From assembly GCA_016937345.1 (NCBI GenBank), contig JAFGWE010000032.1, positions 1 to 64,000 on the forward strand: DNA of 64,000 bases, in the 5' to 3' direction. Positions 1-64,000 of this stretch are shown piece by piece; within the stretch, counting starts at the first letter, position 1, and each line of letters opens with the position of its first letter. Made by a program: the position numbers and the translations under genes. The notes under the pieces were generated by a model, which saw only the letters and a list, made by a program, of their open reading frames with translations, searched no databases and had not been told where the DNA came from. This DNA comes from Methanomicrobiaceae archaeon. Its GTDB lineage: Archaea > Halobacteriota > Methanomicrobia > Methanomicrobiales > Methanomicrobiaceae.

Positions 1-32
1 ATCAAAAAAGTTTTTTTTTAATCCCTGTTTGA

Positions 33-1208
33 TCACAAAAACTCTATTACCTGACCTAAATCATCATATGAAACAACTCTGCCCGCTTTCCTGTTTTGGG
101 GGCTGTCCCCGCCGTAAACAACAAAAGATCTCTTTGGAGGATTGCCTGAAAGATTATTCCAGTATGAGATGTTTTTGAAGTAATCGTCATTTACTGTTCT
201 TCCTGCCTTGATTTCGACCGGCACCGGATTATCTTCTCCTGTGTCAATTATGCAGTCGATTTCATGTCCTGCCTTATCTCTCCAGTAGTAGAGGTTGTTC
301 TCCTTTGCCCTGTTGAACCTGTATTTTAAGAGTTCACTAATAATCAGGGACTCAAAAAGCCCTCCTTTCAGCGAGTGGTATTTCACCTGTTCGATGTCCT
401 GTATCCCGAGAAGGTATGCGGCAAGACCGGGATCTGTAAAATAGAGTTTTGGCATTTTGATAAGCCGTTTGTTGAAATTTTTGTGATGAGTCCTTGTAAG
501 AATTATTATGAATGACGCAGAGAGAAGTGAAATCCATTCCCTTACAGTGTTGTCAGATATTCCGCAATCATTTCCAATTGAGGTTAGATTTATTATCTGC
601 CCGTTTCTGTTTGCACACATCTTCAAAAAATCCTGAAATGTGGAGAGGTTTTTTATCTGTTTAATCTGCCGGAGGTCTCTTTCAATATATGTCTGGACAT
701 AGGAAGAGTAAAAGTCCGATGCATTAATCCTACTGCCATAAATCCTTGGAAAAAAACCGTTGAACAAATAACCCTCATATGTTTTCTGACCAACACCTGC
801 TGCTTTTAATTCACTCATCGAGAGAGGGAGAAGTTTTAAAATTCCAACCCTCCCTGCAAGCGACTGGGATATTTTTTCTGAGAGCATGAAATTCTGTGAC
901 CCTGTAAGGATAAATCTCCCATTTTCTGATGATGTGTCAAGTATCCCCTGGAGGTAAGAAAAAAGCTCAGGTACATGCTGAATCTCATCAATTATCGCTC
1001 CTGTCTTTTCATACTGTTTCAGAAAACTTCTTGGATCTTCCAAAGCGTATGCTCGTGTGTCCGGCTCTTCCAGGAGCACATATGGTTTATCTGGAAAAAC
1101 AGCCTTTACAAGGGTTGTCTTTCCCGATTGCCTTGGCCCTGTTACAGATACTGCCGGAAATCCGCCTGCAAGCTGCTTTAGTTTTTCTTCCGCCTCTCTT
1201 TTGATCAT
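33..1208 (-). CDS. AAA family ATPase with DUF4143 C-terminal domain
   Basis: A 391-residue P-loop ATPase of the AAA_14/DUF4143 type. The Walker A motif GPRQSGKT lies at residues 24-31 and the Walker B segment AIIDEIQ at about 71-77. The C-terminal third carries the DUF4143 region, with a nuclease-like stretch (YYWRDKAGHEIDCII, then PVEIK) that resembles a PD-(D/E)xK core. These proteins are common, often single-gene accessory elements of archaea and bacteria, and their substrate is unknown. It stands alone at the left edge; the nearest gene on the same strand begins over 300 bases upstream. The length is normal for the family and no damage is visible. Confidence 0.9.
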   Translation of the reverse strand: MIKREAEEKLKQLAGGFPAVSVTGPRQSGKTTLVKAVFPDKPYVLLEEPDTRAYALEDPRSFLKQYEKTGAIIDEIQHVPELFSYLQGILDTSSENGRFILTGSQNFMLSEKISQSLAGRVGILKLLPLSMSELKAAGVGQKTYEGYLFNGFFPRIYGSRINASDFYSSYVQTYIERDLRQIKQIKNLSTFQDFLKMCANRNGQIINLTSIGNDCGISDNTVREWISLLSASFIIILTRTHHKNFNKRLIKMPKLYFTDPGLAAYLLGIQDIEQVKYHSLKGGLFESLIISELLKYRFNRAKENNLYYWRDKAGHEIDCIIDTGEDNPVPVEIKAGRTVNDDYFKNISYWNNLSGNPPKRSFVVYGGDSPQNRKAGRVVSYDDLGQVIEFL

Positions 1209-1380
1209 ATTAGTTTCTCATGTGGACAGATCCGAATTTGTATTTCGGATTTGTCCAAAGCATTTCTTGAAAATTGTATTTTATAATATAAAAAAATATT
1301 GGCAAATCTAATTGGACTTGTTCTTTTTGCAGGGAAGAGGCTTGAAAAAAAGTATTTGGGTAGATATTGTCCGGCATTAA

Positions 1381-1503
1381 TTACTCAGGCTTAACACCCA
1401 CATAAAACGTAACTGCATCCCCGCACCCGAAATCATCCTGTGTCAGAAGATTTTCATGACAGGTTATGTCTGAAAAACCGGCCTCTTGTAGTATCGGAAA
1501 AAT
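1381..1503 (-). pseudogene. C-terminal remnant of a class I SAM-dependent methyltransferase
   Basis: The gap between the ATPase gene and the metal-binding protein holds a 41-codon open stretch on the minus strand, bounded by stop codons. It has no usable start but reads like protein. It begins IFPILQEAGFSDI and ends GCGDAVTFYVGVKPE, followed by TAA. The pattern (helix, AGF-x-D-I strand, last strand ending in FYVGVKP) is what one expects at the C-terminus of UbiE/ArsM-like methyltransferases. No N-terminal SAM-binding motif is found nearby, so this looks like the 3' end of a deleted gene. Family assignment rests on pattern memory only. Confidence 0.4.
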
Positions 1504-1520
1504 TTTTTAAAACAAAAAAA

Positions 1521-2519
1521 TTATTTTCTTATAAACACAAGAGCCGCACCCAAAATTCCGGACAGGATCATAAAAGGCTCCAGCGGTGATTTTTGTGTTG
1601 GCATCTCTGTTGTTACGGTCCCTTTTGTTTCCTGTGGTTCGGGGGAAGCCTCTTTTGCTGTCACAAGCCCTTTGTTGTATATGAGGACATCAGGAATTGT
1701 GTCCACACCGCTGATGGATTTTGGGAAATTGGTAAAGATTACTCTCTCTGCATTGATTCCAATGTCGTTTAGTGCCTCCTCGATACCTTTGCCAAGCTCT
1801 CCTGACTGCATATTCTCAATAACATACCGGACATTTTTGTATTTTTCAGGATTTTCCTGTATCCTGTCAACAAGTTTTGCAGCGGTGAGCTCTCCGTTCT
1901 GGACAAATTCCGGAGCGTACACATCTACGATATTCAGGCCGAGCCACTTCTGAGCCGGTTCTTTCTGCCATATCATGACGATAACGTCCTGTCCTGAGAT
2001 GAGTTCTGCCTCCTCAGCTGATATGTCAGCGGTATCGATATTTTCAAGATATTTTTCATAATTATCTTCATAATATGATGCATTGTCAGGATCAGCACTT
2101 AAAAGCCAGCCTTTTACCTCTTCGGCAAGCAGTCTGGCATTTTCGGGGGTGTTCCATGTCATATCCGGATTTTTCAGGGTTACCCAGTTAATTGATCCGT
2201 AGTCATTTGCCTCCATGAAATCATTCAGCGGAGGAATCACATACTGTTTGTCAACGCTGCTGTTATGGGCTACAAAGAGATCTGCTCCTGCGATAAAATC
2301 CCTGTTCATCTGTATCCTGTTGTTGATTATATCCCCTTGGAGATGCGGACATATTGTAGGATCTGCAACATAAATGGAGGTTACTTTTTCCCCCCCGATG
2401 GACTGAACGGGCTCCCATAACACACTGGTTGTGGACACGACATCCAGTGCACTCACTGCAGGGCAGCAGATGAGCACTGCAGCTATGAATACTGGAATAA
2501 AAAAACCGAATCTTTTCAT
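1521..2519 (-). CDS. Metal-ion ABC transporter substrate-binding protein (ZnuA/TroA-like)
   Basis: A 332-residue exported binding protein of the cluster 9 (zinc/manganese) class. It has an N-terminal signal peptide (hydrophobic residues 8-24, ending near VSALD). A ligand-type histidine lies in PHLQGD, further candidate ligands in HNSSVD, and a C-terminal hydrophobic helix (about 315-330) should anchor it outside the membrane, as is usual in archaea. It is the last gene of a transport operon: the permease and ATPase genes lie directly upstream, with 22 bases between permease stop and this start. Metal specificity cannot be read from the sequence; the usual His-rich loop of zinc binders is absent. 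Confidence 0.85.
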   Translation of the reverse strand: MKRFGFFIPVFIAAVLICCPAVSALDVVSTTSVLWEPVQSIGGEKVTSIYVADPTICPHLQGDIINNRIQMNRDFIAGADLFVAHNSSVDKQYVIPPLNDFMEANDYGSINWVTLKNPDMTWNTPENARLLAEEVKGWLLSADPDNASYYEDNYEKYLENIDTADISAEEAELISGQDVIVMIWQKEPAQKWLGLNIVDVYAPEFVQNGELTAAKLVDRIQENPEKYKNVRYVIENMQSGELGKGIEEALNDIGINAERVIFTNFPKSISGVDTIPDVLIYNKGLVTAKEASPEPQETKGTVTTEMPTQKSPLEPFMILSGILGAALVFIRK

Positions 2520-2541
2520 AAAGAATAGTGTGAAATATAAT

Positions 2542-3375
2542 TTAATATGGTTTACGATATGATATTTTTCTTTTTGGTGATAATATCATTGACACCACAA
2601 ATACAGATGTTATCATTATTGCTGTCAGAGGAGCTACCGGCAGAGACCAGGCGAGACCTGCAAGGGCTCCGATAACACTTACAGTGCCGGCTATTGCAGG
2701 CGCCACAATAAACATGGATTTTAAACTGTGGCAGAACTGATAGGCTGCTGCTGCCGGAGTTACGAGCCAGACAAACAGAAGAAGACCGCCGATGATATTA
2801 AGGCTGAGTGCCACTGCCAGTGCTATTATAAACAGAATGCCGTAATACAGAGGTTTTACAGGTATTCCTGATGCTTCTGCTATTTTCCTGTTAAAAATAA
2901 GTGCTGATATCTCTTTATAGAAAAGATATACGAATATTATTGATATTACTGATATTCCTGCAAGGGCATAGATCTCCTCGCGGTAAAGGGATACTACATC
3001 TCCAAATAGAAGTGCGGTTGCACTCATCCCCATTCCGAGATACTGCATGTATGCTATGAAAAATATTGCAATGGCCATTGTCATCCCGAAAAATACTCCG
3101 AGTATTGAGTCAGTTGACATTTTTGAATATTCGCCTACAGGTCCTATAAGAAGGGCAACAAGAACACTTGCTGCGATTGCTGCAAGAGTTGAGTTTATAC
3201 CGGCAAACATTCCGATTGCAGCGCCGGCAAATGCTGCATGAGCCATTGTAAAACCAATTGAGGATACATTAAACTGCGTTACAATAACTCCGAGTATACT
3301 GCATGACAATGAGGCAAAAAGCATCGCTTCAACAGCATGGCAGACAATATTGTTGGATATTAAAAATTCAAGCAT
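2542..3375 (-). CDS. Metal-ion ABC transporter permease (ABC-3 family, ZnuB-like)
   Basis: An integral membrane permease with about eight hydrophobic helices, of the ABC-3 family that imports Zn, Mn or Fe. The ATG chosen (protein beginning MLEFLISNN) overlaps the last codons of the ATPase gene by eight bases, with GGAGAG just upstream. That is typical translational coupling, and it gives 277 residues, the family's usual size. A longer frame exists upstream but would lie inside the ATPase gene. The helix carrying FTMAHAAFAGAAIG matches the conserved segment of the family. It works with the neighbouring ATPase and binding protein. Confidence 0.88.
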   Translation of the reverse strand: MLEFLISNNIVCHAVEAMLFASLSCSILGVIVTQFNVSSIGFTMAHAAFAGAAIGMFAGINSTLAAIAASVLVALLIGPVGEYSKMSTDSILGVFFGMTMAIAIFFIAYMQYLGMGMSATALLFGDVVSLYREEIYALAGISVISIIFVYLFYKEISALIFNRKIAEASGIPVKPLYYGILFIIALAVALSLNIIGGLLLFVWLVTPAAAAYQFCHSLKSMFIVAPAIAGTVSVIGALAGLAWSLPVAPLTAIMITSVFVVSMILSPKRKISYRKPY

Positions 3376-4120
3376 TTTGTATCTCTCCCGAAATACTGCG
3401 GATCTTATTTTCAACTTCGTCCGGGCTGCATGTTTCATCAAGTGATATTCTGCCCTCATTCATGGCGACTATCCTGATATCAAAGTCAGGAAGTGCATCA
3501 AATGCATGCGAGACAATTATTATCGTACACCCTTTTCTGGCCATTTCGCCGAGCATTTCACTTACAAACTCCCTTGTCAGCAGATCAAGGTTGCTGAAAG
3601 GTTCATCAAGCAGGAGTATTTCAGGATCCTTTGCAATGCTTTGTGCAATCAGGGCTTTCTGCTGCTGGCCGCCGCTGAGTTTTCCTATAGGCATGTCTTT
3701 GAGATTTTCAATTTTAAGCACCTTCATGGCTTCAAGGGCCCTGTTAATATCCTTCTCGCCTGTTTTTTTCAGGGGGCCTATGAGACCATATCTGCCCATC
3801 AGTACTATTTCACCGACATTGAAGGGTGTCATCGGGTCAAAAGCAAAATTCTGGATTACATAACCCACTCTTTTCCTGATATTGTTGCCTTTTGAACTGA
3901 CATTCATCCCCAGAACTTCAGCCTCTCCGTGTGTGATCTTTAACAGCCCGTTTATTGTCTCCAGGATTGTTGTTTTTCCTGCCCCGTTTGGGCCGCCGAT
4001 AATTACGAACTCTCCCGGAAAAATATCCAGTGATACATCCCTGATCACCGGATATTCGGCACCTTCATATGCGGTATAAATATTTTTCAGGCTGATGACG
4101 GGTTTTTGATGCGAAGACAT
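3368..4120 (-). CDS. Metal-ion ABC transporter ATP-binding protein (ZnuC-like)
   Basis: A 250-residue ABC ATPase. Walker A GGPNGAGKT is at residues 42-50, the Q-loop around YVIQNF, the signature LSGGQQQ at about 148-154 and Walker B ILLLDE at 168-173. It energises the permease encoded immediately downstream, which it overlaps by eight bases. The upstream fmdE-like gene ends one base before this gene's start codon. Operon order is therefore fmdE-like, ATPase, permease, binding protein. The sequence places it in the metal-cation (cluster 9) rather than the molybdate class; that call is by context with the ABC-3 permease. Confidence 0.9.
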   Translation of the reverse strand: MSSHQKPVISLKNIYTAYEGAEYPVIRDVSLDIFPGEFVIIGGPNGAGKTTILETINGLLKITHGEAEVLGMNVSSKGNNIRKRVGYVIQNFAFDPMTPFNVGEIVLMGRYGLIGPLKKTGEKDINRALEAMKVLKIENLKDMPIGKLSGGQQQKALIAQSIAKDPEILLLDEPFSNLDLLTREFVSEMLGEMARKGCTIIIVSHAFDALPDFDIRIVAMNEGRISLDETCSPDEVENKIRSISGEIQNA

Positions 4121-4121
4121 G

Positions 4122-4559
4122 TCACACTTCAGTTACATCAAAAAGATCTGAACGATTCATACTGTACATTTCTTCGGCCATCTTTTCAATATGGAGTTCA
4201 TAATCCTCGGAATGTTCAGGCACCTCATATTTCTTTGGTGTGATTATCAGTTTCTTCCCTCCTGATTCAAATTCACACCTTAAATTGTCACTGACTATCA
4301 GTTCGATATTTCTCTTTCCAAGTGTGCATCCGCTTCCAAGCTGAACTCCGTCTGCAAGACAGCTCTGCGGGGTTTTTCCTGAACAATAGACTTTTGCATT
4401 TATTTCAAACGGATTATTGCCTAAGTATTCTGAAGCATATCTCCCGATTCTATAGCCTATAACAATATAGGGGCCAAGATGGCCGTGAAATGTCGCAAGG
4501 TCCTCTACAGAGTACTCCCTGTCAAGTTCCATATATTTGCAGTGGTCGTGAAATTTCAT
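4122..4559 (-). CDS. FmdE family protein
   Basis: A 145-residue protein matching the FmdE fold (named after formylmethanofuran dehydrogenase subunit E). Residues about 19-45 hold the diagnostic FHGHLGPY and GYRIG motifs, and the CSGKTPQSC and GSGCTLGK segments follow at about 61-82. The Cys and His residues of these motifs are thought to bind metal. It lacks the C-terminal zinc ribbon found in some members. It is the first gene of the metal-ion ABC transporter operon, which suggests a role in metal handling rather than as a stable subunit of the dehydrogenase; no fmd or fwd genes are nearby. Confidence 0.8.
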   Translation of the reverse strand: MKFHDHCKYMELDREYSVEDLATFHGHLGPYIVIGYRIGRYASEYLGNNPFEINAKVYCSGKTPQSCLADGVQLGSGCTLGKRNIELIVSDNLRCEFESGGKKLIITPKKYEVPEHSEDYELHIEKMAEEMYSMNRSDLFDVTEV

Positions 4560-4724
4560 AACAAATCCTCTGATGAATTTAAGTACTTTTTATTTGGTGC
4601 TGATTTGTTTTATAACTTTTAATTACGTTGTTAATAACAGATCTACAAATAATTAATAAAAAGGTTATTTTATTGGCTGAAAAGTTTTCATAACGAATAT
4701 TAACAATGTTATGCAAGTAATTTT

Positions 4725-5393
4725 ATGAATAAGGCAAAAGAGCATTTCAATGAAAGTGCTGAAAAATATGAAACTCTTATAGAAAAAATTGTAACCGGTT
4801 ATGAAACTTTTTTTAATCAGGCGTTAAGCCTTATTCCTGAAGGAAAAACAGAGATACTTGAACTTGGAAGCGGGACGGGTTATCTTACTGAAAAAATAAT
4901 AGCCGGAAATCCCGAAGCCTCAGTCACCTGCATTGATATGACCCCTGAAATGCTGGGGATTGCAATGGCAAAGGACACCTTGAAAGATGTTTCCTTTATA
5001 GAGGGTGATTTTACAAAAGTCTGGCCCGAAAAAAAATTTGACATTATCATATCCACGCTGTGCTTTCATCATTTAAATGATGAAGACAGAAAAGCCGCTA
5101 TCCAAAAAGTTCATGAATCCTTAAATGATGGCGGTGTATTCGTCAATGGTGATGTATTCAAACCGAATAATGACTTTATTGAGGAACTCTTAAACCGGAG
5201 ATGGCTGGATTCAATGATAAAAAACGGCCTTTCAGAAAAACAGGCACTTGATATGGCAAATAAAAGAAAATCTGCCCTGCCTTTTATTGATACGCCTGAG
5301 GATTACAGGGAAAAATTGCTTAATGCAGGATTTAAGAGACATTTTTGCTTTTATTCATATGAAATATACAGCATATTTGCTGCATACAAATAA
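4725..5393 (+). CDS. Class I SAM-dependent methyltransferase
   Basis: A 222-residue Rossmann-fold methyltransferase. Motif I ILELGSGTGYL lies at residues 44-54, the acidic ribose-binding residue in VTCIDMTPEM, and motif II/post-II in FDIIISTLCFHHL. The substrate is unknown; the closest general type is the UbiE/Methyltransf_25 group acting on small molecules. It is monocistronic: a 165-base AT-rich promoter region precedes it and it faces a convergent gene downstream. No obvious Shine-Dalgarno sequence precedes the ATG, so it may be leaderless or short-leader. Confidence 0.8.
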   Translation: MNKAKEHFNESAEKYETLIEKIVTGYETFFNQALSLIPEGKTEILELGSGTGYLTEKIIAGNPEASVTCIDMTPEMLGIAMAKDTLKDVSFIEGDFTKVWPEKKFDIIISTLCFHHLNDEDRKAAIQKVHESLNDGGVFVNGDVFKPNNDFIEELLNRRWLDSMIKNGLSEKQALDMANKRKSALPFIDTPEDYREKLLNAGFKRHFCFYSYEIYSIFAAYK

Positions 5394-5397
5394 TATT

Positions 5398-5428
5398 GAT
5401 TTTTTTATTTTTCATCCCCCCAAAAAAA
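5398..5428. terminator. T-rich terminators between convergent genes
   Basis: A short convergent gap holds TTTTTTTATTTTTC for plus-strand transcripts followed by a run of seven A (T on the minus strand). Oligo-T tracts without a hairpin are the usual archaeal termination signal. Confidence 0.4.
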
Positions 5429-5429
5429 T

Positions 5430-6038
5430 TTATAATTCATTTATCAGATTGTCATTTGAATCAAGTATTTTTCTTGTTCCTTCGGGATACAGGAATCTTT
5501 TAAAAATTTTCGCCATAAATGGCATTACGATGTAGGTTAGGAAAAAAACAAGAATTGCAACATTAACCATATTTTGAAGAAGATATGGCAGTTCGCCAAA
5601 AAGCACCTTTTCGATTGGGGATAAAACAGAAAGGAGGGGCCATACTGCAAGCCAGGTTACAAAGTACTGCCTCTCTTTTTTCGGCGGTTTCATGACCCGG
5701 TTTCCGGGGAGAGTGAACCATGTCTCAAGTCCGTTTACCGTATAGACCCTGGGAGGTACAATTGTCATCTTTTTCTCGAGAATCTCCCAATTTTTGTATT
5801 CCTCTGAATTTGTCCAGTTTAAACGATCCTGTCTGCTCCTGAATTTTATAACGACCCTGTAATCTCCGTCTGCCGGGTCAAGTGGCCTGAAAATGTTTAT
5901 ACCCATATACCCGGGAAATTTTGAAATAATTCCTGAAAGTTTAATAAATTCCGACTCAAATGCCTTGTGACACTCCGGTTTAACAAAATGGGTTTTTACT
6001 ATAGTTATAGGATCAAAATCTCTGATTTCGTTATCCAT
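5430..6038 (-). CDS. Antibiotic biosynthesis monooxygenase (ABM) domain protein with membrane anchor
   Basis: A 202-residue protein. The N-terminal ~100 residues match the dimeric alpha-beta barrel ABM fold (TIVKTHFVKPEC; FPGYMGINIFRP; an RVVIKF strand; LNWTNSEEYKNW). The C-terminal ~80 residues hold two transmembrane helices (around YFVTWLAVWPLLSVL and VNVAILVFFLTYIVMPFMA). The same two-part layout is seen in COG3224-type proteins of unknown function. It is transcribed alone, divergently from the ABC exporter genes. No cofactor or catalytic residues can be claimed from sequence. Confidence 0.75.
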   Translation of the reverse strand: MDNEIRDFDPITIVKTHFVKPECHKAFESEFIKLSGIISKFPGYMGINIFRPLDPADGDYRVVIKFRSRQDRLNWTNSEEYKNWEILEKKMTIVPPRVYTVNGLETWFTLPGNRVMKPPKKERQYFVTWLAVWPLLSVLSPIEKVLFGELPYLLQNMVNVAILVFFLTYIVMPFMAKIFKRFLYPEGTRKILDSNDNLINEL

Positions 6039-6108
6039 CAGTTATTCTTTTTAACAAGTATCTATATATTGCATCCTGTAAGTTGAATTATCCTGAAAGG
6101 AGATTTAT

Positions 6109-6825
6109 ATGGCGTCTGTAATCAGAACCGATAACCTGACAAAGACTTATGGAGAGTTGAGAGCTGTTGACTCAGTCAGTCTTTCCGTTGAGAAGGGGAG
6201 TCTCTTCGGCCTTTTGGGCCCGAACGGCTCCGGAAAGACGACGATGATTAAGATGCTCACCGGTCAGATAAAAGCAACATCCGGCTCGGCAGAGGTTCTG
6301 GGACATGACTCTTTAAAGGACGGAATTAAGGTACGGGAGGTTGTCGGAATAATCCCCGAACAGGAGACCCCCCCGAGCTTTTTAACGTCATCCGAGTATC
6401 TTTCTTTTGTCGCTAAAATAAGAAATATTGAAGGAATTGAAAAAAAGGCCGACTGGTGGTTTGACTACCTTGATTTCGCTGACAAAAAGGATGTTCTCTG
6501 CAAGGATTTGTCACGCGGGACAAGGCAGAAGCTTATGTTTGCGCAGGCATTTCTGCATAATCCTGAGATTGCGTTAATTGACGAACCCTTAATAAATCTC
6601 GATCCCGTTATGCAGAGAAAGGTTAAGAACTTTTTAAAGGATTATGTAAAGGCCGGAAACACGATCTTTTTATCAACACACATTCTTGAAATTGCAGAGG
6701 ATATCTGCACCGATTTTGCGATTCTCCATAAAGGAAAGCTCCTTCATACCGGAAAAGTGGGTGAATTAAAAGAAAAGGGTGTGCACCTTGATGATTTCTT
6801 TATGGATCTTTTAGAACGGAGCTGA
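6109..6825 (+). CDS. ABC transporter ATP-binding protein (ABC-2 type export)
   Basis: A 238-residue ATPase. Walker A GPNGSGKT is at residues 37-44, the signature is a variant LSRGTRQK (instead of LSGGQ), and Walker B is IALIDEP. The variant signature and the short C-terminal tail are typical of ABC-2 exporters related to NatA and CcmA. AAGGAGATTT precedes the ATG at good spacing. It is followed by a large membrane protein six bases downstream, so the two form an exporter. The substrate is unknown. Confidence 0.88.
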   Translation: MASVIRTDNLTKTYGELRAVDSVSLSVEKGSLFGLLGPNGSGKTTMIKMLTGQIKATSGSAEVLGHDSLKDGIKVREVVGIIPEQETPPSFLTSSEYLSFVAKIRNIEGIEKKADWWFDYLDFADKKDVLCKDLSRGTRQKLMFAQAFLHNPEIALIDEPLINLDPVMQRKVKNFLKDYVKAGNTIFLSTHILEIAEDICTDFAILHKGKLLHTGKVGELKEKGVHLDDFFMDLLERS

Positions 6826-6830
6826 TTTTG

Positions 6831-8243
6831 ATGCTTACCCTCTTTAAGGCAATGTTTAAGGAAGAGTGGCGGATGCACTCAACCCTTTTTGGAAACCTTA
6901 ATTTTGCATTGTTTCCTGTGCTCATCTTTGCAATCGCATTTATGGGTGCATTTCTTCTGCCGCTTGTGCATAATATGATGGACACTTTTATCCTGAGCAT
7001 CGTTGTCCATGCCCAGTTTCTCTTAATGGGAGTTATGGTGGGCTCCTTTGGAATTTTGGGAAAAGAGGTTATGAACCGCAGATTCGGGCAGTCAAGCCTG
7101 ATTGCATATTCGGCAAGAAGCCTTCCCGTATCCGAGAGGATTTTGTTTTTGAATTTTGTTGTAAAGGATATTCTGTATTACTTCATTCTCTGGGTGCTTC
7201 CATTCTGCATGGGATTTTTAATTGCAGCGCCGTTTATAAATTTGAGCATTTTCTGGCCGCTTCTGTTATTTTTAACAATATCACTTGCATTCTTAACAGG
7301 ACTGTGTGTTGTTTTTCTCCTTTCATCCGTTTATGCGGTTAGTAAAAGAGCACTTTATCTGGTTCTTTCATTGATACTGGTAGCATTTGCTGTTGTCAGT
7401 ATTTTATACAGTCCTGTCTTTGCCCTTTCGTATCTCCTTCTGCCGGCAAACCTTTTCGTTTCGTTTTCATATTCAGGGCTTTTAATCTCCCTGCTGCTGA
7501 TTTTCGTTTTGTTCTTCCTCTCGGTTGTGTTCTATTCACCCTATGACACCTCATCAGAAAAGCACTACAAAAATCTCCTGAACTCCTGGTCAGAGAAGCT
7601 TTCATTTTTAAAGGACAGCACTCTGGTTGCAAAGGACTTTATTGATCTGTACAGGAGCGGAATCGGAATCGGCCAGACAATCTTCTCCTTTATTCTTCCC
7701 TTATGCCTGATTTGGCTTGTGATGTCTTTTGTAAATCAGTTTCTGCCGCAGACGGGAATTTTATTCACGCTTGCTGTAGTTTCAGGCGTTATTGCATCTA
7801 CGATATATACATGGCTCACCGAGTTTGACTCGATTTCGGCATACTACTTTCTGCCCCTGAGACTATCGTCTGTAATTTCCGCAAAAGCAAAGACATTTAC
7901 CGTTTTACAGGCAGTTCCTGTAATATTCCTGGCGGTTGTTGCAGTTATCTCCGGCGGAATCGGATTCTTCTTAAATTCCGTTGTTTTATGCCTCTCGGTA
8001 TCCTTCTTTGAGCTTGCACTTATGGTAAGGCTCTGCGGACTTTCTCCCGGAACGATGATCTACAATGTAAGGGTGTTTCTGGTGTACATCCTTGTGACAG
8101 GTCCTGTGATTCTTGTTCTCTTAGGGCTTACTTTTATAAGTCCTGCTCTTGCCTATCTTTCGGCCCTTATGCTGATTCCTGCATGGCTTATGATGAAAAG
8201 CGGGTTTAAGAAGTGGGACAGTGAGGATTTTACGGGGCTTTAA
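6831..8243 (+). CDS. ABC-2 type transporter membrane protein
   Basis: A protein of 470 residues with roughly twelve hydrophobic helices and almost no soluble domain, consistent with the permease of the upstream ATPase. The frame could also start at a TTG one codon earlier; the ATG is preferred. A short polar segment (about residues 235-265, SEKHYKNLLNSWSEKL) probably forms a cytoplasmic coupling region between two halves of six helices each. The family is hard to name: it resembles putative ABC-2 export permeases of Methanomicrobiales with unknown cargo. Confidence 0.8.
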   Translation: MLTLFKAMFKEEWRMHSTLFGNLNFALFPVLIFAIAFMGAFLLPLVHNMMDTFILSIVVHAQFLLMGVMVGSFGILGKEVMNRRFGQSSLIAYSARSLPVSERILFLNFVVKDILYYFILWVLPFCMGFLIAAPFINLSIFWPLLLFLTISLAFLTGLCVVFLLSSVYAVSKRALYLVLSLILVAFAVVSILYSPVFALSYLLLPANLFVSFSYSGLLISLLLIFVLFFLSVVFYSPYDTSSEKHYKNLLNSWSEKLSFLKDSTLVAKDFIDLYRSGIGIGQTIFSFILPLCLIWLVMSFVNQFLPQTGILFTLAVVSGVIASTIYTWLTEFDSISAYYFLPLRLSSVISAKAKTFTVLQAVPVIFLAVVAVISGGIGFFLNSVVLCLSVSFFELALMVRLCGLSPGTMIYNVRVFLVYILVTGPVILVLLGLTFISPALAYLSALMLIPAWLMMKSGFKKWDSEDFTGL

Positions 8244-8250
8244 ATATTTT

Positions 8251-8270
8251 AAAAAATAAAAAAAATTCAA
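8251..8270 (-). terminator. T-rich terminator of serS
   Basis: On the minus strand an oligo-T tract (eight T, an A, six T) lies about 20 bases after the serS stop. It is the usual kind of archaeal termination signal and lies between convergent genes. Confidence 0.4.
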
Positions 8271-8290
8271 ATAAATTTGTGGTTTTATGG

Positions 8291-9568
8291 TTACAACGTC
8301 TCGGCACCGTTCATATACGGCCTTAAGACCTCTGGCACAACAACTGTTCCGTCTTCTTCCTGGTAGTTTTCAAGAATTGCACGGAGTGTTCTTGTTGTCG
8401 CAACCGCAGTGCTGTTTAAAGTATGAAGAGGATATTTGTTCTCGAAATCATGTGCATCTCTTCCCCTTATATTCAGCCTCACCGACTGATATGCAGTGCA
8501 GTTTGAGCATGAGACAACCTCGCGGTATGCACTCTCACGCGGCATCCAGACCTCTATATCGTATTTCTTCGCAGCAACCGTTCCGATATCTCCTGTGCAG
8601 ATATTTACAACGTGATATGGGAGGCCTAACATCTGGAAGATATCCTCTGCGTTTTTCAAAAGCTCCTCATGCAATGCCCAGGAATCCTCTGGCCTGCAGT
8701 AGATGAACTGTTCGACCTTGTTGAACTGGTGAACCCTGAAAAGGCCCTTTGTGTCAAGGCCGTGAGAACCTATTTCGCGCCTGAAGCACGGACTTATTCC
8801 GGCAAGCTTTAAGGGCAAATCCTTCTCCTCAAAGATCTCGCCCATGTACATCGCAGCCATCGGATGCTCACTTGTCGCGATTAAAAATTCGTCCTCGCCT
8901 TCGATTGCGTACATCACATTCTCAAAGTCGGCAAGATCTGTAACTCCTTCATATGCGGCACGGTTCATCATGTAAGGCGGAATTACGGGGATGTAGCCAC
9001 GCTGTGCAAGCGTGTCGATTGCAAGACGCTGAAGGGCAAGATCCATTAACGCGAGATTTCCCTTTAGCATGTAGAATCCGGCGCCGGAAATTTTTGCTGC
9101 CCTTTCAAACTCGGCAAGGCCCTTTTCAACTGCAAGTTCGCCGTGGTTTTTGAGTTCAAACAAAGGAGCTTTTGTCTCTCTCCATCGTTTTACCTCAACG
9201 TTTTCGGAATCGTCCTTTCCGACAGGAACACTTTCATGGAGGATGTTTGGAATCCTCATCTGGTAGAACTTTAATTTCTGGTTAATCTCTTCAAGTACGG
9301 CTTCTTCTTCCTTAATCTTCCCCGGAAGAGTTTTAGCCTCATCAAGAAGTCCGGAAATATCTTTCTTTTCCTTTTTTGCTTCCTTTATTTCCTTGCTTAT
9401 AATATTGCGGCGATTTCGCATAGTGTTTATTTCAATCTGCATCTCACGCGATTTGACGTCTTTTTCCAGCAGATCATCAATCCAGGCAAGTTTCTCCAAA
9501 TCTCCCCTCTTATTCAGATCGGCTCTTATGACATCCGGATTGTTTCGGATAAATTTCAGATCAAGCAT
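8291..9568 (-). CDS. serS: Seryl-tRNA synthetase (common/bacterial-like class)
   Basis: A 425-residue class II synthetase that charges tRNA-Ser. The N-terminal ~100 residues form the antiparallel coiled-coil arm that binds the long variable arm of tRNA-Ser (EIKEAKKEKKDISGL then EEEAVLEEI). The catalytic core shows motif 2 (CFRREIG...HQFNKVEQF) and motif 3 (TRTLRAILENYQ). This is the widespread SerRS, not the aberrant zinc-dependent methanogen type found in Methanococcales. It is monocistronic, and the start MLDLKFIRNN fits the family. Confidence 0.96.
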   Translation of the reverse strand: MLDLKFIRNNPDVIRADLNKRGDLEKLAWIDDLLEKDVKSREMQIEINTMRNRRNIISKEIKEAKKEKKDISGLLDEAKTLPGKIKEEEAVLEEINQKLKFYQMRIPNILHESVPVGKDDSENVEVKRWRETKAPLFELKNHGELAVEKGLAEFERAAKISGAGFYMLKGNLALMDLALQRLAIDTLAQRGYIPVIPPYMMNRAAYEGVTDLADFENVMYAIEGEDEFLIATSEHPMAAMYMGEIFEEKDLPLKLAGISPCFRREIGSHGLDTKGLFRVHQFNKVEQFIYCRPEDSWALHEELLKNAEDIFQMLGLPYHVVNICTGDIGTVAAKKYDIEVWMPRESAYREVVSCSNCTAYQSVRLNIRGRDAHDFENKYPLHTLNSTAVATTRTLRAILENYQEEDGTVVVPEVLRPYMNGAETL

Positions 9569-9777
9569 AACTCTGTTTCATTTATGTAAATCATACGGGA
9601 TTATAGTTGCGAGGTACTTCTTTCAAACAAAATATCTGTTTATCCTGAAGCTGCAGTATACTGCCATACCCTGTCCCATATACCGGTCATTGTACAGATC
9701 TTTCTTTAAGGGAATGATGTCACCCGGACTTTTAGGATAGAATAAATCCTTTTCTCATATTTTGACAATTAATAATT

Positions 9778-10278
9778 ATGACCGGATTTACGTATCAGAA
9801 AATATCAGAATCTGACAGAAAAGGGGTAACTGACATATTCAATTACTATATAGAAAACAGCTTTGCCGCATATCCTGAAGGAAAGGTTCCTTATGAATTC
9901 TTTGACAATTTCCTTGCAATTGCGGCGAAATACCCGTCAGTTTCTGTAAGGGATGACAAAGGTGAGGCAGCCGGTTTCGGAATGCTGCGTCCGCACAGCC
10001 CTTTTCCCTCATTTTCACACACTGCTGATATTACATATTTCATAAGGCCGGACAGCACAGGAAAGGGCATTGGAAAAAAGATTCTTGAAATACTGGAAAA
10101 TGATGGCAGAAAACTTGGTATAAGTGTTATTCTTGCCGGAATCTCATCAAAAAATCCGGGGAGCATAAATTTCCATAGTAAGAACGGATTTACAAAGTGT
10201 GGGGTCTTTCCCGATATCGGAAAAAAGCATGGAGAATTTTTTTCCGAGGTCTGGATGTACAAAAAAATCAGGGAATAA
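9778..10278 (+). CDS. GNAT family N-acetyltransferase
   Basis: A 166-residue acyltransferase of the Gcn5-related fold. The acetyl-CoA binding motif A is visible as YFIRPDSTGKGIGKKIL (about residues 83-99), followed by the motif B strand and helix (LAGISSKNPGSINFHSKNGF). The pattern resembles the MnaT/phosphinothricin acetyltransferase branch, which acetylates amino-acid-like amines; the real substrate is unknown. It is monocistronic, with AT-rich sequence immediately upstream. Confidence 0.85.
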   Translation: MTGFTYQKISESDRKGVTDIFNYYIENSFAAYPEGKVPYEFFDNFLAIAAKYPSVSVRDDKGEAAGFGMLRPHSPFPSFSHTADITYFIRPDSTGKGIGKKILEILENDGRKLGISVILAGISSKNPGSINFHSKNGFTKCGVFPDIGKKHGEFFSEVWMYKKIRE

Positions 10279-10336
10279 TTTTTTACTTTCCCTGGCATCT
10301 TTTCAAACCATCAATTTTAAAAAAACCATCCTCTTA

Positions 10337-10345
10337 TTTATAATA
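10337..10345 (+). promoter_or_regulatory. TATA box for the first export operon
   Basis: TTTATAATA lies about 45-53 bases before the first codon of the exported-protein gene. This is a good archaeal TATA box, and would place transcription initiation roughly 25 bases downstream of it. Confidence 0.45.
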
Positions 10346-10389
10346 TTATAAGGGTCATATTTTGAATTTAGACGGGGTGTTGTCTATAG

Positions 10390-11610
10390 ATGCTTAATAA
10401 AATAGGAATAATTGCTATCATACTGATTCTGCTGTCTGCAGGAACTGTTTCTGCCGGTTTGTATGAGCCGACTGTGATATTGTCCGACTTTGAGGTTGTC
10501 CCTTCGGTTTTAATGCCGGGGGATACCGGAATGATTACAGTTACCCTTAAAAATACAGCAACATCTACCACATCCACAACCACAGATTCTGTTGTTACGA
10601 CAAAAGCGGAGATAAATCCGACTATAACAAGTGTCTTTTTGGATGGCGGCAAAAAAATAAAAGTCCTTGGGGGAAACTCGGAATTTTCAGGTGATCTCGG
10701 TCCTCAGCAGTCTGTAAGTCTTTCCTTTGCAGTTTTAGCTCCTGAGGAGGAAGGAATTTATTACGCAGTTTTAAGGGTCAGTGTAAAAGGATCTGAGAAT
10801 CTGATATATCCCATCCCTGTAAATGTGAATATGCCGATATCCGCGTTGAAAAAACCGGTTCTGATTCTAACACAGTCAGGTGACGACACGCTCATACCCG
10901 GCGGGGACTGTGAAGTCGCTTTAAGCATCTATAACAGCGGCAAAAGTACTGCAGAGGATATTTTTTTCAGAATCTCAGAGGATGACCCTTCAATTGCACC
11001 GTTAAGTTCTGCAACCTATCATGTTTCCGATCTCTCCTCCGGAGAAACTGCCTACTATAATGTTTCTTTTATATCTGATCAGGATATGGAGCCGGGAATT
11101 CATGAAATCCCGCTTTTGATATCATACAATATTGTTGACGGGACCTCACTGACACAGACTGAAGCTATAGCTCTTAATTTTAAAGGTGCGGGTGAGACGA
11201 GTATTGCCTCATTAAAGACCGATCCTGTTCGTGTCATTGAAAATGACCGCTTTGATCTTACAATAAGAATCGAGAATACCGGAACAGGGGATGCGAAATC
11301 AACCGTTGCCGTAATCGATCTTCCGTTCACAGGAAACAAGGAGGCATATGTCGGAAAAATAAAGCCCGGAAATGATGCCCCTGCAATATTTACTCTTGAT
11401 GCAGGAGATTCCGGAAACTACAATTATACGCTGAAGGTCTCATACGAGGATGATACCGGAGCTCATGAATCCGTTCATCCGCTCTCAATTGCAATAAGGA
11501 AAAACGAAGATGGCAGCGGGATTATCTTTGGGATTATACTTCTTATTTTAGCCGCAGGCGGAGGCTACTACTATTTCGTATACAGGAAAAACGAAGAAGA
11601 AAAGGTATGA
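10390..11610 (+). CDS. Exported CARDB/COG1361-like surface protein, membrane anchored
   Basis: A 406-residue secreted protein. It has an N-terminal signal peptide (IGIIAIILILLSAGTVSA) and repeated beta-sandwich modules with the phrases PGDTGMITVTLKN, PGGDCEVALSIYNSGKS and FDLTIRIENTGTGDAKS, typical of CARDB/NEW3 modules. A C-terminal transmembrane helix is followed by a charged cytoplasmic tail. It begins an operon with a MacB-type permease and ATPase and a lipoprotein. A close paralogue sits at 43,300-44,445 beside a second permease/ATPase pair, so the exported protein is probably part of the transport machine. A Thr/Ser-rich stretch near residues 56-66 may be glycosylated. Confidence 0.8.
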   Translation: MLNKIGIIAIILILLSAGTVSAGLYEPTVILSDFEVVPSVLMPGDTGMITVTLKNTATSTTSTTTDSVVTTKAEINPTITSVFLDGGKKIKVLGGNSEFSGDLGPQQSVSLSFAVLAPEEEGIYYAVLRVSVKGSENLIYPIPVNVNMPISALKKPVLILTQSGDDTLIPGGDCEVALSIYNSGKSTAEDIFFRISEDDPSIAPLSSATYHVSDLSSGETAYYNVSFISDQDMEPGIHEIPLLISYNIVDGTSLTQTEAIALNFKGAGETSIASLKTDPVRVIENDRFDLTIRIENTGTGDAKSTVAVIDLPFTGNKEAYVGKIKPGNDAPAIFTLDAGDSGNYNYTLKVSYEDDTGAHESVHPLSIAIRKNEDGSGIIFGIILLILAAGGGYYYFVYRKNEEEKV

Positions 11611-11616
11611 GAACCG

Positions 11617-12828
11617 ATGTTTGAGGATCTGAGAGTCTCTGTATTTCTTGCGGCAAGGGCTACACAGAGGGGCGGAATAGGGCGTGTTTTTATGAATATA
11701 GTTATAATCGCCCTTGTTTTAACAAACATGATATTCCTGCCCTCAATTATCACAGGTTCAATTGCTGTTTTTAATCAGCAGAATGTGGATTATATAACAT
11801 CAGACATCATAATCGAGCCCCGTGAGGATGACTCCTATATTGAAAATCTCGATGGACTTCTGGCAACGCTAAACCGGGTGCCTGGTGTTGTCCGTGCCTC
11901 TCCCAGATATGAGTCTCCTGCCTCCATTGAATTTGAGGAGGAGTCCATAACTCTTGGGATTACGGCTTTTGATCCGAGGGATGAGGAGGAGGTTACAAAA
12001 TTTCAGGATGTGATGAAGGATGGTAACTACCTTGGAAGCGGAGATCATGATTCAATAATACTGGGCTATCTTGTTGCGGGTGAAAAGGATAAAACCGGGG
12101 ATTTTTACCCGTCGCTGGGGGGTGCAGAGGTGGGTGACACCATAACTGTCAGGTACACTGGAGGAATTGTCCGCGAATACAGGATTAAGGGAATATTCAA
12201 TACAAAATCCTGGAGTGCCGATTATATGGCGGTTGTAACCTGGGATGAGATGAATTCTGTTCTTGGATATGAAAATAATGTTGCAGACAAAATTCTTGTT
12301 AAAACGTCCGGGAACGGGGAAGATGTTGATGCTGTTAAGAGAAATATTCTTGATTACGGTGTCGGCGAGGATGTAAAGACATGGGAGGAGTCGCTTCCCG
12401 ATGCAGTAACCGAGTCTGTTGAGTCTTTTAATATAATAAACCAGATCAGTGTCGTCGGAAGCCTTCTCATCGCCGTTGTTCTGATATTTATTATGACCAC
12501 AATCCGGGCTTTTAACAACCGAAAACAGATTGGGATTTTAAAGGCAATCGGAATTAAAAAAAGCATTATAATTAATTCCTATGTGATTCAGGTGCTGTTT
12601 GTCTGCCTTATCGGATCAATTCTCGGATTTTTAATACTTGAGATGATGGTTGCCTACTTTACGGCATACCCTATGGAGTTTCCGGACGGCGATGTGACGC
12701 CGGTTGTTGATTTTGCGATGCTTATTGAGAATACCGTGCTGTTATTTGTGTCATCTGCGATCGCCGGATTTATACCTGCATGGAGGATAACGCAGGAGAA
12801 TATCCTTGATGCAATGAGAGGTACCTGA
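11617..12828 (+). CDS. ABC transporter permease, MacB/FtsX family
   Basis: A 403-residue permease. One transmembrane helix near the N-terminus (about residues 27-50) is followed by a ~230-residue extracytoplasmic MacB-like periplasmic-core domain, then three C-terminal helices with the FtsX signature region (NNRKQIGILKAIGIKK, then the last loop IPAWRITQENILDAMRG). It pairs with the ATPase whose start codon lies two bases after its stop, and with the exported protein six bases upstream. Such systems use ATP to drive mechanical movement or lipoprotein/substrate extrusion outside the membrane. Confidence 0.88.
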   Translation: MFEDLRVSVFLAARATQRGGIGRVFMNIVIIALVLTNMIFLPSIITGSIAVFNQQNVDYITSDIIIEPREDDSYIENLDGLLATLNRVPGVVRASPRYESPASIEFEEESITLGITAFDPRDEEEVTKFQDVMKDGNYLGSGDHDSIILGYLVAGEKDKTGDFYPSLGGAEVGDTITVRYTGGIVREYRIKGIFNTKSWSADYMAVVTWDEMNSVLGYENNVADKILVKTSGNGEDVDAVKRNILDYGVGEDVKTWEESLPDAVTESVESFNIINQISVVGSLLIAVVLIFIMTTIRAFNNRKQIGILKAIGIKKSIIINSYVIQVLFVCLIGSILGFLILEMMVAYFTAYPMEFPDGDVTPVVDFAMLIENTVLLFVSSAIAGFIPAWRITQENILDAMRGT

Positions 12829-12830
12829 CA

Positions 12831-13508
12831 ATGATATCAGCTGTAAATATCACCAAAACCTACATAATGGGGCTTGTAGAGGTGCATGCTCTCCGGGGAG
12901 TTTCGGTTGACATAAAAGAAGGTGATTTTGTCGGGATTATGGGACCCTCAGGCTCCGGAAAGTCTACACTTCTTCATATATTAGGTCTTTTGGACAGACC
13001 TAACGGGGGCGGGATTACAATATCCGGACGTGATGTCCTTAAAATGAGCGATGATGAGAAGAGCAGGTTTAGGCTCTCAAAATTCGGTTTTATCTTTCAG
13101 GATTATGCACTTGTTCCCGAACTTACAGCTCTTGAAAATGTCATCATTCCTGCAATGGCAAAAGGAATGCCCCCGGATGAATGCGTAAGAACAGGCATGA
13201 AATACTTGGGCGAGGTAGGACTTTCTGATAGGAGAGGGCATATTCCTGCCGAACTCTCAGGTGGTGAGCAGCAGAGGGTTGCCATTGCAAGGGCGCTTGT
13301 AAACAGTCCTGATATAATATTTGCAGATGAGCCCTGCGCAAATCTTGACAGTGAAAATTCCCGTGCGGTTCTTGAACTTTTCAAAAAGATAAATGAGGAG
13401 ACGGAAAGGACGGTTATCATGGTCTCGCATGAAGAGTGGCATAAAAAATATTTTGAAAGGCTTATTCTTTTAAAGGACGGGATGGTATCTGAGGATAAAT
13501 ATCTGTAA
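12831..13508 (+). CDS. ABC transporter ATP-binding protein, MacB/LolD type
   Basis: A 225-residue ATPase. Walker A GPSGSGKS is at residues 38-45, the signature LSGGEQQ at 142-148 and Walker B IIFADEP at 162-168. The D-loop has an unusual CANLDS instead of TGNLDS. It belongs to the LolD/MacB/SalX group that partners FtsX-type permeases such as the one encoded two bases upstream. The gene downstream is a lipoprotein 42 bases away, probably in the same transcript. Confidence 0.9.
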   Translation: MISAVNITKTYIMGLVEVHALRGVSVDIKEGDFVGIMGPSGSGKSTLLHILGLLDRPNGGGITISGRDVLKMSDDEKSRFRLSKFGFIFQDYALVPELTALENVIIPAMAKGMPPDECVRTGMKYLGEVGLSDRRGHIPAELSGGEQQRVAIARALVNSPDIIFADEPCANLDSENSRAVLELFKKINEETERTVIMVSHEEWHKKYFERLILLKDGMVSEDKYL

Positions 13509-13550
13509 TCTAAACAGTTTTATCATCTCAAAAATCAGTATTACATTTTA

Positions 13551-15086
13551 ATGAGGTCTGAGTTTTTTTATTTTACGGTGGCTGTGGCACTGTTTCTGGC
13601 GTTCTTTTCAGGCTGTGTTGAAACCGGCACGAATGGTTCTGATGCTCTTTCTGACAGCCAGGCGCAGGTTAAAGCTTCGGCTGACTCTTTATTCAATACA
13701 GGGATGTCAGAATCTGTAAGCGGCAATTGCAGGGGGGCATTAGCCGGTTTTGATGAGGCAATGAGCCTGTACAAAAGTATAGGGTTAAAAGAGGAAGCTC
13801 TGATGGCTAAAAATCAGGGCTTAATTGCCTCAAGGACGATTTTAGAATATTCGCTCAACGAAACAGAGGCGAAAGTCATGCTGAGAGAGAAAGTGAGCGG
13901 GATAACAGATAGTGAGATTGACGACTGGCTCTTAAATTCCGCACAGAAAATTGTCTCTGACGGTGAGACCTTTTACTATGGAGAAACTGCCGCAAACTAT
14001 CTTTATGCAAATTATGAGCTTTTGCAGAAAGAGGATATCATTGATTTTGATTATGTAACCCGTGAAGTGTTTTCAGGCAGAATGCCGGATTCTGACTCTG
14101 CATACTTCAATCCGGTATATTATAGAGGGACTGAAAAATGTGTAATTCCCGGTGAAGTTTTCACGGGCAAAGGCATAGTAAAGGTATGGTTCCCGCTTCC
14201 TTTGGAGACAGAGTCACAGAATGATGTGTCGGTTTCAAACTTCTCATATGAAGAGTATATTGTATACGGTCCGATAACAGAAGGTCAGATAGGGTATGTT
14301 TACTATGAGATTCCTGCCGAAAAGATTGAAGGTGATCTTGTATTAACAGCAGATATCGGGTTTAAATCATACGAACAGGGATTTTATGTGGACCCTGATA
14401 TGGTTTTGACCTATAACACAACAGATCCTGAATATATTTTGTACACGGCTTCAGCACGTGATATTGAGATAACGGATGAGATTAAAGCCAAAGCCCTGGA
14501 GATCATCGGAGATGAGAAGAACCCGTATCTTCAGGCTGTTATGATATACAGCCACATCATTGAAACCTATCCGTACAGCCATGTGCCTCATCTTTCACTT
14601 GATACAGCTGAGCCAAAGGTTGCGGAATCGACGTATATGTTTAATACAGGGCACGGTGACTGCGGAACACAGAGCATGCTCTTTTCGGCGATGTGCAGAT
14701 CACTTGGCATTCCTGCCCGTGCAACCGGCGGATACCAGATGATACTTCAGGAAACGCCGGGTACGCATTTCTGGGCAGAGTATTACATTGAAGGATACGG
14801 CTGGATTCCGTGTGACCCGACAGTTGCGGAAGTTGCTGACTGGGTAGATATTACCGGTGATGAAAGGGCCCGGTATAAGGAATATTTCGCACATAACCTT
14901 GACAACTCAAGGTTTGTGATCCAGAAGGATGTTGATGCGGAGATGACACCTGCTATTCCTGAAGATGCGGTTGTTTTGAGGCTTGTCAGGCAGAATCCTG
15001 CCGTTATATATGATGAGTCTGATGAGGATGTTGATCTGATAGCTGAAATGGGATTTATGGTTGATTTAAAGGCCGATTTGCCCTGA
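13551..15086 (+). CDS. Transglutaminase-like lipoprotein
   Basis: A 511-residue secreted protein. The signal peptide ends in FFSGC, with Cys22 as the likely lipidated residue. A helical region around residues 30-130 resembles TPR-like packing. The C-terminal half is a transglutaminase-like cysteine-protease fold whose triad can be placed: Cys371 (GHGDCGTQSM), His406 (GTHFWAEY) and Asp422 (CDPT). Such domains cleave or cross-link peptides at the cell surface. It follows a CARDB/MacB exporter and may process its cargo. A truncated second copy of its 3' part lies at 16,416-16,605. Confidence 0.85.
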   Translation: MRSEFFYFTVAVALFLAFFSGCVETGTNGSDALSDSQAQVKASADSLFNTGMSESVSGNCRGALAGFDEAMSLYKSIGLKEEALMAKNQGLIASRTILEYSLNETEAKVMLREKVSGITDSEIDDWLLNSAQKIVSDGETFYYGETAANYLYANYELLQKEDIIDFDYVTREVFSGRMPDSDSAYFNPVYYRGTEKCVIPGEVFTGKGIVKVWFPLPLETESQNDVSVSNFSYEEYIVYGPITEGQIGYVYYEIPAEKIEGDLVLTADIGFKSYEQGFYVDPDMVLTYNTTDPEYILYTASARDIEITDEIKAKALEIIGDEKNPYLQAVMIYSHIIETYPYSHVPHLSLDTAEPKVAESTYMFNTGHGDCGTQSMLFSAMCRSLGIPARATGGYQMILQETPGTHFWAEYYIEGYGWIPCDPTVAEVADWVDITGDERARYKEYFAHNLDNSRFVIQKDVDAEMTPAIPEDAVVLRLVRQNPAVIYDESDEDVDLIAEMGFMVDLKADLP

Positions 15087-15147
15087 AAAGATTCTTTATC
15101 TTTTTTCTGCCGGAATATTACGGCACTATTATTATATTGGAGAAGAA

Positions 15148-16371
15148 TTGTCCTTCATGAAACTATTTTATATTCTCATTGTACTGATGTTCATGATTCC
15201 GGCGATAGCAGTCGCTGCCACTCAGGAGAGCCCTGAATCTGCCGGTATAGGCGCCGGGATGACTCCGGTTGCAACTTTTGGAGACGGTACACGATACGAG
15301 GCGGGACCCTATCATGTTGTTGTCCTCTCAGGCACTTACCGGGAGATGGGACGCCAGTACGGTGCCCTGATGAAGGACGAACTTAAGTCCGAATATGAAA
15401 TGCTGCGCTCCCACTTCACGGCCGGTGGCTATACTGAAGACGAGATCACTGCATATGCCGGCGAGGCAACGGCACTGCAGGCAAAGCGCATGCAGGAGAT
15501 CCGGGCCGGTATGGCCGAGACCTCCGGCCTGACAACCGAACAGCTGGAGATCCTTCACGAAGGCCCGATTATCTTTATTATTACCTACAATGCGAAGTCC
15601 GGATGCTCGTTTCTGGCTGCCTGGGGAGACTACACCCCCGACGGCTCACTCGTTCTCTCCCGGAATTACGATCTGCCTGACGAACTCGCCCCATTCCGCC
15701 CCTACTACACCCTTGCGGTCTACAACCCGACCGACGGGAGTAACGGTGTTGCAACTTTAAGCCCGGTAGGAGCACGTCCGGAAACCCTGATGAACAGTGA
15801 AGGTCTCTTCATCGCTGATGACAATGCAGCTGAGTCAGCCGGATCTGTTGAAATTGCGGGCAGGCCGGATCTCATCGACGAATTCTTCCGGATGATGCTT
15901 GACTATTCCGACATGAAAGGGCTTGATGCTGCCATCATGTCACTTCGTCCGAATATTGGCTGGATTGTGAATGCAGCCGGGCCTGATTATGCCTGTTCCT
16001 ACGAGGAGACAATTTATGATGTCAAATGCCGCGAGGGGGACGGTGTGATTGCGGCCTCAAACAACTTTTTCGATCCGACATGGCGGCTTGCAGCCATCCC
16101 GGCGGAGCATTCGACCTTACGGTACGCAAATCTTCTGAATCTCGCCGAAGAGAATAAGGGTTTGATTGACGGAGAACAGATGGTGGCTATTCGTGATGTG
16201 CAATACTCCGACGGCGGTGCGACTTTTAAGCATTTCAGTTTGGGAGGCGGGGGCATGAATTATTCAACCGATCATCAGGTTGTCTTTGTCCCTAAGACAC
16301 GCACGCTCTGGATGAAGGTAGTGGATAAGGACTGGCAGAAGGTTGAGCTTGGACCGCTCTTCGCGGCCTGA
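15148..16371 (+). CDS. C45 family autoproteolytic acyltransferase/hydrolase (Ntn hydrolase)
   Basis: A 407-residue secreted enzyme with a signal peptide (LFYILIVLMFMIPAIAVAA). The motif KSGCSFLAAWG contains Cys153, the expected autocatalytic nucleophile of the C45/acyl-CoA:6-aminopenicillanate acyltransferase-like Ntn hydrolases, followed by SRNYDLP and a late GGGGMN stretch. These act on amide bonds; the substrate is unknown. The TTG start is preferred because GGAG lies five bases before it; an ATG three codons on is too far from it. Codon use is visibly GC-richer (many GCC, GGC, CTC, CGC) than in the flanking genes, and it lies between a gene and that gene's truncated copy, which suggests acquisition by transfer. 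Confidence 0.8.
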   Translation: MSFMKLFYILIVLMFMIPAIAVAATQESPESAGIGAGMTPVATFGDGTRYEAGPYHVVVLSGTYREMGRQYGALMKDELKSEYEMLRSHFTAGGYTEDEITAYAGEATALQAKRMQEIRAGMAETSGLTTEQLEILHEGPIIFIITYNAKSGCSFLAAWGDYTPDGSLVLSRNYDLPDELAPFRPYYTLAVYNPTDGSNGVATLSPVGARPETLMNSEGLFIADDNAAESAGSVEIAGRPDLIDEFFRMMLDYSDMKGLDAAIMSLRPNIGWIVNAAGPDYACSYEETIYDVKCREGDGVIAASNNFFDPTWRLAAIPAEHSTLRYANLLNLAEENKGLIDGEQMVAIRDVQYSDGGATFKHFSLGGGGMNYSTDHQVVFVPKTRTLWMKVVDKDWQKVELGPLFAA

Positions 16372-16415
16372 ACGTAATCATCCCTCACCTTTTTTTTCAT
16401 TATATTATCTCATGG

Positions 16416-16605
16416 CATGTGCCTCAAATTTCACCTGACACAATCGAGTCGAATGTTGCGGAATCAACATCTATTTCTAATTCCTGATGATGCTGTTGTA
16501 TTCAGGATTGTCAGGCAGGGGCCCTGTGTTGTTCATTATGAAGCAGAAAATGATATCAGTCTTATTGCGGCCGAAGGGTTTAGTGTTGATTTGAAGGCTG
16601 TTTGA
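16416..16605 (+). pseudogene. Truncated, frameshifted copy of the transglutaminase lipoprotein gene
   Basis: The DNA after the C45 gene aligns with two separate parts of the transglutaminase gene at 13,551-15,086. First, bases from CATGTGCCTCA onward give HVP-x-x-S-x-DT...VAEST, matching the region at about 14,579-14,640. After a junction the other frame gives DDAVVFRIVRQ...LIAAEGFSVDLKA, matching that gene's C-terminus (EDAVVLRLVRQ...LIAEMGFMVDLKA). About 300 bases, including the catalytic Cys, His and Asp, are missing and the two parts are in different frames. It cannot encode a functional enzyme. Confidence 0.75.
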
Positions 16606-16706
16606 GGAGAATTCTTTTTTTGGTATGATTGTGTTTGGTCCGGGCACATTGCTATCCTGCCCCCGGAAAACTGTTTTTTCATCCGCCGGGCAGCGTAAGC
16701 TCTATT

Positions 16707-17153
16707 TTACAGATTTCTTTTCAGATAAATCATATCCACTAACTGTTGTCCGTTTTCATACATGGGATGGTCGTAATTGTCTGTAAAAAAGTTTTTAACA
16801 GTGTGTGATTTTTCAAATCCGCATTTCTCGTAGAAATGAATTATTGCAGGGCAATCGCCAGTTCCAACATACAGCTCGCTGCCGGAATTTTTGTAGTAAT
16901 CAATAATATTTGAGATTAGACGTTGTCCGTAGCCTTTGCGCTGATATTTTGGAACGGTTACAATATTCTTAATTTCATAAACGCCGGACTTCTCCTGTGT
17001 AACAATGCAAATCGCTTTAACATCATCATCACATAAGGCGAACATATCACCGCGATACAAATATTTCTCTATCATGCTGACCTGTTCATCTGCGATAAGC
17101 AAAAGTTCCATGTAATTTTTTTTATCGCTACCAATAATTTTCACAAATTCCAT
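16707..17153 (-). CDS. GNAT family N-acetyltransferase
   Basis: A 148-residue GNAT enzyme. The acetyl-CoA site motif is VPKYQRKGYGQRLISNII (about residues 66-83), preceded by the central strand AICIVTQEKSGVYEIKNIV and followed by VGTGDCPAIIHFYEKCGF. It is a typical small acetyltransferase of the RimI-like class with unknown substrate. It is monocistronic between the transglutaminase fragment and a divergent YkgJ-type gene. Confidence 0.85.
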   Translation of the reverse strand: MEFVKIIGSDKKNYMELLLIADEQVSMIEKYLYRGDMFALCDDDVKAICIVTQEKSGVYEIKNIVTVPKYQRKGYGQRLISNIIDYYKNSGSELYVGTGDCPAIIHFYEKCGFEKSHTVKNFFTDNYDHPMYENGQQLVDMIYLKRNL

Positions 17154-17394
17154 TCGATATTTTCCCTTTCCTTTTCTTTGTTATCTTTACAAATCCATTA
17201 TCCCTTTTCATCCGTCAATCATCTTTCTTGCAGATTTTAAAAATTTCGCAGGAATTTTTCCATAAAGTCTCTATATGGTGCTCATCGGACAGTTTCCTGT
17301 GTGGCTTATATTTTGAGTTAGGACAAAACTAAAAGTATTTTATCCGGCCAAAAATAATACTAAAACATCAATGAAAATGAGGTTTTTTTAGGCA

Positions 17395-17880
17395 ATGGCG
17401 TTTGACTGCCTGCAGTGCGGGGAGTGCTGCAGTTATCTGGGACAGGTGCACACTCTTGTTAAGGAAATTTCAAAGACAGAATTTCTTGTCAGAAACGAGT
17501 ATACAAACGAGGAGAAGGTTGTAACGCTTGATCCTGACAAAACAGAATGGTATGCTGATAAAAGCATCTTTGAGATGTGGCCGGAAGCCTGCCCGTTTTT
17601 AAGGCCTGATCCCAACACTCCGGGAAGAATCTGCTGTTCTGTTCATTTTACACGCCCTGATATGTGCAGAAGCTACGGCTGCTGGAGAATTTTAATAATA
17701 AACAGTGAAGGAAAGGTAATCGGGCGCATCATGGGTCCGCATTTTCTCCGTTCCGAAGACGAAGAGCTTAAAAAACTATGGGATGAGAAGATAAGAAATA
17801 TCTCTGCACCCACTCATGAGAAATGGGATGAAACTGCATTTTCAATATTAAGGGAGAACGGATATACCCTTCAGGATTAG
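17395..17880 (+). CDS. YkgJ family cysteine cluster protein
   Basis: A 161-residue protein of the YkgJ/CxxCxxCC family (UPF0153). The N-terminus has DCLQCGECCSYLG (residues 3-15), and further cysteines lie in CPFL, ICCSVHF and MCRSYGC, giving the eight-Cys metal or Fe-S cluster pattern of the family. The biochemical role is not known. The ATG lies about 15 bases after a weak GAGG; the gene is monocistronic with its own AT-rich upstream region. Confidence 0.82.
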   Translation: MAFDCLQCGECCSYLGQVHTLVKEISKTEFLVRNEYTNEEKVVTLDPDKTEWYADKSIFEMWPEACPFLRPDPNTPGRICCSVHFTRPDMCRSYGCWRILIINSEGKVIGRIMGPHFLRSEDEELKKLWDEKIRNISAPTHEKWDETAFSILRENGYTLQD

Positions 17881-17996
17881 AAAATTATCCATAAAATCTG
17901 TGGGAAAACTGCATCCCTGAATTTCAGCAAAAAAAAGTATAAGAATTTTGAATTTAATTTTATTCGATTAAAATATTACTCGCTCTTTTCCTGTTC

Positions 17997-18578
17997 TTAA
18001 CCTGCGTGAATCTTCTTTAAAATCCATGCCATATTGGAAGCGAGATCTCTCATTGTTTTAAGTCCTTCCTCGTCATTTTCGACATTGTTCTCATTTCCTG
18101 AAAATCCCATATTCCAGTAAGATGAGCCGACTGTTATCATGTTTGAGATTCCGAAGAGGTGGTTTATTGTATCATATGCGTGAATTGCACCGCCCCTTCT
18201 TGCGGAAACTACCGCAGCACCTACTTTTCTTGAGAACATACCGTCGTTTGCAAGTCCGACAAAACCTGCTCTGTCAATAAGTGTCTTAACCTCTGTTGTA
18301 ACATCGGCAAAGTATGTCGGAGATGCGATAATTATCCCGTCAGCCTCCTTCATCTTTAAAATTGCATTGTTTACAAAGTCTTTTTCAAGTATGCATTTCT
18401 CATCCTTTTTCTCAAAGCATTTGTCACATGCGATGCATCCGATCACTTTTTTTCCACCGATGTGAATTATTTCGGTTTCAATATCCTCTGCCCTGAGTTC
18501 TGCCTGAATCTCCTTTAAAAGTCTGTAAGTATTTCCGTGTTTTCTGGGACTGCCGTTAAATGCTACTACTTTTACCAT
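17997..18578 (-). CDS. Flavodoxin family protein / iron-sulfur flavoprotein-like NAD(P)H-FMN reductase
   Basis: A 193-residue FMN-binding protein. The FMN phosphate loop is FNGSPRKHGNTY near the N-terminus, and ASPTYFADVT and the later AVVSARRGGAIH complete the flavin site. The cysteine set CIACDKC...CIL is the arrangement used in methanogen iron-sulfur flavoproteins (Isf) for a 4Fe-4S cluster. The start at 18,578 is chosen because a perfect AAGGAGG lies five bases before it; a longer frame upstream looks non-coding. It probably has an electron-transfer or oxidative-stress role. A paralogue lies at 58,241. Confidence 0.85.
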   Translation of the reverse strand: MVKVVAFNGSPRKHGNTYRLLKEIQAELRAEDIETEIIHIGGKKVIGCIACDKCFEKKDEKCILEKDFVNNAILKMKEADGIIIASPTYFADVTTEVKTLIDRAGFVGLANDGMFSRKVGAAVVSARRGGAIHAYDTINHLFGISNMITVGSSYWNMGFSGNENNVENDEEGLKTMRDLASNMAWILKKIHAG

Positions 18579-18782
18579 ATTATCCTCCTTTTTGTAATTT
18601 ATCGTATTTTTTCGGTTTTTATCCGGCAATGCCATATGCTGTCGGTATATTATGAGGCATCATGTGTGCCGAAATATAATAATTCTTTTGATATCCGGTT
18701 CTAAAAAAATCCGGAAATTATATCTGTTTTGATTATAAAAATCCGAAAAATAAGGACTGGCACTTTTAGCATTTAAAAAAAA

Positions 18783-19295
18783 TTAAATGTTGTGTTTTCC
18801 AAGGAAGTAGACACCAATACAGATTACACTTATTGAGATTGCCATTGCAAGCATATCCATTGATGTTGTAAAGGTCATTGAGAGAATTCTCTGGAAGAAA
18901 CTGACAATTAAAACCATTATTATGACTTTAATAATCTTATTTTTAAGATCATCCAGGTTTTTTACTTCAAGGATGTTTCCAAACTCCCCGCATGTTCGTG
19001 CAATATCAAGTTTGGATATAAAAAGCTCGTATATTCCGAAACTGAATATCAAAAGCACAAGGCCGATAAGGTAAAAATCAATCGCACCAATGATGCCGAT
19101 TAAGATATCCTCGTGCGTCATATGTATATTGGATGATATTACATATTCCTTTAAAATATCAAATATTTCAAGAGAACCTGCAATAAAAAGCACTAAAGCG
19201 CTTAATGCACCGAATATTACGCCAAGTAATACGACATATCTCATGCTCCAGAGGGCATGTTCAAAGCAGCTCTCTAATTTTCCCTGTTCTTTCAT
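18783..19295 (-). CDS. YqhA/UPF0114 family membrane protein
   Basis: A 170-residue protein with four transmembrane helices. The motif FEHALWSMRYVVLLGVIFG at the N-terminus and the GAIDFYLIGLVLLIFSFGIYELFIS helix are characteristic of the UPF0114 (YqhA) family, found in many bacteria and archaea with no assigned biochemical role. It is monocistronic, with over 250 bases of AT-rich sequence upstream that holds nothing recognisable. Confidence 0.85.
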   Translation of the reverse strand: MKEQGKLESCFEHALWSMRYVVLLGVIFGALSALVLFIAGSLEIFDILKEYVISSNIHMTHEDILIGIIGAIDFYLIGLVLLIFSFGIYELFISKLDIARTCGEFGNILEVKNLDDLKNKIIKVIIMVLIVSFFQRILSMTFTTSMDMLAMAISISVICIGVYFLGKHNI

Positions 19296-19568
19296 TTTCT
19301 ACTTCCTTAATTATTTTTTATTATCTGTAATAATTACCAAAAATATTTTTGACTCATCAGTTATTGGATTCAAAATTATATAACTTCAAATGACTGGTTT
19401 CAAAAAGGCATAAATCCTCTATATTTACCGGTTGAAGGGAAGGGACACTCTGTCAGATGTATTGAATTTATATGCAGATTACAAGATTGCAACCAATAAT
19501 TCCAATACTATTCAGCATAAATAATTACATAAAATAAATCTGCCATTCCTTTGCCGGGTGTATATGAT

Positions 19569-20798
19569 ATGAAATTTGGAACACTGGATGATATTGATAC
19601 AAATAAAAAAACCGTCCTTTTGCGTGTGGATTTCAACTCCCCTATTGATCCTGCGTCAAACCTGATTTTAGACGACAAGAGATTCCGCGAGCATGCACCA
19701 ACTGTAAACAATCTTTCTGACTCAAAAGTGGTGATAATAACTCACCAGAGCAGACCGCAGAAGAAAGATTATACAACTCTCGGGGCACATGCAGATCGTC
19801 TTGAACGTCTTATCGGAAGGCGTGTAGACTACATTGACGATATATTCGGAAGCTGTGCGAAAGAAGCCGTCAGAAAAATGGACTGCGGGGATATCCTGAT
19901 GCTTGAGAACGTAAGGTTCAATGCAGAGGAGAATCTTAAGATGGCGCCTGATGAGGCCGTTAACACCCATCTTGCACGTGGTCTTTCCTCTATGGGGGAT
20001 ATATACGTAAATGATGCATTCGGGACTGCTCACCGGTCTCAGCCGACAATAGTCGGTCTTCCGTTCTTAATGAAGTCTGTTGCAGGCACTCTCATGGAGA
20101 AAGAAGTGTCCTGTCTCTCAAAGGTTTTTTCAGACTCTCCAAAGCCTGTCACATTTGTTCTGGGCGGAACAAAGGTTGATGATTCAATAAGTGTTGCAAA
20201 AAATGTTCTTGAATGCAAAATTGCAGATATTGTTCTGGTTGTCGGAGTTGTTGCAAATGTATTTCTGGCGGCAAAGGGCTTAAACATTGGAAAACCCTCT
20301 ACAGATCTTATAAAAAAGCTTGGCTATTCCGGCGAGGTTGCAAAGGCCGCTGCAATACTGAAAGAATTCGGAGAAAAAGTTGTTCTTCCTGATTTTGTTG
20401 CAATAAGAAACAGTGACGGGAAAAGAGAGGAGGTCTCTGCTGACAAAATACCGGAAAACAGTCCTGTTCTTGACCTGGGACTTGACTCCCTCTCCTCTTT
20501 TACTGAAATCTTAAAAAATTCCGGAACCGTGGTGTTCAACGGGCCGGCAGGTCTTTTTGAAGAGGAAATATTCTCAACAGGAACCTTTGAACTGTTAAAG
20601 GCCGCAGCAAAATCAGAATTTTCAGTTGTGGGCGGCGGACACACCGCAGTTGTTGTGGAGTCTCTGGGAATAAATGATAATTTCAGCCATATATCAACAG
20701 GCGGCGGTGCATGTATTGAATTCATGACCGGCAAAAAACTTCCGGCATTATCAGCGCTTGAAAAAAGCTGGGAGCTGTTTGGGAAAAAACAGCAGTAA
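19569..20798 (+). CDS. pgk: Phosphoglycerate kinase
   Basis: A 409-residue glycolytic/gluconeogenic enzyme that interconverts 1,3-bisphosphoglycerate + ADP and 3-phosphoglycerate + ATP. Signature segments are LLRVDFNSPID near the N-terminus, ENVRFNAEEN, NDAFGTAHR, the nucleotide-domain VLGGTKVDDS, NGPAGLFE, and the terminal GGGHTAV and TGGGACIEF glycine loops. In a methanogen it mainly serves gluconeogenesis. The ATG at 19,569 is preferred over an in-frame TTG six codons upstream because it fits the family N-terminus. Monocistronic, facing the coenzyme M operon convergently. Confidence 0.95.
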   Translation: MKFGTLDDIDTNKKTVLLRVDFNSPIDPASNLILDDKRFREHAPTVNNLSDSKVVIITHQSRPQKKDYTTLGAHADRLERLIGRRVDYIDDIFGSCAKEAVRKMDCGDILMLENVRFNAEENLKMAPDEAVNTHLARGLSSMGDIYVNDAFGTAHRSQPTIVGLPFLMKSVAGTLMEKEVSCLSKVFSDSPKPVTFVLGGTKVDDSISVAKNVLECKIADIVLVVGVVANVFLAAKGLNIGKPSTDLIKKLGYSGEVAKAAAILKEFGEKVVLPDFVAIRNSDGKREEVSADKIPENSPVLDLGLDSLSSFTEILKNSGTVVFNGPAGLFEEEIFSTGTFELLKAAAKSEFSVVGGGHTAVVVESLGINDNFSHISTGGGACIEFMTGKKLPALSALEKSWELFGKKQQ

Positions 20799-20803
20799 AT
20801 TCC

Positions 20804-21910
20804 CTATAATGCTTCAATAAATCTCATTTTTATCTCTTCAGGGCTTAAGGGGAGATTTTTTGCATCAGAATTTCCCGGTCTGAGTATTACATGCAAAAAC
20901 CCGGGTCTTATATTTTCAGCCATAATCTCTCTTAATTCTTCTTTTCCCTGTGCAACGGCGGTACTTTTAATTCCTGCCGCAACTGCCATTAGTTCAAGAC
21001 TGCATCCGGTCCATGCATGGGTTATCTGCATTCCCGTACTTCCGAAAGCGCCGTTGTCAAGTGCAATAATTGTAAGATTTTTTGGGTTTTCTGCTGCAAT
21101 TACAGGGAGAATAGCTGTCCCAAGAAGGCTTCCGTCACCGTCTAATACAATCACATCTTTTTTCTGGCCGAGGGCAAGACCAAGACCAATTGGCGCTGCC
21201 TGGGTGTAGCTTCCAAGCATGTAGAAGTTTAAGTCCCTGTCCTTTGCAGTGTAAAGCTCCTTTGAAGGGACACCGATGTTGCAGACAACTGCCTCATCCA
21301 AAAGATAATCAGAAACAACTCCTATTGCATCAGCACGTGACATTTCGGGCTCTTTTATGCACCTTTCAAAGGAGATGTCGATACGATGCTCTCTTTTTGG
21401 AAACACGCTCTCACATGAAGAAATCTCTCCCTCCCAGACCTTCGGTGATATCAGAATCACATGAATTTCTGATTTAAGAAAGCAGTTTTTGATGATATCT
21501 TCAGCCACGCCAAGTTCTGAAGCCTCATTAATTATTGTGTATCTGATCTTAAGTGCATCCAGAATGCCGGGAATTTTGCTGTTGAAAGGTATCTGCGCAG
21601 GGATTTTTTCTTCGTAAAATCCTCTTAAGCTTGCAATAACAGGAAGCGGCAGACCGTAAAGATGTGTAAGTGACATAACAGCGTTGAGTGAGTTTCCAAG
21701 GCCTGAGCTCTGCATATGAAGAATAAACCTTCGTTTTGCAAGTGCAAGGCCTGCACAGACTCCTACTCCGTCCTCTTCGCGGTTAATATTCACATAATGA
21801 AAATCCCGTTCAAAAAAAGTGCAGAGATTCTTTGTTCTGTCGCATGGCAGCGATACTACAAAATCTATTCCCGCTCTCCTGCAAATATCCGATAGTAAAT
21901 CCTCATGCAT
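20804..21910 (-). CDS. comDE: Sulfopyruvate decarboxylase, fused ComD-ComE
   Basis: A 368-residue thiamine-diphosphate enzyme converting sulfopyruvate to sulfoacetaldehyde in coenzyme M synthesis. Residues 1-165 match the alpha (ComD) subunit (FVVSLPCDRTKN, then QSSGLGNSLNAV). From about residue 190 it matches the beta (ComE) subunit, with the diphosphate-binding motif VLDGDGSLLGT...LDNGAFGS and an AAPIGLGLALG loop. In Methanococcales these are two genes; here one chain carries both. It is the last gene of the coenzyme M operon and overlaps cysteate synthase by eight bases. Confidence 0.92.
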   Translation of the reverse strand: MHEDLLSDICRRAGIDFVVSLPCDRTKNLCTFFERDFHYVNINREEDGVGVCAGLALAKRRFILHMQSSGLGNSLNAVMSLTHLYGLPLPVIASLRGFYEEKIPAQIPFNSKIPGILDALKIRYTIINEASELGVAEDIIKNCFLKSEIHVILISPKVWEGEISSCESVFPKREHRIDISFERCIKEPEMSRADAIGVVSDYLLDEAVVCNIGVPSKELYTAKDRDLNFYMLGSYTQAAPIGLGLALGQKKDVIVLDGDGSLLGTAILPVIAAENPKNLTIIALDNGAFGSTGMQITHAWTGCSLELMAVAAGIKSTAVAQGKEELREIMAENIRPGFLHVILRPGNSDAKNLPLSPEEIKMRFIEAL

Positions 21911-23186
21911 GTTCTCTCACCCACCTTGAAATCTCATCTGAGAGCCCTTCTATGCCCTCACCTGCCGGCACCTCTGCGTAAACCTCTGCCGGAATAATTG
22001 AAAGCTCCTCTTTTGCACGTTTATAGCCGCCGCCTGTAATATTTAAAAGCACAGTCTCATCCGGCTTTATTATGCCGTCTTCTGCCGCCTCAATTAATGA
22101 TGCAAGACAGACTGCCGCTGCAGGGTCGATATCTGAGCCTTCGGTCTTTTCAAAAAGACTGCCTGCACTCTCTGCCTTCTCCTTTGATACAGGCACCATT
22201 ATGCCGTCTGTTGCAGAAAGTGCATCAAAAAGACCGCCGCATATCCCGTATGGAGGCGTTCTGTTTGTAAGAACAGGTGAATATACATTCATTGCAGCGT
22301 TTTTTGCATCAGGCATATCAGTATCCGGGATTATTTCACGCCTTTTATCTTTCCATGCATTTACCATGGGTGCGAATGTGTCATTCTGGGAGAGATAAAG
22401 CCGGGGGAGCTTATCTCCAAATCTTCCGTCTGAAATGAGCCTCATAGACATCTCATATGCGGCAATAGCGCCTGTACCGCTTCCGACAGCCTGGAAGTAC
22501 CAGTCAGGAATAATTCCGGCCGTTATCGCTCCGTCAAGAAGTGTTGTGCCCATTCCGTCCCTTCTTGCCGGATTTTTTGCCCCGCCTTCGGCAAGAACCC
22601 CGTCAATTGTGCAGACTTTGTTTCCAAACTCAATAGCGTCTGTATAATCGCCTTTTACTGTAATTAAAAGGACATTTTCTGCAGGCTTTGTTGTCCATAT
22701 ATTTTTTCGGGCGGAATCTGTTACAACGACAATAACAGGAAGATTAGTGTTTGCCGAAACCTCGCAAAAGGCCCTTCCTGTGTTTCCTGCCGAGGAAACC
22801 TGAATAACCCCCTTCTTTTTCTTCTCCTGCATCCTCAGCATTGTCGGGACAGCCTCAAGCTCCTTAAATGAGCATGAATTGTTATATGCACCTTTTTCCG
22901 GCCAGTAACCGTTGAATGATATGTAAAGGTTTAAAAGACCCAGCTCTTCTGCAAGACTTTTGCTCTTATATGTGACAGGGGCAGTCTTAACATCACAAAA
23001 ACCATCAACAGGAAGCCAGTCAGAAAACCTGAACATTCCCGGAAGGCTGCGCAGATGTATCTGCTTTGCCGCGTAATCTGCTCTTATAAGCGAATTGCAG
23101 TTATTTATGCAGGTGTTTGTGTGTTCATCCGGAAAAGTGCTCCCGCAGGAGAGGCACTTTAATTTATAATCTCCCGTTTTAATCAC
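21903..23186 (-). CDS. Cysteate synthase (threonine synthase-like PLP enzyme)
   Basis: A 427-residue PLP enzyme that makes L-cysteate from O-phosphoserine and sulfite, the entry reaction to coenzyme M in Methanosarcinales and Methanomicrobiales, replacing ComABC. It has the threonine-synthase-like zinc-ribbon-type start (KCLSCGSTF), a candidate PLP lysine in CSFKELEA, the SSAGNTGRAF phosphate loop and a TGGG-type glycine loop near the end (LLNITGGGYK). Its place between comDE and marker 16 supports cysteate rather than threonine synthase. The start codon lies nine bases after the marker 16 stop. Confidence 0.9.
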   Translation of the reverse strand: MIKTGDYKLKCLSCGSTFPDEHTNTCINNCNSLIRADYAAKQIHLRSLPGMFRFSDWLPVDGFCDVKTAPVTYKSKSLAEELGLLNLYISFNGYWPEKGAYNNSCSFKELEAVPTMLRMQEKKKKGVIQVSSAGNTGRAFCEVSANTNLPVIVVVTDSARKNIWTTKPAENVLLITVKGDYTDAIEFGNKVCTIDGVLAEGGAKNPARRDGMGTTLLDGAITAGIIPDWYFQAVGSGTGAIAAYEMSMRLISDGRFGDKLPRLYLSQNDTFAPMVNAWKDKRREIIPDTDMPDAKNAAMNVYSPVLTNRTPPYGICGGLFDALSATDGIMVPVSKEKAESAGSLFEKTEGSDIDPAAAVCLASLIEAAEDGIIKPDETVLLNITGGGYKRAKEELSIIPAEVYAEVPAGEGIEGLSDEISRWVREHA

Positions 23187-23195
23187 CTTAATTTT

Positions 23196-24422
23196 TTAGA
23201 GAAGGGAAAACTCCCCCTTCTCAATCATATTCTTTAGAACTTCTGTAATTTCACAGGCCCTGCTTCTGTCAGACTGCCTGAGTTTTACCGGAACAGAATT
23301 TCCCTCATATTCAAGAGCTCCCATATTCATGCTGTAAACTTCTCCCGGGCATGTATAGGTGCATGTACCGCAGGAAACGCATCTTGAAAGAATCACGCCT
23401 CCGCCGGGCATAATAGCCTTTGCGGGACAGGCAAGTCCGGCAGGACATTCTCCGCAGAACATACAGTTCAGGGGATTTGCCATGAGGCTCCGGTCAGTAT
23501 TCTGCCAGATATGCCCGTAGTCAGAATAGCCTTTTACACTTCTGTCAGTTATGTCAACAACCGGAACGGGTATATTTTCATCAAGAACGGAGAGATGATT
23601 TATTGTTTTTTCATCTAAAACCGGAATAGCTGCTGCAACTGATGTTATGCATTCAGGTCCTTTTGATGTCAGAAAGCCGCCCATGAATTCAGGCATCATA
23701 TTTTCCATATCCGCATGTGCCGAGATGTTTGGCTTATCTTTTGTGCTTCTTGTTCCTTCACCGATAATTCTTCCCTGAGCGCCGTTTAAAAGGATCTTTG
23801 CGCCCTGAATAAGGTATCTTCTCTCAGGATCGTTTTGAATGGGGTTTATCTCGCCGCAGCCTGAGACTGTCGCCTCAGACATATTTCCCTGCAGCGGAAG
23901 AACTGAAAATATTGTCTCAAAAGGTGAATTTGTGCCGTTTACAAAGGCGGAATAATTTTTAAAGGCACTTCTTGACGTAATCATCCTTGCAGACTCAAGA
24001 TCCTCTCCGTATATCTGATTTTCATAGGTTTTCCCCTCTGATTCACAGACGACCTCAATGTCCTTTCCCTCAACAATATCTCTTAAGAGGTGGCCTCCGC
24101 CGTAACTTTTTGATGCATGTGATGTTGCAAAGAGGACTATGTCTGCTGTACCAAGCCCCTCATTGGGGCAGGGCCCGGGAAAACACGGAACGCCGTTTAA
24201 AGTTACCTTCTCTGCACGCCTGAAAACTCCCGGTTTTGTAACCGGGACTGTCATAACCGCAAATGTGCCTGACATAACACCGCATGTCCCGCAGGTTACA
24301 ACATCGACATCCTCTGGCGAGGGGGTATTTCCCTCTCTTATCATTGCCTTAAATTCATCTGCCGTGCAGACAACCGCATTCCCGTCTTTTATCTTCTCTT
24401 CAATATCAAAAACAGACTTCAT
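23196..24422 (-). CDS. Methanogenesis marker 16 metalloprotein (COG1900; ComF candidate)
   Basis: A 408-residue protein of the COG1900/DUF39 family, related to homocysteine-forming enzymes that insert sulfide into aldehydes. Most of the length is the DUF39 domain, with CGTCGVMSGTFAV near residues 44-56 and PCFPGPCPNEG. The C-terminus carries two 4Fe-4S ferredoxin motifs (CMFCGECPAGLACP and CVSCGTCTYTCP). A member of this family has been reported to convert sulfoacetaldehyde to coenzyme M, which fits its position beside comDE. The ATG chosen overlaps the upstream stop (ATGA); a longer frame would only run into that gene. Confidence 0.9.
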   Translation of the reverse strand: MKSVFDIEEKIKDGNAVVCTADEFKAMIREGNTPSPEDVDVVTCGTCGVMSGTFAVMTVPVTKPGVFRRAEKVTLNGVPCFPGPCPNEGLGTADIVLFATSHASKSYGGGHLLRDIVEGKDIEVVCESEGKTYENQIYGEDLESARMITSRSAFKNYSAFVNGTNSPFETIFSVLPLQGNMSEATVSGCGEINPIQNDPERRYLIQGAKILLNGAQGRIIGEGTRSTKDKPNISAHADMENMMPEFMGGFLTSKGPECITSVAAAIPVLDEKTINHLSVLDENIPVPVVDITDRSVKGYSDYGHIWQNTDRSLMANPLNCMFCGECPAGLACPAKAIMPGGGVILSRCVSCGTCTYTCPGEVYSMNMGALEYEGNSVPVKLRQSDRSRACEITEVLKNMIEKGEFSLL

Positions 24423-25069
24423 AGAATCCTTATATCCTCCACTCTGACATGCAGGCCGCTTTTTTTTTGGACAAGAAGGTTTACAACCCCTGTGTGCCCG
24501 AGGTTCATCATACAAAACCCCGGAAGAAATCTCTGCCTTCTTCCAAATTCCGGTTCGGAATTGATTGTCTGAGCAATGCCTTCAAAACCTATTATATGGT
24601 ACGCACGGATATCCTTTATTTTTTCAGGGTTTTCCCTTGCAACAAAAGGGCTTATTACATGGGATGTTATGACCCCTGTAATGAAGTCGGCATCAATTAC
24701 GGATAACACATGCTGTACTGGACATCCGGCACCCTGCGGCCGCCCGAGTACGATATCGCCCTTTTTAATCTCCATCTTTTCGGTTAAATCAGGCCTGAAG
24801 GGAAGAACAATCTTTCTTGCCGAAGGCTCGTCTTTTAATGGATGAATCACAAAATCATAAGGCTTTTTTAAAACGTCATAACCTGTAAATACCATATTTT
24901 CTGCTGTTTTGCAGCCGGCAAAATCATTTGTTCCACTGGTATAAAACGGGCAGTCCTCAGGCTCTTTTTCTCCGGAATTAAGGCATTTTTCAAATTCACT
25001 GCATAAATTAAGGCCGCAGGCCCCGCAGTTTTTCCCCGGATTTTTCCAGAAGGATTTTTCGTTCTGCAT
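24419..25069 (-). CDS. Fe-S cluster protein of the coenzyme M operon
   Basis: A 216-residue protein. It starts with a four-Cys cluster, NCGACGLNLCSEFEKC then DCPFY (about residues 13-42), which is the 4Fe-4S pattern of PF04060-type domains. The remaining ~170 residues form a mixed alpha/beta domain including MEIKKGDIVLGRPQGAGCPVQH, whose Cys may be functional. No enzyme name can be given. It is translationally coupled on both sides: one base after the P-loop protein's stop, and overlapping the marker 16 start by four bases. A role in sulfur or electron delivery to the marker 16 enzyme is an inference. Confidence 0.8.
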   Translation of the reverse strand: MQNEKSFWKNPGKNCGACGLNLCSEFEKCLNSGEKEPEDCPFYTSGTNDFAGCKTAENMVFTGYDVLKKPYDFVIHPLKDEPSARKIVLPFRPDLTEKMEIKKGDIVLGRPQGAGCPVQHVLSVIDADFITGVITSHVISPFVARENPEKIKDIRAYHIIGFEGIAQTINSEPEFGRRQRFLPGFCMMNLGHTGVVNLLVQKKSGLHVRVEDIRIL

Positions 25070-25070
25070 T

Positions 25071-25778
25071 TTAGTCGCCCCTGAAGAAAAAATCTCCTGA
25101 ATCAAGTTTTCTTATAACACCGAAATGGTTCTCCCATCCAATCTCTTTTTTGCCCACACATACGGTGCAGACACCAAGAGGGGGGTTTCCCCTGAGAACT
25201 ACTTTATCCAGATCTTCTATCTCAGGCTGGTTTTCTATCGCCCGAAAGAGGTAACGCAGGCCGGTACCGCAAAGGGCGTTTGTCTCAACAATGTCGAGAT
25301 CTCTGCCGACCTCTTTAATTCTCTCCCGGAAGACCTCCTTTTCAGCCTGTGAGACGAGATCAACTCTTGTAACTACTGCCAGATCTGAAAGTGCAAGCAT
25401 TGCAGACATTTTTAAGGGTGAATTTGTCCCGGATATTGCACTTAAAACTGCAATCCCAAGCGACTGTGTGGTATAAGGCGAACATCTAAGGCAGAGTCCG
25501 GCACTTTCCACTATTAAAATGTCGGCGTTGTTATCTTCTGCCCAATTTACAGCATCCTTCATTACAAGAATACCTACATGATCAGGGCAGACATCGCCAG
25601 AGTAAATTTTTTTTGTCGGAATTTTAAACTCATCATAGAGCTCCTTGTCTTCAAATGCCCTGACCACATCAATTTTAAGGTAGGCACATCTGCTGACAGG
25701 ATTGAACCGGGAGATAATCTGTCTTACTACAGCAGTCTTTCCTGCAGATGGCGGCCCTGCAATAATTAAAAGTTTCAT
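25071..25778 (-). CDS. CobW/HypB-like P-loop nucleotide-binding protein
   Basis: A 235-residue SIMIBI-class P-loop protein. Walker A GPPSAGKT is at residues 8-15, a Walker B-like strand ILIVESAGLCLRCSP follows, and VVTRVDLV resembles the NKxD guanine-specificity region. Two CxxC-type pairs (LCLRC and VCTVCVGKK) could bind metal or a cluster. HypB, UreG and CobW relatives insert metals or chaperone cofactors using GTP or ATP. It overlaps the upstream ATPase by four bases (ATGA). Its place in a coenzyme M operon suggests activation or cofactor loading of one of the downstream enzymes, an inference without direct proof. Confidence 0.8.
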   Translation of the reverse strand: MKLLIIAGPPSAGKTAVVRQIISRFNPVSRCAYLKIDVVRAFEDKELYDEFKIPTKKIYSGDVCPDHVGILVMKDAVNWAEDNNADILIVESAGLCLRCSPYTTQSLGIAVLSAISGTNSPLKMSAMLALSDLAVVTRVDLVSQAEKEVFRERIKEVGRDLDIVETNALCGTGLRYLFRAIENQPEIEDLDKVVLRGNPPLGVCTVCVGKKEIGWENHFGVIRKLDSGDFFFRGD

Positions 25779-26554
25779 AGTACCGGGATGCTTTTTATCA
25801 GTTCACCGCAGCGAATCCTCTCACGAAGAAGAGACATCGCCGAATCCATTCTTAAAACCTCTGAGAGTGCCTCTTTTTCTGAATCCCCTGGTGAGATTAT
25901 GTCTGATACGGCACCGTTTTTCATGACAATTCTTCTCTCTGAGAGAAGAGAAACAAGGGGGTCATGTGTAACGAAGAGAAGTGCTTTATTGTGGGTTTTA
26001 AGGCATTCAATGACCTTCTCCTTGAAAATTCCCGCATTTTCAATCTCATCAAGAAGAATAACAGGGGTGTCTGATACAACGATTGCATCGGCAACCATTA
26101 AAGATCTTGTCTGGCCTCCGGAAAGAGAGGTCATTCTGGCTTCTTTTCTAATTTTTTCGCCCGTAAACTCATTTGCAAGGCTTATGGTCTTTTCAATAAC
26201 AAAAGGGTCACTGAGTTTTCGGGATTTTATGTGCATGTCCAGAAAGGATTCAACCGTAAGGTCTGCGAGGCATTTTGTATTCTGGGTTATCATGGCGATG
26301 GGTTTTTTGGAAGGATCACGGATGAATTCCTCAGGCGGCATTTTCCCGTTTACTAAAACAGTCCTTTTTGTTACTGTATCCTCGTGTGCAAACATCTCAA
26401 TGTCGTTTATAAAAGCGCTTTTTCCCGAACCTGTCGGTCCGACTATTGATATTGTATCTCCGGGCCTGATTGTTATCTGTCTGAAATTTTCAGTCCCGCC
26501 ATTTCTGTTTTTTCCGGGCAGGACAGTTATCTCCATTATTTCAGAGTTATGCAT
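25775..26554 (-). CDS. ABC-type ATPase without a permease partner, first gene of the coenzyme M operon
   Basis: An ABC-fold ATPase of about 255-270 residues. Walker A is GPTGSGKS, a Q-loop segment MITQNTK, signature TSLSGGQTRS, Walker B VILLDEIENAG (a variant of DEP) and the switch His in FVTHDPLV. No membrane protein is encoded nearby, so it is probably not a transporter but a soluble ABC ATPase like AtwA (component A2, an MCR activator) or SufC. Starts at 26,587, 26,554 and 26,536 are all possible; a TATA-like TTTATTATA near 26,560 favours one of the inner two. The following gene overlaps by ATGA. Confidence 0.8.
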   Translation of the reverse strand: MHNSEIMEITVLPGKNRNGGTENFRQITIRPGDTISIVGPTGSGKSAFINDIEMFAHEDTVTKRTVLVNGKMPPEEFIRDPSKKPIAMITQNTKCLADLTVESFLDMHIKSRKLSDPFVIEKTISLANEFTGEKIRKEARMTSLSGGQTRSLMVADAIVVSDTPVILLDEIENAGIFKEKVIECLKTHNKALLFVTHDPLVSLLSERRIVMKNGAVSDIISPGDSEKEALSEVLRMDSAMSLLRERIRCGELIKSIPVL

Positions 26555-26587
26555 AACTATAATAAAACGTAAACTCTGATAAATCAT

Positions 26588-26816
26588 TTCTCTTTGTCTA
26601 TTAAAAATAATACTTTAAGCTAAAAATTAAAATTAAATTAATACTTATGTATTATTAATTGCCTAATATGTGCAATTATTTTTTTCCAATTGTTTTATAG
26701 CCTTACCTGAACAGATGATCATTTAACCATCCGGTTAGTCCGTATAATCACTTAAGATTTAATCATTTATACCTTATTTTGCAGATTAAATCATAATAAA
26801 ACAGAATCTGAAAGTT
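26588..26816. promoter_or_regulatory. Divergent intergenic region upstream of the coenzyme M operon
   Basis: About 230 AT-rich bases separate the coenzyme M operon from a divergent small gene. A TTTATACC box near 26,766 suits the plus-strand gene. A short imperfect dyad TTAACC-ATCC-GGTTAG lies at 26,723-26,738 and could be an operator. Nothing else can be recognised. Confidence 0.3.
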
Positions 26817-27350
26817 ATGTATGCTGAATACCTCCCGGCCGCAGCAAAAAAAGTCCGGTATGGTGCACCTGACTGCAATGTGATCCTGAGAATATGTGAA
26901 TTTAATGTCAGAAGAGATGAACCGGAGATGACAGGGATTAACGATTATCAGAACCAGTCTTCATGCAGCATTGAAAAGGAGGCTGTATTTTCAGACTTTT
27001 TTAAATATTCTGCCGAAGACGATCTCCTCTTCCCTGATAAAGAATGCTGTGCAGAAAATTACTGCGACTTAAATATTCCTCCTGAAGATGAACTCTCAAA
27101 AATAAAGGCTTATCTTTGGATTGCAGAGAAAGAATCTTCAGATGTGTCCCGGCTTTCATCACTTCTCAAAACTGCAGAAGAGAGATATAATTCAGGGGAC
27201 ACCATGTGCTTTTATGAGACAGTTGACGCATTTTATGCAATATATGAGATTATGTGCAGCGGCAGGGGCGGCCGCCTTTATCCATCCGGCGATTATCTTT
27301 CATTTTCATCCGAACCTTTGCGGTTCAGCCCTATAAATCCGTATCTTTAA
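26817..27350 (+). CDS. Hypothetical acidic cysteine-containing protein
   Basis: Not recognised. A frame of 177 codons; an internal ATG at 26,928 (protein starting MTGINDYQNQ) is an alternative and would give about 140 residues. The protein is acidic with scattered cysteines (ECCAENYC) and predicted helices in the middle (SKIKAYLWIAEKESSDVSRLSSLLKTAEERY is cut here as three segments: SKIKAYLWIAEK, SSDVSRLSSLL, KTAEERYNSGD). No signal peptide or membrane helix is visible. It is transcribed divergently from the coenzyme M operon and upstream of an XRE regulator gene. Coding status is supported by third-position pattern and length only. Confidence 0.6.
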   Translation: MYAEYLPAAAKKVRYGAPDCNVILRICEFNVRRDEPEMTGINDYQNQSSCSIEKEAVFSDFFKYSAEDDLLFPDKECCAENYCDLNIPPEDELSKIKAYLWIAEKESSDVSRLSSLLKTAEERYNSGDTMCFYETVDAFYAIYEIMCSGRGGRLYPSGDYLSFSSEPLRFSPINPYL

Positions 27351-27452
27351 TCTGCATCCTTATAAAAATGATAAATCCTTAATCTTTTACATTTTTTCTC
27401 AAAGAGGTAAATTAATTATCTCTGATTATTACAACTGTAGACAGGTAATGTT

Positions 27453-27941
27453 ATGCTCTCAAAAAGAATTTTTGAGTCAGGGTTTAAGCTGGCTCTTGAG
27501 GAGGAGCTTACAAGAAAGCGGGTAAGCATAAAAGAGCTTGCCGAATTAGCAGGCATTCCTCCGGCGACAATCTATAAAATAACCTCCGGGGAAAGAGACC
27601 CGCGCTTTTCAACTGTATTTGCGATAGTAAATGCTCTTGAACCCCGGGAAAATGGTTTTGTCGCAATAATTGCAGCGAAATTTTTGCTTGACGAGATTGA
27701 GTCAAAAATGATTCCTATAGGCAAAAAAGAATTCAGAGTGAAAGGCTATCCTGCCTATACTATGGAGGAGTGCATTGTATCTGCCGTTCGTGCTGAAAAG
27801 GAAGGAGCACGGGGAATTGTGTGTGCACCTATTCTGGCATCAATAATCGAAAAGGTTGTTGATGTTCCTGTAGCGATTATAAAACCGGATACAAAAACAA
27901 TAACAGACGCTTTACAGTCACTTCAGAACAGAATGGAATAA
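27453..27941 (+). CDS. XRE-type helix-turn-helix transcriptional regulator
   Basis: A 162-residue regulator. Residues about 15-65 form an HTH_3 (Cro/C1) domain: a helix, then SIKELAELAGIPPATIYKITSG with the recognition helix, then RDPRFSTVFAIVNAL. The C-terminal ~80 residues form a small alpha/beta domain (PAYTMEECIVSAVRAEKEG; GIVCAPILASIIEK; VPVAIIKPD) that resembles the ligand-binding half of PrpR-N-like sensory domains and could bind a small metabolite. It is monocistronic and lies beside the coenzyme M operon and the orphan acidic gene, but no regulatory link is visible. Confidence 0.82.
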   Translation: MLSKRIFESGFKLALEEELTRKRVSIKELAELAGIPPATIYKITSGERDPRFSTVFAIVNALEPRENGFVAIIAAKFLLDEIESKMIPIGKKEFRVKGYPAYTMEECIVSAVRAEKEGARGIVCAPILASIIEKVVDVPVAIIKPDTKTITDALQSLQNRME

Positions 27942-28047
27942 TTATTTATCACTAAGGGACTTATTATCAGTCATTAGCATTAAAAAATAGTTTATAAGTA
28001 AAAAAAAGGCATATCCACGGTTTTTATTGTTTCCGGGGGTGTTTGTT

Positions 28048-29760
28048 ATGGAAATAAAGGCCAAAGTAAATCTGCTGACATTTATAACTGCTATTATACT
28101 TGTAATTGGTATTGCAGCAGGCTCTTATTTTATTGTACTTGGCGGTCTTTTGGAAGTTGAGGAGCATCAGGTAATTGAAGACTCCCTGAGGGCAGAGAAT
28201 TATATTGACTATAAAATATTCTCTCTGAATAAGATAAATATAGACTGGGCATTATGGGATCCCACATACTATTTTATGGATGATCAGAATCCCGGATATA
28301 TAGAGGAAAATCTTCCTGATGTCACTTTTATAAATCTCAATGTAGATGCCATTCTTTTCTTTGATGAACATGGATCCCTTTTTTACGGCAGATATTATGA
28401 CCATAATGAAGAAGAGTTTTCAGAGATACCAGAAGATCTCACAGACTCTTTAATGGAACTTGAATTTGTAAAAAAACCTGAAGTTTCAGATAGAAATTTT
28501 GGTATTTTAAAAGCAGACGGAAGGATTTACATTGTATCAGTTAATCCCATTCTGAGAAGTGATCTGACAGGGCCGCCAAAAGGATCCTTTGTAATGGCAA
28601 AGGAGTTGTCAGATGATTATTTTGCGGAGATCTCTGATGAGATCAATTACAACCTTGAATTTTCAGAAATTTCAGATAAGGATTCTGTTATTGAGATAGC
28701 CCCTTCTGATAAACCCAGAATACTGTCATATATTAATAATGAAGACTGGATATCTGTCACATCGTTTTTTTATGATCTAACAGGAAAACCTGTTGCTGAA
28801 CTAAAAATTGTTGAACAAAGGAATTTATTCAGACTTGGATCAGCAACAATTCTCTTTTACTCAATTTTTGCAATACTGCTCTGTGCAGCTATTATTGTAA
28901 TAATGAATCTTTTCCTTGACTCTCTTTTTATAAAGCGAATTGAATCCATATCTGCCGGTCTGAGAAGAATTGCAGAAGAAGGCGATTACTCTGCAAGGAT
29001 TAATGATGATATTGGTGATGAGATCTCATCCATCTCCAATTCGGCAAATATCCTGCTCTTAAAAATAGAGGACAGCATTAAATGTCTTGAAATTAATAAC
29101 CGCGAGCTTAAAAGGACTCTTGACAGAAAATCGAACCTTGTGGCAGAGCTTCATCACAGGGTTAAAAATAATCTTCAGTACATAATCAGCCTTCTGGGGA
29201 TAAAATCCATGAGAATTACCGATGAAAAGGCTCTTGAAGTGATAAACGAGGCCACAAATCGGATAAAATATCTCGGTATGATACATGACGATCTCTACAA
29301 CAAAGAGAATAAGGAATCCCTTCTTTTTAAAGAACATCTGATTGATCTTACAGATCTGATACTTAATGGGATAAAAAGCAGTAAAAGGGAAAAAATCTCC
29401 GTTCAGATAAAAGGAGATGATTTTGAGATTTCACTCTCATATGCAATACCTCTGAGTACTGCACTGTATGAACTGATAAAAAACTCAGTAGAACATGCTT
29501 TTGATGAGAAAGGCGGCGTAATTGATATTGAATTAATCCGGACGGATTCTGATCTGACAATAATACTCATGGACAACGGAAAAGGGCTGAAAAAATCCGA
29601 TTCGGGCACATTCGGTTTTGGAATCAATAATGCAAAAAACATTGTCACAAAACAGCTTTCAGGAACAATTGAGAGTATGAAGCGTGATACCGGAACCTGC
29701 TGGATAATCAGGATTAGCGGTAATCTTCAGGAGAAATCAGAATATAAAACAAGGTGGTAG
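28048..29760 (+). CDS. Membrane sensor histidine kinase (CHASE4-HAMP-HisKA_2-HATPase)
   Basis: A 570-residue sensor kinase. Helix 1 is at residues 8-32. An extracytoplasmic CHASE4-like domain follows (IDWALWDPTYYF, then ILFFDEHGSLFYGRYY). Helix 2 lies around 268-290, then a HAMP segment. The HisKA_2 phosphoacceptor motif LHHRVKNNLQ has His369/His370. The HATPase_c domain shows the N-box ELIKNSVEHAF and G-boxes DNGKGL and FGFGINNA. The ATG at 28,048 is preferred (GGGGGTG about nine bases upstream) over an in-frame TTG. Its partner receiver is encoded seven bases downstream. The signal is unknown. Confidence 0.92.
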   Translation: MEIKAKVNLLTFITAIILVIGIAAGSYFIVLGGLLEVEEHQVIEDSLRAENYIDYKIFSLNKINIDWALWDPTYYFMDDQNPGYIEENLPDVTFINLNVDAILFFDEHGSLFYGRYYDHNEEEFSEIPEDLTDSLMELEFVKKPEVSDRNFGILKADGRIYIVSVNPILRSDLTGPPKGSFVMAKELSDDYFAEISDEINYNLEFSEISDKDSVIEIAPSDKPRILSYINNEDWISVTSFFYDLTGKPVAELKIVEQRNLFRLGSATILFYSIFAILLCAAIIVIMNLFLDSLFIKRIESISAGLRRIAEEGDYSARINDDIGDEISSISNSANILLLKIEDSIKCLEINNRELKRTLDRKSNLVAELHHRVKNNLQYIISLLGIKSMRITDEKALEVINEATNRIKYLGMIHDDLYNKENKESLLFKEHLIDLTDLILNGIKSSKREKISVQIKGDDFEISLSYAIPLSTALYELIKNSVEHAFDEKGGVIDIELIRTDSDLTIILMDNGKGLKKSDSGTFGFGINNAKNIVTKQLSGTIESMKRDTGTCWIIRISGNLQEKSEYKTRW

Positions 29761-29767
29761 ATAAAAA

Positions 29768-30139
29768 ATGTCCGGAAAGCCTTTGATTCTAATTGTTGAG
29801 GATGATGATCTTATAGGAGAATTTATCCGGACGGTTATTATAGAGATTCTGGAATATGAAAGCATAGGTCCTGTGGTTTCGTGCAGGGAGGCGTATGAAA
29901 CCGCGATTGAAAAAAATCCTGATCTTATAATAATGGATATAAGACTCATTGGGGAGGGTGACGGTATTGATGCTGCCGGAAAAATCCGTACATACGGCCT
30001 TGATGTACCAATTATATTTTCTTCTGCCAGTACTGAGGAGAGTACAATAAAAAGGGCGGAAATGATAACAAATTCAGTTTTTTTAAGAAAACCATATGAA
30101 ATGACTGATCTCATGACAGAGATCTCAAATTATCTATAA
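29768..30139 (+). CDS. Stand-alone response regulator receiver
   Basis: A 123-residue CheY-like receiver with no output domain. The acidic pocket is EDDD near residues 11-14, the phosphoacceptor is Asp57 (IIMDIRL), the switch Ser is in FSSAS and the conserved Lys is in FLRKPYE. It follows the CHASE4 histidine kinase by seven bases and surely forms a pair with it. The output must pass through another protein, as is common for methanogen two-component systems. Confidence 0.92.
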   Translation: MSGKPLILIVEDDDLIGEFIRTVIIEILEYESIGPVVSCREAYETAIEKNPDLIIMDIRLIGEGDGIDAAGKIRTYGLDVPIIFSSASTEESTIKRAEMITNSVFLRKPYEMTDLMTEISNYL

Positions 30140-30183
30140 AGAAAAAAATGGAATTTTATAAAAAATATTCTAAAATTAAGTTT

Positions 30184-30384
30184 TTAATTATCGTAGATTA
30201 GATTGATCTCATCTTCTGTTTCAGTCTGTTCTTCGCAATCATATTCAAAATGTGACCTGGAAATAAAAGATATTGCAGCTGCAATTCCGATAAAGGCAAT
30301 TAATGCTGCAATGCCTGCAACGGGGTTGAAAATCAGAATAATTATTATAAATAATGTTGCTATGATGAGATATTCAGGCAGCAT
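30184..30384 (-). CDS. Small two-helix membrane protein
   Basis: A 66-residue protein with two hydrophobic helices (YLIIATLFIIIILIF and GIAALIAFIGIAAAISFI) and an acidic C-terminal tail rich in Glu and Asp. No family is recognised. It lies between a two-component pair and the copper ATPase gene. The opposite strand is also open over the same bases, but the helix-helix-acidic tail pattern makes this strand more likely. No clear Shine-Dalgarno sequence is present. Confidence 0.5.
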   Translation of the reverse strand: MLPEYLIIATLFIIIILIFNPVAGIAALIAFIGIAAAISFISRSHFEYDCEEQTETEDEINLIYDN

Positions 30385-30452
30385 ATTGTTTTCTTAATCG
30401 CCTGCATTGATATGCTTTTTGCATCTGATTTTGGATTGATTCAAAAAAAGAG

Positions 30453-32858
30453 TTAGGATTCAATTTTACCAAGTGCCGGCGGCGTATAATTTTTCAGGAG
30501 AAGTGAGAGGGAGACTACGGTAACCGAGCTTAAAACCATCGCAAATCCTGCATATTCCGGTCTGAAGACAATTCCGAAGAAGGGGTACAGGACTCCGGCG
30601 GCAACAGGTATAAGTGCGGTATTGTATACAAAAGCCCAGAAGAGGTTTAATTTTATCCTCCCCATGACTTTTTTTGAGAGCTGGACTGCTGCCGGGACAT
30701 CCAGAAGATTATCATGCATCAAAACGATATCAGCACTCTCAAGGGCAATTTCAGTCCCGCTTCCAACAGCTATCCCCACATCAGATTTTGCAAGTGCCGG
30801 TGCATCGTTGATACCATCGCCGACAAATGCCACATAACCGACTTTCTCTTTAATTCTGCCGACTTCGGCTGACTTCTCACCAGGCAGAACATTGGCATAT
30901 ACATCCTTTATGCCGGCTTCATCAGCAATAGAAAGTGCTGCAACCGCATTATCGCCTGTTATCATCGAAACGGAAAGACCCATCTTTTTTATTTGATTTA
31001 TTGCGGTCACTGCACCCGGTTTTAAGGTGTCGGAGACTGAGATGATGCCGGATATTTTATTGTCAAGTGCTACTAAAACCGCAGTCTTTTGGGCTCTTTC
31101 TTTAATTTTCAGCTCATTTTCCGCTTCTTCTGTGACAATTCCGCCGTTCTCAGTGATAAAATCCCTGTTTCCGATAATAACCTTTTTTCCTTTATATTCT
31201 GCAGTTATCCCCCCTCCGGCGGATGACACGAAGTCTGATACTTCTGCAGGTCTGACACCCAGCATTGCAGCCCTGTTTAAAATTGCCTTTGCAATCGGAT
31301 GTTCTGAGGATTTTTCTGCTCCTGCTGCAATTCCGATGAGTTCTTTATCATCCATATTAAATGCCTTTACGGACGTTACAACCGGTCTTCCTACTGTTAA
31401 AGTGCCGGTTTTGTCAAAGACTATGCACTTTAATTTCTCTGACAGTTCAAGTGCCTCGCCGTTTTTAATAAGAATTCCAAGCTCTGCCCCCCGTCCGATC
31501 CCGACTGTAACTGCGGTCGGTGTTGCAAGTCCGAGTGCACACGGGCATGCAACAACAATTACTGATACAAATACCGTCACTGCAAAAAGAGCAGTGCTTT
31601 CTAAAAGATAGTACCAGACAAGGGATGACAAAAATGCAATTGTGAGTATTGCCGGGATGAAGTATGCAACAGCAACATCAGCAATTCTCTGAACGGGTGG
31701 TTTCTGCCTCTGAGTCTCCTCAACAAGCCTGATTATCTGGAACAATACGGTGTCCCGTCCGACTTTTGTCGACTTAAATACTACTGCACCGTTTGTGTTA
31801 AGAGTTCCCCCAATAACTTTCTCTCCCTCTTTCTTTTTTACAGGCAGCGGTTCTCCTGTGATTACTGATTCGTCAATGTAGGCTTCTCCGGATATGACAA
31901 GGCCGTCAACAGGCACTCTTCCGCCGGGTTTAACCAGAATGAGATCACCCGGTACAAGCTCTTCAGCCAAAACCTCAATGAAATCTTCCTCTTTTTTGAC
32001 AAAAGCGGTCTTTGGCCTTAAACTGATCAGTTTTTTTACCGCATCATTTGTTCTTCCCTTTGCATTTGACTCAAGATAGCGTCCGAGAGTTAAAAAAGCG
32101 GCAAGCATTACCGAGGTTTCATAAAACATGAACTCGGATGTAAGAAATATTCCGAATGTACCGAGAACCGATGCAGTATAGGAAACGCCGATTCCAAGTG
32201 CGTACATGACATCCATGTTTAAATTGAGGTTTTTTAATGAGAGATATGCAGCGTGAAAAATGGGGTGTCCGAGATAGAAAAATGAAGGGGTTGTGATTGC
32301 AAACATAAGATAGCCCATTGGAAAAGGGAGTTTTATTGAAGAGAACATAAGTGCCAGAAGAAGTGCCGAAACACCAAATCCGATTAAAATTCTTATTACC
32401 CTGTCATTCTGCTCTTTTAAAAAGATTTCTTCTTCTATATCAGGTGTTGTATCCTCATCTGTTCCACGGTATTCATATCCTGCCTTTTCAACAGCAGCCT
32501 TGAAATCCGAGATATCAGCCTTTTGTGGAACATATGTAATGAACGCAGAGTTGTCTGCAAGGTTTATATCGGCGGATAAAACTCCGTCTGTTTTCTCTAA
32601 TGCAGTCTTTACAGCCCCTGCGCATGATGCACAGTGCATTCCGCCAATTTTTATTTTAATTTCTGCCTTTAAAAGTCCGTATCCTGTGTTTTTTATGATA
32701 TTTTCAATATCCTCCAGATTTGTTCTGTCAGGATCAAATGTGATATCGGCACTTTCCGATGATATATCAACTGAAGCTGAATCAATACCTTCTGCTTTTT
32801 TCAACGCTGATTCAAGGTTAGCTGCACATGATGCACAGTGCATCCCGGTAATCTTCAA
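30453..32858 (-). CDS. copA: Copper-translocating P-type ATPase (CopA-like)
   Basis: A ~801-residue P1B-1 ATPase that exports Cu(I). Two N-terminal heavy-metal-associated domains each carry GMHCASC (residues about 5-11 and 73-79). It has the intramembrane CPC (VACPCALGLATPTA), the phosphorylation motif DKTGTLT, the class-specific HP (SEHPIAKAI), GDGINDAPA, and late-helix Cu residues YN (FVYNTALIPVA) and MVLSS. All fit copper rather than zinc or cadmium. The only usable start is a TTG that places the first GMHCASC almost at the N-terminus, yet the frame stays open about 30 codons upstream; the real start is uncertain. Transcribed alone. Confidence 0.93.
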   Translation of the reverse strand: MKITGMHCASCAANLESALKKAEGIDSASVDISSESADITFDPDRTNLEDIENIIKNTGYGLLKAEIKIKIGGMHCASCAGAVKTALEKTDGVLSADINLADNSAFITYVPQKADISDFKAAVEKAGYEYRGTDEDTTPDIEEEIFLKEQNDRVIRILIGFGVSALLLALMFSSIKLPFPMGYLMFAITTPSFFYLGHPIFHAAYLSLKNLNLNMDVMYALGIGVSYTASVLGTFGIFLTSEFMFYETSVMLAAFLTLGRYLESNAKGRTNDAVKKLISLRPKTAFVKKEEDFIEVLAEELVPGDLILVKPGGRVPVDGLVISGEAYIDESVITGEPLPVKKKEGEKVIGGTLNTNGAVVFKSTKVGRDTVLFQIIRLVEETQRQKPPVQRIADVAVAYFIPAILTIAFLSSLVWYYLLESTALFAVTVFVSVIVVACPCALGLATPTAVTVGIGRGAELGILIKNGEALELSEKLKCIVFDKTGTLTVGRPVVTSVKAFNMDDKELIGIAAGAEKSSEHPIAKAILNRAAMLGVRPAEVSDFVSSAGGGITAEYKGKKVIIGNRDFITENGGIVTEEAENELKIKERAQKTAVLVALDNKISGIISVSDTLKPGAVTAINQIKKMGLSVSMITGDNAVAALSIADEAGIKDVYANVLPGEKSAEVGRIKEKVGYVAFVGDGINDAPALAKSDVGIAVGSGTEIALESADIVLMHDNLLDVPAAVQLSKKVMGRIKLNLFWAFVYNTALIPVAAGVLYPFFGIVFRPEYAGFAMVLSSVTVVSLSLLLKNYTPPALGKIES

Positions 32859-33108
32859 GCCTGCCTTCTTTTTGGAATTATTATCGTCCGTAAAAAACCC
32901 CCCGGTTTTATAATGTGTCTTGTCAGGAGAACATATATTATTTTATTCTGTCTTTCTTTTTAATAAATAAAAAAAATCTTTGAATAATTTTCAAAAGATC
33001 TGAATGATTTTTCTTTGAAATCAGACTAATGTTTAATCCGCCAAGAATCTTTTTTAAGGATGACCTGAGATATTAGACTATCAGGACATTAGGGGGCAAT
33101 TGGGTATT

Positions 33109-34275
33109 ATGGCAGTTATATTACAAAGAGAGCTTCGCAAATTTGTCGCCCCTGAATTTATCGCAGGCGATAATTCCAGGGTTTTTGCAGGAAGATATGC
33201 AGGCAACTTTCATTCAAAAAAGATTCTTCTGACGACAAGTCCGCAGATTATAGATATGAAATGGATGGCGGGTATCACTGACAGTCTCTCTGATGCGGGA
33301 ATTGATTATGAATTATTTATGGATATAACCGAGAATCCGCGTGATACTGATGTTATGAGAGGTTCTGAGGTTTATAGTGCGGAGGAGTGTACAGGAATTA
33401 TTGCTGTCGGAGGCGGCAGTGTTATGGACTGTTCAAAAGGCATTGGTATAGTTTCTGCAAATAAAGGCCATATATCTGATTATGTCGGTGTGGATCTTGT
33501 AAAAAATCCGATGCCTCCCTTAATCTGCCTCCCGACAACAGGCGGAAGTTCTGCTGACGTATCCCAGTATGCTGTTATCAGCTGCCGGGAAAGAAAATGC
33601 AAAAATCTGATAATATCCAAATCCCTTGTCCCTGACGTTTCGCTTCTTGACACTGTTGTTCTTACGACACAGCCTGATGAGATAACAGTATACTCGGGTA
33701 TTGATGCATTTACCCATGCAGTGGAGGCATATGTATCAAACGGGTCTTCACATTTCAGTGATTTAATGGCACTTGAAGCGATAAGACAGACCGGTAATGC
33801 TTTCCCATATGACCCGTCAATGGCATATGATCTTGATTTCAGGTTCAAAACGCTGCTCTCCAGTCTTTATGCCGGAATCTCATTTTCAAATGCAGGTCTT
33901 GGTATTATTCATTCAATGTCACATGCAATTGGCGGTATGTATGATCTTGCCCACGGCCTTTCGAGCTCTCTTGTGATGGGGGCTGTTATCAGGTTTAATT
34001 ATGATGCGGCGGCTGATAAATACAGAAATGTTGCTAAGGCTTTATCGATAAAAACCTCCGGTAAAAATGACGAAGAGGTAAAAGAACTTCTGCTGGAAAA
34101 GATATCCCAGATGATGGGTACTTTCTGCAAAGATACAAAACTATCGTCATTTGGTGCATCAGAAGATGATCTGCCTTTTCTTATCAGCAATACCATGTCG
34201 GATCCCTGTGTTGTTACAAACCCGAAGATGCCTGGTAAAAGTGATATCGAAGATCTGTTCAGGCAGGTATTATAG
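33109..34275 (+). CDS. Iron-containing alcohol dehydrogenase
   Basis: A 388-residue group III dehydrogenase. The NAD(P)-binding loop is AVGGGSVMDCSKGI. Fe-binding residues are visible as an Asp in YSGIDAFTHAVEAYV with its His, and two later His in IIHSMSHAIGGMYDLAHG. Such enzymes oxidise alcohols or reduce aldehydes; in a Methanomicrobiales organism it could support growth on secondary or primary alcohols or aldehyde detoxification. AGGGGG lies 12 bases before the chosen ATG and three before an in-frame TTG, so the start is slightly ambiguous. Monocistronic. Confidence 0.9.
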   Translation: MAVILQRELRKFVAPEFIAGDNSRVFAGRYAGNFHSKKILLTTSPQIIDMKWMAGITDSLSDAGIDYELFMDITENPRDTDVMRGSEVYSAEECTGIIAVGGGSVMDCSKGIGIVSANKGHISDYVGVDLVKNPMPPLICLPTTGGSSADVSQYAVISCRERKCKNLIISKSLVPDVSLLDTVVLTTQPDEITVYSGIDAFTHAVEAYVSNGSSHFSDLMALEAIRQTGNAFPYDPSMAYDLDFRFKTLLSSLYAGISFSNAGLGIIHSMSHAIGGMYDLAHGLSSSLVMGAVIRFNYDAAADKYRNVAKALSIKTSGKNDEEVKELLLEKISQMMGTFCKDTKLSSFGASEDDLPFLISNTMSDPCVVTNPKMPGKSDIEDLFRQVL

Positions 34276-34376
34276 ATACTCTGATTAACATCCCCGTCAT
34301 ACTTTACATAATTGCTGCCCGCAGAAAAATATAAAAAAACAGGAATTTACGAAAAAAATCCGGGTGAAGAGACAGA

Positions 34377-35531
34377 ATGTCATATAAAGAAAATTCTCCC
34401 GCAGAAAGCCCCGAAGAGATAAGAAGACGGATTATAGGTTTTGGAGAGGACTCATTTAAAAAAAGCTATTATCCGCAGCTTCAGTACAAGCAGGACGAGC
34501 TCAGACGCTTCCGTATTGCACTTGACAGTACAAGCGATCTTGTCTTTATTCTTGATTACCCCTCTTTTAATATAATTGATACAAACTCCCGTGCAGAAGA
34601 AGTTCTGGGCTATACAAAAAAAGAGTTTGTCGGGATGAATCTTAATTCTCTGACAGATGAAAGTTCTGCGGAATGTTTTGGAAATCTGTCTCTGTTATCA
34701 GAAGATTCATCTGTTCTTTGCAAAGCTGATATAATCTCAAAAAAAGGCATTATCACACCTATGGAAGTGAGCATAAGTCTTGCAGAGCTTGGAAAGGATA
34801 CCTTTGCAGCAGCCGTTTGCCGTGATATTACTGAAAGAGAGCGTCTTTTAAGAACAATACGGGAGTCTGAACTCCAGTACAGAATAACAATCAATTCTTT
34901 AAAAGACATAGTTGTTGTGATCAACAGCTCACTTGACATTGTGATATCCAATAATTCCTTTGAAAAATTATGCAAAAAGAGATATCCGGGCGGTGCTTTG
35001 GAAGTAAAAAATATAAAAAAACTTTTTAAGCATTTCTACTGGGAAAAAAATAAAAATTTTGACTCCCTCCCGGATTACCTGAATTTTTTTGAGATCAACA
35101 TGAAATATAAATTCGGGGGGAATCTCGCAATATATAGTGTAAGAAACATGCCTATTTTTGAAAACGGCGTCTTTAAACTTTCTGTTTTTTATATGAGGGA
35201 TATTACTGAGTTTACAATTATGGATGAGATGAAAAAGGATGCATTTCTGCAGATTGACAAAAATATGGAGCAGTTTGCAGTCTTAAATGATCATATAAGA
35301 AATCCTCTTCAGGTAATTCTGGGCATTGTTGATCTGGAATGTCCACAGGCTGTTGATAAAATTATGCCGTATGTAACAGAGATAGACAAAATAATAAACA
35401 GGCTTGATAACGGGTGGATTGAGTCTGAAAAGATAAGAAAGATGATTGCAAAGCACTATGGTGTCTCCATTATTGATGACTCAGACGTCGGAGATGCTAT
35501 AAATTACCTGAAAAAGATTTCAGAGGTCTGA
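34377..35531 (+). CDS. PAS-domain signalling protein with histidine-less HisKA-like C-terminus
   Basis: A 384-residue cytoplasmic protein. After a ~45-residue basic helical start, a PAS domain spans about 48-160 (LDSTSDLVFILDYPSFNIID; EVLGYTKKEFVGMNL) with a PAC-like end, and a second, divergent PAS spans about 165-285. The C-terminal ~90 residues contain LNDHIRNPLQVILG (from residue 303). This lines up with the H-box of histidine kinases (SHELRTPL) but has Asp in place of the phosphoacceptor His, and no ATPase domain follows. The same module ends the protein at 45,188-46,342. Its partner is unknown. Confidence 0.75.
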   Translation: MSYKENSPAESPEEIRRRIIGFGEDSFKKSYYPQLQYKQDELRRFRIALDSTSDLVFILDYPSFNIIDTNSRAEEVLGYTKKEFVGMNLNSLTDESSAECFGNLSLLSEDSSVLCKADIISKKGIITPMEVSISLAELGKDTFAAAVCRDITERERLLRTIRESELQYRITINSLKDIVVVINSSLDIVISNNSFEKLCKKRYPGGALEVKNIKKLFKHFYWEKNKNFDSLPDYLNFFEINMKYKFGGNLAIYSVRNMPIFENGVFKLSVFYMRDITEFTIMDEMKKDAFLQIDKNMEQFAVLNDHIRNPLQVILGIVDLECPQAVDKIMPYVTEIDKIINRLDNGWIESEKIRKMIAKHYGVSIIDDSDVGDAINYLKKISEV

Positions 35532-35582
35532 TTTTTATTTTGCTTTTTATCTCACCTTATTATAATAAAAAAGATGAGTAAT

Positions 35583-35882
35583 TTATATTATAATTTCAGC
35601 GGCTTCTTTTCCGCTCATACCCGTTTTCACTCCGGCTTTTTCTCCTGAAGGGTTTACAGCCACAATCTCGCCATTTAAAAGATCATCAATGTCTTTGACT
35701 GAGTTCTCCTTTGGCTTTACCTTTGCTGCCGGATATCCGAACTTTTCAAGTGCCATCACATCGAATGCACCGCACCCTATCATACCGTTTTTGCTTTTTA
35801 CAAATACAAGATTTACATCTCCGAGAGGGATTACAAATCCTTCAGCCTCTTTTCCTTTTAAGGAAACTTTGATATTCTGCAT
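35583..35882 (-). CDS. DUF1805 domain protein (YunC-like)
   Basis: A 99-residue protein matching DUF1805: an N-terminal strand pair (AEGFVIPLGDVNLVFVKSK), the conserved GMIGCGAFDVMALEKFGYPAAKV segment (given here as NGMIGCGAFDVMALEKFG), and IVAVNPSGEKAGVKTGMSG. The family forms small alpha/beta homodimers of unknown function, widespread in methanogens. The conserved Cys in IGCGAFD may be functional. Monocistronic, convergent with the PAS protein gene. Confidence 0.85.
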   Translation of the reverse strand: MQNIKVSLKGKEAEGFVIPLGDVNLVFVKSKNGMIGCGAFDVMALEKFGYPAAKVKPKENSVKDIDDLLNGEIVAVNPSGEKAGVKTGMSGKEAAEIII

Positions 35883-35956
35883 CTGTTTTTATTATTAATT
35901 CAACCTGAATATAAGAGATTCGGATACCTTTGGTTAAATCCTAAAACTATGACTCT

Positions 35957-37069
35957 CTAATTTTTAAGGCCGGCAACAGGAATTCTCTGTGCCATGCAGT
36001 CGCCGCATATAACAAGTATTGAATCGGGAAACATAATGTTTAGAGAAGGATCACCGGTGTCAATGAAAAGCTCATTTGTTACACTAAGTTTTGCCTCTGT
36101 TGCAGCAACGATTATATTCTCAATGCCTGCCTTTTTTAAGACATCAGGTGAGAACTGCTGGTTTCCGCGTCCGAGCAAAAATCCCTGTGCACCAATCGGG
36201 CTTAAAATTATTTTTACGGATTTATACCGTCGGAGAAGGTTTAAGATGTCTTTTTCACTGAGATCTTTCTGAATAATCTCCCGGTTTATGAGAGCATCAA
36301 CACCAAGCATTGTATATCCTGAGAGATTTAAGGAGTCAAAAACTGACTTTGCGGTAAAACCCGCACCCACAAGATATAAGACGTCATCCTGGATAATTTC
36401 GGCAAGGAAATCTCCGATCTCTTTTCTGTTTCTCTCATCACTCCCTGAGGATACCCATTTTCCTCCCTGTCTTTTGTGAGGAATCGCGGGGACTTTTGCA
36501 ATCCCAAAGACCTCTGCTCTGAGATTTCCTTTTCTGTACTCCTCCTCGTCAATATCGAGTACTTCTGTTTCTGAGATTAAGACGTCAGGAAAAAGCCCGA
36601 GAATCTCCGCACCTGCCTCTGGTGTCACTGCAAAAACACCTGAGAACATCTTAACACCTGAGGGTATCCCGAGAACAGGAATTTTTGTTTTTGTAACTGA
36701 CACTACATCACGTGCAGTTCCGTCTCCGCCGCAGAAGATTATAAGATCAACATTTTCGGACAGCATCGCTTCGCAGGCTTCTTTTGTATCTTCTGCATCT
36801 GAAGGGTAATCCGGGTTTGATATTATCCTGTAGTTTTTTAATCCCGCTTTTTTCAGTGAATCCTCACCCATAGGTCCTGCGGGTGTAAAAAAGAGGATAT
36901 CTGATATGTAATTGCTATTAAGTGAATTTAAAAAGGAATTTGCTTTTATCTCTGAAACCGGCTCTGCACCAAGGCTTCTGGCATAATCGGCCTGTCCGTC
37001 TGTTCCTTTTAAGGCAACCTTTCCGCCCATGCCTGATATTGGATTTACCAGAAAACCTATTTTTTTCAT
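35957..37069 (-). CDS. ATP-NAD/AcoX kinase family protein (COG3199)
   Basis: A 370-residue protein of the NAD-kinase/diacylglycerol-kinase superfamily. The nucleotide loop is FCGGDGTARDV (GGDG motif) at about residues 122-132, and the N-terminus has VNPISGMGGKVALKG. The later half holds GAGFTAKSVFD and ILSPIGAQGFLLGRGNQQ. COG3199 members resemble NAD kinases, but their substrate is not established. It lies 26 bases downstream of trpB2 on the same strand and is probably co-transcribed. Confidence 0.85.
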   Translation of the reverse strand: MKKIGFLVNPISGMGGKVALKGTDGQADYARSLGAEPVSEIKANSFLNSLNSNYISDILFFTPAGPMGEDSLKKAGLKNYRIISNPDYPSDAEDTKEACEAMLSENVDLIIFCGGDGTARDVVSVTKTKIPVLGIPSGVKMFSGVFAVTPEAGAEILGLFPDVLISETEVLDIDEEEYRKGNLRAEVFGIAKVPAIPHKRQGGKWVSSGSDERNRKEIGDFLAEIIQDDVLYLVGAGFTAKSVFDSLNLSGYTMLGVDALINREIIQKDLSEKDILNLLRRYKSVKIILSPIGAQGFLLGRGNQQFSPDVLKKAGIENIIVAATEAKLSVTNELFIDTGDPSLNIMFPDSILVICGDCMAQRIPVAGLKN

Positions 37070-37095
37070 ATTATTGTGATTTTAGTCTGAAAAGG

Positions 37096-38451
37096 TTATA
37101 ATTGTGGCAGTTTTTTAAGGGATGCCGCAATCAGTTCTGCCGGGTATTCATAATCCGGAAGGTTTCCTTCAAAGTATGCCTCGTATGCTGTCATATCAAA
37201 ATGTGCATGTCCGCTTAAGTTAAAGACTATGGTCTTTTCTTCTCCTTTCTTTCTGCATTCTTCTGCAACATCAAATACCGCTTTTATTGCATGGGCTGAT
37301 TCCGGTGCGGGAATGATTCCTTCCGTTTCTGCAAATGCAACCGCTGCCTTAAATACTTCATTCTGGTGGAATGCAACTGATTTTATAAGATCATCTGCAT
37401 GAAGCCGGGAGACAAGAGGGGACATTCCATGATATCTCAATCCTCCCGAGTGAATTGACGGGGGAATGAAGTCATGGCCCAGGGTGTACATCTGCATGAT
37501 GGGTGTTAATCCTGCAACATCGCCGTAGTCGTATGCATAAAGCCCTTTTGTGAGTGTCGGGCACGCTGTGGGTTCGGCTGCGATAATTTCAACGTCAGGG
37601 TTTTTCTTATCAATTTTATCCTTAACAAACGGAAATGCAATTCCTGCAAAGTTGGAGCCGCCGCCTGCGCAGCCTATTACAACATCTGCAGTTTCTTCAA
37701 CCATCGAAAGCTGCTTTTTTGTCTCAAGACCGATTATGCTCTGGTGTAGGCAGACATGGTTTAGCACAGAACCGAGTGCATAGTTTGTGTCGTCGTGAGT
37801 TGCCGCATCCTCGACTGCCTCTGAGATTGCGATTCCAAGACTTCCGGAAGTATCGGGATCACGCTCAAGCATTGCCCGTCCGGAATTTGTCATATTTGTC
37901 GGACTCGGATAGCACTGTGCACCCCATGTGTGCATCATCATTTTCCTGTACGGCTTCTGCTCATAGCTTCCCTTAACCATGTAAACCGTGCATTCCATGT
38001 CAAAATGCCTTGTTGCAAATGCAAGTGACGAGCCCCATTGTCCTGCGCCGGTTTCGGTTGCAATCCTTTTGATTCCGTCCTGCTTGTTGTAGTAAGCCTG
38101 TGCAACGGCGGTGTTTAACTTGTGCGAGCCGGCAGGGCTTACGCCTTCATATTTGTAGTATATTTTTGCCGGAGTCTTTAGCAGTTTCTCAAGACGCTTT
38201 GCCCGATAAAGAGGTGATGGTCTCCAAAGGGTTAGAATCTCTCTTATTTCTTCAGGGATGCTGATATACCTTTCAGTACTTACTTCCTGTTTTATCAGCT
38301 CCTTTGCAAATATCGGTGCAAGATCCTCGGGCTTCACCGGCTCTTTTGTCATCGGGTTATATGAAGGGCCGGGAAGGTTTGGCATATCTGCCTGGATGTT
38401 GTACCATTTTTTTGGGATTTCATTTTCATCCAGTAATATCTTTACAGGCAT
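37096..38451 (-). CDS. trpB: TrpB2-type PLP-dependent tryptophan synthase beta subunit
   Basis: A 451-residue TrpB2 (TrpB-like) enzyme that condenses indole and serine to tryptophan. The PLP lysine is in [10 protein letters not shown] (about residue 112), with [11 protein letters not shown] and the [10 protein letters not shown] phosphate loop. The long N-terminal extension ([15 protein letters not shown]) is diagnostic of TrpB2 as opposed to TrpB1. No trpA is adjacent, which is normal for TrpB2. A TATA-like box about 30 bases upstream of the ATG implies a leaderless transcript, and a dyad lies just beyond it. Confidence 0.92.
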
Positions 38452-38474
38452 ACTCTTAGTGTATGTTGATGAAC

Positions 38475-38504
38475 ATATTTATACATTGTTGCACTATATT
38501 GTGC
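38475..38504 (-). promoter_or_regulatory. Promoter and dyad upstream of trpB2
   Basis: On the minus strand TGTATAAATATG gives a TATA box about 30 bases before the trpB2 ATG. Immediately upstream (38,491-38,504) lies GCACTATATTGTGC, whose outer arms GCAC/GTGC and inner ATAT are symmetric. Its place next to the TATA box is where archaeal regulators bind, but no regulator can be named. Confidence 0.4.
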
Positions 38505-38580
38505 GGAGGGAGGGGTTGGGTTTGATCTGATTAAATTCCGAAGAGATAACAACTCACCCTACAAAGATATATGCATTAAT

Positions 38581-39837
38581 ATGCCTCTTGTGCCGGATGT
38601 TTCAGGACTGCATGGATTTCTTAAGGACTTTGAAGATCCTGAATACTTCTCTTCAGAATGTTTGGGATCAGAAAAGACTGTAATTACAGATCTGTCGGGA
38701 ACAAAAATATTCACAAACAGTTTCTGGACGTCAAAGCAGAGACAGGCCTCATCTGTTCATGAAATCTCATACAGGGCCTGCTTTAAACCGCAGCTTCCAC
38801 GTTTTTTTATAGATATTCTGACAGATAAGGGTGATATTGTTTATGACCCCTTTACAGGCAGGGGAACAACTGTAATTGAGGCAGCACTTCTGGGCAGAAA
38901 TATAATCTCAAATGACATCAATCCTTTAAGCAGAATTCTCTGTGAGCCGAGGCTGTCTCCTCCGGATAAAAAAGATATTATAAACAGGCTTGACTCGATA
39001 AAATACGAAGAAAACCTCCGTGCAGATACTGACCTTTCAATGTTTTATGAAAACAGTACGGAATCTGAGATAGTATCCCTGAAAAATTATCTTTCTAAGA
39101 GAAGGGAGTCAGAAGAAGAGGACAGTATCGACAGATGGATTAGAATGGTTGCAACAAACCGCCTGACAGGGCATTCCAGCGGATTTTTTTCAGTTTATAC
39201 GCTTCCGCCAAATCAGGCTGTATCGCAGCAGAGCCAGATAAAGATAAATATAAAGAAAGATCAGACTCCCGAGTACCGCGATACCAAAAAACTCATCCTG
39301 AAAAAAACAGCATCTCTTTTGAAAAACATAACTGAAAATGAGCTGGGTAATTTAAACAGGGTCAAAGGAAATTCAGTATTTCTTCAGTCTGATGCGGCAG
39401 AAACAAAAGCAATACCTGACAGTTCGGTATCTCTCACTGTGACATCCCCGCCTTTTCTGGATATCGTCCAGTACGCAAATGACAACTGGCTGAGGTGCTG
39501 GTTCAACTCTCTTGATGCAGAAGAGATAGGGAAGAGAATTACCATGTCAAAGACCGTTGCAGGCTGGACAGAGGTTATGCAGAGTGTTTTTTTTGAGCTC
39601 TTCAGGGTGACAAAACCGGGTGGATGGGTGGCATTTGAGGTTGGCGAAGTCAGAAAGGGTAAGGTATGCCTTGATGAGCATGTAATCCCCCTGGGTGAAA
39701 AGGCCGGATTTGAATGTGCAGGTATTTTAATAAACGAGCAGAATTTTACAAAAACATCAAATATCTGGGGAATTTCAAATAAAACGAGGGGAACAAACAC
39801 AAACCGCGTTGTGATTTTTCAAAAAAATTGTAACTAA
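38581..39837 (+). CDS. Site-specific DNA methyltransferase (N4/N6 amino type), orphan
   Basis: A 418-residue DNA methyltransferase. Motif I is DPFTGRGTT at residues 89-97 followed by NDINPLS, and the catalytic motif IV is TSPPF at 288-292 with a long ~190-residue segment between them that may hold the target recognition region. SPP plus DPFTGRGTT is typical of amino methyltransferases acting on cytosine N4 or adenine N6. The order, motif I before IV, is the opposite of the common beta class. No restriction enzyme gene is near, so it is an orphan, perhaps a regulatory or RNA-directed relative. Confidence 0.75.
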   Translation: MPLVPDVSGLHGFLKDFEDPEYFSSECLGSEKTVITDLSGTKIFTNSFWTSKQRQASSVHEISYRACFKPQLPRFFIDILTDKGDIVYDPFTGRGTTVIEAALLGRNIISNDINPLSRILCEPRLSPPDKKDIINRLDSIKYEENLRADTDLSMFYENSTESEIVSLKNYLSKRRESEEEDSIDRWIRMVATNRLTGHSSGFFSVYTLPPNQAVSQQSQIKINIKKDQTPEYRDTKKLILKKTASLLKNITENELGNLNRVKGNSVFLQSDAAETKAIPDSSVSLTVTSPPFLDIVQYANDNWLRCWFNSLDAEEIGKRITMSKTVAGWTEVMQSVFFELFRVTKPGGWVAFEVGEVRKGKVCLDEHVIPLGEKAGFECAGILINEQNFTKTSNIWGISNKTRGTNTNRVVIFQKNCN

Positions 39838-39932
39838 AAAAAGGCTTTCCGGACTACTGCAGGGCTATGCAAAACACACTGGCACCTCATCTGCATTCGT
39901 GAAATATCACCTGCAGATAACTTTCACAATCT

Positions 39933-39977
39933 GATATATTTTTATATCATTATTATTATCTTATACTTTAACCGGAG
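39933..39977 (+). promoter_or_regulatory. Promoter region of the gerW cluster
   Basis: ATATATTTTTATATC begins about 55 bases before the gerW ATG and can serve as a TATA region. A GGAG lies about ten bases before the ATG as ribosome binding site. Confidence 0.4.
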
Positions 39978-39986
39978 TTATCCGAA

Positions 39987-40400
39987 ATGAAGACTGATGA
40001 ATTATTTGAAAAAGCACTGGGAGAACTTGACAGGCTTATAAAAGCGGGCTCAACTCTCGGCGAACCGGTTGAGATGGGAGATCATGTAATTGTTCCTGTG
40101 GCATCGTTTGGATTTGGGTTTGGTGCCGGATACGGCGGGGGAGATGAAAACGGCGGCGGCGGAACAGGAGCAGGCGCCGGAATATCTCCGATTGCTGTTG
40201 TTATTATCGATAAAAAAGCTCATGGGGAAGGTGCGGTGAAAGTTGTGCCGGTAAAAAGGCCGGGTCCTGTAAGTGAGGCAATATCTGCAATTGGCAGTGA
40301 TCTTCTGCCAAAGGTTGTTGAAGCCCTCAAACCAGCCGGTGATAAAGAGAAAAAGGAAGTAAAGGAAGAGACTGAGAAGAAAGAGGAAAAAAAAGCATAA
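39987..40400 (+). CDS. GerW/YtfJ family protein
   Basis: A 137-residue protein matching the GerW (YtfJ) family known from Bacillus sporulation, here in a non-sporulating archaeon. The core is a small domain (STLGEPVEMGDHVIVPVASFGFGFGAGYGG, here cut as TLGEPVEMGD and VIVPVASFGFGFG) with a long Gly-rich loop, then ISPIAVVIID and the C-terminal GDKEKKEVKEETEKKEEKK charged tail. Its role in archaea is unknown. The next gene encodes DUF2953, the same neighbour it has in Bacillus (YtfI). An eight-A run spans its last codons. Confidence 0.82.
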   Translation: MKTDELFEKALGELDRLIKAGSTLGEPVEMGDHVIVPVASFGFGFGAGYGGGDENGGGGTGAGAGISPIAVVIIDKKAHGEGAVKVVPVKRPGPVSEAISAIGSDLLPKVVEALKPAGDKEKKEVKEETEKKEEKKA

Positions 40401-40443
40401 TCACAGGCGGCGGGATAACATCCTTATTTTTATCTTTTATGCA

Positions 40444-41040
40444 TTGTGTGTCGTTTTTACCGTTATTCTTCTTCATATAACAGTGATACCCTTAAAACTC
40501 TCTGCAGCCTCAAGGCCGGCAGAAAAATATTACACAATAATCTCAGTAAACTGGGGAGTTGTAAGGATAAGGGCGGAAATTATTGAAGGCATGATGGTGC
40601 GGCTCAGAGTCGCCGGCATAAAAATTATGCAGAAGCCTCTTTCCGGCTTTAAGACCGGAGAAAAAGAAGAGAAAGAGGAGGATACAGAAGAGACAGGATT
40701 ATCTTTGGATATGATATTTTCCTTAACAGATGATATCATAAGAATTTTGTCAGAATTAAGTTTCGGGCATTTTTATATGAAACTGAGGTTCGGACTTAAT
40801 GATTCTGCTGATACAGGGATAGTTTACGGCTTTTTAATGGCTTTAAAAGGAATATTATACGCTGAAAAAAGGGTTGTGCTTGAGGCCTGCCCTGATTTTG
40901 GATCTGATCTTGTGTTTGAGCCTGAATGCGACCTTCAGATCTTAGTAGGAAGAGTTTACCGGCTGTTTTCTCCATCATACAGTCTTTACAAAAAAGTTTC
41001 GGCAAAAAAACAAAACAAAGTCAGGGTCGGAGTTTTATAG
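40444..41040 (+). CDS. DUF2953 domain membrane protein (YtfI-like)
   Basis: A ~198-residue protein with an N-terminal hydrophobic helix and a DUF2953 region (LSFGHFYMKLRFGLNDSADTG is here split as LSFGHFYMKLRF and GLNDSADTGIVYGFLMAL), with an acidic linker EKEEKEEDTEE. DUF2953 and GerW genes are adjacent in Bacillus as here. The only start codon in frame is a TTG that cuts the helix in its middle; the frame stays open upstream with a hydrophobic stretch (NILIFIFYA) and no ATG, GTG or TTG. The true start may lie in the gerW end or arise by slippage on the A8 run. Confidence 0.75.
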   Translation: MCVVFTVILLHITVIPLKLSAASRPAEKYYTIISVNWGVVRIRAEIIEGMMVRLRVAGIKIMQKPLSGFKTGEKEEKEEDTEETGLSLDMIFSLTDDIIRILSELSFGHFYMKLRFGLNDSADTGIVYGFLMALKGILYAEKRVVLEACPDFGSDLVFEPECDLQILVGRVYRLFSPSYSLYKKVSAKKQNKVRVGVL

Positions 41041-41268
41041 ATGAAAAAATCAGGCGCTATATATGCCGGAAAAACAGTTGAAGCGGGAGAATTTAAGATA
41101 ATACCAATTATCCGGAGAAATGCAGTTCTGACCGAATCAGGAGTTATTGGAAGCGCAGAGGCAAATGGCCTGATATTCATATATGACGGGGATTATCTGA
41201 AATTTTCTTTTAAAGACAATGATTCATGGATAAAGGATTTTATTGAAGAATCACCTCATTCCTCTTAA
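41041..41268 (+). CDS. Small hypothetical protein of the gerW/DUF2953 cluster
   Basis: A 75-residue protein whose ATG follows directly on the DUF2953 stop codon, implying coupled translation. No known family; the sequence is a mix of strands (IYAGKTVEAGEFKIIPIIRR; NGLIFIYDGDYLKFSF), without signal peptide or helix. Its place suggests a third component of the GerW/DUF2953 module. Confidence 0.6.
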   Translation: MKKSGAIYAGKTVEAGEFKIIPIIRRNAVLTESGVIGSAEANGLIFIYDGDYLKFSFKDNDSWIKDFIEESPHSS

Positions 41269-41397
41269 TAAGCCGGAATCTTCGGTTGCAGACGGGAGAT
41301 AATTTTTCAGACAGTCATTTATCTCTCTGATTTTTTTGTTTTAATAATTGTTATTAAAAAAAGGGAATGTCTGGTTTTTAGTATTTCTTTTAATGGT

Positions 41398-42564
41398 TTA
41401 TTCATGCCTTAAAGCTTCAATCGGGTTTAAGTTCGATGCTTTCCAGGCCGGATAAAGGCCTGATATAAGACTTGTTGCTATTCCAAAGGCCATTCCGAAC
41501 GGGATATAAATCAGTGTTGACGGCTCAAAGAGATACGATGTCTCCTGAAGCATTATTAATATTGCAAGGTATCCTCCGACAAAGCTGAATAATGCACCGA
41601 GTGTGGCACCGAAAAAACCGAGAATCAGTGATTCATAAATAAACATCCTTAAAACTTCATTCTTCTGCGTTCCTATGCTTCTTATAATTCCAATTTCCTT
41701 TATTCTCTCAGTAACAGACATCATCTGAACATTAAAAATTGAGACGCCGGCAACAAGGAGTGATATACCTCCGATTGCGGTTGTAAACATGGAAATCTTT
41801 CCGAATGTATCCAGAATGGTTTCAAGAATCGCTTTTGTATCAAAAGCATCGATGACATCATCACGCTTGTTCATCTTCTTGTCGATTGCGTCCATTACAG
41901 ATTCAATATCATTTATGTCTGTGACCTTTACAATGACCTGATCATAGTCATCCTGATCATATGTCGATGAGTAGAATTTGTCTGTAACAATAACGGCGTT
42001 ATCAGGGTTTATATCAAAACCCATTCCTCTTTCTTCCAGTATCCCGACGATTCTAAGATTATTATCGCCTAATTTTATCCGGCTTCCCGGTTTTAGCTCA
42101 TACTCCTCTGCAAGTCGTGAGCCTGCCATCGCTCCTGAAGAGCTTTTAAGCCACTGACCATCGGCAAGATTGAGAACAACAGGCATGTCCTCTGTGTCAA
42201 GACCATAGACTGTTGCAATGCCATCCTCACCGCCCACTTTTATCTCATCAGCCGTTGAGTAGAGAGGTATTACAGCGTTTCCGCCCGAAGCACTTTTTAT
42301 ATCCTTTACCTGCCTCTCTGTTATTTTGTCATTTTTTACAACCGACCCCGGACCCTGTGATATTCCTCCGTGCGGATATATTACAATGGAGTCGCCTACA
42401 TCGGAGAGTGAATCCGAGACAGACAAAACAAGACTGTTTCCAAGCATTCCCATGGATGCAATTGCAGCAACACCTATTACAATTCCAATAACAGCAAGCG
42501 ATGAGCGAAGCCAGTGAAGTCTGACACTTCGTTTTGCAAACTCAAAAAAAATTCTGTTGCTCAA
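41398..42564 (-). CDS. ABC transporter permease, MacB/FtsX family (second module)
   Basis: A 388-residue permease: one N-terminal helix (LAVIGIVIGVAAIASMG, about residues 22-40), a MacB-like extracytoplasmic core of ~210 residues (GDSIVIYPHGG; VYGLDTEDMPVVLN), then three C-terminal helices with the typical KEIGIIRSIGTQKNEVL loop and the terminal PAWKASNLNPIEALRHE. It is a relative of the permease at 11,617-12,828. The ATPase gene directly upstream overlaps it by four bases and the exported protein lies further upstream, so all three form one operon. Confidence 0.9.
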   Translation of the reverse strand: MSNRIFFEFAKRSVRLHWLRSSLAVIGIVIGVAAIASMGMLGNSLVLSVSDSLSDVGDSIVIYPHGGISQGPGSVVKNDKITERQVKDIKSASGGNAVIPLYSTADEIKVGGEDGIATVYGLDTEDMPVVLNLADGQWLKSSSGAMAGSRLAEEYELKPGSRIKLGDNNLRIVGILEERGMGFDINPDNAVIVTDKFYSSTYDQDDYDQVIVKVTDINDIESVMDAIDKKMNKRDDVIDAFDTKAILETILDTFGKISMFTTAIGGISLLVAGVSIFNVQMMSVTERIKEIGIIRSIGTQKNEVLRMFIYESLILGFFGATLGALFSFVGGYLAILIMLQETSYLFEPSTLIYIPFGMAFGIATSLISGLYPAWKASNLNPIEALRHE

Positions 42565-43247
42565 ACTATCTCACCGTCCATAAGAATAATCTGTCTTCTT
42601 GCGTATTCGGCAATATTCTGATCATGTGTGACCATAATTACCGTCATTCCATGGCTGTTAAGCTCTGATAAGAGCTCCATTACCTGCTGTCCTGTCTTTG
42701 AATCCAGGTTTCCTGTGGGTTCGTCGCATAAAAGGATCTTGGGATTGTTTACAAGGGCTCTTGCTATTGCAACCCTCTGCTGCTGTCCGCCGGAGAGTTC
42801 ATTTGGTTTATGGTGAATCATATTGTCGGTTAAGTCCACACGATGGAGAAGTTCCTCACATCTGCCTTCGTTGTCCTTATGCCTGTATTTAAGGATATAC
42901 GGGTACTCAACATTCTCTCTTACATTTAAAAGGGGGATCAGGTTAAACTGCTGAAATATAAACCCGATTGTGTCACGCCTGAGATTTGTAAGTTCATCAT
43001 CAGTAAGCTTTTTTATGTCAATTCCGTCAATAAACAGACTTCCTGATGTAGGGACGTCCAGAGAGCCCACAAGATTCAGCATCGTTGATTTTCCGGAACC
43101 TGAAGGCCCCATAATCGCCACAAAATCTCCTGGCATTATATCCAGGGATACGTTTTTTAAGGCATTTACATCCCCGAAAGGAAGTGAGTATGTCTTGCAT
43201 ACGTTTTTTAAGCTGATTACAGGCATAGATTCTGTCAAAAAATACAA
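42561..43247 (-). CDS. ABC transporter ATP-binding protein, MacB/LolD type (second module)
   Basis: An ATPase of about 220-228 residues. Walker A GPSGSGKS, signature LSGGQQQ, Walker B ILLCDEP and D-loop TGNLDSKTG are all standard. It belongs to the LolD/MacB group and couples to the permease downstream, overlapping it by four bases. Start is ambiguous: AGGAGG lies a base before a TTG at 43,247 and about 22 bases before the ATG at 43,226. It parallels the ATPase at 12,831-13,508. Confidence 0.9.
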   Translation of the reverse strand: MYFLTESMPVISLKNVCKTYSLPFGDVNALKNVSLDIMPGDFVAIMGPSGSGKSTMLNLVGSLDVPTSGSLFIDGIDIKKLTDDELTNLRRDTIGFIFQQFNLIPLLNVRENVEYPYILKYRHKDNEGRCEELLHRVDLTDNMIHHKPNELSGGQQQRVAIARALVNNPKILLCDEPTGNLDSKTGQQVMELLSELNSHGMTVIMVTHDQNIAEYARRQIILMDGEIV

Positions 43248-43299
43248 ACCTCCTAAAAATGAGTGTATTTGTTATTTATTCTCCAATTTATTTTGGATA

Positions 43300-44445
43300 T
43301 CAGTTCTTTTTCCATGAGCAGTATATTGCTCCGCCTGCTATTGCTGCAACAGCGATAACAAGGATTATTGCAACAACCGGCAGCCCTTCATCATTGTTTT
43401 TGGCCGGAGATTCTGATAATTGCGGGCTGTCTCTTATTTTAACATCAATTGTTTTTGCGTAGTCATTTCCGTCTTCATCTTTGTACTGAATCAGAAGAGG
43501 TATTGTTTCTGCAGATTCTGCTGTAAAATCCACATCAAATCCTGAAAAGTCATCGGGTTCAAGCTCACCAATTACATAAAGGCGGTTTGGCTCTGTTGGA
43601 ACTGCAGGACTGCCTGTTGTTACAACAACCGATTTTGCATTTGAAAGTCCTGCGTTTGTAACGTCACCTGATATCCTGAATCCTTCTGCTGTGGTTGTCA
43701 CTTCCAGGTTATTTACAACCGGATTTGCACTCTTTTTATCTTCTCCAAGGGTCAGGGGAATTATAATCTCTGTTTCATGACGGTTTATGCCGTTTCTGTA
43801 TTCTGCAATAAATTTTATTTCACCGTCACTCTCAGGTGTTACGTAAAATAATACCTCGGAATTTGCGTTGGACTCCAGTTCTCCGATAAAAACACTTGTC
43901 TGTGTAAAATCTGCACTCTCTGATACCGGTCTTACAATAACACCGTTTACAGTGTTCTCTCTTGGATTTCCGACAATAAGTTTTACAGTGCTTTTTACAT
44001 CCTTTTGGAATGCATCAGGTTTTTCCAGAACAGACAGTTCAAGAGGGCTGGACTCAACCTTAATCATTACAGGATAGCTCATGCTCCCGCCGCTTGAAAA
44101 ATCAAGGAAGAACCTGGGGTAATATATGCCGTCTCCTTTTGCCTTTAAGGTGAATGTAAACTCTTTTGTGACGTCAGGACCTATTGAGCCGACTGTTGCG
44201 TATGCCTGGTCATTTAAGGGCTGCAAATCCTTTGTAATCATTGTTGCTCTTCTGATGTCAACACTCTCTGTTCCTGAATTTGTTACAACTACTTTTATTG
44301 TTCCTGTATCGCCCTGCATGAAAACGCCGGGATCAACCTCATATGACACAACAGATACATATGATCCCGAAGTGCCTGATGTTGCTGCTGATGCAGCAGA
44401 TATTATCAGAAGCAGTAATGTTAGTAATAATGCTGTTTTTCTCAT
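43300..44445 (-). CDS. Exported CARDB/COG1361-like surface protein, membrane anchored (paralogue)
   Basis: A 381-residue secreted protein with a signal peptide (TALLLTLLLLIISAASAA) and serial beta-sandwich modules (PGVFMQGDTGTIKVVVTNSG; later VTNAGLSNAKSVVV), then a C-terminal transmembrane helix (VVAIILVIAVAAIAGGAIY). The opening VSYEVDPGVFMQGDTGTIKV is the counterpart of the paralogue at 10,390-11,610. It is the first gene of the second CARDB/permease/ATPase module, and the Yip1 gene lies 17 bases upstream on the same strand. Confidence 0.8.
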   Translation of the reverse strand: MRKTALLLTLLLLIISAASAATSGTSGSYVSVVSYEVDPGVFMQGDTGTIKVVVTNSGTESVDIRRATMITKDLQPLNDQAYATVGSIGPDVTKEFTFTLKAKGDGIYYPRFFLDFSSGGSMSYPVMIKVESSPLELSVLEKPDAFQKDVKSTVKLIVGNPRENTVNGVIVRPVSESADFTQTSVFIGELESNANSEVLFYVTPESDGEIKFIAEYRNGINRHETEIIIPLTLGEDKKSANPVVNNLEVTTTAEGFRISGDVTNAGLSNAKSVVVTTGSPAVPTEPNRLYVIGELEPDDFSGFDVDFTAESAETIPLLIQYKDEDGNDYAKTIDVKIRDSPQLSESPAKNNDEGLPVVAIILVIAVAAIAGGAIYCSWKKN

Positions 44446-44461
44446 TTTTTAGATCCTTTTT

Positions 44462-45094
44462 TCAGATTAATGCCATTAGGGAGATTATCAGGTAGACTGC
44501 AACAGGTATCCCGACTGATATTGCTGCCTGCTTCATCTGCATTTTTCTGCATTTCATCATCCCGATGAGCCATATATTTGCGCTCCATAAAAAGACAATT
44601 ATTCCAATCACTGCTGATGCTGTCATAAGAGGGCCTGATGCCATCATTTCAGTGACTGCAACAATATCAGCCTGTGATGTTACGGGTGAAAGGCTGAGGG
44701 ATGAGAAATGCATATACATTAGAACTGCTGTTATTATGCTTCCGAAGATCTGGGGTATAGTACCGTATGCTGTCAGTTCAAGTGTCCGGGAAAATCCTCC
44801 TTCTCCTTTGAGAAGCGAAGATATAATATGAAGTATTCCTGCCCAGATTAATATGAAAATAAATGTTCCAATAACTGCCGCGACAAATCCGATTACCGGA
44901 AGAATGCCGCTCATGAATGCCGCTTCACGTGGAAGAAGAGCAACAGATGCAGATGATGCAATTGCCGCTGCAACTCCTGCCAGAATCCCGTAAATAAGGA
45001 TAATTACTGCGGGTATTTTCAGGCTTTCCGGCTTTTTTATGAGCTCATCAAAAAAATCACCGGGAGATAATAATATTTCTTTAACCGGAATCAT
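44462..45094 (-). CDS. Yip1 domain membrane protein
   Basis: A 210-residue protein with five transmembrane helices in Yip1-like arrangement. It begins with a soluble stretch IPVKEILLSPGDFFDELIKKP, typical of Yip1 proteins, and has the ELTAYGTIPQIFGSI segment. Function in archaea is unknown. The ATG at 45,094 is preferred over an in-frame TTG two codons earlier. It is probably the first gene of the second export module's transcript. Confidence 0.78.
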   Translation of the reverse strand: MIPVKEILLSPGDFFDELIKKPESLKIPAVIILIYGILAGVAAAIASSASVALLPREAAFMSGILPVIGFVAAVIGTFIFILIWAGILHIISSLLKGEGGFSRTLELTAYGTIPQIFGSIITAVLMYMHFSSLSLSPVTSQADIVAVTEMMASGPLMTASAVIGIIVFLWSANIWLIGMMKCRKMQMKQAAISVGIPVAVYLIISLMALI

Positions 45095-45187
45095 GCACAA
45101 ATATCAATTCGTCCATTATATATATTGTTTGGATGCAGAAAATACCCCCGTTTTATTGTGCTCAAGTAAAATCTAAAAAAATATGAT

Positions 45188-46342
45188 CTAATCTGTTTTT
45201 TCTTCACCAAAAGAATAATGCCGCTTTAAAAAATCACGTATTTTTGCAGACTGGAGCGATCCTTTGTCAAGCTCTGTAATAATGTTGTCAATAATTTCAA
45301 TCTGTTCAAGGATCTCTTTTGATTTTATGGGTTTTTCGACACTTAAAATTCCGGATATAACAGCAAGCGGATTTCTTATTGCATCATTTAATGTTGCATT
45401 CTGGGTAAGATTCCTCTCGATATCAATCAAAGCCTCTCTTTCAATTCTCTCGCTTTCTTTTTCTGCAGTTATATCGCGGATGAGAGAAACGCCGTAAATT
45501 TTTCCTTTCATCTCAATAAGGCCTGCTTTGATATAGGCAGGAAATGCTGTCCCGTCTTTTTTCATCATTTCCGTTTCAAAAGAAATTTTGTTATTCTTCC
45601 GGATTTCATCCATTTTTGATCTTATATCTTCTTTAAAAGCAGGCTTTCCCAGATCATCAATATTCATCTGCAATAATTCTTCACGTAAATATTCTGTTTT
45701 TTTGCATGCGGCTTTATTTACCTCCAGAATTTTCCCTGGATGATCATCCCCGCTTACCTCGTAGAATAAAACAGCCTCAAGAATGCTGTTAAAAAGGACA
45801 TAATATTTGTGCTCACTCTCTTTTAAGGCCTTTTGGGCTTCAATGAGCTCATTATTCATATTCTCAAGCTGTTCGATCTTCTTTTCAAGCTGGTTAAATA
45901 CCCGTGAGCTGTACCCCTGCAGATACTGCTCTTCGGATTCGTTTCTGATAGCAGGTTCGCCAGGCACTATGTCACTGGCAGTCAGGAGCATATCTCCAAT
46001 AATCTCTAAAAATTTATCCGGGTCTATTGGTTTTATTATATATCTGTCTGCACCGAGATTCAGTCCGAATTCCTGATCTTCGGGTGAGGTGTATGAGGCG
46101 GTATAAAAAATAAATGGAATATTTTTAAGTTTCTCATCACTTTTTACTTCACGGCATAGCTGAAAACCATCCATTTTAGGCATTAATATGTCAGTAATTA
46201 TCATATCCACCGGAACTTCATTGATTCTCTCGAGTGCCTCACGTCCGTTTGTGGCTGTTATTACCTCATATCCACGGCTTTTTAGGGCTGACTCCAGCAG
46301 ATATCTGTTCTCTTTTAGATCGTCGGCTACAAGTATCTTCAT
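45188..46342 (-). CDS. Response regulator-PAS protein with histidine-less HisKA-like C-terminus
   Basis: A 384-residue protein. A receiver domain (residues 1-120) has acidic residues DD, phosphoacceptor Asp51 (IITDILMP) and Lys in IIKPIDPD. A coiled-coil linker at about 155-180 leads to a PAS domain (YYVLFNSILEAVLFYEVSG; CKKTEYLREELLQMNIDDLG) with a PAC motif. The C-terminal module has LNDAIRNPLAVISG from residue 318, like a kinase H-box with Asp in place of His, and a conserved SAKIRDFLKRHY end. No HATPase is present. It follows a receiver-only gene by three bases in the two-component operon. Confidence 0.8.
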   Translation of the reverse strand: MKILVADDLKENRYLLESALKSRGYEVITATNGREALERINEVPVDMIITDILMPKMDGFQLCREVKSDEKLKNIPFIFYTASYTSPEDQEFGLNLGADRYIIKPIDPDKFLEIIGDMLLTASDIVPGEPAIRNESEEQYLQGYSSRVFNQLEKKIEQLENMNNELIEAQKALKESEHKYYVLFNSILEAVLFYEVSGDDHPGKILEVNKAACKKTEYLREELLQMNIDDLGKPAFKEDIRSKMDEIRKNNKISFETEMMKKDGTAFPAYIKAGLIEMKGKIYGVSLIRDITAEKESERIEREALIDIERNLTQNATLNDAIRNPLAVISGILSVEKPIKSKEILEQIEIIDNIITELDKGSLQSAKIRDFLKRHYSFGEEKTD

Positions 46343-46345
46343 TAT

Positions 46346-46714
46346 TCAGTCTCCTTTAAGAAATTCGGTTATCTGCGCAATTATTTTATCAGGATCAATA
46401 GGTTTTTCAATATATCCTGTGCACCCAAGGGATAGTGCCTTTTCACGGTCACCTGTCATTGCATAGGATGTAAGTGCAATAATTGGAATCTCTGATAGAT
46501 CTTTAATCTCCCGTATCCGGCGTGTGGTTTCAAATCCGTCAATTCCCGGGAGTTGTATGTCCATTAAGATGAGATCAGGCTTCTCTGAAACTGCTTTTAC
46601 AATACCTTCCTCACCTGTAATCGCCTCAGTAATTTCAAAACCGTATTTTTTTAGAATAAACCTCATCAGATAGAGGTTATTTGGATTATCCTCAACTATC
46701 AGAATTTTTGTCAT
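46346..46714 (-). CDS. Stand-alone response regulator receiver
   Basis: A 122-residue CheY-like receiver with no output domain: acidic pocket VEDN, phosphoacceptor Asp52 (LILMDIQLPG), Thr in ALTSYAM and Lys in YIEKPIDPD. The start ATG overlaps the stop of the upstream histidine kinase by four bases. It is probably the direct phosphoryl acceptor of that kinase. Confidence 0.92.
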   Translation of the reverse strand: MTKILIVEDNPNNLYLMRFILKKYGFEITEAITGEEGIVKAVSEKPDLILMDIQLPGIDGFETTRRIREIKDLSEIPIIALTSYAMTGDREKALSLGCTGYIEKPIDPDKIIAQITEFLKGD

Positions 46715-48642
46715 TGTTTTTCACTCCTCACAGGCAGAGTAAGTATGAACTCACTTCCCTTTCCCAAAGTGCTTTTTACCGTTATTCTGCCACCGAGTGC
46801 AGTAACTATCTTTTGAGAGAGATAGAGTCCGAGACCTGTTCCTTCAGTAAGTCTGCCCTCGGTCGGGATTCTTATAAAGGGCTTAAAGAGGTCATTTATT
46901 TTATCCTCCGGAATTCCTATGCCTGTATCACTGACTGAGACTAACAGATTATCCCCTTCTGATTCCGCTTTTATATGAACTGAGCCTTCATCAGTGAACT
47001 TTACTGCGTTGCCTATCATGTTTATCAGCACCTGCCTTGTCCGGCGTTCATCTCCATAAACATCCAGTCTTTCCGGAATATCTTTGGTTAATACCAGATT
47101 CTGCTCTTTTGCTTTCTCTTCAAATGATGAGATTGTCTCTTTTAAAACCGGAATCAAATCAAAAGAGGCAAGTGAAAGCTCCATCTTACCTGCCTCGATT
47201 TTACTTATGTCGATTACATCATTTATAAGGCTTAAAAGATGCCTGGAGCTGTTTTCAACTATTTGGAGCTGCTTTCTTTGCTCATCGTTAATCTCCCCGC
47301 TCCATCCTTTGAGAAGAATCACAGTAAAACCTATGATTGAATTAAGAGGAGTTCTTAGTTCATGGCTCATAGAGGCAATAAACATTGATTTAAGCCTGTC
47401 AAGCTCTTTTAGGTGTTCATTTGCCTTTGCAAGCTGACTTGTTCTTTCTATTACCTTTGTCTCAAGTTCTGCCTGTGACTTTTTAAGTTCTGATTTTGCC
47501 TCCTTTTCAAGTTCTATTGCCTGATTAAGTTTTTTCTCTTCAGCTTTTATCCTCTCCACCATATCTTTAAAGGCGGTTGCCAGGATTCCAATCTCATCGG
47601 TGCCTGCTACCGGAATATCCTGTTCAAGGTCACCTGTATCGGCAATTCTTCTGCTGATCTCTGTAAGACTGGAAAGAGGTCTGATTATCTCGCGGTTTAA
47701 GACAATTAATGATAAAACGCTCAGGATTACCAGTGCGATTATGAGGTATGTGAGAACAGTGAATATCGCCTCATTTGTCTCCTCATCAACTTCTTCTGAG
47801 GGAACTATCAGTCCTATCTTCCAGCCCAGATCATTTGATGTATAATAGATCAGATAGTCGTCTTCAAGGGGCAATACCCCGTTTTCTGTGGATAAAAATT
47901 CAGCTTTTTTAGAGTTCAGAATATTTCCCACATCAGTAAAAAGGTTTAAAGAATCTTCTTCCGCAAGAATTGTGCCTTTATTGTCAGTAATAATTATCTC
48001 GCCGCTTCTTCCCGGGTCAAATCCTGTTATAAATGAAGTCATTCCTTCAAGGGTGATATCAGCGCCGACAACTCCGTAAAAAGAGCCATCCTCATCAAGA
48101 AGGGCTTTTACAACTCCAATATTTACATCAGGAGTTGTAATCGAGCGGTATGCCTCTGTTATAACAACAGAGTCCGGGTTTTCTTTCGCAAGGGTATACC
48201 ACGGCCGTGTTCGCGGGTCATATGCGGTGTTATTCGCACGGGGGTGCGATCTGACAAATGCTCCGTTTTCCCTGCCCATATATACCGAATTAACATAGGG
48301 GTGGGTTGTCTCGTAATTATAAAGTATTTCAATTATTGCCTTTTCTTCCTCTGTATTTCCCGGTTTGAAAGTTTCTTCTGTTACATTCAGGTAATTTGTA
48401 AAATACTGATCATTGCGGTTTTTTACCGCTGTCTGCATGGATAATTCAAGAATATGACTTTTCGCGGAATTGATAAAACTTATCAGTGAATAATCCAGGA
48501 GGTTTAGCTGCTCCTTTGAGTTTTCTGTGACAGTGTCAAGACTCTGCTGATTAAGTGTTACCGGAAGAATAATTCCGACAAGGATCATTACAAGGACTGC
48601 AATGCAGAGAAAAGTTATAATGACCCTTGTCTGAAGTTTCAT
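46711..48642 (-). CDS. Membrane sensor histidine kinase (dCache-HAMP-HisKA-HATPase)
   Basis: A 643-residue sensor kinase. Helix 1 at residues 8-29 is followed by a double-Cache ligand-binding ectodomain (PYVNSVYMGRENGAFV; RPWYTLAKENPDSVVITEAY), helix 2 around 290-315, HAMP, a coiled coil at 375-405, a HisKA domain with His427 (SMSHELRTPLNSIIGF) and a HATPase_c domain (NAVKFTDEGSVH, VSDTGIGIPE, GTGLGLYLSQKI). The ectodomain should sense a small solute outside the cell. First gene of an operon with two receiver proteins. Confidence 0.93.
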   Translation of the reverse strand: MKLQTRVIITFLCIAVLVMILVGIILPVTLNQQSLDTVTENSKEQLNLLDYSLISFINSAKSHILELSMQTAVKNRNDQYFTNYLNVTEETFKPGNTEEEKAIIEILYNYETTHPYVNSVYMGRENGAFVRSHPRANNTAYDPRTRPWYTLAKENPDSVVITEAYRSITTPDVNIGVVKALLDEDGSFYGVVGADITLEGMTSFITGFDPGRSGEIIITDNKGTILAEEDSLNLFTDVGNILNSKKAEFLSTENGVLPLEDDYLIYYTSNDLGWKIGLIVPSEEVDEETNEAIFTVLTYLIIALVILSVLSLIVLNREIIRPLSSLTEISRRIADTGDLEQDIPVAGTDEIGILATAFKDMVERIKAEEKKLNQAIELEKEAKSELKKSQAELETKVIERTSQLAKANEHLKELDRLKSMFIASMSHELRTPLNSIIGFTVILLKGWSGEINDEQRKQLQIVENSSRHLLSLINDVIDISKIEAGKMELSLASFDLIPVLKETISSFEEKAKEQNLVLTKDIPERLDVYGDERRTRQVLINMIGNAVKFTDEGSVHIKAESEGDNLLVSVSDTGIGIPEDKINDLFKPFIRIPTEGRLTEGTGLGLYLSQKIVTALGGRITVKSTLGKGSEFILTLPVRSEKQ

Positions 48643-48757
48643 GTGTCAAAATTGTTTTTTTGCTATATATCATTTTTGTGTCCGAATATTATCGCCTGAA
48701 AAAAAGAACCGGGATTAACGGGTGATTATAATTTTCATTGCAGTAAATGAATTTTGT

Positions 48758-49555
48758 TTAGAGTTCTGCTGCGGCTTTTTTTATGGCAAGCCTTAGGACG
48801 GATTCGGGAACTTCTCTGTATCCTCTCCTGCATCCTGAGTTATCTGTGTCTGTGCTGCACCCTTCGCAGGACATTCCGCAGTATTTGGACGGGTCTGGCA
48901 GTGGAACAAGCTCTTCAAGTGTTTTATCGTTTATAATGACCATAAATGCCTGATCTTTTGGTATTTCAGACTCTCTCTCCTCAAGTGTGATTGTAATATT
49001 GTCTTTTGAGAGCATTTTTTCCATATCAGAGACTGCCTCTTTAGGGTGCCTCATCGTATCTGGGCATAATGGCATAAATCCCGGATTCAGGGGATTTTTT
49101 AGGATTACTACTTTTATATCACTTATATTTTCTCTCTCCTTCAAACTGAAAGTTTCATCTGTCCATATGGAAATCTCATTTAAAACTCCCCTGAAACCTG
49201 TTAAAATATCTTCCTTTGAGCCTGCAAATACAGAAGGATCGTCAAACATTTTTCTTATAAACCTGAGATTCTCAGGAATTAACGGGCATTTATCCCCGCA
49301 GTCACATGTAAGAACAACCGTATCAAATTTTTTGCCCGCAAAGAGACTCAGATGCTTTGGTTTTTTATCAGAGATGTCAATTCCTGCCTCTTTTAAAACT
49401 TCTATGGTATTGGGGTTTATTGCATCTGAAGGATTAATCCCCGCACTGTATGCCTCGTACCGGTTGCCATATCTGAAGTTTAATAGGGCCTCCCCCATCT
49501 GTGATCTTCCTGCATTATGATTGCATATAAAAAGAACCTGCTTTTTTTCTGGCAT
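48758..49555 (-). CDS. Low-molecular-weight phosphatase/arsenate reductase-like protein with Cys-rich C-terminal domain
   Basis: A 265-residue two-domain protein. Residues 1-135 are a low-molecular-weight phosphotyrosine phosphatase/ArsC fold with the Cx5R loop CNHNAGRSQ (Cys11, Arg17) and later cysteines CDCGDKC usable for the thiol relay of arsenate reductases. The C-terminal ~110 residues end in YCGMSCEGCSTDTDNSGCRRG and resemble a DUF2703-like module. It lies at the end of a run of paired genes: a second phosphatase-like gene upstream and two COG2426 membrane proteins. Arsenic detoxification is a guess; the substrate is not proven. Confidence 0.75.
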   Translation of the reverse strand: MPEKKQVLFICNHNAGRSQMGEALLNFRYGNRYEAYSAGINPSDAINPNTIEVLKEAGIDISDKKPKHLSLFAGKKFDTVVLTCDCGDKCPLIPENLRFIRKMFDDPSVFAGSKEDILTGFRGVLNEISIWTDETFSLKERENISDIKVVILKNPLNPGFMPLCPDTMRHPKEAVSDMEKMLSKDNITITLEERESEIPKDQAFMVIINDKTLEELVPLPDPSKYCGMSCEGCSTDTDNSGCRRGYREVPESVLRLAIKKAAAEL

Positions 49556-49603
49556 AATAAAAAATCCGTGACACTCTTTTTGTTATCCGGTAAATATTGA
49601 TCT

Positions 49604-50026
49604 TTATTTTAGATAATATTCATCAGAAAAAAATTCCAGTATCCATTCGCGAAGCTCGTCTCTGAGTGCGGCAAAACCTTTTAGAGGATCTCTTTCTCCG
49701 GAAGGCATCTCTGTTTTGTGCAATATGATATTTTCTGATTCAGGAATTTTATATGCATTATTATATGCGTTTTCGCAGAGAAAGATGACATAATCAAAAT
49801 GTTTGCCGGAATACTGACCCAGAGATGCAGGTTTTTTTGATGATATATCATATCCTGCTTCTTTCATGACAAAAATAGCTCTTCTGTCTGTTTCTGCCGG
49901 ATATATTCCTGCACTGAAAACGTCATAAGAATCCTTTTTTTCCGCTTTTAAGATACCCTCTGCCATAGGTGATCTTGCCGAGTTGTAGGTGCATACAAAG
50001 AGAACAGTCTTTTTTGAATCTTTCAT
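49604..50026 (-). CDS. Low-molecular-weight phosphatase/arsenate reductase-like protein
   Basis: A 140-residue single-domain protein with the Cx5R loop CTYNSARSP (Cys12, Arg18). It is a paralogue of the N-terminal domain encoded just downstream (48,758-49,555). The expected DP general-acid region appears only loosely (ERDPLKGF). The ATG at 50,026 with GAGGG upstream is preferred over an in-frame TTG four codons earlier. It is translated close behind a COG2426 membrane protein gene. Confidence 0.8.
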   Translation of the reverse strand: MKDSKKTVLFVCTYNSARSPMAEGILKAEKKDSYDVFSAGIYPAETDRRAIFVMKEAGYDISSKKPASLGQYSGKHFDYVIFLCENAYNNAYKIPESENIILHKTEMPSGERDPLKGFAALRDELREWILEFFSDEYYLK

Positions 50027-50049
50027 ATATACCCTCAAAAAAAATAAGA

Positions 50050-50754
50050 TTAGAGATGTCTCTTTGGGGATTTTTCCCTGAGTTTATTCTTGTTCCTTGT
50101 CCAGAACAGGTATCCGCCTCCAAGAATTAAAATAAGTGCTGCTATTGCAATAATTCCGTATCTTATGTCAGTTAAAAAGAGATCTCTTATGTATTCCGAA
50201 CCAAGTGCAATTAAGTAGCATCCTGCAAGCGAACCTGTAATTACCGCTAATAATACATTTTTTCCGGGTATTCCAATCATTTTTCCCACAAGAGGTGTTG
50301 CAATCCCTCCGGTGCCCTGCATCGGGATCATAACAAATACTGCAAGTCCGAGTGATGAGAATCTTTTTATCCACGGGTGCTTGTTAAAAAACTCCTCCCC
50401 GTGCTCCATAAATGATTTCATCCACCTGTCGCCGAGAAATGGTATTTTGAGTGCCAGATCAAAGTTTAGGATCATAAATATGGTCGCAATTATATCCATC
50501 ATTGCAATGGACGTTCCGACAATCCACCATGGTATTCCAAGTGATACACCAATCGGGATTACAGACTCCTTTCCTGCCGGAGGAATGAAGTATATGAACA
50601 TCAGCCCTAAAAGGGCAATACAGATGTCGTAGGGTAAAAAGATGTATAATATTATCAGATAGACTCCGAGGACAACAAACGGAACAATGAGATTGAAAAG
50701 CAGTTTTCCGGTTTTTGTAAGGTTATCTGAAAAATTTTCCGGAGTCATATTCAT
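50050..50754 (-). CDS. COG2426 (small multidrug export-like) membrane protein
   Basis: A 234-residue protein with about six transmembrane helices, of the Sm_multidrug_ex/COG2426 family. Diagnostic segments are PPAGKESVIPIGVSLGIP and MIPMQGTGGIATPLVGKM. Despite the family name the transported substrate is not established. A paralogue is encoded directly upstream (50,826-51,539). The pair precedes two phosphatase/arsenate-reductase-like genes. Confidence 0.82.
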   Translation of the reverse strand: MNMTPENFSDNLTKTGKLLFNLIVPFVVLGVYLIILYIFLPYDICIALLGLMFIYFIPPAGKESVIPIGVSLGIPWWIVGTSIAMMDIIATIFMILNFDLALKIPFLGDRWMKSFMEHGEEFFNKHPWIKRFSSLGLAVFVMIPMQGTGGIATPLVGKMIGIPGKNVLLAVITGSLAGCYLIALGSEYIRDLFLTDIRYGIIAIAALILILGGGYLFWTRNKNKLREKSPKRHL

Positions 50755-50825
50755 TTATTAAAAATTGTATCTGTATGTAGATAATAGCACTCATTAAAAA
50801 ACAGAAAACCGGAATTTAAACTTCT

Positions 50826-51539
50826 CTAAAGTTTCTTATTTCTTTTAAAGCCGCTTCTGAGTCTTTTGCTGTATCTGTCTTTGAAAAACCATACGGCTGC
50901 TGCAATGGCCATTATGGCTGATAGTGCCATTGCAGCTATACACGGGTCAAATCTGAAGAGATCGATTACGTATTCAATTCCCAGTGCGATGGCAAAAGAG
51001 CCTATAAATGCGCCAATTGCAATTGATATGAAGACCTTTATTTTTGAAAGTCCCATCATCCGGCCGACAAGAGTGCCTCCTATTCCTCCTGAACCCTGAA
51101 AAGGAACAACAACAAAGAGAACCAGACCAAGTGCGGAGAGTTTTTCAAGGTATTTGTGGGATGCAAAAAAATTCTCCCCACCTTCCATAACTCCCTTTAT
51201 CCAGCGGCCGAGCACAGGTATTCTGAGTGCCAGATCAAAGTTTAAAGTCATAAAAAGAGCGCCGCAGATGTCCATTGCCATTGTTGATGCTGCAATAATA
51301 TACCACGGGATTCCAAGAGCGATTCCGAGGGGAATTATACTCTCCTTTCCTGCCGGAGGTATAAGGTTTAAGACCATCAGGCCCATTAATCTTTCAAAAC
51401 TTTCGAACGGCAGTATCAGAAATATAAAGAAAAAAAAGATTACGCCAAAGATAAATGGAGCTGAAAGATTTAAAATAATTTTTGCGGTATGTGACAGCTG
51501 AAAAGAATTTGTATCTGAATTATCCCCCCGAATATTCAT
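50826..51539 (-). CDS. COG2426 (small multidrug export-like) membrane protein, paralogue
   Basis: A 237-residue protein closely similar in layout to its downstream paralogue (PPAGKESIIPLGIALGIP; VPFQGSGGIGGTLVGRMMG). The ATG at 51,539 (MNIRGDNS) is preferred over a TTG nine codons earlier, which would overlap the aminotransferase stop; the ATG lies ten bases after that stop. Six to seven helices; basic C-terminal tail. A tandem duplication seems likely. Confidence 0.82.
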   Translation of the reverse strand: MNIRGDNSDTNSFQLSHTAKIILNLSAPFIFGVIFFFFIFLILPFESFERLMGLMVLNLIPPAGKESIIPLGIALGIPWYIIAASTMAMDICGALFMTLNFDLALRIPVLGRWIKGVMEGGENFFASHKYLEKLSALGLVLFVVVPFQGSGGIGGTLVGRMMGLSKIKVFISIAIGAFIGSFAIALGIEYVIDLFRFDPCIAAMALSAIMAIAAAVWFFKDRYSKRLRSGFKRNKKL

Positions 51540-51549
51540 AAAAACCTGC

Positions 51550-52683
51550 TTATTTAATTTTGTCAATCCGCCGGACTGCCTCTTTTAAGGTATCCATGCC
51601 TGCGGCATATGATATTCTTATCCATCCGGAAGCGTTGAATGCAGTGCCCGGTGTTGCTGCCACAAGGGCTTTTTCAAGCCATTCATTGCAGATCTCCATA
51701 TCATCGCCATCAACTTTAACAAATGCATAGAATGCTCCGTCAGCAGGGGCTGTTTTATAGCCCATGTCACTGAGTGCACCTGTCAGATATCTGCGTCGGC
51801 GGTCAAACTCCTGCCTCATATTTTCAACACAGGTCTGATCACCCTTAAGTGCTGCAACTCCTCCCCACATTGCAAAAGATGCCGGATGGCTTATTGTATG
51901 CTGCTGAACCTTTGTCATCGCCTTTGTGATCTCCAAAGGTGCATGTGCGTATCCGAGCCTCCATCCTGTCATTGCGTAAGCCTTGGAAAACCCGTTGATA
52001 GTTATTGTTCTCTCATGCATATCCCCCATTGATGCAATCGAGATGTGCTCTTTATCGTAAATGAGCTTCTCATAAATTTCATCCGAGAGGGCGATTATGT
52101 CATTGTCCTCACAGATGTCTTTTAAAAGAGTAACTGAATCCCTGTTTAGAACCGCACCTGTCGGATTTGACGGGGTGTTGAAGACAAGCATCTTTGTATT
52201 TTTGCTGACCTTTTCAAGAATTGTGTCATCTGCCTGGAAATCCTTCTGGTTTAAGGAATTATGGATTGGCTTTCCTCCTGCCATTAAAACCGCAGGCTCG
52301 TAGCTTACCCATGAGGGATCCAGGATCAAAACCTCGTCACCCGGGTTTAAGCATGCCTCCATTGCCTCAGATATGTTGTTTTTTGCTCCGCATGCAACAA
52401 CTATTTCTGAAGGGTCTGCAGTGATACTGTTCTCCCTTTTCAGTTTATCTGATATGGCCTCACGGAGTTCGAAAAGACCCTGACTTGCTTCATAGTGGGT
52501 TTTACCACATTTCAACGCTTCAATGCAGGCCTCTGTGATGTGCGCAGGTGTGTCAAAATCAGGTTCACCAATTGATAAGGATATTACATCCTTGCCCTCG
52601 GCTTTCATCCTTCGGGCCTTATCAGTTATCTCGATTGTGGCAGATGCCGGTATCTGTAAAATTTTCTCAGAGAGTCTTCTCAT
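51550..52683 (-). CDS. Class I/II aminotransferase (aspartate aminotransferase type)
   Basis: A 377-residue PLP fold-type I aminotransferase. SIGEPDFDTPAHI marks the substrate-entry region, NNISEAMEACLNPGDEV the cofactor loop, NTPSNPTGAVL the aromatic-acid-binding area, and TINGFSKAYAMTGWRLGY holds the PLP-binding Lys. It fits archaeal aspartate aminotransferases; transamination of cysteate to sulfopyruvate, the missing step between cysteate synthase and ComDE, is one activity known for such enzymes in Methanosarcina. No local evidence distinguishes substrates. ATG at 52,683 chosen over GTG three codons upstream. Confidence 0.85.
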   Translation of the reverse strand: MRRLSEKILQIPASATIEITDKARRMKAEGKDVISLSIGEPDFDTPAHITEACIEALKCGKTHYEASQGLFELREAISDKLKRENSITADPSEIVVACGAKNNISEAMEACLNPGDEVLILDPSWVSYEPAVLMAGGKPIHNSLNQKDFQADDTILEKVSKNTKMLVFNTPSNPTGAVLNRDSVTLLKDICEDNDIIALSDEIYEKLIYDKEHISIASMGDMHERTITINGFSKAYAMTGWRLGYAHAPLEITKAMTKVQQHTISHPASFAMWGGVAALKGDQTCVENMRQEFDRRRRYLTGALSDMGYKTAPADGAFYAFVKVDGDDMEICNEWLEKALVAATPGTAFNASGWIRISYAAGMDTLKEAVRRIDKIK

Positions 52684-52736
52684 ATTAAGCACGCATCAGA
52701 TCTTTGTATTATCTGTTTTTTTGTAAAAAATGGTCT

Positions 52737-53144
52737 TTATTCCAGTCTCTGGACCAGTTTAACAGCCGATTCAACTGCACGTTTTGCATAATCTATCCTG
52801 TCGGATGCCTCAAGGCGTGTCATTCCCGGTCCTGATATGCCAAGTGTTACCGGTTTGTTAAACTCAAGCGATAAATCAATAATCTTTCTTGCTGCATGTG
52901 AAACAACAATCTCGTCATGGTGTGTTGCGCCTTCAATAACACATCCGATTGTGATGACTGCATCAATTTTATCGTCTTTTAAGAGTTTTTTGATCGCAAG
53001 AGGCATATCGTATGCACCCGGGACGTAAATCTTCTCGATTACTTCTGCACCGAGGAATTTAGCGTGTTCCTCTCCTTCGATCTCCATCATGTATGTCAGG
53101 TCGCGGTTAAATTCTGCGACAACGAATCCTAATTTTATTGCCAT
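52737..53144 (-). CDS. ribH: 6,7-dimethyl-8-ribityllumazine synthase
   Basis: A 135-residue enzyme that condenses the ribityl-uracil and butanone-phosphate precursors to lumazine in riboflavin (and thus F420-independent flavin) synthesis. It has the N-terminal [41 protein letters not shown] with the catalytic His, and the end [13 protein letters not shown]. It lies downstream of ribC on the same strand, 297 bases apart, together supplying the last two steps of riboflavin synthesis. Confidence 0.95.
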
Positions 53145-53279
53145 ATTATTCTCCAGTATTCAGGTTTGTTTTTTTAATTGTATTATCTTTCTCATAATAA
53201 ATTAATAGAGTGAATTTTTTATTCAGGCTAAGTCTTAGATAAACTACCCTGCCGTTTTTAAAAAAAGGATAATTGTCTC

Positions 53280-53441
53280 TTAAAGTTTTTTGTACCAAAG
53301 ATTCATCGATTCAAAAGATCCGCAGATTTTTGTATTATTCATAAGAGTCCCGCAATGAATATGGCCTCTTCTGTAAAAAAGAAGGTTTACAGGCCAGAAT
53401 TCAGGCCTTGCAATTGTATATGCGGTGAGAAAACCTCTTTT
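53280..53441 (-). other. In-frame open extension after the ribC stop codon
   Basis: Directly after the TGA of ribC the same frame stays open for 53 codons to a TAA. The reading is protein-like in places (ARPEFWPVNLLFYRRGHIHC; then GTLMNNTKICGS). It has no start of its own except an internal ATG that would give 20 residues. An 18-base inverted repeat (AGGCC-A-GAATTC-A-GGCCT) at 53,391-53,408 lies inside. It could be a chance open stretch, a read-through extension or a gene remnant. The first case is the simplest. Confidence 0.3.
53391..53408. repeat. Inverted repeat after ribC
   Basis: AGGCCAGAATTCAGGCCT is palindromic except for the two A positions flanking GAATTC. It lies about 35-50 bases beyond the ribC stop and could form a hairpin in the ribC-ribH transcript or serve as a protein-binding dyad. 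Confidence 0.4.
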
Positions 53442-55054
<1,613 letters not shown>

Positions 55055-55154
55055 AAAAATCAGTATAATATGTTTGTTCACAAGGGAAATTTAGGTTACC
55101 GCTATTGAGTTCATCCTGAAAAGCTACATCATTAATTAAAGCAAAGATATTGGT

Positions 55155-55538
55155 ATGGCAGATGTGGCAATAATAGCCGGTTCGGCATCTGATGAGCACA
55201 TTGTTGAAAAAGCAGCATCAGTTCTTTCTGAAAACGGAATAGATTATGATTATGAGGTAATATCAGCGCACAGAAATCCTGATGAACTTGATGCATATGT
55301 AAAATCGTCTGATGCGAAGATTTTCATCTGCATTGCAGGTCTTTCCGCAGCGCTTCCCGGAGTTGTGGCCTCAAAAACAGAAAAACCTGTTATAGGCGTT
55401 CCTGTATCCGGGACACTTGGCGGCATTGATGCACTTTTATCAATTGTCCAGATGCCAAAAGGTGTGCCTGTTGCATGCGTGGGAATAGACAACGGCGCAA
55501 ATGCAGCTCACATAGCGATAAGAATACTTAAATTATAA
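55155..55538 (+). CDS. purE: PurE, 5-(carboxyamino)imidazole ribonucleotide mutase/AIR carboxylase
   Basis: A 127-residue purine biosynthesis enzyme. The substrate-binding loops are [10 protein letters not shown] near the N-terminus, [10 protein letters not shown] with the conserved His, [14 protein letters not shown] and [21 protein letters not shown] (given as [14 protein letters not shown]). Whether it works as class I mutase (needing PurK) or class II carboxylase cannot be told here since no purK is adjacent. It is shorter than bacterial PurE (~160), normal in archaea. Monocistronic. Confidence 0.93.
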
Positions 55539-55607
55539 AAATGCATTTTTTAGAATTTCTTGTGTTTTAAAACGGAATAATATTTATTTTAAATTTGATT
55601 TATTTTT

Positions 55608-56864
55608 TTAAATACTGTCACGAACAATCTTTATTGCACATAGATCGCCGCACATTGAGCATGTTTCAAGATCGCCGTCACGTTCGTGTATTTTTTTTGC
55701 ATGTTCGCCATACATTGCGATTGAAAACTGCTGCTCCCAGTCGAGATCGCGTCTTGCTTCAGCCATCGCTGCCTCACCTGTTTCAAACCACTTATCGTCC
55801 ATTCTTTCAGTGTCGCCTACATGTGCCGCAAGTTTTGCAACCCTTGTTCCTTCTCTTATGTCATCGATATCCGGAAGTGCAAGATGTTCGGAAGGTGATA
55901 CCATGCATAAGAAGTCTGCACCGTTAAGTGCGGCAATTGCTCCTCCTATTGCGCCTGACACATGGTCGTATCCGGGGATGATGTCGGTTACAAGCGGGCC
56001 AAGGAGGTATAAAGGTGCATATCCCGAAACTTCTTTTATCATCCTTACGTTGTATGCAATCTGGTTAACAGGAATATGACCCGGACCTTCGATCATCCTC
56101 ATAACTCCTGCATTGAGTGATCTCTGCGCCAGTTCACCAAGATTTAAATATTCAACACTCTTCGCCCTTTTGGCTGCATCAACCATTGCACCGGGGCGCA
56201 TACCGTCACCTAAGGATATTGTCACGTCATCTTCGGCAAGAATCTCCAAAAGGTAGTCAAACTCTTTGTAAAGCGGATTCTCCTCACCGGTTGATGCCAT
56301 CATTGCGGTATGAAACGCTCCGCCGCGTGATACGACACCCATTACCCTTGGGTCAGCCCTTAATGCCTTTAATGTCTCAAGGTTGACTCCGCAGTGGAGA
56401 GTCAGGAAATCAACACCCTGTCTGCAGTGATCGCGAATTACATTAAAAAGGAGATCTGCGTCAATATCAAGGGCGCTTCCCGCACGGCGGACCGCCTCAT
56501 ATATCGGGACTGTGCCGACTGTGGTGTCAAGTTTTAATATATCCCTTCTTATTGCCTCAAGATCTCCTCCTGTTGAGAGGTCCATTATGGCATCTGCGCC
56601 TTCATCCAGTGCACACTGCGCCTTTTTTATCTCAAGGGCAGGGTCGCATCTTGCGCCTGATGTCCCTATGTTTACGTTGACCTTGACGCTGCACCCTTCA
56701 CCGATAGCAGAAAGCTTATGCTCACGCCTTTTATTGGCGCAGATAACTGCCCTTCCTGCTGCTATCGCACGTGAAAGCTTTTCGCTGTCGATTTTTTCTC
56801 TTTTAGCTGCGGAAATTACATTCTCAGGAACGCCTGATTTGCACTCCCTGATGAGAGTCTGCAT
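55608..56864 (-). CDS. thiC: Phosphomethylpyrimidine synthase ThiC
   Basis: A 418-residue radical SAM enzyme that turns aminoimidazole ribotide into the pyrimidine part of thiamine. It shows VNVNIGTSGARCD, the substrate-binding RGGAFHTAMM and SLGDGMRPGAM, NEGPGHIP-like MIEGPGHIPVN, and the non-canonical C-terminal cluster CSMCGDLC (CX2CX4C). The length fits the shorter archaeal form lacking the bacterial N-terminal domain. Only 39 bases separate it from a divergent gene, leaving no room for a thiamine riboswitch. Confidence 0.96.
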   Translation of the reverse strand: MQTLIRECKSGVPENVISAAKREKIDSEKLSRAIAAGRAVICANKRREHKLSAIGEGCSVKVNVNIGTSGARCDPALEIKKAQCALDEGADAIMDLSTGGDLEAIRRDILKLDTTVGTVPIYEAVRRAGSALDIDADLLFNVIRDHCRQGVDFLTLHCGVNLETLKALRADPRVMGVVSRGGAFHTAMMASTGEENPLYKEFDYLLEILAEDDVTISLGDGMRPGAMVDAAKRAKSVEYLNLGELAQRSLNAGVMRMIEGPGHIPVNQIAYNVRMIKEVSGYAPLYLLGPLVTDIIPGYDHVSGAIGGAIAALNGADFLCMVSPSEHLALPDIDDIREGTRVAKLAAHVGDTERMDDKWFETGEAAMAEARRDLDWEQQFSIAMYGEHAKKIHERDGDLETCSMCGDLCAIKIVRDSI

Positions 56865-56903
56865 GGATATAAATTTGTACCTGTTAACTAAAAACTACTA
56901 CCA

Positions 56904-57506
56904 ATGTCAGTTGAGTGGATAAGGGGAGTTGGGTATTATGCAAACTCCTATGTTTCTGATGGAATTCTTGTCGATGCCGGTGTTTATCCGATGTCTTTTG
57001 AAAAATTTAAGGACGATATCAAAACGATTGTGGTTACCCACTGCCACTATGATCATATCGCACACTTAAAGGAGGCGGCGCATATGTGCGGTGCGAAGAT
57101 CTGCATACACGAAGCTGATGCAAAGGGGCTTTTGGATGATTCACAGAGTCTTTCAGTTATGTTTTCTGAGAGAAGTCCGGGGATTTCTCCTGACAGGATA
57201 TTAAAAGAGGGGGATATGGTTGGGAATTATGAGGTAATTCACACGCCCGGACATACTCCCGGATGTATCTGTCTTTATGACAGGGAAAATAAAAATCTGA
57301 TCTCGGGAGACACGGTATTTACAGACGGAGGATTTGGAAGGTTTGACTTTCCCGGAGGAAGCATCACCGATTTACATGCATCCATAAAACGCCTTGACGC
57401 TCTGGATGTTACAGGTCTATATCCTGGTCATGGTGTTCCTGTAAATTGCAATGGAAGCAGTCATATCAGGGCTGCTCTCAGGTCACTTGAGATGTTATAT
57501 CTGTAA
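56904..57506 (+). CDS. Metallo-beta-lactamase fold hydrolase (glyoxalase II-like)
   Basis: A 200-residue MBL-fold hydrolase. The dinuclear metal site is clear: THCHYDH (HxHxDH), HTPGHTPGC, SGDTVFT with the bridging Asp and the final LYPGHGVP. The form is that of hydroxyacylglutathione hydrolase-like proteins, which cleave thioesters, though methanogens lack glutathione, so the substrate is likely different. It is divergent from thiC with a gap of 39 bases. Confidence 0.88.
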   Translation: MSVEWIRGVGYYANSYVSDGILVDAGVYPMSFEKFKDDIKTIVVTHCHYDHIAHLKEAAHMCGAKICIHEADAKGLLDDSQSLSVMFSERSPGISPDRILKEGDMVGNYEVIHTPGHTPGCICLYDRENKNLISGDTVFTDGGFGRFDFPGGSITDLHASIKRLDALDVTGLYPGHGVPVNCNGSSHIRAALRSLEMLYL

Positions 57507-57620
57507 CTTCTCAAACGTACAGACTTTATGATGCCGGTTTATCAACCAATCTTCTGCCATCCTGAAATCAACACCAAAACCTGTGGAAAATTAATTTAAT
57601 TATTTGAGGAGATTTGAATT

Positions 57621-58049
57621 GTGGCAAATCCCGGAATCTATTATCTGGTTCTTCAGAATTTCGAGGCCGAAGTCATTGTCGGAGCACTTGGAAGAATCTG
57701 TTTTAAAGAGGGTTTTTACATATATACAGGTTCGGCCCTTGGCAGTGGGGGGCTTTTAAGAGTAAAAAGGCATTTTTCTCTTGCGGAAAAAAAGAATAAA
57801 AAACCCCGCTGGCATATTGACTATCTGCTTTTATCAGATAGATTTTCACTTTTATATGCCGTTTTTGCAGAAACAAACGAAAGGCTGGAATGCATGGCTG
57901 CCAAAAAAACCGGCGGGGAATCAATAAAAGGGTTTGGATGCAGCGACTGTTTATGCAGTTCACATCTTTTCTTCAGGGATTATGATCCCTATGATGAGCT
58001 TTGCAGTGTTTTTCTATCTTTAGGGTTGAATCCTCAGCGAATGGACTGA
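57621..58049 (+). CDS. DUF123 (GIY-YIG-like, COG1833) protein
   Basis: A 142-residue protein of the DUF123 family, a GIY-YIG-related fold that is sometimes fused to endonuclease III. It has GIYYLVLQNF and the FKEGFYIYTGSALG segment in place of GIY...YIG, with RWHIDYLLL later, and Cys residues in GCSDCLCSSH at the C-terminus. Nuclease activity is uncertain. The GTG start is supported by GAGGAGA about ten bases upstream. Monocistronic. Confidence 0.85.
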   Translation: MANPGIYYLVLQNFEAEVIVGALGRICFKEGFYIYTGSALGSGGLLRVKRHFSLAEKKNKKPRWHIDYLLLSDRFSLLYAVFAETNERLECMAAKKTGGESIKGFGCSDCLCSSHLFFRDYDPYDELCSVFLSLGLNPQRMD

Positions 58050-58240
58050 GTTATTTAATGCCTGAAAAATAAAAATCATTGAATTTCAGATTGTTCTTCT
58101 CTTTTTTTTGTTAAATGTTAATTCAGTCATTTTTTATTCTCATATCTCTTCTTTTCAGCATTTTTTTGATAACCCTGAAATTATTTTTAATTCCGTCATC
58201 ATGCCAAGTATTTTTTAAGATAAAGCCGAGAATAAAAAGT

Positions 58241-58813
58241 ATGAAAGTTCTTGGCATTTCCGGAAGTATGAGAAAGAACGGCAATACTGCGATTCTTGTA
58301 AAGAAAATTGTCGAATACATTAAGGAAGAAGGCTGTTCTGAATTTGAAACTGAATATCTCTCTCTTTCAGGCTTAAAGATAGGTGCCTGCCTGGGATGTG
58401 AAAAGTGCAAGGAGACCAAATGGTGTGTGCAGAAGGATGACTGGAATAAGGTTGCTGAAAAGATTGTTGAATGTGATGTCCTGATAATAGGTTCGCCCAC
58501 CTATTTCTACGATGTAAACGGTCATACAAAAAATCTTATTGACAGGACTTATTCTCTTTACCATGACAGAAAACTTGCCGGCAAAAACGCGGTTGTGATC
58601 TCGGTATGTGCAGACCGCGGTTGTGAGAGGACACTTTCAACTCTTGAGGGCTTTGTAAATACTCATGGCTTCTCTTCTCTCGGGTTTATCTCAGGAAGAG
58701 GATTTAAAGAGGGTGACATATTAAGAGACACTCATGCAATTGCAAAATGCGAAGATATTGGTGAGAAGGTTTTAAAGCTTGTGAGCAATACACACAGAGG
58801 CACCCGCAAATAA
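58241..58813 (+). CDS. Flavodoxin family protein / iron-sulfur flavoprotein-like NAD(P)H-FMN reductase
   Basis: A 190-residue FMN-binding protein, paralogue of the one at 17,997-18,578. The phosphate loop is ISGSMRKNGNTA, the flavin-ring region is GSPTYFYDVN, and the cysteines CLGCEKCKETKWCV have the Isf-type spacing for a 4Fe-4S cluster. The ATG at 58,241 is preferred: the frame upstream would add a hydrophobic, non-conserved extension. Probably reduces small acceptors or oxygen species; partner is not visible. Confidence 0.87.
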   Translation: MKVLGISGSMRKNGNTAILVKKIVEYIKEEGCSEFETEYLSLSGLKIGACLGCEKCKETKWCVQKDDWNKVAEKIVECDVLIIGSPTYFYDVNGHTKNLIDRTYSLYHDRKLAGKNAVVISVCADRGCERTLSTLEGFVNTHGFSSLGFISGRGFKEGDILRDTHAIAKCEDIGEKVLKLVSNTHRGTRK

Positions 58814-58820
58814 TTATGAG

Positions 58821-58842
58821 AGGTTTTTCCCTTTTTTTAGCT
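58821..58842 (+). terminator. T-rich terminator after the flavodoxin gene
   Basis: TTTTTCCCTTTTTTT follows the stop codon by about ten bases; an ordinary archaeal oligo-T termination signal. Confidence 0.35.
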
Positions 58843-58973
58843 ATTACAATATTTTTAAGCTCTAAAAAGAATTCCAGTAAATTTTTTTATTTTTTATTAT
58901 TGCAACTTAAATAATACTTTATTATGAGAGAAGCTATCTATTTAATCTTTTAACTATTAATTACAATTGTAGA

Positions 58974-58982
58974 TTTATATAG
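58974..58982 (+). promoter_or_regulatory. TATA box of the large TPR gene
   Basis: TTTATATAG lies about 50 bases before the start of the TPR gene in a strongly AT-rich stretch of over 200 bases that holds nothing else recognisable. Confidence 0.45.
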
Positions 58983-59029
58983 ATAATAATTCTAAACAAT
59001 TTAAAACCGTTACGGGATCCGGTGAATTT

Positions 59030-62000
59030 ATGGCAGATATATGTGTTAAAAGATATTTTGAGGTACAGAACGGATACCTTATTCCTGCCGAATTCTCAAT
59101 ATCTTTTGATTCCGTTAAAGAGGACGAGATAAAAAATTTTTTAGGTAAAAACAAAGCCCTGAATGTAAGTGCCAAAAACGGGGTTTTGGATGTAAAAATT
59201 CCTGAAGACCCTGCACTTATTCATACTGTTGAAAATGAGATTGAGAAGATTCTCAAATGGGTTGAAAATATTGACGGGAACGATAAAATATCCGATAAAT
59301 CAAAAGCATCAGAAACCCGGGAAGATGCCCCGGTCTTTGATGATGAAATAATCCCGGAAGAAGATTTACCTGAGATTACGCTTTCTTTGTCTTCAGGTGA
59401 TGATGCCGGGACAGAGCCGCCGGCCCCTAAAAAAATTCCTTCCTTCTCACAATTTGCTTCTGAATGTGCTGCTTTTTTTGAACCAGAATCAAAACCGGAA
59501 GAAAAGGATGATGAGACTATCCTCCTTTCAGACATCTCTTCTGATAAATCAGTGAAGAATGCTGCAACAGATAAGGAATCCGGCACTCCGGATCTCTCCT
59601 CTCTTGATTCTTCAGTTGATGATGAATTATCCTCCTTCGGTGATGATCTTGATTCTCTGGACTCTGAGGATTTGATCTCTGATGAACCTCTCATTCCAGA
59701 TCTTTCTTCCCTTGATTCATCCCTTGATGATGAATTAACTCCTTTTGGTGAGGATTTCGATCTTTCCGTTTCCGATGAGTCTGTTGTTCCTGATTTGTCC
59801 TCCCTTGATTCATCTTTGGATGATGAATTATCTCCATTTGGTGAAGATTTAGATCTTTCGGGTTCCGATGATTTGATTTCCGATGAGTCAGTTGTTCCTG
59901 ATTTATCCTCCCTTGATTCATCCGTGGATGATGAATTAACTCCTTTTGGTGAAGATTTCGATCTTTCCGTTTCCGATGATTTGATTTCTGATGAGTCAGT
60001 TGTTCCTGATTTATCCTCCCTTGATTCATCCGTGGATGATGAATTAACTCCATTTGGTGAAGATTTAGATCTTTCGGGTTCCGATGATTTGATTTCTGAT
60101 GAGTCAGTTGTTCCTGATTTATCCTCCCTTGACTTATCCGTGGATGATGAATTATCTCCATTTGGTGAGGATTTAGATCTTTCGGGTTCCGATGATTTAA
60201 TTTCCGATGAGTCTGTTTCTCCTGATTTATCCTCCCTTGACTTATCCGTGGATGATGAATTATCTCCATTTGGTGAGGATTTCGATCTTTTGGGTTCCGA
60301 TGATTTGATTTCCGATGAGTCTGTTGTTCCTGATTTATCCTCCCCTGATTCATCCCTGGATGATGAACTATCCGCCGTCGGTGAAGTTCCGGATGCTTTT
60401 GAATCCGAAGATTTCCTCTCTGAAGAATTCGAAATTCCTGATTTATCCTCTCTTGACTTATCCGTGGATGATGAACTATCACCCTTTGGTGAGGATTTCC
60501 CTGCCTTTGAACCTGAGGCTGAGTCAGGTTTATCCCAAAGAGCCGACGGGTCTGAATCCTTAGAAAATAAGGATCTAAAAAAGGATCTAAAAAAGGCCAA
60601 TTTTGCTGAAGATAAAACAATAAAAGAACCTTCTCCTGAAGATGAATCTGTTTTGCTTAAGAAAGCAGAGGAACTCTCCTCCGGCGGAGATTTCACCGGT
60701 GCTCTGGAGATAATAAATAAAATCCTTGAGAAAATTCCGGATGATAAAAAAGCGCTTTTTGAGAAGTTCAATATCCTCAAAAATCTTGAGAGAGCAGATG
60801 AGGCTTTGTTAACAATTGAGAAACTTATCGAAACTGACCCGAAGGATTTTCAGATATGGTATGAAAAGGCAATTTTGGATGAAAAACTTGGCAGAACAGA
60901 AGATGCACTTTCTGACTATAATCATCTTCTGGAGTTAAACGGCGAATTTGTAGAAGGGTGGGTCAGAAAAGCGATTCTTCTTGTGAAACTCAATCGCCAT
61001 TCTGATGCACTTGAATGTTATGAATGGCTTGTCAATAAAAAACCTGAAAATGCAGAACTCTGGTACTCCAAAGGTCTTGTTCAGAGGGTTACCGGCCAGC
61101 TGGAAGAAGCCCTTCATGCATTTGAGGTGTCCCTTGCGTTTTCGCCTGATGATATTGATGCAATGCATGGAAAAGCCGTTGTTCTTGCTGATTTGGGGAG
61201 GAAGGATGAGGCACTGGAGGAATATAATAATATAATCAGTGCTGGCTCCGATAATTACCAGGTATTTTCAGAAGTTGCCGCAATTCATAAAGATATGGGC
61301 AATTGTGATGAAGCAGTCCGGAATTATAAAATTGCTCTCTCATATAATCCCACAGACTTAATTTCCCTTCTTGGAAAGGCTGAATGTGAGATGATTTCAG
61401 GAAGAAAAGATGCGGCAATTGATGATTATAAAAAAGCGTCGAGAGCTGATCCGGAAAATATTGATGTGTGGATGTCTCTTGGAGGTCTTTATGAGGGTAA
61501 AAACCGGCCTGAAGATGCACTTTTTGCTTTTAATTCTGTTTTGGAGCTTGATCCGGATTCAGAAGAAGCCTTAAGGAAAAAGCTTGGCATTTTAATAAAA
61601 ATAGGCCGTTATGAGGAATCACTGCCTCTTTATGACACATTAATTACCCGGACCCCGGGAGATTCTGCACTTATCTCCGGCAAGGCCTCTGTTCTTGCAC
61701 AGTTAAAGCGTTTTGATGAGGCAGTCTCAACTTATCGCTCGGCGATAAAAATAGACCCTGATAATGCGGTAAATATTCTGGATCTTATAGCGGTTCTCTC
61801 TGATCTTGGTCATTATTCTGAAACAATTCCTTATTATGATATTTTGATTTCTCTTCTTCCTGATGAGCCTGATCTGTTAATGTCAAAGGGCATGGCACAT
61901 TATAATTCAAAACAGTATGATGCAGCAGTCTCTGTTTTTAAAAGACTGTCTGCAATAAGGCCGGATGATCCTGATGTTCTCTTAAAAACAGGTCTTTCAC

Positions 62001-62554
62001 TGATAAAAACCGGAAAATCCGAAGAAGCATTCAAATGCTACCGCAGGACGATGGAGATAGACCCTGATTACGGTAACGAATGGCTCAAAAACGGAGTTGA
62101 CGCAACCAGTTTCATTGAATTAAAATCTCCTGCACCTGTTTTAAATGGAACTTACAGGGAATTTAAGGAGAAGATCTACAAAAAACCGGCGGAAAAAATT
62201 GTAAAAGAACCTGAGGCGCCATCATACACTGACGATGATTTTATAAGACCTGAAAAGAAAACTCCGCAAAAAAGACCAACAGATGATCAGCTTTATGATC
62301 CTGAATATCTCTACCAGAAAGGAATGTCACTGGCAAAGCACGGGTATTATGATGCCTCAATAAAATGCTTTGAAAGGGCTTTTTCTCTCAGTCCTGACAA
62401 TGCTTTGTATATTTTCTCTCAGGGTGTTGTATATGGAAAGATCAAAAATTATGAGGCTGCAATAAACTGCTTTGATAAAGTCCTTGATATTGAACCCGGT
62501 CATGAAGGCGCAATAAAGGGGAAAAAGATGGCATTAAAAGGTCTTTATGGTTAA
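59030..62554 (+). CDS. Giant TPR protein with nine acidic tandem repeats
   Basis: An 1174-residue cytoplasmic protein in three parts. Residues 1-90 form a small unrecognised domain (VKRYFEVQNGYLIPAEFSIS). Residues about 187-501 are nine tandem copies of a 36-residue unit, rich in Asp, Glu and Ser, of the form PDLSSLDSSVDDELTPFGED plus a Ser-Asp spacer. Residues about 540-1174 hold around sixteen TPR motifs (for example ALFEKFNILKNLERADEALL), interrupted by a basic linker near 1045-1090 and closed by two more TPRs. It likely scaffolds protein complexes. No signal peptide or membrane helix is present. Confidence 0.85.
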   Translation: MADICVKRYFEVQNGYLIPAEFSISFDSVKEDEIKNFLGKNKALNVSAKNGVLDVKIPEDPALIHTVENEIEKILKWVENIDGNDKISDKSKASETREDAPVFDDEIIPEEDLPEITLSLSSGDDAGTEPPAPKKIPSFSQFASECAAFFEPESKPEEKDDETILLSDISSDKSVKNAATDKESGTPDLSSLDSSVDDELSSFGDDLDSLDSEDLISDEPLIPDLSSLDSSLDDELTPFGEDFDLSVSDESVVPDLSSLDSSLDDELSPFGEDLDLSGSDDLISDESVVPDLSSLDSSVDDELTPFGEDFDLSVSDDLISDESVVPDLSSLDSSVDDELTPFGEDLDLSGSDDLISDESVVPDLSSLDLSVDDELSPFGEDLDLSGSDDLISDESVSPDLSSLDLSVDDELSPFGEDFDLLGSDDLISDESVVPDLSSPDSSLDDELSAVGEVPDAFESEDFLSEEFEIPDLSSLDLSVDDELSPFGEDFPAFEPEAESGLSQRADGSESLENKDLKKDLKKANFAEDKTIKEPSPEDESVLLKKAEELSSGGDFTGALEIINKILEKIPDDKKALFEKFNILKNLERADEALLTIEKLIETDPKDFQIWYEKAILDEKLGRTEDALSDYNHLLELNGEFVEGWVRKAILLVKLNRHSDALECYEWLVNKKPENAELWYSKGLVQRVTGQLEEALHAFEVSLAFSPDDIDAMHGKAVVLADLGRKDEALEEYNNIISAGSDNYQVFSEVAAIHKDMGNCDEAVRNYKIALSYNPTDLISLLGKAECEMISGRKDAAIDDYKKASRADPENIDVWMSLGGLYEGKNRPEDALFAFNSVLELDPDSEEALRKKLGILIKIGRYEESLPLYDTLITRTPGDSALISGKASVLAQLKRFDEAVSTYRSAIKIDPDNAVNILDLIAVLSDLGHYSETIPYYDILISLLPDEPDLLMSKGMAHYNSKQYDAAVSVFKRLSAIRPDDPDVLLKTGLSLIKTGKSEEAFKCYRRTMEIDPDYGNEWLKNGVDATSFIELKSPAPVLNGTYREFKEKIYKKPAEKIVKEPEAPSYTDDDFIRPEKKTPQKRPTDDQLYDPEYLYQKGMSLAKHGYYDASIKCFERAFSLSPDNALYIFSQGVVYGKIKNYEAAINCFDKVLDIEPGHEGAIKGKKMALKGLYG
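59588..60532 (+). repeat. Nine tandem 108-bp repeats encoding an acidic Ser/Asp module
   Basis: Nine copies begin with the PDLSS codons. The typical unit is 108 bases (36 codons); the second is shortened to about 31 codons, and the first, eighth and ninth are more diverged. Units 3 to 7 are nearly identical at the DNA level, indicating recent duplication or gene conversion. The array is in frame throughout and yields a highly negative segment. Confidence 0.9.
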
Positions 62555-62767
62555 AAAAATATTCATTATCAGATTATTATGACCTTTCTTTATTTTTAGA
62601 CTATGAATAATTTAAGTCAAATATTTTATTTACAGGTTTTTAAAAGGATAAACTGAAGCACGAAGAATTAACATAAAACAGGTTTATTCAGTATTCAATA
62701 TGAATTATTGTCTATCAAAAGGCCGATATGGGCAGATATTGTCGGTTAACCAAAAGGATGGTGAAAA

Positions 62768-64000
62768 TTAGAAATATGATGTCATTTCAAGACTCCATGT
62801 TTGAATACCATAATCATCCAAATCAATATTTAAGAAACATTTCCGGTCATCGAAAAATTGATCCGGCGACTCTTTTTTAATTTCAAATACTAAAATAGCC
62901 TCATAAGTTTCTTTTCTCTCAAGTTTTTTTTGTTTATATGGGACACCTGAATTCTGCAGATAACCTTTAAATGAGAGCGGATTATATTCTTCGCCTTTGT
63001 AGAAAAGTTTGAATTTGTCTATTGATGGAGTCGTAATCTTGTCAGTAGCCCCACCCCTGTAGCCCAGATGAGTAAAATCAACCGAGATTATTAGAAAATC
63101 CGTATTATATTCGGATTGGATCTCTATTATTTCAGTTGTCTCCAGATCTTTGTGAAGCAGACAATTTTGTATAGTCCGGGCTGTTACTCTTGCAGATATG
63201 TCATTTGCTCTTGTTTTGTCCTGGTAATGAAATGCATCAAATAGTGAATGTGCATTCAATAGCTGATAATCATCTGATTTGACAATATCCTCGGTTTCAA
63301 AAGTATGAATATTTATTTTATCCACAAGATCATTGAACGCTTCAAGATCTTTTCTGGCTTTAACTGATGCACTCTGTAGGGCCTCATTATCTGAAAGTGC
63401 GGCTGAATACCAGTAATCAGATGTAGCAAATGAGATATTATCAATAGTTTTCAAAAATATTTCTTTAATATCCAACATATTCTGTGAGACTTGTATTTTT
63501 TTTGTTTCAGACCTGGCAATGTATAAATGTTCATTCAGGTTGTTGGCTGTTTGTTTTATTTTCTGATAATCACCTTCATTATTGTATTTTTTAATGTTAT
63601 TCAGATCTTCTAATACCAAAAAATATTGTTCTGAAATATAGTCTGCCAGATAATTATCGTTTTTTGATATTACTAAAGAAGTATTTGAACTTTTAGAATC
63701 TGAGTTTATGCAGATTGCATCTTCAATATTTTCATAGAATATTATAGGATAACTGTCATTTAATTTAATTTCAGACCAGCAGCTGCTACTGATATAGGAT
63801 TCATTGTTTTTAAATAATGTTTTGTAATTCTCAGCATCGGCAGCATTTAGAGTTAGGCATATGATATCAGCATTTGTTAATTTATCAATGAATAAAACTG
63901 ATACAAAACCGACATCTTTGCTAAAATGACTATTATAAATCTGGTTTATCAGGTATGTTGCATATTTTTCATATGCCCAGATCGTATTGCCTGTCGGACC
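62768..64000 (-). CDS. 3' part of an unidentified protein, truncated by the window edge
   Basis: The minus strand is open without a stop from 62,768 to the right end of the window (about 410 codons), so the gene's 5' part lies outside. The visible protein begins GPTGNTIWAYEKYATYLINQ and reads as a single domain series: an alpha/beta part (VLFIDKLTNADIICLTLNAA), a long helical region (EQYFLVLEDLNNIKKYN), and a C-terminal beta-rich domain (FLIISVDFTHLGYRGGATDK; AILVFEIKKESPDQFF) like DUF4352-type immunoglobulin-like modules. No family can be named with confidence. An internal TTG (63,619) is not a convincing start, because protein-like sequence continues upstream. Confidence 0.7.
   Translation of the reverse strand, partial: GPTGNTIWAYEKYATYLINQIYNSHFSKDVGFVSVLFIDKLTNADIICLTLNAADAENYKTLFKNNESYISSSCWSEIKLNDSYPIIFYENIEDAICINSDSKSSNTSLVISKNDNYLADYISEQYFLVLEDLNNIKKYNNEGDYQKIKQTANNLNEHLYIARSETKKIQVSQNMLDIKEIFLKTIDNISFATSDYWYSAALSDNEALQSASVKARKDLEAFNDLVDKINIHTFETEDIVKSDDYQLLNAHSLFDAFHYQDKTRANDISARVTARTIQNCLLHKDLETTEIIEIQSEYNTDFLIISVDFTHLGYRGGATDKITTPSIDKFKLFYKGEEYNPLSFKGYLQNSGVPYKQKKLERKETYEAILVFEIKKESPDQFFDDRKCFLNIDLDDYGIQTWSLEMTSYF

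Follow-up and report, generated by a model that had tools for sequence, protein, structure and literature searches.

The 64,000-nucleotide stretch of Methanomicrobiaceae DNA analysed here (the window) carries, on the minus strand between positions 20804 and 26587, six open and co-directional genes. These encode, in order, an ABC ATPase, a HypB-like P-loop protein (PLP), an Fe-S protein (FES), the marker 16 protein (MMP16/ComF), cysteate synthase (CS) and ComDE (Table 1). The first three are referred to below as the trio. Two gene starts were corrected by homology, FES to the ATG at 25069 and MMP16 to 24422, the latter since the longer open reading frame aligns with its relatives from its residue 32 onwards. 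With these starts the spacing across the six genes ranges from -8 to +9 bases, with overlaps of 4 bases at ABC/PLP, 4 at FES/MMP16 (ATGA) and 8 at CS/ComDE, and gaps of 1 base at PLP/FES and 9 at MMP16/CS. A convergent phosphoglycerate-kinase-like open reading frame, with its stop at 20798, bounds the 3' end, and divergent genes on the opposite strand (26817 onwards and 27453 onwards) bound the 5' end. Of the 30 best Methanomicrobia loci, 29 retain the order ABC-PLP-FES-MMP16-CS, which is therefore not due to chance. The six-gene operon proposed in a sequence-only reading of the window is real.

Table 1. Features of the coenzyme M (CoM) operon and its divergent neighbour
Feature	Position	Strand	Support
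ABC-type ATPase	25775..26587	-	PF00005 55 bits, above cut-off
PLP, CobW/HypB-like P-loop NTPase, 235 aa	25071..25778	-	PF02492 above cut-off
FES, CFeSP-type [4Fe-4S] plus beta-rich domain	24419..25069	-	PF04060 above cut-off
MMP16/ComF, assigned as coenzyme M synthase, 408 aa	23196..24422	-	TIGR03287 510 bits, PF01837 330 bits
MMP16 Cys258 codon (motif GPEC)	23649..23651	-	in every MMP16 examined from CoM-linked-trio genomes
Cysteate synthase, 427 aa, GTG start	21903..23186	-	TIGR03844 616 bits
Fused sulfopyruvate decarboxylase ComDE, 368 aa	20804..21910	-	TIGR03845 above cut-off, TIGR03846 just below
Divergent helix-turn-helix (HTH) protein	27453..27941	+	HTH_3 PF01381 above cut-off

Relatives of the HTH protein were found at 18 trio loci, mostly divergent at the operon head and usually 32–104 bases from the ABC gene. 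Two Methanothrix-type loci also have one upstream of CS. In this genome one open reading frame (26817–27350) separates it from the operon. It is a candidate regulator of the trio operon because its relatives sit divergent at the operon head in most of the loci found.

The proteins of the operon

The last three genes had been read as the cysteate route to CoM, and the NCBIfam scores and ComF genetics (PMC12068725) bear this out. MMP16 matched TIGR03287 over its full length (positions 1–391) well above the cut-off of 364 bits, and CS exceeded the TIGR03844 cut-off of 325. In ComDE, the ComD part scored 185 bits against a TIGR03845 cut-off of 148, and the ComE part fell a hair below that of TIGR03846 (220.2 against 221.5). 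Membership of TIGR03287 places this protein in the MMP16/ComF family, whose coenzyme M synthase function has been demonstrated genetically in Methanosarcina acetivorans only, where MMP16 works without the trio; MMP16 has also been reported to make CoM in Escherichia coli (PMC12068725).

The ABC ATPase is 270 aa as annotated, and its true start may be the ATG at 26554, judging by relatives. Its D-loop, LLDEIENAGI, is diagnostic of its family, and the Walker A motif, SGGQ signature, DE[IV]ENAGI and THDP are kept in nearly all of 78 relatives from bacteria and archaea. No membrane gene lies in the operon and none recurs among the neighbours of full trios, so identity as an ABC transporter (importer) was rejected. 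SufC is likewise a soluble ABC ATPase without a permease and acts in Fe-S assembly. Unlike SufC, the trio ATPase was not found near SufB/D, and no family model ties it to SufC.

PLP scored 46.8 against PF02492 (CobW/HypB/UreG NTPase; gathering score 20.7) and reached 54 bits against TIGR00073 (hypB), under the curated cut-off of 121, with bacterial relatives at 35–74. Cys64, His67, Cys96, Cys99, Cys204 and Cys207 are invariant, and the set is kept in almost all of 76 bacterial and 71 archaeal relatives, Cys96 and Cys99 having belonged to the search motif. PLP thus shares the P-loop superfamily and conserved Cys/His residues with the HypB/UreG/CobW NTPases, and differs from them in its sub-threshold HypB score, its extra CxxC pairs and its nearly constant coupling to an ENAGI-type ABC ATPase.

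FES (residues numbered from the Met at 25069) combines an N-terminal [4Fe-4S] domain of the type found in the corrinoid iron-sulfur protein (CFeSP) large subunit, with Cys15, 18, 23 and 40, and a beta-rich C-terminal domain in which Cys116, His120, Cys186 and His192 are invariant across 64 sequences. Unlike CFeSP, it carries this Cys2His2 domain instead of a corrinoid domain: profile searching found PF04060 as the sole domain and none that binds corrinoid. A Foldseek search of the PDB with the AlphaFold model (mean pLDDT 91) returned nothing at E<=0.001 and no whole-domain match. The C-terminal domain was unmatched, and the N-terminal domain gave weak, high-probability matches to CFeSP (9fzy_F, probability 0.97, rmsd 1.0 over 34 columns), besides a sequence match to 4djd. 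The Cys2His2 set probably forms a second metal site.

The trio in methanogen CoM clusters

Co-localisation of the trio with CoM genes is not new. Chadwick et al. (2025, PMC12068725, Fig 2 legend) reported the same three gene types, an ATPase, a Ni2+-binding GTPase and a COG2000 Fe-S protein, next to MMP16 and CoM genes, and stated their role to be unknown. To that account we add a bacterial distribution, a cysteine desulfurase partner, two lineages, a tighter link to CS, the second conserved Cys/His set of FES and the divergent HTH gene.

The trio search covered groups other than Methanobacteria and Methanococci. Among 217 related genomes, FES was found within 6 kb of CS in 46/50 genomes and of MMP16 in 38/49. 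One whole genome (G007) retains the trio, CS and ComDE after losing MMP16; in four loci (L044, L046, L131 and L177) the trio directly precedes CS-ComDE with no MMP16 between; and Methanothrix types show the order CS-trio alone. Conversely, 36 of the 84 genomes with both MMP16 and CS lack FES and the trio, the Methanosarcina-like genomes in the sample among them. These patterns, together with the trio-independent MMP16 of M. acetivorans (PMC12068725), weigh against the proposal that the trio serves the thiolation step specifically.

Two lineages of the trio, for which a single clade was rejected (AU p=5e-6), occur in CoM clusters that differ in gene order. Outside the order, the trio and MMP16 occur as a block in Methanomassiliicoccales-type genomes and in two Methanosarcina genomes, which also keep their native trio-less MMP16. 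The trio has probably been taken into CoM gene clusters more than once.

MMP16 Cys258 was present in 64/64 rows with a CoM-linked trio and in 16/54 other rows. In a smaller sample the association had looked strong (64/66 against 9/27), and the genomes added later brought trio-less ANME-1 copies with the Cys. Where one genome holds two MMP16 copies (Methanosarcina G240 and G241, ANME-1 G209), the trio-linked copy has GPEC and the other GPEI or GPEV. When phylogeny was taken into account the association was not significant (p=0.5), in an underpowered comparison with 2 informative independent pairs. A tie between Cys258 and trio function is thus a lead only.

The trio in bacteria

A motif scan detected the full trio at 74 bacterial loci in at least 15 phyla, with no CoM genes nearby. 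The trio is therefore an independent, portable module that extends beyond CoM clusters. Occurrence in non-methanogens with unrelated neighbours had been named beforehand as counting against the proposed role; the trio does occur in non-methanogens, although many of its bacterial neighbours are sulfur genes. A NifS/IscS cysteine desulfurase accompanies the trio at 27/74 loci, usually in the order ABC-PLP-NifS-FES, which one methanogen genome (G068) also carries. In about 538 kb of bacterial trio neighbourhood, the 27 desulfurase-bearing loci compare with approximately 1 expected, on our estimate of about one such gene per Mb. Rrf2 regulators occur at 20/74 loci. Neighbours in Bacillota include a NifU scaffold, an NUBPL/Mrp Fe-S carrier and an FeMo-co-type protein, the NifU type beside some copies only. 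One genome of the same genus carries a second trio, next to ThiS, ThiF and a CysK-like enzyme, and ComA/ComB are among trio neighbours elsewhere, ComA at L113 and L158. The NifS, NifU/Mrp and ThiS/ThiF neighbours lend support to the earlier suggestion of a sulfur or Fe-S delivery machine.

The bacterial loci resemble ISC/NIF Fe-S assembly in their NifS/IscS-type desulfurase, frequent Rrf2 gene and occasional NifU or Mrp. The trio differs in having an ABC ATPase and a HypB-like NTPase of its own, along with an Fe-S protein that has two sites, and the operon in the window has neither a cysteine desulfurase nor a scaffold gene. Other known systems were also compared. A permease near one bacterial trio matched SaoE of the selenocysteine-assisted organometal (Sao) system weakly (116 of 325 bits), and the scanned trio proteins matched no Sao family, so membership of that system was rejected; PADLOC defence models gave weak generic ATPase matches only. 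A ComA sulfonate pathway in IscS-type bacteria was set aside, as the matches were scattered, mostly under cut-off and, in Bacteroidia, in a housekeeping setting. In the literature searched, PMC12068725 was the only paper found on the bacterial trio set or COG2000, and the bacterial quartet with the desulfurase was without description.

Possible roles of the trio

The explanation we favour, with confidence about evenly balanced, is that the trio uses ATP to deliver sulfur or Fe-S clusters to the CoM pathway; ComF would be a likely client, though not the only one. The soluble ABC ATPase, the HypB/CobW-like NTPase and FES, with a low-potential-type [4Fe-4S] domain and a second probable metal site, would act as a single machine. 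In many bacteria its sulfur would come from the dedicated desulfurase, whose gene lies between those of PLP and FES. The CoM clusters of methanogens contain the module minus that enzyme, so there the sulfur presumably comes from sulfide or a general pool. We infer that activated sulfur or a cluster is then handed, at the expense of ATP, to CoM-pathway enzymes, most likely MMP16/ComF here and possibly at Cys258. Counted in favour were the conserved order and tight spacing with CoM genes, the desulfurase, Rrf2, NifU/Mrp and ThiS/ThiF neighbours, the two lineages in CoM clusters, the trio-MMP16 block outside the order, and the distribution of Cys258, including the contrast between copies in one genome. 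Several observations were counted against delivery: the trio-less function of MMP16 (PMC12068725), the 36/84 genomes without FES, the loss of MMP16 alone in G007, the missing desulfurase and scaffold in this operon, the 16 rows with Cys258 outside CoM-linked trios, and the lack of significance of the Cys258 association when phylogeny is allowed for.

The trio might instead feed sulfonate synthesis by providing sulfite, which CS and ComA both use as substrate, and not the thiol sulfur used by ComF. FES is linked to CS more often than to MMP16, the CS-trio and MMP16-less arrangements fit such a role, ComA adjoins the trio in L113 and L158, and the source of sulfite for CoM has been described as unclear (PMC6286981). 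In one Clostridia-type class, ComA occurred in 7/7 full-trio genomes and 10/91 others (p=1.4e-6, ignoring phylogeny). We nevertheless consider this unlikely, as the trio is missing from 14/15 Halobacteriota genomes with ComA, no ComA above cut-off was seen in most of the trio-bearing bacteria other than Bacillota, and CS works without the trio in Methanosarcina. We also know of no chemistry by which trio-type proteins would form sulfite anaerobically.

Electron donation is a poorer prospect still. The two ATPases would drive the [4Fe-4S] domain of FES to reduce the thiolation reaction or the clusters of ComF, in keeping with the CFeSP-like domain (9fzy_F, 4djd) and the 2–4 electrons that thiolation requires (PMC12068725). 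This would leave the desulfurase, ThiS/ThiF and NifU partners and the CS linkage unexplained, and MMP16 has its own ferredoxin domain. Insertion of nickel or another metal is also improbable, and slightly more so. The HypB/UreG similarity and invariant Cys/His set of PLP, the His/Asp-rich tails on three stand-alone FES copies and the published term Ni2+-binding GTPase (PMC12068725) point that way, but the HypB score is under the curated cut-off and the neighbours are sulfur and Fe-S genes with no nickel genes among them. To our knowledge, the CoM pathway contains no nickel enzyme. That the ATPase belongs to a CoM or sulfonate importer, as its ABC fold and the uptake of CoM by ssu-type ABC transporters (PMC12068725) could suggest, is very improbable given that no membrane or substrate-binding gene is present in the operon or recurrent near full trios, that the ENAGI D-loop is unusual and that ABC is tightly coupled to PLP across domains of life.

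More broadly, and tentatively at somewhat under an even chance, ABC-PLP-(NifS)-FES may be an undescribed sulfur-mobilising or metallocluster-building system, patchily distributed in bacteria and methanogens, that was taken into CoM and other sulfonate clusters independently at least twice and gives activated sulfur (or sulfite). What is new is the trio as an independent module with a bacterial distribution; the 2025 work in which ComF was assigned offered no explanation for these genes (PMC12068725). Sulfur enters CoM in methanogens to meet two needs, sulfite for the sulfonate and sulfur for the thiol. Should the trio prove to deliver sulfur or Fe-S clusters, it would be a testable candidate sulfur donor for CoM, could account for any different behaviour of ComF in Methanosarcina without the trio, and would bring to light a bacterial quartet that includes a cysteine desulfurase.

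The six-gene operon and its products

The six minus-strand genes that the sequence-only reading had joined into an operon were confirmed as it had them, with junctions of -4, +1, -4, +9 and -8 bases after correction of the starts by homology. The last three, identified with curated models, are those for marker 16 (MMP16; ComF, coenzyme M (CoM) synthase), cysteate synthase (CS) and a fused ComDE. For ComDE, the ComD model scored above its cut-off and the ComE model marginally below. The operon is real and these three genes are known. They are preceded by a trio encoding an ABC-type ATPase (ABC), a CobW/HypB-like P-loop NTPase (PLP) and an Fe-S protein (FES). Of the 30 best Methanomicrobia loci in a neighbourhood search, 29 keep the order ABC-PLP-FES-MMP16-CS, and the arrangement is therefore not due to chance.

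Features of the operon region in the window
Feature	Position	Strand	Remarks
Six-gene operon	20804-26587	-	ABC-PLP-FES-MMP16-CS-ComDE
FES start	25069	-	homology-corrected
MMP16 start	24422	-	homology-corrected
HTH_3 protein	27453-27941	+	C-terminal part weakly PrpR_N-like

In PLP, Cys64, His67, Cys204 and Cys207 are invariant in addition to Cys96 and Cys99, which form part of the search motif. The ABC ATPase has a family-specific D-loop (DE[IV]ENAGI). FES carries four cluster cysteines like those of corrinoid iron-sulfur proteins and a second invariant set, Cys116/His120/Cys186/His192 (numbered from the corrected Met), which we infer to be one putative metal site. Its predicted model is confident (pLDDT 91), and a search of the PDB with this model found no fold match for the C-terminal domain.

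Relatives of the HTH protein were found at 18 trio loci. In most of these they are divergent at the operon head, and at two Methanothrix-type loci they are located upstream of CS. The protein is a candidate CoM-pathway regulator. The ABC gene is broken into at least two frames in genome G057 (L016/L046) and in Methanogenium cariaci (L159), which could reflect decay or sequencing error; in G057 the trio lies immediately ahead of CS-ComDE, with MMP16 not between. At three loci (L059, L060 and L151) full-length FES cannot be reached from any ATG, GTG or TTG, yet the match extends upstream, which suggests either that translation begins at a different codon or that the 5' end is damaged.

Linkage to coenzyme M genes in archaea

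MMP16 was identified as the primary CoM synthase of M. acetivorans in a 2025 study (PMC12068725). The legend to Fig 2 of that study reports three genes of unknown role frequently near CoM genes, for an ATPase, a Ni2+-binding GTPase and a COG2000 Fe-S protein, and the co-localisation in the sequence-only reading is thus not new. That reading had proposed the trio as a maturation or sulfur-delivery machine for the thiolation step and named co-occurrence with MMP16 and CS as a check. Among 217 Halobacteriota genomes, which are mutually related so that Fisher p values are descriptive only, FES was present in 53, MMP16 in 100 and CS in 92. FES co-occurred with CS in 50 genomes and with MMP16 in 49, and linkage was tighter with CS: FES was within 6 kb of CS in 46/50 genomes and of MMP16 in only 38/49. 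FES was found in 48 of the 84 genomes having both MMP16 and CS.

Methanolobus and related Methanosarcinaceae have the order CS-ABC-PLP-FES-ComD-ComE, with MMP16 convergent or elsewhere, and Methanothrix types have CS-ABC-PLP-FES. Genome G007, a single contig with 99% completeness, carries ABC-PLP-FES-CS-ComDE, and MMP16 was not found above the cut-off in this genome. Because of the closer linkage to CS, these gene orders and G007, we conclude that the trio is part of the CoM pathway and not simply an accessory of ComF. The trio and MMP16 block is also present in Methanomassiliicoccales-type genomes, and two Methanosarcina genomes (L103, L145, L252-L255) contain a native MMP16 without a trio and a second MMP16 with its own. 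A Methanomicrobiales-type trio-CS operon in a MAG labelled Nanohalarchaeota (L132), with MMP16 not found above the cut-off in the genome, probably stems from a foreign contig or from transfer.

A tree of PLP and ABC placed the Methanomicrobiales-type trio near the Bacillota trio, and a single clade of this and the Methanosarcinales-type trio was rejected (AU p=5e-6, with a log-likelihood difference of 181). Taken with their differing gene orders, the two lineages suggest that the trio entered CoM clusters independently two or more times; alternatively, a single ancient entry may have been followed by transfers out to bacteria.

Cys258 of MMP16 (motif GPEC) was present in 64/64 rows from genomes with a CoM-linked trio versus 16/54 other rows. 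In Methanosarcina G240 and G241 and ANME-1 G209, this residue is Cys in the MMP16 copy linked to the trio but Ile or Val in the other one. With only three changes of the trait on the tree and two informative pairs in the phylogenetic test (p=0.5), Cys258 as a possible contact point for the trio is a lead rather than evidence of mechanism.

The trio outside coenzyme M clusters

The trio is a module in its own right. A DNA-pattern scan of one-genome-per-species contigs with a single HypB-like-protein motif (E[ST]AGLC[LF]RCxP) found at least 117 loci, at least 74 bacterial (at least 15 phyla) and at least 43 archaeal. Of the 74 bacterial loci among the matches listed, 67 have ABC beside PLP and 50 have FES, counts limited by the ends of the retrieved stretches; none of these 74 contains MMP16, CS or ComDE. 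Among the same listed loci, 27 include a NifS/IscS-type cysteine desulfurase, mostly between PLP and FES, and 20 an Rrf2 regulator. Some Bacteroidota loci also have CRP-type regulators and a HydE-family protein, and some Bacillota copies adjoin a NifU-type scaffold, a NUBPL/Mrp iron-transfer ATPase, a FeMo-co-type protein and DUF364. The methanogen G068 has a bacterial-type ABC-PLP-NifS-FES set distant from its CoM genes. In a same-genus genome (L039:295-6756), a second trio adjoins CysK-like, DUF5591, ThiS and ThiF genes; further on are ASKHA-type activator and corrinoid methyltransferase-like genes, both recognized by eye only. The distribution is patchy, with the trio in 1/119 Bacteroidia genomes and the full trio in 7/98 genomes of one Clostridia-type class.

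Stand-alone second copies of the trio (L040, L041 and L042) lie amid secreted-protein genes, and their FES has a C-terminal extension with a terminal His/Asp/Gly-rich tail. In Clostridia, a related PLP-ABC pair without FES (L200-L206) forms a separate family branch, neighboured by SAM methyltransferase, solute-binding protein and radical-SAM genes.

Possible roles of the trio

The main rival to a delivery role is sulfite supply, since sulfite is a substrate common to CS and ComA; the sulfite source for CoM has been described as unclear (PMC6286981). The trio is adjoined by ComA and ComB in a Clostridiales genome and by ComA in a Peptococcaceae genome, and in the Clostridia-type class ComA was present in 7/7 full-trio genomes versus 10/91 others (p=1.4e-6, no phylogenetic correction). 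Against a link to sulfonate synthesis, 14 of 15 ComA-bearing Halobacteriota genomes have no trio. In six ANME-1 genomes (G073, G091, G105, G111, G164 and G175), ComA adjoins a Methanomicrobiales-like MMP16 (GPEC or SPEC), with neither CS nor the trio. ATP-driven reduction and metal insertion are the other rivals.

The identity, order, distribution, partners, conserved residues and two lineages of the trio come directly from the data. The best-supported reading, to which we give about an even chance, is that the first three genes encode a sulfur or Fe-S delivery module, in which the cargo, the recipient enzyme and the manner of ATP use are all steps that we infer.
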